Positions 1 to 14,833 of a stretch of DNA of 14,833 nt are shown one piece after another. Both the position numbers and the translations under genes were made by a program. The stretch covers positions 1-14,833 of the forward strand of contig JAPPMR010000787.1 in the NCBI GenBank assembly GCA_028818995.1. Direction: 5' to 3'. The notes beneath the pieces are model-generated. The model was not told the DNA's origin, searched no databases, and saw only the letters and a list, made by a program, of their open reading frames with translations. How positions within the stretch are numbered: the first letter of the stretch is position 1; each line of letters begins with the position of its first letter. This stretch comes from Candidatus Poribacteria bacterium. GTDB lineage: Bacteria; Poribacteria; WGA-4E; WGA-3G.

Positions 1-312
1 ACATAGCGTCCCTACCAAATCAACGCTATGAATCATGGCGAATCATGTAGAATACCAAAAGTGTATTCTACCAAGCGCATTCGTCTTATGGCATTCAGCG
101 GGACTAAGGGATGAGGTCGTCCGCGCTGCTATAAACATAGCGTCCCTACCAAATCAACGCTATGAATCATGGCGAATCATGTAGAATACCAAAAGTGTAT
201 TCTACCAAGCGCATTCGTCTTATGGCATTCAGCGGGACTGAAGAGCACTTAAAATGTGCCGAATATGCATAATGAAAAATTACCGAATTAATAAATTAAT
301 CTTCATACAGAT
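1..312. repeat. MITE-related repeat with perfect tandem duplication
   Basis: Bases 1-105 and 135-239 are identical over 105 bp, separated by a 29-bp spacer (134-bp unit). The first copy starts at the window edge, so the array may continue to the left. Each copy holds a hairpin, TAGAATAC / GTATTCTA, around 49-71. Bases 235-309 continue as an AT-rich tail. The stretch 135-309 is the reverse complement, with small changes, of the left and middle parts of the MITE at 12531-12874, including the ATGCATAATGAAAAATTACC block and the TTAATCTTCAT terminal motif. No coding potential was seen. Confidence 0.85.
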
Positions 313-332
313 TGTGCTACATAGGTGGCAAC

Positions 333-405
333 TTAGAAATGTATTGTGAGAGATGTGTGTTTGGTTTCAAATCGCAACTCGCTTTTGGATACACTCTATA
401 GCAGT
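333..405 (+). repeat. 73-bp dispersed repeat, copy 1
   Basis: This block begins TTAGAAATGTATTGTGA and ends GGATACACTCTATAGCAG. It matches 3810-3882 in the same orientation at roughly 85-90% by eye. Neither copy overlaps a convincing gene. The flanks of the two copies differ, so the block itself is the repeated unit. It could be a short mobile repeat or a conserved small RNA; the sequence does not decide. Bases 405-500 hold a stretch built from short CGGATT/CAGATT units (463-497), a kind of simple dispersed repeat. Confidence 0.6.
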
Positions 406-499
406 CTGCCGACATCAACCCAACGGTAGGCGAAGTTTCCAAACGCGCCGCCTTGTCTGAATCGCGGATTTACGCAGATTACACGGATTTCACGGATTA

Positions 500-530
500 T
501 TGACTTCGCATATCAGATACTTGCTATAAT
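500..530 (+). promoter_or_regulatory. Candidate sigma70 promoter with no gene downstream
   Basis: TTGACT (500-505) and TATAAT (525-530) are separated by 19 bp, one or two more than ideal. No plus-strand gene follows: the only start with a purine-rich stretch (574) gives 13 codons. The promoter faces the 3' end of the minus-strand propeller gene and its terminator, so any transcript would be antisense or a small RNA. Confidence 0.4.
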
Positions 531-613
531 TACGGTATACGGGACTGTCAAACTTTCACAGAAACACTTGGAGATGAGAAAACCTAATCCGCGTTTTCCG
601 AGATTCAGACGAT

Positions 614-638
614 AAAAATGCACGTTTACAAAACGCGC
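614..638 (-). terminator. Intrinsic terminator of the split propeller gene
   Basis: Read on the minus strand, GCGCGTTT pairs with AAACGTGC (one G-U pair) across a TGT loop, followed by five U residues (complement of 614-618). It starts 9 bp after the stop codon at 647. It belongs to the GGCGCGTTT/AAACGCGCC hairpin family seen elsewhere in the window. Confidence 0.65.
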
Positions 639-646
639 CTACCAAA

Positions 647-1117
647 CTACTGTGAAACGGTTTGCTTTTTCTCTCCCCACTGCGTAGGCAACTTCCCATG
701 CGGTGAAACAGACAACACGCCTTCTATCCAGTCAGGCTCCATCTCATCACTCGGCTCCCGTGTCAAACGTCTGAGCTTTCGTGTTCTAAACTCGTATCTA
801 TAGAGGTCATAATTCGCTTTAGGTTTACCCCATACCATCAGGGAAAAAAGAATAGCACGGTCGTCCTCTATCCACCTCGCACCTGCGGTAAGCAGATGAT
901 CTCCAAGTCTATCGTAAATATCCCTAATCGCATGTGGCACACCGCCGATGCGTGCATAGGAGAGACGACACGTCTGTTTGCCATTATCCGAGCAGTCCGT
1001 AAATACAATCCGTTGCCCATCCGCAGACCAGCGCGGGAAAAACCGCATCGTGACCGTCTTAGCACCCGGTTTCGGATCGGGGAAAAGAGGACGCTGATCC
1101 GCGCCATTCGCAGACAT
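647..1117 (-). CDS. TolB-like propeller protein, C-terminal part after frameshift
   Basis: This 156-residue frame carries the rest of the propeller that begins at 1707. It contains one RWSADGQRIVF blade motif, a degenerate blade with WIEDDRAILFS, and a terminal blade with LRRLTREPSDEMEPDW. It ends in the tail LSVSPHGKLPTQWGEKK. It aligns block by block with the second half of the intact paralogue at 1878-2903, whose equivalent tail is LTVMPAGKLALQWGQLK. The ATG at 1117 overlaps the upstream stop as TGATG, so translational restart is possible. Because the paralogue is one continuous frame and no ribosome site is specific to this ATG, I read it as the broken half of a single gene. Family role: periplasmic or extracellular propeller of unknown ligand. 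Confidence 0.7.
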   Translation of the reverse strand: MSANGADQRPLFPDPKPGAKTVTMRFFPRWSADGQRIVFTDCSDNGKQTCRLSYARIGGVPHAIRDIYDRLGDHLLTAGARWIEDDRAILFSLMVWGKPKANYDLYRYEFRTRKLRRLTREPSDEMEPDWIEGVLSVSPHGKLPTQWGEKKQTVSQ

Positions 1118-1707
1118 CAGATAGATATTTTATGGGAAAAACCTGCAGCAAACCCTCTTCCATTGGGTTTTTGGTTGCTGATGAACTTCTCATAAACGAT
1201 CTGCGTCCCATCAGGAGACCAGTCAGGAACAACGGAACCTCGCTCACTTTCAGCACCTTCAATGCCGGTTAGCTGCGTAACAGCACGCGTCGCCAATTCC
1301 ATGACATGCACCTCAGAATCTCCACTTCGCTCACTGTCAAAAGCGATTCTTTTGCCATCAGGCGACCAAGACGTATACGAGTCGCCAACTTTGTTATCGG
1401 TAAGCCGCTGTAGGTCTGTGCCGTCTGCGTTCATGACGAACAACTCAAACGAGGCTTGTGTCCTCTTGTTCATTAGTCGGGTAAATGCGATTTTTTTACC
1501 ATCGGGCGACCAGCGCGGATAAGAGTCCTTCGACTCTGTGTTTTTTGTGAGCCTGCGTCTACCTGTGCCATCATCGTTCATCACGAAAATATCATCATCT
1601 ACAACAAACACAATCTTCGCTTCAACAACTGACGCAATAAAGAAAAAAAGAAAACAAAAAGAAAAGAAAAATATTTGTAAGAGAAAGACGTTTTTTGGAT
1701 GTTTCAT
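1117..1707 (-). CDS. TolB-like propeller protein, N-terminal part before frameshift
   Basis: The start at 1707 is chosen because AGGAGG lies at 1717-1722, nine bases upstream; the frame is open further back, but without a ribosome site. Residues 1-29 form a Sec signal peptide (MKHPKN, a long Phe/Leu core, then VVEA before KIVF). Three WD40-like/PD40 blades follow: RWSPDGKKIAFT, SWSPDGKRIAFD and DWSPDGTQIVYE, each preceded by an xxLT motif. The frame ends after 196 residues at TGA (1117-1119), inside what should be the fourth blade. The product would be exported; such proteins resemble TolB and sugar-binding or lysozyme-inhibiting propellers, but no ligand can be assigned. A one-base loss or two-base gain near 1117-1125 explains the split. 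Confidence 0.75.
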   Translation of the reverse strand: MKHPKNVFLLQIFFFSFCFLFFFIASVVEAKIVFVVDDDIFVMNDDGTGRRRLTKNTESKDSYPRWSPDGKKIAFTRLMNKRTQASFELFVMNADGTDLQRLTDNKVGDSYTSWSPDGKRIAFDSERSGDSEVHVMELATRAVTQLTGIEGAESERGSVVPDWSPDGTQIVYEKFISNQKPNGRGFAAGFSHKISI

Positions 1708-1751
1708 TGGTGGATACCTCCTGATTACATCTATACTCACCTCAACGGTAG

Positions 1752-1818
1752 GTGCGTTTCGAAAACGCACAAGGATCAGAACCAAGGCTACATAAACGGT
1801 GCGGTTAAAAACCGCACC
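1752..1818. repeat. Pair of GC-rich hairpin repeats
   Basis: Two perfect hairpins lie between the propeller genes: GTGCGTTT / AAACGCAC (1752-1770, 3-nt loop) and GGTGCGGTT / AACCGCACC (1798-1818, 3-nt loop). Each is flanked by 'GGTAG' or 'CTACC' words. Neither has a U-tract on the minus strand, so they are not clear terminators. They look like members of the dispersed hairpin family used as terminators elsewhere. Confidence 0.6.
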
Positions 1819-1877
1819 TACCTTCGGGTTAGGGAAATGTTGAGTGTCGCTACCGCGCTATCCAACAGACGCAGAAA

Positions 1878-2903
1878 TCAATCCCCTCGTTTGAGTTGTC
1901 CCCACTGCAATGCGAGTTTGCCTGCTGGCATGACGGTCAGCGCTGTATTATGTATCCAATCCGGTCTGGAACCACCTCCTGGTCCCACTGTGAGGTTCGT
2001 CATCTTACGCCTGCTGATGTGATACCGAAAAAGGTCTATGGCTCGTGCAACAGTATTGTGGGCATCAAAAACGATCTCCTGTCCCTGATGCATCCAAGCC
2101 AAACCGCCGACAATATACTTGGTCGGAAGTTTGATTATTCTTCTTTTACCACTGTGAAACTGATGAATAATTATACGCTCTGCGAGTTTTTCCCGCCTGT
2201 TTTTGAGGAGTTTAAATTCAGATTCTTTGTATAGAATTGCATCACCATCAGGCGACCACCGCGGAGAACTTCTGGCAAAACGGACATCACTTTCAATGAG
2301 TGGTTTTTGATTCCCACCACCAGCATCCATCGTAAAAATAGTGCGTCCTCTGCCTCGGAGAACCTGCGAATAGGCGATGTGTCTGCCGTTCGGCGACCAG
2401 TCCGGAGAAGATGATAAACCGCCGATTACCGCGTTGTTTGTCAATTGTGTTACGACCCGACTTGCCACATCTACTACGTGAATATCAATATGTCCCGTCC
2501 GCAGACTGACAAAAGCGATCTTTCTACCATCAGGAGACCACGCAATGTGGGGACCATCTGCTGCGGGGTGGTCGGTGAGCCTGATTTCATTCGTGCCGTC
2601 TATATCCATTATGAACAGGTCTGTCTGCATGATGTGGCTCAGTGTGATATCCAGGTCTTTCACATAAGCGATCTGTTTGCCATCCGGCGACCACCGCGGT
2701 GATTGCTCCGAAAACGGCGTGTCTGTTAATTTGCGAACGTTACGACCATCATCGTTCATCATGAAAATATCAAAATCAATATCCTTACCCAGAGCAGGGT
2801 TAAAAGGATTGTCTTGAGACGAATAATAAAGGATCTTTGCCGACACAAGCGTGGGGATTAGACTCAAAAAAACGCAAAAACCAATAAAAACTTTAGAGTT
2901 CAT
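1878..2903 (-). CDS. Secreted TolB-like beta-propeller protein (PD40 repeats)
   Basis: This 341-residue protein has a signal peptide (residues 1-22, MNSKVF... ending LVSA before KILYY). Blades follow, with RWSPDGKQIAYV, AWSPDGRKIAFV, DWSPNGRHIAYS, RWSPDGDAILYK and a degenerate AWMHQGQEIVFD. It ends in the tail LTVMPAGKLALQWGQLK. AAAGGAG eight bases before the ATG supports the start. It is a paralogue of the split gene downstream (647-1707), sharing the post-signal KI...DxDIFxMNDDG block, blade spacing and C-terminal tail. By family knowledge these fold as a six- or seven-bladed propeller in the periplasm or outside the cell. Partner and ligand are unknown, and no Tol-Pal genes are nearby. The ribosome site lies inside a small inverted repeat (see 2911-2955). 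Confidence 0.85.
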   Translation of the reverse strand: MNSKVFIGFCVFLSLIPTLVSAKILYYSSQDNPFNPALGKDIDFDIFMMNDDGRNVRKLTDTPFSEQSPRWSPDGKQIAYVKDLDITLSHIMQTDLFIMDIDGTNEIRLTDHPAADGPHIAWSPDGRKIAFVSLRTGHIDIHVVDVASRVVTQLTNNAVIGGLSSSPDWSPNGRHIAYSQVLRGRGRTIFTMDAGGGNQKPLIESDVRFARSSPRWSPDGDAILYKESEFKLLKNRREKLAERIIIHQFHSGKRRIIKLPTKYIVGGLAWMHQGQEIVFDAHNTVARAIDLFRYHISRRKMTNLTVGPGGGSRPDWIHNTALTVMPAGKLALQWGQLKRGD

Positions 2904-2910
2904 TATATCG

Positions 2911-2955
2911 CTCCTTTGGAGAGAACGCGATACCTATAAGTAAGGCATCGCGTTC
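2911..2955 (-). promoter_or_regulatory. Hairpin and RBS palindrome in the propeller leader
   Basis: GAACGCGAT (2923-2931) pairs with ATCGCGTTC (2947-2955), with two extra G-C pairs inside. Directly beside it CTCC-TTT-GGAG (2911-2921) is a small palindrome containing the ribosome-binding site of the 1878-2903 gene. There is no U-run after the large hairpin on the minus strand, so it does not look like a terminator of the upstream gene. It might affect translation or protect the mRNA 5' end. Confidence 0.4.
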
Positions 2956-2981
2956 GGTTGCAGTCGAAGAACATGGAAAAC

Positions 2982-3536
2982 TTAATTGTGAGGGATACGG
3001 TATCGGAAAGAACTTATATCAGACACGCTCCAGGTATCTGATTCTCCCCCATCCTGTGGCGTAACACTTAGATCGGTCCAGGCACTAATTGCATACCATT
3101 CACCGTCATTTAAGTGATGATCGTTAAGTGAGAGAGATTGAGTAGCACTAATATCAGCAAGATAATCAGGATAATTGTTTTCACCATTCTCGTTGTACGG
3201 TCGGACACTTCCTGAATCCTGTTCCCTATCTTCTGCTATCCAGTTTCCGAGTTCTCCATTCATTGGATCAAATTCATAGAGTGCGTGTTGAAAGTCGTAA
3301 GCGTAATCATACACATCCTCGCCCGAATAGTTACATACGAAAATGTCATGATCAGACTCTGTCCTGTCTATTCCACCGCGCTCCCAGATAATACGAATAG
3401 AACTCATGTAAACCTCTCCGTATACATCGGGGTTGTTTTCTCCAGTTGAACCTTTGCGTTCAGCTGTGGAGGGTAAGGAAAGACTGATCAAGGCTAAAGA
3501 TAGCACGACGAGTGCTAAGCTGCGTAAGCGTTTCAT
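2982..3536 (-). CDS. Secreted protein of unknown function
   Basis: This 184-residue product starts with a clear signal peptide: MKRLRS, a Leu/Val/Ala-rich core, and PSTA before ERKG (cleavage near residue 25). The mature part is acidic and aromatic-rich, with many Asn, Asp and Tyr residues. It includes VYMSSIRIIWERGG, a segment with DYAYDFQHALYEF, and WYAISAWTDLSV near the end, consistent with a beta-rich extracellular fold. I do not recognise the family. An AAAAAGG ribosome site precedes the ATG. It lies 78 bp upstream of the propeller gene on the same strand and may share its transcript. No membrane segment or lipobox is present after the signal. Confidence 0.7.
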   Translation of the reverse strand: MKRLRSLALVVLSLALISLSLPSTAERKGSTGENNPDVYGEVYMSSIRIIWERGGIDRTESDHDIFVCNYSGEDVYDYAYDFQHALYEFDPMNGELGNWIAEDREQDSGSVRPYNENGENNYPDYLADISATQSLSLNDHHLNDGEWYAISAWTDLSVTPQDGGESDTWSVSDISSFRYRIPHN

Positions 3537-3588
3537 TTTAATATCGCCTTTTTTATAGATTATGCAATTTGTAACTGTTATCTCTATC

Positions 3589-3681
3589 AGGACTTACGCA
3601 ATTCGGAAGCATCAACTTTCAATGAATTGCGCTACTAAAAACACTGCAATGCTCCAAATCAAGCAGACTGTGTTAAGTCCT
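3589..3681. repeat. Short inverted-repeat element (MITE-like)
   Basis: AGGACTTA (3589-3596) and TAAGTCCT (3674-3681) form perfect 8-bp inverted ends of a 93-bp block. Just inside the left end, CGCAATTC (3597-3604) pairs with GAATTGCG (3624-3631). The core word CAATGAATTGCGC recurs, in reverse orientation, at about 6996-7011. The block has no coding capacity. Bases 3682-3809 are very AT-rich with T and A runs, and I see no gene in them. Confidence 0.5.
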
Positions 3682-3809
3682 TCTGTTATCTATATATGCC
3701 TTAAACAGAAAAAGTTAATAGCAAATTACATTTTTTTTCAAAATTTTTACAAATTTTTCGCAAATTCACCAAAAAAGTATCACCTTTTTTGTAAATCTAT
3801 TGGGTATCT

Positions 3810-3882
3810 ATTAGAAATGTATTGTGAAGGATGTGCGTTTAGTTTCAAATCGCCACCCGCTTTTGGATACACTGTATAGCAG
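3810..3882 (+). repeat. 73-bp dispersed repeat, copy 2
   Basis: This is the second copy of the block at 333-405 (TTAGAAATGTATTGTGA... TGGATACACTGTATAGCAG). It follows an AT-rich stretch with the promoter-like spacing TTGTAA ... TATCTATT. That stretch loosely resembles the region before the structured RNA at 9762, so this copy may be transcribed. Confidence 0.55.
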
Positions 3883-3885
3883 TTA

Positions 3886-3988
3886 GCTATCAGTGGTCAG
3901 CAGCTAGCCATCAGCCGTCAGCAAGAGAAGAAACACATATTCTCTCGCTTTGCCGAATGCCGAATGCCGAATGCTAATTGCTGATAGC
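3886..3988. repeat. Inverted repeat with GCCGAATG triplication
   Basis: GCTATCAG (3886-3893) pairs with CTGATAGC (3981-3988). Inside, AGAGAA/TTCTCT forms a second stem, and the octamer GCCGAATG is repeated in tandem around 3953-3974. It is an intergenic repeat next to the left end of the TnpB element. No gene was seen. Confidence 0.5.
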
Positions 3989-4055
3989 CGACAGCCAATT
4001 ACTGAAGGGGCTTCTGTAACAATCCCAAGCATTTATGCTTGGGTCAAAAAAAGGC

Positions 4056-4085
4056 TTGACTTTTAGAAGTGTTTTGTGTTATACT
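4056..4085 (+). promoter_or_regulatory. Promoter of tnpB
   Basis: TTGACT (4056-4061) and TATACT (4080-4085) are 18 bp apart. The predicted RNA starts near 4092 and immediately contains a nested hairpin: GACTC (4095-4099)/GAGTC (4140-4144) around GTGCTATC (4110-4117)/GATAGCAC (4130-4137). It then reaches the ribosome site and ATG at 4166. Confidence 0.6.
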
Positions 4086-4165
4086 TGTAGAACTGACTCA
4101 GTGGTGGGTGTGCTATCACCTGCCACACCGATAGCACGGGAGTCAGCAACCTACGGGAGTCAGAA

Positions 4166-5242
4166 ATGCCCTACAAAACACATAAAATCACCTTAGATCT
4201 GACTTTTAAGCAACGTCATTGGTTTGCTTCTCAATGTGGTTATGCGCGTTTTGCGTATAACCAAGCTTTAGCAGATTTCAAAGCAGGATTAGATCAAGAT
4301 AACTTCCAATCATGGCGAACACTCAATAACAACTTCAACAAGACAAAAAAGCGTTATGAGTGGACAAGTTCTCAAGATCAGCGTGCTGCCTTATATGCTA
4401 TCAACAATCTTGGCAAAGCGATTGTGAATTGGGTTGGCAAACGCGCGAAGTTCCCGAAGTTTAAGGGACGCGGAAGTCGTCAATCTTACACAACAGATGA
4501 GCAATCCGTGAGAGTTGAAGGTAAGAAAATAAAACTGCCCAAGATCGGATGGATAAAGATGTTTCAAGAGTTGCGTTTTGTTGGCAAGCTTATCAAGGTA
4601 ACGATCTCAAGGACAGCCCATCGTTGGTTTGTATCAATAACAGTAGACACAGAGGACACCAAAGCCGTTGACACCTCAACGCACCCTGTGATTGGTATTG
4701 ATGTCGGTATCAACACCTTAGCAACATGTTCAGATGGCAGTAAATATAAGAATCCGAGACCGCTCAAACGCTATGAGAAAAAGTTAGCAAGAGAGCAACG
4801 CAAATTAGGTCGCAAAGTCCGAAAATCTAATAACTGGTATAAACAGAAAGCACAAGTGGCACGTGTGCATTATAGGATAGCCTGCATTAGAGAAGATACA
4901 CACCACAAAGCAACTACGGATATTGTCAACCGTGCATCCGCTATCGGTATTGAAACGCTAAAGATAACGAACATGCTGAAGAATAAAAAACTGGCAAAGG
5001 CGTTATCCGATAGTGCGTTAGGCGGGTTTCTATCTAAACTCAAGGCAAAAGCAGAGGTGCGCGGCATTCCGATAACCGAAGCAGACCAGTTCTTTGCAAG
5101 TAGCAAAACCTGTAGCCACTGCGGACACAAAAAAGATGACTTGACACTAAAAGAAAGAGCGTATCAGTGTAGCCAATGTGACATCTCAATAGATAGGGAT
5201 GTCAACGCTGCAATAAACCTAAAACCAACTACCGTCGGATAG
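4166..5242 (+). CDS. tnpB: TnpB RNA-guided endonuclease
   Basis: This 358-residue protein is near full length for TnpB. The N-terminal part has the usual YKTHKITLDLT start and a QxGYARFAYNQAL helix. The RuvC-like nuclease motifs are complete: GIDVG with Asp179, IGIETLK with Glu263, and DRDVNAAIN with Asp345. A zinc ribbon lies between the last two (Cys316, Cys319, Cys335, Cys338). A GGGAG site eight bases before ATG 4166 supports the start. By family knowledge TnpB uses an RNA from its own 3' end (omega or reRNA) to cut DNA next to a short transposon-associated motif, which promotes retention of the element. All catalytic residues are present, so it may be active. The stop codon lies inside a small hairpin (5232-5246) that probably belongs to the RNA. 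Confidence 0.95.
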   Translation: MPYKTHKITLDLTFKQRHWFASQCGYARFAYNQALADFKAGLDQDNFQSWRTLNNNFNKTKKRYEWTSSQDQRAALYAINNLGKAIVNWVGKRAKFPKFKGRGSRQSYTTDEQSVRVEGKKIKLPKIGWIKMFQELRFVGKLIKVTISRTAHRWFVSITVDTEDTKAVDTSTHPVIGIDVGINTLATCSDGSKYKNPRPLKRYEKKLAREQRKLGRKVRKSNNWYKQKAQVARVHYRIACIREDTHHKATTDIVNRASAIGIETLKITNMLKNKKLAKALSDSALGGFLSKLKAKAEVRGIPITEADQFFASSKTCSHCGHKKDDLTLKERAYQCSQCDISIDRDVNAAINLKPTTVG

Positions 5243-5371
5243 ACGGAAAGTTACGCCTGTGGAGTCCAAATAAGACCTCAATCAGAGGCACGAGAGACGG
5301 AAGCAGGAATCACACAGGAAAGTTGTGTGCTATAAAGAAGCACACGGCTTTAGCCGTCGTGAGTATCACAG
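5170..5371 (+). ncRNA. Probable TnpB guide RNA (omega/reRNA) scaffold
   Basis: In this family the guide RNA overlaps the tnpB 3' end and the right element end, with the guide taken from the adjacent flank. Here 5232-5371 is non-coding and rich in stems: CCGTC-GGATA-GACGG (5232-5246), CACACA/TGTGTG (5311-5329) and the right-end hairpin (5341-5361). The guide would be read from bases after about 5371. The exact 5' end and the scaffold/guide junction are not visible. Confidence 0.45.
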
Positions 5372-5411
5372 CCAATAACCAACAACAACCGAGGGCAGCA
5401 ACTAATGTATT

Positions 5412-6782
5412 ATGGAGAAACATTCACCCTTCAATTACAATCCCAAAGGCTTCCGTGCGTATGGGCAGATGTATGACCTATTCCATTCTAACGCGAGTGT
5501 GAAGATAGCAGGCGGCACCTACGATGCTGGCAAGACTTTTAGCTGCATCGCCTACATGGATATGCTGGCGCGTGAATTCCCCGGTGCCCGTATGAGTTTC
5601 ATCCATCGTAGTTTGAACAGGGTGCATCGCAACATTATTCCGACCTACGAAAAATATCTCGGCTACCGACCCACAAGACGAGATGACCCGAATCCGACAG
5701 CAATTACGCGTTTCGGTGGCGAACATCCCGATTTTTTTGAATACCACAACGGCACTCGCATCTATGTGAACGGGTTGGACAAACCGCAGAACCTGCTATC
5801 CGACTTTTTTGATGCGGCGTTTGTGAATCAGGCGGAGTTAGTGCCGTTTGATACATGGGACGAACTCACCGCTCGCGTCTCGGAACGCGCAGGCACTATG
5901 CCGATCGCTTTTCTGCTCGGTGATTGTAATCCGAGTGTACCGAACCACTGGATACGCCGGCAGACGAAGGCGGGCAAAATTGCTTATTTTAAGATGTCGT
6001 TCCGTGATAACCCTGAAATCTACAATCAACAAACAGGCGAGTTGACGGAGAATGGTCGGCGGCGCGTTGAACGGCTCCAGAACCTTGAAGGATTACGGTA
6101 TAAACGTGGCTACGAAGGCGAATGGTGTTCGGGTGAAGGTCTGGTATTCGAGACATTTCAGCCAGAGGTGCATATCATTGACAACTTCACGATTTCGCCG
6201 CGCTGGGCGCGGTATCTCAGCATAGATTGGGGGTTTCGCAATCCTGCCAGCTGTATCTGGTGGGCACGCTCCCCTGATGACCGCATTTATGCCTACAAAG
6301 AGATATACAAAACGAAGTTGACAAAACCCGAACTGATACGGTTGATAAAGCAGAATTGTGATGCAACGGACAGAATTCAGTATGCTGCGGTAGACAGCGC
6401 GGATCAGGATGCGATTGAACAACTACAACGCGCGGGTTTCCGTGTGAACGAACCGAAAAAGTCGCGCGCCACACAGATTGACGCTATCAAGGAACGGCTA
6501 AAAGTTGACGAGACAGGTGAACCTGCGCTCTTTTTCCTGCGGGATAGGCTTGTGCATCCACCGGACGAGGATTTGAAGGATGCATATCGTGCTGTTGAGG
6601 TTACGGATGAGTTTTTGAGTTGCACCTACGATGAGAAACTACGCGGCACACATAAGGACGATGAGGCGATCAAAGGTGATAATCACGGGATTGATAGCAC
6701 CGCATATCTTATATTGAGTTTACAGAGGCGGCGACGCATCGGCAGTGGGCGTGTTGTGCATGGTAGGGTACAGATGCGGTAG
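5412..6782 (+). CDS. terL: Phage terminase large subunit (PBSX/Terminase_3-like)
   Basis: This 456-residue protein has the two-domain layout of DNA-packaging motors. The ATPase domain has a variant P-loop, GGTYDAGKT (residues 34-42), a Walker B-like segment AAFVNQAEL with Glu142, and the LLGDCNPSVPNHW motif near residues 168-180. The C-terminal RNase H-fold nuclease shows SIDWGF (Asp272), AVDSAD (Asp328) and HGIDSTAY (Asp428), the usual metal-binding acidic residues. In phages it cuts concatemeric DNA and pumps it into the procapsid. Here it stands alone: no small terminase, portal, protease or capsid gene is in the window. The TnpB right end lies about 40 bp upstream, and a REP/minisatellite block begins 11 bp downstream. 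The start is weak: no good ribosome site lies close to ATG 5412. It could be a prophage remnant or a domesticated gene. Confidence 0.9.
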   Translation: MEKHSPFNYNPKGFRAYGQMYDLFHSNASVKIAGGTYDAGKTFSCIAYMDMLAREFPGARMSFIHRSLNRVHRNIIPTYEKYLGYRPTRRDDPNPTAITRFGGEHPDFFEYHNGTRIYVNGLDKPQNLLSDFFDAAFVNQAELVPFDTWDELTARVSERAGTMPIAFLLGDCNPSVPNHWIRRQTKAGKIAYFKMSFRDNPEIYNQQTGELTENGRRRVERLQNLEGLRYKRGYEGEWCSGEGLVFETFQPEVHIIDNFTISPRWARYLSIDWGFRNPASCIWWARSPDDRIYAYKEIYKTKLTKPELIRLIKQNCDATDRIQYAAVDSADQDAIEQLQRAGFRVNEPKKSRATQIDAIKERLKVDETGEPALFFLRDRLVHPPDEDLKDAYRAVEVTDEFLSCTYDEKLRGTHKDDEAIKGDNHGIDSTAYLILSLQRRRRIGSGRVVHGRVQMR

Positions 6783-6792
6783 CCTGCTTTCT

Positions 6793-6890
6793 TGTAGGTC
6801 GGGTAGAGCGAAGCGACACCCGACATGTATACACATATAAAGGTATACACGTATAAAGGTATACACGTATAAAGGTATACACGTATACAC
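6793..6890. repeat. REP hairpin plus 16-bp minisatellite, copy A
   Basis: GTCGGGT (6798-6804) pairs with ACCCGAC (6818-6824). Three 16-bp units of the form TATACACGTATAAAGG follow (6828-6843, 6844-6859, 6860-6875), the first with one change, then a partial unit. The sequence continues into GCTAATAATTCCGATTCAGAC and the terminator at 6917. The same order of parts occurs at 8536-8758. Confidence 0.85.
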
Positions 6891-6916
6891 AGGCTGCTAA
6901 TAATTCCGATTCAGAC

Positions 6917-6946
6917 AAAAAAAGGCGCGTTTACAAAACGCGCCTT
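6917..6946 (-). terminator. Intrinsic terminator of the DUF2971 operon
   Basis: Read on the minus strand, AAGGCGCGTTT pairs with AAACGCGCCTT across three bases and runs into seven U residues (complement of 6917-6923). It lies 73 bp after the last operon gene. Between them, 6996-7011 is a short palindrome, GCGCAAT/ATTGCGC, a dispersed repeat word shared with 3598-3631. Confidence 0.8.
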
Positions 6947-7018
6947 ATGTCAAATCACAGATTACGCGGATTTTAGGAGTATCAGCGTTCGTAGTCGCGC
7001 AATTCATTGCGCCTCTTT

Positions 7019-7258
7019 TCATTTCTTTAATCCTAAACAAATCCAGCGAATAGTAAAGTAGATTCCCCAGACACAACCAGCCCCGAGTAAACCATATAAG
7101 CCGTGTTCCATCCAGTATTGTATACGGGTACCCAAGTAAGAGGGATCGAATCTCCATTTAATCCAGTATGTCTGTGCAACAATCACCATGACAATAAACG
7201 CTATAGCAGAAACCACTATTGTGAGTCTGAGAAAAAATTGATCCCAATTATATTTCAT
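7019..7258 (-). CDS. Small membrane protein of unknown function
   Basis: This 79-residue protein has two predicted transmembrane helices: about residues 10-31 (LRLTIVVSAIAFIVMVIVAQ region) and 52-74 (LYGLLGAGCVWGIYFTIRW). A short loop with KWRFDPSYLGTRIQYWMEHG lies between them. It is the last gene of a minus-strand operon, 26 bp after the DUF2971 gene, and precedes the terminator at 6917. The ribosome site is weak (GAGA about ten bases before ATG). I do not recognise a family. Two-helix membrane proteins next to unknown cytoplasmic proteins can be effectors or anchors, but nothing here proves that. Confidence 0.6.
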   Translation of the reverse strand: MKYNWDQFFLRLTIVVSAIAFIVMVIVAQTYWIKWRFDPSYLGTRIQYWMEHGLYGLLGAGCVWGIYFTIRWICLGLKK

Positions 7259-7284
7259 ATAGATGTCTCTACTTAATCCATAAA

Positions 7285-8076
7285 CTAATCCGTTTCATCA
7301 GGCTCGTCTAAAAGTGTTGAGGACTTGACTTCAAAATCAAATCCATATTTGCGGGCTACTGATCTGACCGTTTCTGTAAACCATTCTTCATTTGCATTAT
7401 ATGGTGATGTGATGACTTCAAGAATTAACTTATTGACATCAACATTAAAAGGTATACCTTTTTTACAAGTGTCTGGAAATCTGTTTTTTTCAAAAGTAAT
7501 ATCTGCATTGATTAAATTGCCATGTTTATCAATATAATCCATAAAAGTCCGTGGGCATTGTGTGGTAATAGCACGGAATTCTCGTTCGTGTTCAAAAGGT
7601 TTTCTCTTATGGAAATACCACGTATATAACATGCTCATTTCGTCTAAATTTTGTGGGAGTGGGTATTCATAATGATTGATATACTCTATATTGCCAACAA
7701 ATACGTCATCATCCTCTACGAAGCAGTTCTGAAAATTACCGAAGGTAGTTTTGACAGCAATACCACTATTATGCATGTGATATTTATCCCACATCGCCAT
7801 GGATTCTTCTTCTGCATTATGCCAGCAGCTACACAAAGTATATTTCTGCCAATTTTCTTGGAACTTCTCTAAAGTAGTAATATCACCGATTGTGCGCTCA
7901 TAATACCTCGTTACTGATGGTGGTGTAAAGCCTTCAAAAGGATCATCAAACTTATCTGCTCTTGTAAAGAATAAGCTTTCTGTTCCTAATAGATTAACGA
8001 ATTTCTCAAAACTCATATATCTCCACAGAAAGTCTGTATCTTGAGGCAGCATTATACCAGTAAGCTCGTGAATCAT
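7285..8076 (-). CDS. DUF2971 family protein
   Basis: This 263-residue protein shows the family signature: LWRYMSFEKFVNLL (17-30), a strand and turn with LFFTRADKFDDPFEG (35-49), LCSCWHNAEEESMAMWDKY (81-99), SGIAVKTTFG (104-113) and KPFEHEREFRAI (159-170). There is no signal peptide or membrane segment, so it is cytoplasmic. AAGGAAC before the ATG at 8076 supports the start; a second Met at residue 9 lacks a site. The biochemical function of DUF2971 is not established; the family is scattered in accessory regions. It is the middle gene of a three-gene operon (gaps of 23 and 26 bp), so its job is probably linked to the two flanking unknown proteins. Confidence 0.85.
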   Translation of the reverse strand: MIHELTGIMLPQDTDFLWRYMSFEKFVNLLGTESLFFTRADKFDDPFEGFTPPSVTRYYERTIGDITTLEKFQENWQKYTLCSCWHNAEEESMAMWDKYHMHNSGIAVKTTFGNFQNCFVEDDDVFVGNIEYINHYEYPLPQNLDEMSMLYTWYFHKRKPFEHEREFRAITTQCPRTFMDYIDKHGNLINADITFEKNRFPDTCKKGIPFNVDVNKLILEVITSPYNANEEWFTETVRSVARKYGFDFEVKSSTLLDEPDETD

Positions 8077-8099
8077 AATAGTTCCTTGATTGGAATTAA

Positions 8100-8417
8100 T
8101 TACAAATTCTCAACGCGTTTGATATGAAACGACACAGAGAACCTTGAAGGCGTGGCATCGAAATTACCATCTTTCGGAAGATGTAGTTTCCAATGCTTGT
8201 AGTCTTCCAAAGGCAGACTAAACGTAGATATTTCTGCTCCAAATGCTTGTTCCAACTTCAAGGCGAATTCTTTGAAGACCTCTATCTCCGTTTCGCCTTT
8301 TTTGGGACCCCGTGCAAGTTTAGATATCGTTTGTTCAATGTCTTTAACATCTTCCGACTCAATATTCATAGGTGTAATCTTGATTTTTTCAATGGTGAAG
8401 TCGTGTTTGTGAGTCAT
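8100..8417 (-). CDS. Small cytoplasmic protein of unknown function
   Basis: This 105-residue protein is the first gene of the DUF2971 operon, with a good GGGAGGG site before the ATG at 8417. The sequence predicts an N-terminal strand (DFTIEKIKITPM), a central helix (EVFKEFALKLEQAFGAE, residues about 47-63) and C-terminal strands (WKLHLPKDG, RFSVSFHIKRVE). There are no cysteines, signal peptide or membrane segments. I do not recognise the family. The tight spacing to the DUF2971 gene suggests they are co-expressed and possibly interact. Confidence 0.7.
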   Translation of the reverse strand: MTHKHDFTIEKIKITPMNIESEDVKDIEQTISKLARGPKKGETEIEVFKEFALKLEQAFGAEISTFSLPLEDYKHWKLHLPKDGNFDATPSRFSVSFHIKRVENL

Positions 8418-8465
8418 TATATTACCCTCCCTTCAATAAAACACTTGTTTTGAAAGAGTGTATAA

Positions 8466-8494
8466 AGTATCGCATAGTTTGGAGAGGAAATCAA
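8466..8494 (-). promoter_or_regulatory. Promoter of the DUF2971 operon
   Basis: On the minus strand TTGATT (complement of 8489-8494) is 17 bases from GATACT (complement of 8466-8471). This places the transcript start near 8459, about 40 bases before the first ATG. No operator-like repeat overlaps it. Confidence 0.5.
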
Positions 8495-8535
8495 GTTAAT
8501 AGTAGCAGGCACATGCCGTGTGCCGTCAGCCTCTC

Positions 8536-8704
8536 GTAGGTCGGGTAGAGCAACGCGACACCCGACAGAATAGTATATCAGCGCATACATGTCGGGTGTC
8601 GTAAACTCTACCCGACCTACGCACTGTATACACGTATAAATGTATACACGTATAAATGTATACACGTATAAATGTATACACGTATAAATGTATACACGTA
8701 TACA
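8536..8704. repeat. 85-bp REP palindrome plus 16-bp minisatellite, copy B
   Basis: GTAGGTCGGGTAGAG (8536-8550) pairs perfectly with CTCTACCCGACCTAC (8606-8620). Inside, CGACACCCGAC (8556-8566) pairs with GTCGGGTGTCG (8591-8601), leaving a 24-nt loop. Four complete TATACACGTATAAATG units follow (8627-8690), plus a partial unit to 8704. All units differ from copy A by the same base (AAATG against AAAGG). Related single hairpins are at 6798-6824 and 10079-10105. Confidence 0.9.
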
Positions 8705-8731
8705 CAGGTTGCGAATAATTCCGATTCAAAC

Positions 8732-8758
8732 AAAAAAGGCGCGTTTTCAAAACGCGCC
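8732..8758 (-). terminator. Intrinsic terminator of the 8785-9282 lipoprotein gene
   Basis: On the minus strand GGCGCGTTT pairs with AAACGCGCC across three bases, followed by six U residues (complement of 8732-8737). It starts 26 bp after the stop codon. Stem and flank are nearly the same as the terminator at 6917-6946. Confidence 0.8.
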
Positions 8759-8784
8759 TACCATAAGGATTAGAGAACAGACTA

Positions 8785-9282
8785 TTACCGGGTTACCACC
8801 CCATCATCCGCATACTCAAACAGGACTTCAGGTCGGGATAAGTTCTTTATGGCAATGCCTTCGTATTCATAAACCGACTCCGTTGCTTTGATGATACCTG
8901 TTATTTCAACAACAAACACGTCAAGAACAACAGCATCATTCACTTTACTATAACCGAGGACGAACTTATTATCAGGCGTTCTGGATGGGGGTGCTGGGTT
9001 CAAGTGAATAATCACTTTTACGCGCGCATCTATATCCCCGATGGTGCTATGAATTTGAACAAGTTTAGAATTACTTACTTTGTAGCCGTCAACACGTATA
9101 CGGAATTTACCGGCTGCCAAGGTGGGACTCGGCACGATTTCTGGTAAGTATTTGTCGGGGTCCTCAGGTATTCTTGAGTCATCGACCGTTACCATAACCG
9201 ATCTATAGAGATCACAGCCAGTAGATAGACAACACACAATAACCAAAAAACACGCATAAGTCAAGAAACGGTGGAACTTCAT
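8785..9282 (-). CDS. Lipoprotein of unknown function
   Basis: The leader MKFHRF, a hydrophobic core and the lipobox L-S-T-G-C mark a lipoprotein, cleaved before the Cys at residue 23 from this start. Two ATG codons are adjacent (9285 and 9282). GAGGAGG lies only 2 bases before the first and 5 before the second, so 9282 is preferred. The mature part of about 143 residues is rich in beta strands: KFRIRVDGYKV, ARVKVIIHLN, NDAVVLDVFVVEIT, VYEYEGIAIKN. This suggests an immunoglobulin-like or beta-sandwich envelope protein. No enzymatic motif is visible. It is a single-gene unit with its own terminator. Upstream, 9354-9375 forms a small CACGAC/GTCGTG hairpin. Confidence 0.75.
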   Translation of the reverse strand: MKFHRFLTYACFLVIVCCLSTGCDLYRSVMVTVDDSRIPEDPDKYLPEIVPSPTLAAGKFRIRVDGYKVSNSKLVQIHSTIGDIDARVKVIIHLNPAPPSRTPDNKFVLGYSKVNDAVVLDVFVVEITGIIKATESVYEYEGIAIKNLSRPEVLFEYADDGVVTR

Positions 9283-9428
9283 CATAACCTCCTCTGTAAT
9301 AAGTCATTACAAGGTGTTTGTTTATGTGCATACCGTTTTATAGATGGGCAAGACACGACGAGGGGAGATGTCGTGCGCTACCAAATGAGTAACTTTAGTA
9401 TTACATTTTTTGAGTTATGTGTCAAATT

Positions 9429-9593
9429 TTATAATGACTGCCTTTCATCATCCTGCGGCGTATGGAAAGTTTTCGGTTGCTTTTCAGCAGATTCAGGCTT
9501 CTGCGGTTTCAAAACAGCCGGATAATTTTTGATAAGTTCTGCATACGCGACGCGTTCATCATCTTCAGGAAACGAAAAAAGTTGATTTTTCAT
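9429..9593 (-). CDS. Possible 54-residue protein with duplicated DDER motif
   Basis: An open frame of 54 codons starts at ATG 9593, with GGGGAAG about 11 bases upstream, and stops at TAA 9429-9431. The product begins MKNQLFSFPEDDERVAYAEL and ends HTPQDDERQSL, so a P-x-DDER motif occurs near both ends. The middle is Lys/Pro/Glu-rich. It is hydrophilic with no signal or membrane segment. I do not recognise it. Coding-like composition and a usable start favour a real small gene or the remnant of a longer one; its size keeps confidence low. Confidence 0.4.
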   Translation of the reverse strand: MKNQLFSFPEDDERVAYAELIKNYPAVLKPQKPESAEKQPKTFHTPQDDERQSL

Positions 9594-9628
9594 TTGCACA
9601 TTACTTCCCCATGTGTTATAATATATTT

Positions 9629-9653
9629 AAATGTTAATAATAATATAACATTT
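9629..9653. other. AT-rich hairpin before the structured-RNA promoter
   Basis: AAATGTTA (9629-9636) pairs with TAACATTT (9646-9653) around ATAATAATA. Bases 9655-9725 are long T and A runs that could act as an UP-like or curved DNA tract for the promoter at 9726. No gene was seen in 9594-9725. Confidence 0.4.
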
Positions 9654-9725
9654 ATCTATATATTTTACAAATTTTTTCGTTTTTTTAGCAATTTTAAGGA
9701 AAAAAGCACTTTTTTGAAAAAATAT

Positions 9726-9755
9726 TTGACATTTTTTTGTAATTTGTGGTATACT
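9726..9755 (+). promoter_or_regulatory. Strong sigma70 promoter of the structured RNA
   Basis: A perfect TTGACA (9726-9731) and TATACT (9750-9755) are separated by 18 bp, after a long AT tract. The expected start, 6-7 bases after the -10 box, falls at 9761-9762, the first base of an 8-bp closing stem. No protein gene follows for over 800 bases. Confidence 0.7.
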
Positions 9756-9761
9756 ATTATC

Positions 9762-9836
9762 GCATCGTTGGTAGAGAGGTTCAGCCTCGCCGCTTGGCGA
9801 GGTCTCTACCCACACCGCCTGAACCGGGAACGATGC
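9762..9836 (+). ncRNA. 75-nt pseudoknotted RNA, class not recognised
   Basis: Four perfect helices account for 60 of the 75 bases: GCATCGTT/AACGATGC (9762-9769 with 9829-9836); GGTAGAGA/TCTCTACC (9770-9777 with 9803-9810); CCTCGCC/GGCGAGG (9785-9791 with 9796-9802, GCTT loop); and a crossing helix GGTTCAG/CTGAACC (9778-9784 with 9819-9825), which makes a pseudoknot. Helices abut without gaps at 9769/9770, 9777/9778, 9784/9785 and 9802/9803, so they could stack. An alternative partner for 9761-9767 exists at 9846-9852 (CGATGCG). I do not match it to tRNA or a known riboswitch. It is not followed by a coding region, so it is probably a free small RNA or part of a replication-control region. Confidence 0.55.
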
Positions 9837-10124
9837 TATACAATGCGATGCGAACCACAGATACAAATTGTTCACCGAACGAAGCCGGGGAACAGTGTCA
9901 AAAAAATAGAGTGTAGTCGATTTGTTGCTGGATATGCATTTTTTAGGCGAGTGCCTAATTGCATTTGTGTTATAGGTTTATTGCAATTGTAGTCGAATTG
10001 CATTTATTTATGGGAGGAATTGGGAACAAACTTGCATAGGATGGCTTACTTGGATAGGTTAGGTAAGTTATATCGTCCGTCGGGTGTCGCGTTGTTCTAC
10101 CCGACATGAACCAAACTGTGGTAA
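9837..10124. other. Non-coding stretch with hairpins and a REP copy
   Basis: No convincing gene was found. Visible stems are ATGCA/TGCAT enclosing TAGGC/GCCTA (9934-9964), TGCAATT/AATTGCA (9982-10002) and the REP hairpin GTCGGGT/ACCCGAC (10079-10105). The word TGTAGTCGAWTTG occurs twice (about 9912 and 9988). There is no plus-strand U-tract that would clearly end the RNA starting at 9762. Confidence 0.45.
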
Positions 10125-10304
10125 CCAATAACAGCCGCACAAAATCGCACGGCTGTTATTGGCAAATTATTACTAACATTCGCTGTACATTAGCGAAAGG
10201 AATTATAACAGAAGTCTCCACTCTGTTATCAAACACTGTTAAGCCAAGTCCGTCTCTAATGCAAAGTTCAGAAAACTTTGCCAAACTTCGCAATCTACAG
10301 TGTT
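10125..10304. other. Array of five perfect hairpins, control-region-like
   Basis: In order: CCAATAACAGCCG/CGGCTGTTATTGG (10125-10137 with 10150-10162, 13 bp); TTCGCT/AGCGAA (10179-10197); ATAACAGA/TCTGTTAT (10205-10229); and AACACTGT/ACAGTGTT (10232-10304), enclosing GCAAAGTT/AACTTTGC (10261-10281). The stems are perfect and nearly contiguous. Part of the array (10163-10208) resembles the sequence just before the gene at 10618, including AAGGAATTATAA, with ACA in place of the start codon. No coding potential was seen. Confidence 0.6.
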
Positions 10305-10370
10305 CACTTTATATTATAGCATATATTTCAATTCTATGCAAGTTTGATTTATTTTTTCAACATTGTAATT

Positions 10371-10402
10371 TTGTTGTTGTTTTTTCTAAAATAACGTATA
10401 AT
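10371..10402 (+). promoter_or_regulatory. Promoter of the tandem winged-helix gene
   Basis: TATAAT (10397-10402) is preceded by TTGTTG at 10374-10379 with a 17-bp spacer (an overlapping TTGTTG starts at 10371). The predicted start at about 10409 coincides with the first base of the structured leader. Confidence 0.6.
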
Positions 10403-10408
10403 TACTAT

Positions 10409-10617
10409 TAAACCGTGAGGAGGCGGGTAGTCGGGGTAGTTCTCTACTACCTTCCGCCTCCCCAACTGACTATTGGGTCCCAACTGACAATTGGGTTCGG
10501 TTTATACGATTATCACGCCGCTACCAATTAGGAAGTGGCAACACGGTTTTATACCAAATTATTGCTAATGTAAGTGTAGATTTTCAATGTACACTAAGAG
10601 CAGAAGAAGGAATTATA
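10409..10617 (+). promoter_or_regulatory. Structured 5' leader with multi-branched fold
   Basis: TAAACCG (10409-10415) pairs with CGGTTTA (10498-10504), closing a junction with three arms. Arm 1 is GGAGGCGG/CCGCCTCC (10419-10426 with 10454-10461), continued by GGTAGT/ACTACC (10435-10440 with 10446-10451). Arms 2 and 3 are an 18-bp tandem duplication with 17 of 18 bases equal, each CCCAA-7 nt-TTGGG (10461-10477, 10479-10495). AAACCGTG (10410-10417) can instead pair with CACGGTTT (10542-10549), so two exclusive folds exist. Then come GCCGCT/AGTGGC (about 10517-10539), AGTGTA/TACACT (10573-10595), AGAAGGA and the ATG. This looks like a cis-regulatory leader or replication-control RNA. The ligand is unknown and no known riboswitch core was recognised. 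Confidence 0.55.
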
Positions 10618-11619
10618 ATGAAAAATAAAATTAAGGTTTCTACGTTACAGGTCCCCTCAGGCCCTGGCAGTATTATTTCAAGTTTAGGTTTACGTCAAGT
10701 GAAACCCCTTGCTGCGATGACAGCACTCACGTTGAACTATCGCAGTAATTGGGACGAAGGACGCACATGGTGGACATCGGATCGTAAGTTAGCCGATCTG
10801 ATGGGTGCTTCTCACCGATATACACGCGATGCGCTGAAAGAACTCACAGGTTGGGTTACGCGCGTCAAACAGGGCGTGAAGGGAAGCATCTACCAACTCA
10901 CACATCATCTGCGCGAACCCCAAGATGTTCCCACCGACAAACACGGTAACCCCCTCAAATTTGCCATCCCGCGTGGCAAAGACGGACCCTTTGAAAAAAT
11001 GTTTGCGGGTGAAATCAGTTGGAAAGCGTGTCTCATCTGGATACTGCTCAAAGTGCATTCAGATTTTCAGACGGGCAAGACGCACCCGATAACAATGGAC
11101 TCGCTCGCGTTATGGTCCAGGTTCGGTAAGGACACCGTCTGCGAAGCGATAGGCGAGCTGGAAAAGGCAGGGCTATTAGAGCGGTTGTCAAAACCGCACG
11201 AAAAATCTGTTTTTCAGCTGTATCCCAAGCCCCCCGAAAAGCGTCCCGTGAGTCGTCCTCCGAAGAAAAAACGCAAACAGCGAAAAACCTTTATGGACAT
11301 GCGCACCGATGAGAAGCATTGTTACAGTTTCAACGAGAAATATCGGTGTAATTTGGACACAGGACATATTGAGGTGAGAGAACGACATGGGCGAGGACGG
11401 TGGCACCGTCTAAAAGATCGGGAACGGCATCTCGTGCCGAAACCGATTATGGAAGCGTTTGACAACATGATCGCCGAAGCATCGAAAATTCGGATGCATC
11501 TCCGCCAGGCGCTCGGTCTCGCTGGTTCTGATACCGCACACCTTAGTTCTGATAACGCACGCGACGGTTCTGATAACGCACAGCATGAATTTTTAAGCTC
11601 GCTTCAGCTTAGGCTGTGA
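10618..11619 (+). CDS. Tandem winged-helix DNA-binding protein, possible replication initiator
   Basis: This 333-residue protein shows two helix-turn-helix units. The first is near residues 52-96 (RKLADLMGASHRYTRDALKEL then a wing with GSIYQLT). The second is near 157-202 (MDSLALWSRFGKDTVCEAIGELEKAGLLERL then KSVFQLYP). A strongly basic linker follows (PPKKKRKQRK, about 214-223), then an Arg/His-rich region and a C-terminal helix with IRMHLRQAL. The tail contains three S-D-x-A repeats from a short DNA duplication. There are no catalytic motifs. The architecture resembles phage or plasmid replication initiators and MarR/DnaD-like regulators. The structured leader before it and the AT-rich palindromes after it favour a replicon role, as inference only. 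The start at 10618 is supported by AGAAGGA. Confidence 0.7.
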   Translation: MKNKIKVSTLQVPSGPGSIISSLGLRQVKPLAAMTALTLNYRSNWDEGRTWWTSDRKLADLMGASHRYTRDALKELTGWVTRVKQGVKGSIYQLTHHLREPQDVPTDKHGNPLKFAIPRGKDGPFEKMFAGEISWKACLIWILLKVHSDFQTGKTHPITMDSLALWSRFGKDTVCEAIGELEKAGLLERLSKPHEKSVFQLYPKPPEKRPVSRPPKKKRKQRKTFMDMRTDEKHCYSFNEKYRCNLDTGHIEVRERHGRGRWHRLKDRERHLVPKPIMEAFDNMIAEASKIRMHLRQALGLAGSDTAHLSSDNARDGSDNAQHEFLSSLQLRL

Positions 11620-11639
11620 CAAGGTTTTTGATAAGGGGT

Positions 11640-11870
11640 GTTTGCTTAACGCGAACGTCTTAACAAAATTTTTTATCGTACCGCGAATCGCGAACGAAAA
11701 ATTTTTGAATTAAGTTGGTCAATTAAGAGCACATAAAGTCTTAAAAACACTCATACACCCTTAATTAAAGACAATTTTTAATAGTTTATTAATTAAAAAT
11801 TCAATTAATTGATACATATTTAATTGAATTCCAACCGCCTTGCGCAGTTTTAATTTCAATTTATAAATAG
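11640..11870. other. AT-rich palindrome cluster after the DNA-binding gene
   Basis: TTAATTAA occurs at 11761-11768 and 11789-11796, and TCAATTAATTGA, a perfect palindrome, at 11801-11812. Related AATTAA/CAATTA words occur at about 11708, 11719 and 11818. Near 11668-11707 two AAAATTTTT blocks flank TACCGCGAATCGCG. This resembles a DNA-unwinding or protein-binding region such as a replication origin, but no DnaA boxes or regular iterons are visible. No gene was seen in 11620-11964. Confidence 0.4.
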
Positions 11871-11902
11871 GCGCGTTTTGTCCACACGTTCCTCCACCCC
11901 TT

Positions 11903-11926
11903 GCGCGTTTTGTCCACGCGTTTTTT
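11903..11926 (+). terminator. Weak intrinsic terminator
   Basis: CGCGT (11904-11908) pairs with ACGCG (11916-11920) and six T residues follow. The 17-bp word around GCGCGTTTTGTCCAC also occurs at about 11873-11887 without a T-run. It could end transcription of the gene at 10618-11619. Confidence 0.4.
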
Positions 11927-11964
11927 GTTCATCGCCTTGCTACTTAATAAAGGAAGGTACACAC

Positions 11965-12381
11965 ATGATTTTTAGAAAAGGTATATTTTTATTATCTATC
12001 ATCTTTATCGCTTGGGGACTTATCGGATGTAATAGAGAAGTTACTGAATTGATGTCTGTTGAAATCGTTGAAATATGTATCACAGAGACAGTGCAACCCG
12101 ATGTCTTTGCTATATCTGTTCTGGTGATGAGCATATTACCTGATAAATGCATTGAAGACCACCAGAAAAATTATACAGAACCTCATGTGTTTGACTTCTA
12201 TCCACTCTATGAAGATGGCGACATAATTCAAATAGAGATAACGCAAACAGTTTCGGTAGGTAGTGTTGCCTGTGATCTTGCCAGTCCTTACTATCATGAT
12301 ATTATTTTTATCGGGTTCTGTAAACCGGGTGAATATACATTAGATGTGAACGGAAATATTAAGAAGTTTCAAGTCGGTTAA
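11965..12381 (+). CDS. Small lipoprotein of unknown function
   Basis: ATG 11965 is chosen: AAGGAAGG lies just upstream, and it gives a signal sequence MIFRKG plus a hydrophobic core ending in the lipobox G-L-I-G-C (Cys near residue 22). An upstream in-frame ATG at 11878 would bury the signal and overlap a terminator-like hairpin. The mature part of about 117 residues is acidic and beta-rich, with Cys in EICITE, PDKCIED, SVACDLAS and GFCKPGE, which could form two disulfides. It ends GEYTLDVNGNIKKFQVG, like the last strands of a beta-sandwich. I do not recognise the family. It is a monocistronic unit with a strong terminator. Confidence 0.75.
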   Translation: MIFRKGIFLLSIIFIAWGLIGCNREVTELMSVEIVEICITETVQPDVFAISVLVMSILPDKCIEDHQKNYTEPHVFDFYPLYEDGDIIQIEITQTVSVGSVACDLASPYYHDIIFIGFCKPGEYTLDVNGNIKKFQVG

Positions 12382-12465
12382 TATGTTGCATGCTCTATGA
12401 TAGTTTGATGCGGCACAAGTGGGTCTATCGCATTAGCCATTGTAGATAATGTCAATTTGCCAGTA

Positions 12466-12498
12466 GGCGCGTTTTGGAAACGCGCTTTTTTATTTTTT
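12466..12498 (+). terminator. Intrinsic terminator of the lipoprotein gene
   Basis: GCGCGTTT (12467-12474) pairs with AAACGCGC (12478-12485) across TGG, followed by TTTTTTATTTTTT. It is the plus-strand member of the GGCGCGTTT hairpin family. Confidence 0.8.
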
Positions 12499-12530
12499 GC
12501 TTTTGTAGGAGTGACCTCCCGGTCGCGACC

Positions 12531-12874
12531 GTATACATGTATATGATGAAGATTAATTTATTATTCGGGTAATTTTTCATTATGCATATTCGGAACATTT
12601 TAAGGGGTCTTCAGTTCCGTAGGAACGCTATGTTTATAGCAGCGCGGACGACCTCATCCCCTTAGTCCCGCTGAATGCCATAAGACGAATGCGCGTATGG
12701 CATTCTCCATGATTCATAGCGTTGATTTGGTAGGGACGATATGTTTATTTTTTATCCCGTTCCTACGGAACTCAAGAGGTGCGTTTATTTCGTTTTTCTA
12801 TAAACATAGCGTCCCTAACGGGACTAAGGAAAATACCTGATTTATTTTTTAATCTTCATTGTATACATGTATGC
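12531..12874. mobile_element. 344-bp non-autonomous inverted-repeat element (MITE)
   Basis: The two ends (12531-12556 and 12849-12874) are 26-bp inverted repeats matching at 23 positions, built from GTATACATGTATA plus ATGAAGATTAA. Inside, AGTTCCGTAGGAACG (12613-12627) and CGTTCCTACGGAACT (12758-12772) form a perfect 15-bp inverted repeat, and ACATAGCGTCCCTA recurs. No transposase is encoded. The left and middle parts are the reverse complement of 135-309. Because the ends are themselves palindromic (GTATACATGTATAC), the exact target duplication cannot be read off. The preceding GGTCGCGACC is a separate palindrome. Confidence 0.7.
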
Positions 12875-12999
12875 ACTTTGTCTGAACCAAGATTATCAAA
12901 TTAGCAGAAAATAAACGAACATGTTAGAATCTGTATAACTGCTAAATTGCCACAATTCCCCTTAATTCATACACTTTTTTTATTTTTTTTCAGAATTTG

Positions 13000-13051
13000 C
13001 ACCCTTTTGCCTTCATACTGTGTCTTTAACTTATAAAGGGTGTCATATAAT
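13000..13051 (+). promoter_or_regulatory. Promoter region with inverted repeat
   Basis: TATAAT (13046-13051) is preceded by a poor -35 (TCTTTA at 13023, 17-bp spacing, or TTTAAC at 13025). CACCCTTT (13000-13007) and AAAGGGTG (13035-13042) form an 8-bp inverted repeat spanning the -35 region. A weak -35 under a symmetric repeat suggests a regulated promoter. Bases 12875-12999 hold only AT-rich DNA. Confidence 0.45.
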
Positions 13052-13117
13052 CTGTTTGAGAAATCTATGTCAAAAGACACACCACAAATAGATATGTGAT
13101 TAACAGGAGGTGGTCTG

Positions 13118-13900
13118 ATGTCCCGTGATTTTCTTACCAACAAATGGATAATCGGCAGCTTCTTGCTACTGATTATTATTGCCGGTGGGTGCTATTTCTG
13201 GTACCAACACTCACTAACAGCTGATAGAAAAGCGGCAGCCGATGCTGCGGAATACGCGCGCCAATGGGAAAAACAGAAGGCGAAAGCGAAAAGCAACACG
13301 GCAGAAACAACGTCAACCCAAGCCCCTGCGGAAAGCAACACACCGCAGAACGCAGAGAAACACATAACTAACGCAACCGTGACGAAAGAGACAGCGGCGA
13401 CACACGGACAAACAGGTGCAACTGCAGAAAACAGAGAGACAGCAGAAGTGCGCGTGTCTCCGTACGGCTTCGGGCCTTATCCAGAAGTGCCCGAAGGTTT
13501 CATTGATGCTGTAGGTAAGCCTTTTTGGTTGCTTCCGGATGAGTTGCTCCGTCAAAGGCGTAAACCACCTTCCCGCAACGTAGAGTTAATGCAACGTGTT
13601 ATGGTAAAACTGTGGAAACAAGGACGTACCGACGTTGAAGCCGCTTTCATGGATGGCGACAAAATTAGGGTGCATTTCAAAAACCGTGCGTACGTCCGGT
13701 ATAGCACAGTTACAACATTGGATGGAAAAGAAGTGAAATATATCTCCTCATGGAGAGCTGGTAACAGCGTTTCACAACCACAACCTCAGCCTGGGGACGC
13801 TTATCCTCCAGGAGAACAAGATGTTTCTCCTGGTGTTGAGTTAATCGACATGGACGAAGAACCAGGTATAAACCCCTATGAATTTCTGGGGTTAAACTAA
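13118..13900 (+). CDS. Membrane-anchored protein of unknown function
   Basis: This 260-residue protein has one N-terminal transmembrane helix (residues 10-29, after MSRDFLTNK). An Ala/Lys/Glu helix follows (about 36-58, with EYARQWEKQKAKAK), then a Thr/Ala/Glu/Asn-rich low-complexity linker to about residue 108. A compact domain begins at VSPYGFGPYPEVPEGF, continues through PFWLLPDELLRQRRKPPSRNVELM and MVKLWKQGRTDVEAAF, and ends near KIRVHFKNRAYVRYST. The tail is Pro/Glu-rich. The most likely topology is an external domain on a flexible stalk. AGGAGGTGG upstream supports the start. I do not recognise the domain. Another gene begins 18 bp downstream with its own ribosome site, so this was the first gene of an operon before the TnpB insertion. 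Confidence 0.75.
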   Translation: MSRDFLTNKWIIGSFLLLIIIAGGCYFWYQHSLTADRKAAADAAEYARQWEKQKAKAKSNTAETTSTQAPAESNTPQNAEKHITNATVTKETAATHGQTGATAENRETAEVRVSPYGFGPYPEVPEGFIDAVGKPFWLLPDELLRQRRKPPSRNVELMQRVMVKLWKQGRTDVEAAFMDGDKIRVHFKNRAYVRYSTVTTLDGKEVKYISSWRAGNSVSQPQPQPGDAYPPGEQDVSPGVELIDMDEEPGINPYEFLGLN

Positions 13901-13918
13901 CTAAAAAGGAGAATGACA

Positions 13919-13948
13919 ATGCGTTTACTTTCAGTTACTTCTTTGACA
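13919..13948 (+). pseudogene. 5' remnant of a gene cut by TnpB element insertion
   Basis: AAAAAGGAG (13904-13912), a seven-base spacer and ATG 13919 give MRLLSVTSLTY, which looks like the start of a signal peptide. It then runs into the right end of the second TnpB element and stops at 13961. Good initiation signals with a coding region of only about ten codons point to an interrupted gene; its remainder should lie to the right of the window, beyond the element's left end. Confidence 0.55.
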
Positions 13949-14833
13949 TACTCCCCCCGCTAAAGCAGGGGGATTCTTAGTCCCCATGCCACAGGGTAGA
14001 TTGTGGTATCAACAAGGATTGCTTGCCGAAGCAAGTCTAACATCCTCTTCTCCAAAGGTAGATGCCCCTACCTTATGAATATTGATTGCTGCGTTTATAT
14101 CACGGTCATGATTGATTTTACAGGTATGGCAATACCAATCGCGAATACTCAAATCAAAGAACATTTGGATTTGTCCGCAGGCATGACAGACTTTGCTTGT
14201 CGGTGTCCATCTGTCAATTGTTTCAACCCGTTTACCTCTTTTTTGTGCTTGCCACTTGATTTTCTGCATGAAGTCTCCAAAGGCGTAGTCAGAGACTTTT
14301 CGTCCCCAGAGGCGTTTCATGCCGTCAAGGTTCAAATCTTCAAAGAAACAGACATCAAACTTTCTGACAAGTTCAAGTGCGAGTTTCCAATGATGGTCTT
14401 CGCGTTGCCGATTGATTTTTCTGTGAACACGTGCAAGGTCTTTCCTCGCACGACCACGATTGCCACTGCCTTTCTGCTTCCGAGACAACACACGACTCGC
14501 ACGCTTGATCTGTATGGAAGCAGACTTATAGAATTCGGGAGATTGATGTTTTGTGCCATCACAACAGGTGAGAAAATCCTTGAGACCAAAGTCAAACCCT
14601 GCTGTCTTACCAGTCTTAGGTGCAGGCTCAAGTCCTTGTGTATCTGTTGTGATTGTGATATACCAATCTCCTACTGTGTCTTTCTTAGTGGTAACTCGTT
14701 TGATAGTGCCTTCAATAGGCCGGCTATACCAGAAGCGATACCACCTGCAATTGATACGGATTTTCGCTACAGGACAACCTTTTTCTTTCTCAATAGGCTC
14801 TATTTTCACTTGACTACCAGCAAAGGTCATGGA
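13940..14833 (-). mobile_element. Second TnpB element, partial (runs off the right edge)
   Basis: Read on the minus strand, the right end is CCCCC-TGC-TTTA-GCG-GGGGG (hairpin 13953-13972 with one mismatch) followed by GAGTATGTCA, the same style as GAGTATCAC after the first element. The tnpB gene lies just inside. The left end is outside the window. A guide-RNA scaffold would be the 13940-14100 segment on the minus strand, with the guide read into the 5' remnant at 13919. Confidence 0.75.
14009..14833 (-). CDS. tnpB: TnpB RNA-guided endonuclease, C-terminal part
   Basis: The frame is open to the window edge, so the N-terminal ~100 residues are missing from view; the Met at 14830 is probably internal. 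Numbered from that Met, the RuvC motifs are AGFDFG (Asp80), CFFEDLNLDGM (Glu164) and HDRDINAAIN (Asp244), with a zinc ribbon at Cys215, Cys218, Cys234 and Cys237. All catalytic positions are kept. It differs strongly from the TnpB at 4166 (different RuvC-I and C-terminal tail, HKVGASTFGEEDVRLASASN), so the two belong to separate lineages and are not recent copies. Expected role: guide-RNA-dependent cutting that maintains the element. Confidence 0.92.
   Translation of the reverse strand, partial: SMTFAGSQVKIEPIEKEKGCPVAKIRINCRWYRFWYSRPIEGTIKRVTTKKDTVGDWYITITTDTQGLEPAPKTGKTAGFDFGLKDFLTCCDGTKHQSPEFYKSASIQIKRASRVLSRKQKGSGNRGRARKDLARVHRKINRQREDHHWKLALELVRKFDVCFFEDLNLDGMKRLWGRKVSDYAFGDFMQKIKWQAQKRGKRVETIDRWTPTSKVCHACGQIQMFFDLSIRDWYCHTCKINHDRDINAAINIHKVGASTFGEEDVRLASASNPC

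Follow-up and report, generated by a model that had tools for sequence, protein, structure and literature searches.

In translational riboswitches with a switching closing helix, the closing strand is common to an anti-sequestering and a sequestering helix. TnpB elements carry an omega RNA, which lies at the 3' end of tnpB, and HDV-like ribozymes have the helix order P1, P2, P3, P3', P1', P2' (in agreement with the passages cited next) and a catalytic C in the unpaired J4/2. These ribozymes are built from the stacks P1-P1.1-P4 and P2-P3 with a core of L3 and J4/2, and a construct without the P1-P2 spacer had no activity, according to passages of one paper (PMC4908430). In Salmonella, a stem-loop in the 5' UTR of IS200 tnpA sequesters the ribosome-binding site of this gene, as described in a part of PMC12594629.

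Here, a structured RNA is described from contig JAPPMR010000787.1 of a Candidatus Poribacteria bacterium (assembly GCA_028818995.1); the window is the whole stretch of DNA that was analysed, 14,833 nt in length. An earlier note on this DNA had described a promoter, four perfect helices of 8, 8, 7 and 7 bp within 9762-9836 and an alternative partner for the outer stem at 9846-9852, and all of these lie where it had placed them (Table 1). With moderate confidence, the RNA is read as a mobile two-state 5' translational leader of Poribacteria TnpB elements, present at this place without its gene and re-used elsewhere.

Table 1. Features of the window, all on the forward (+) strand.
Feature	Position	Partner strand or parts	Remarks
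Sigma70-type promoter TTGACA-18-TATACT	9726..9755	TTGACA 9726-9731, TATACT 9750-9755	Read from sequence
P0 5' strand	9762..9769	9829-9836, or 9846-9852 for 9761-9767	At predicted +1
P1 5' strand GGUAGAGA	9770..9777	3' strand 9803..9810, 8 bp	Most conserved part; pair statistics over homologues
P2 5' strand, crossing helix	9778..9784	3' strand 9819..9825, 7 bp	Crosses P1
P3 hairpin	9785..9802	9785-9791/9796-9802, 7 bp	Loop GCUU
P4 hairpin	9815..9827	P2 3' strand inside	Pair counts over homologues
P0', first partner of P0	9829..9836	8 bp	Pair statistics over homologues
P0'', second competing partner of P0	9846..9852	ATG 9848-9850 inside
Short frame, 22 codons (MRTTDTNCSPNEAGEQCQKNRV)	9848..9916		Compared by eye with tnpB starts
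Promoter of second leader, TTGACT-18-TATACT	4056..4085
P3-less leader of window tnpB	4093..4163	P0 4093-4099, P0' 4140-4146, P0'' 4157-4163
P3-less leader, inner helices		P1 4101-4109/4118-4126, P2 4110-4117/4130-4137	P1 with one U-G and one G-U
tnpB, intact	4166..5242		OrfB_IS605 and Cas12f1-like TNB
Third, weaker candidate leader	10409..10549	P0 10409-10415, P0' 10498-10504, P0'' 10542-10549
Third candidate, inner helices		P1 10419-10426/10454-10461, P2 10428-10434/10466-10472, P3

The RNA and related elements in the window

The fold of 9726-9870 has a z of -5.6, which none of 200 shuffles equalled. On the forward strand of the window, a topology descriptor of P0, P1, P2 and P3 matches the place at 9762 only, and on the reverse strand it matches a tandem repeat at 8625-8712 and one A/T-only site without P3. 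In 60 shuffled windows, the same descriptor found 0.22 loci of any kind and 0.03 P3-bearing loci per window, a P3-bearing match occurring in 2 of the 60. The repeat at 8625-8712 is made of TGTATACACGTATAAA units. P4 of the copy at 9762 consists of CC/GG only, because P2 takes the third pair. When folds were forced without P2, this copy reached -38.7 with P0' and -41.4 with P0''.

The frame that opens at the ATG in P0'' of this copy, ATGCGAACCACAGATACAAAT, resembles the starts of tnpB genes behind other copies, such as ATGCGAACCTATAAATATAAG in L040, and is a probable relic of a tnpB start, judged from its letters. By this likeness, the copy at 9762 looks like a leader whose gene has been lost. 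The earlier claim that no protein gene follows holds for the copy at 9762 only; behind other copies, tnpB genes are found.

The intact tnpB of the window has a second, P3-less leader, in which P0'' overlaps a Shine-Dalgarno-like GGGAG. The arrangement of P0, P0' and P0'' was found here by script (0 of 300 shuffles), and the fold has a z of -2.4, with 7 of 200 shuffles as good. The third candidate lies upstream of a replication-initiator-like gene at 10618 and has a z of -4.4 (0 of 200 shuffles); its P4/P2' hairpin occurs twice in tandem (18 nt), and in comparison with L003, a related locus described below, P0:P0'' and P1 are kept and P2 is not. A phage-type terminase large subunit (PHROG) is encoded at 5412-6782, beside the tnpB genes at 4166 and 14009, and the window thus seems to contain much mobile or prophage DNA.

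Discovery and distribution of the RNA family

The gene at 10618 was the entry point to the relatives of the RNA: against genome contigs it matched two Poribacteria loci, and against viral contigs it gave no match. Around the RNA, the larger blocks that L003 shares with the window are 90-98% identical, the RNA itself being strongly diverged with its helices kept. By eye, the inner end of P2 goes from CAG/CUG to CC/GG between the window and L003, and P0 and both its partners have changed together; these compensatory differences suggest that the RNA itself is still kept. A DNA search of two Poribacteria genomes returned paralogues with entirely different P2 and P0. A model (R1), built from the window copy and three paralogues, contained no helices other than P0, P1 and P3, which kept P2 and P4 as independent tests.

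In the two genomes, R1 gave 8 and 4 matches at E<=1, and at E<=0.1 it had matches in 58 of the 84 genomes that make up the Poribacteria phylum set. A search with R2 over 386 'relatives' matched 58 at E<=1e-4, 57 of them within the 84-genome set and one (G154) outside it. The latter is a 1.7-Mb genome with three copies (L286-L288) and tnpB behind each. The copies that were fetched are the best-scoring ones and no random draw.

Viral DNA holds the family as well. The pattern GGTCTCTACC-N-ACCGA was found in at least 120 viral stretches, and among 80 viral contigs tested, 3 hold members, two of which duplicate copies from Poribacteria genomes (L092 as L248, L109 as L057). The pattern GGTAGAGAGGTTCAGCC had two matches in viral contigs, neither with the structure. 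Among the best 20 of 69 matches in phage and plasmid DNA, the A/T-rich promoter part is what is covered, with one weak match reaching into P0/P1.

The RNA family is absent from every catalogue searched, as the earlier note had anticipated in calling it an RNA of no recognised class. Rfam 15 gave no family at the gathering score in the window, four sub-threshold matches in 9300-10620 at E<=10, none of them on 9762-9852, and no match at E<=1 on the RNA of ten other loci; membership in a known Rfam class was rejected on this basis. In the open-access literature searched, no report of the family was found, which leaves its absence in print unproven. Rfam presumably holds motif names for IS605-orfB, and no paper with this motif phrase was found in the open-access literature.

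Conserved structure

The structure is real, its fold being conserved with covariation. The domain runs in the order P0 (8 bp), P1 (8 bp, GGUAGAGA/UCUCUACC), P2 5' strand, P3, P1', a short linker, P4 and P0'; the loop of P3 mostly has four bases and that of P4 is formed by the P2 3' strand. Among 74 distinct rows from 75 copies, 96.3% of the cells were paired, against 76.0% when shuffled and 36-41% when slid. Over the 74 distinct rows, two-sided changes were observed in all five helices, and P2 and P4 were paired in 95.3% and 92.8% of the cells, respectively, with P4 outside the model. The covariance-model search of related genomes, which had been put forward as a check, has thereby yielded homologues with two-sided changes in every helix.

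When the set was widened to 101 matches from 99 loci, 96.7% of the cells were paired in the four-helix structure, P2 being still excluded, and P4, now part of the model, reached 94.6%; P3 was paired in 97.4% of the cells over 96 distinct rows. P2, which is in neither model, forms 7 of 7 pairs in 82 of 93 copies, 6 of 7 in 6 and fewer in 5, whereas with strands swapped among copies 7 of 7 were formed in 4.8 copies on average and in 12 at most. Among these 93 copies, 45 different P2 sequences occur; the rows are related, so such counts are not independent events, and it was P0, P1 and P3, never P2, that guided the alignments. The 93 exclude two duplicates and also six rows that lack a P2 strand of 7 nt, one of which is L003 with its 6-bp P2. 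G-U cells outnumber A-C cells by 122 to 40 over all 101 rows, from which the sense strand is taken to be the folded one.

Because P1 directly adjoins P2 and little linker separates P1 from P4, one molecule may be unable to form P1, P2 and P4 together; either P4 would open or P2 would form between molecules. In L031 (1501-1571), the P2 5' strand has been lost exactly and P1 and P3 are fused, with P4 and its loop remaining.

Promoter and the two partners of P0

A promoter scoring at least 9 of 12 lies upstream of 86 of 93 copies, compared with 13% of shuffles. In 69 of these 86 good-promoter copies, P0 starts 6-8 nt past the -10 box, at about +1, in line with the start that had been predicted on the first base of the closing stem. 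For the promoter and energy counts, eight of the 101 rows were dropped, and the promoter count also excludes rows with less than 60 nt upstream.

The alternative partner of the outer stem, also pointed out in the earlier note, is conserved and has become the most telling feature of the family, from which we infer the exchange itself. In most non-tandem copies, the P0 3' strand recurs as P0''. Seven or more exact bases of it are present in 35 of 51 non-tandem copies (shuffled mean 4.0), compared with 0 of 21 copies from tandem arrays, and at least 6 in 31 of 38 copies with tnpB and 39 of 58 without. When G-U pairs are allowed, P0:P0'' reaches at least 7 of 8 pairs in 27 of 37 tnpB copies and in 44 of 52 copies that lack tnpB (solo copies), against 14.2 (maximum 20) and 20.5 (maximum 31), respectively, with P0 swapped. 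For this count, five of the 101 rows with less than 200 nt downstream were dropped together with seven others (two duplicates, two secondary, three partial).

In forced folds without P2, the pairing with P0' is on average better than that with P0''. The energy gap between the two states has a median of 0.3 kcal/mol in 26 tnpB copies (mean +1.3, range -4.8 to +9.5) and of 1.6 kcal/mol in 44 solo copies (mean +2.0, range -4.8 to +12.2), copies with fewer than 7 pairs in P0'' or fewer than 6 in P0' being excluded. The wide range means that some copies are not finely balanced, which counts against a two-state leader.

Leaders before tnpB genes

There are 96 copies with 200 nt or more of downstream DNA, and behind 38 of them tblastn found tnpB sequence, some of it broken. 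In many copies, a start codon in or just behind P0'' opens the TnpB gene, and nine such proteins tested in Pfam all have the OrfB_IS605 and Cas12f1-like TNB domains. One strand with two mutually exclusive partners, one of them on the start codon or Shine-Dalgarno region (the P0/P0'/P0'' triple), was found in 12 of 15 Poribacteria tnpB genes, nine of which had been chosen for carrying a leader, which biases this set. In these triples, P0'' starts at -14 to +3 of the start codon, within the -32 to +6 that the script allowed, and 0-2 of 300 shuffles yield an equal length. A less biased set came from a Pfam scan of two genomes with 29 TNB-domain matches, of which eight are full-length (at least 368 aa from the ATG) with at least 200 nt upstream. 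The triple is present in 4 of these 8 (L205, L213, L215, L217); the others reach 5 bases (L208), are alike by eye only (L221), have none (L210) or have none of at least 6 (L228). Two further copies, L283 and L261, have a full tnpB, yet their P0'' has only 5 and 4 exact bases, which speaks against a two-state leader in these cases.

Among twelve plasmid tnpB genes of other groups (Rhodothermus, Geoalkalibacter, Bacteroides, Helicobacter, Campylobacter, two cyanobacteria, Acidiphilium, E. coli, Enterococcus, Marinobacter and Streptomyces), the triple was found in one, with 11 of 300 shuffles as good. Beside one leader-tnpB copy, a tmRNA match and an adjacent sub-threshold group I intron match were observed (L079:1814-2761).

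Copies without tnpB

No tnpB was found behind 58 of the 96 copies, which counts against a two-state leader of TnpB elements. A same-strand ATG frame of at least 80 aa follows within 350 nt in 44 of these 58 solo copies and within 150 nt in 30, compared with 2 of 58 for shuffled downstream DNA. P0'' of solo copies usually lies away from the start of the next long gene, so it has another role there (perhaps on a short upstream frame) or is a leftover. Many tnpB-less copies keep P0'' and precede other genes, and the cassette therefore seems to be re-used by the host.

Pfam was searched with 30 proteins from behind solo copies, and eight of these act on DNA or are phage-like: two GIY-YIG, MvaI/BcnI, a marginal Mrr/NOV_C, DUF4268, N6_N4_Mtase, a DDE transposase and Gp157, five of which start 150-515 nt downstream. 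The other 22 comprise trypsin-like proteins (2), weak metallopeptidase or dockerin matches (2), a GTPase, an oxidoreductase, a weak HTH match and 15 proteins without family or with weak coiled-coil matches only. PADLOC profiles concur for the methylase, the MvaI-like, the Mrr-like (TmtA) and the DUF4268 protein (PDC-S11) and for one of the two GIY-YIG proteins. Restriction, methylase or GIY-YIG nuclease genes lie directly or some hundred bases downstream of L038, L055, L080, L041, L258 and L257. In the GIY-YIG copies L041, L044, L161 and L248, P0'' is kept with its ATG changed to ATA and the matching base present in P0, which is a point against a two-state leader.

Tandem arrays of two or three copies (L065-L072), with a spacing of about 84 nt and similar promoters, occur in eight genomes and have no P0'', which likewise argues against a two-state leader. 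Several of them adjoin a similar membrane-protein-like gene. These arrays are possibly a domesticated small RNA.

Proposed mechanism and alternative explanations

In the proposed mechanism, transcription would begin at P0 and the leader would fold into P1-P3, with P2 crossing to the loop of the P4 hairpin and P0 closing the domain. The P0 5' strand could then pick P0', directly behind the domain, or P0'', further on. Pairing with P0' would leave the initiation region free (ON). In tnpB copies with a clear P0'', which there lies on the start codon or Shine-Dalgarno region, pairing with P0'' would cover this region (OFF). The folding or binding of the pseudoknotted domain would presumably decide between the partners, and the exchange of P0' and P0'' would in this model control translation.

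Several of the observations above could also be given another meaning. The promoter of its own before 86 of 93 copies, the 58 of 96 copies without tnpB and the tandem arrays of two or three copies without P0'' would suit a stand-alone small RNA that acts in trans or as a decoy, with P0'' a mere leftover; 5'tnpA of IS200 gives rise, by processing, to a small RNA with other genes as its targets, according to a part of PMC12594629. However, P0'' tracks P0 in solo copies too (44 of 52 against 20.5 swapped), frames of at least 80 aa follow 44 of the 58 solo copies within 350 nt against 2 when shuffled, and no terminator-like U run was seen past P0'' in the copies inspected by eye, and this explanation is considered unlikely. 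The leader could instead be a static 5' structure that protects or stabilises the mRNA end, in which P0'' serves as a spare partner and nothing switches. The 5' end would then be helical at all times, since P0 lies at about +1 and either partner keeps it paired; the pairing is also kept without a start codon in P0'', as in the GIY-YIG copies. The position of P0'' on the start codon or Shine-Dalgarno region of tnpB copies is left unexplained by such a structure, which we regard as quite improbable.

Covariation of the helices, and their place before tnpB sequence in 38 of 96 copies, would likewise be expected if the transposase recognised a hairpin of single-stranded DNA at the transposon end and no RNA device were involved. 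The fold sets in where transcription is predicted to start, P0'' coincides with the initiation region, and by eye L205, L217, L208, L221 and the window tnpB at 4166 have another hairpin (CCCC..GGGG or CCCAAG..CTTGGG) upstream of the promoter, the site expected for an end hairpin, all of which makes the DNA explanation highly unlikely. A minimal HDV-like self-cleaving ribozyme, cut before 9770, is hardly credible: the strand order P1, P2, P3, P3', P1', P2' is that of HDV, but no Rfam ribozyme matched, the place of the presumed cut is bridged by the conserved P0, the bases that would form J4/2 covary as P4 and the P1-P2 spacer is absent (the window copy has 0 nt there and alignment A4 no column), a spacer-less HDV-like ribozyme having tested inactive in the passages of PMC4908430.

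For the two-state leader, an extension can be drawn that is doubtful but of wider reach, namely a phylum-wide mobile cassette for the self-restraint of TnpB that has spread to other DNA-cutting or DNA-modifying genes and to ordinary host genes. If true, a selfish nuclease would be kept silent up to the arrival of a cellular signal or a certain transcript dose, and GIY-YIG homing-type, MvaI/BcnI-type, Mrr-like and DNA methylase genes would be restrained in the same way. P2 resembles a private 7-bp code of each copy or subfamily, so it might pair two transcripts of the same copy and count them. The restraint of TnpB nucleases, which are relatives of Cas12, is a live question, for which the leader offers a widespread and testable cis element. 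It combines strong covariation, an unusual fold and clear predicted mutants, adds a structured RNA family without Rfam 15 match from a phylum of mostly uncultured bacteria, and is a case of a mobile element's leader that is seemingly re-used before many host genes.

Comparison with known systems

GUUGGUAGAG, which we take to resemble a tRNA D arm, lies in an RNA of 75 nt. A tRNA-like RNA was rejected, with ARAGORN finding none in the window and GGUAGAG being paired in P1; on 30 loci, ARAGORN found one tRNA, away from the element. The leader and the omega RNA are both attached to the same kind of element and differ in position, the leader being 5' and the omega RNA 3' of tnpB. A mimic of the omega RNA that would bind TnpB was rejected: in three elements, the matches shared by the leader and the 3' region are all short, the best one having 9 bases (E 0.13).

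With HDV-like ribozymes, the leader has the order of the three inner helices in common, as had been noticed earlier, and to this it adds P0 and P4. The strand order stands; a kinship is not supported, because P1 and P2 are contiguous, the bases at the place of the catalytic C are in P4 and P0 lies outside the HDV fold. By eye, no counterpart of P1.1 and no unpaired J4/2 are visible in the leader, the J4/2 bases pairing as P4. Membership in the HDV-like ribozymes was rejected on the missing J1/2 spacer and on the pairing of the J4/2 bases in a covarying P4.

Translational riboswitches with a switching closing helix share with the leader a closed domain and a closing strand common to two competing helices. 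The leader, unlike them, is without known ligand, its P0, P2 and P3 sequences vary widely between copies, and no conserved loop resembling a ligand pocket was recognised in it. With the leader of IS200 tnpA, as described in a part of PMC12594629, it has in common that a structured 5' region of an IS200/IS605-family gene would cover the ribosome-binding site; the tnpA leader is a stable stem-loop in that description, whereas the Poribacteria leader has a pseudoknotted domain with two competing partners, stands before tnpB and belongs to another phylum.
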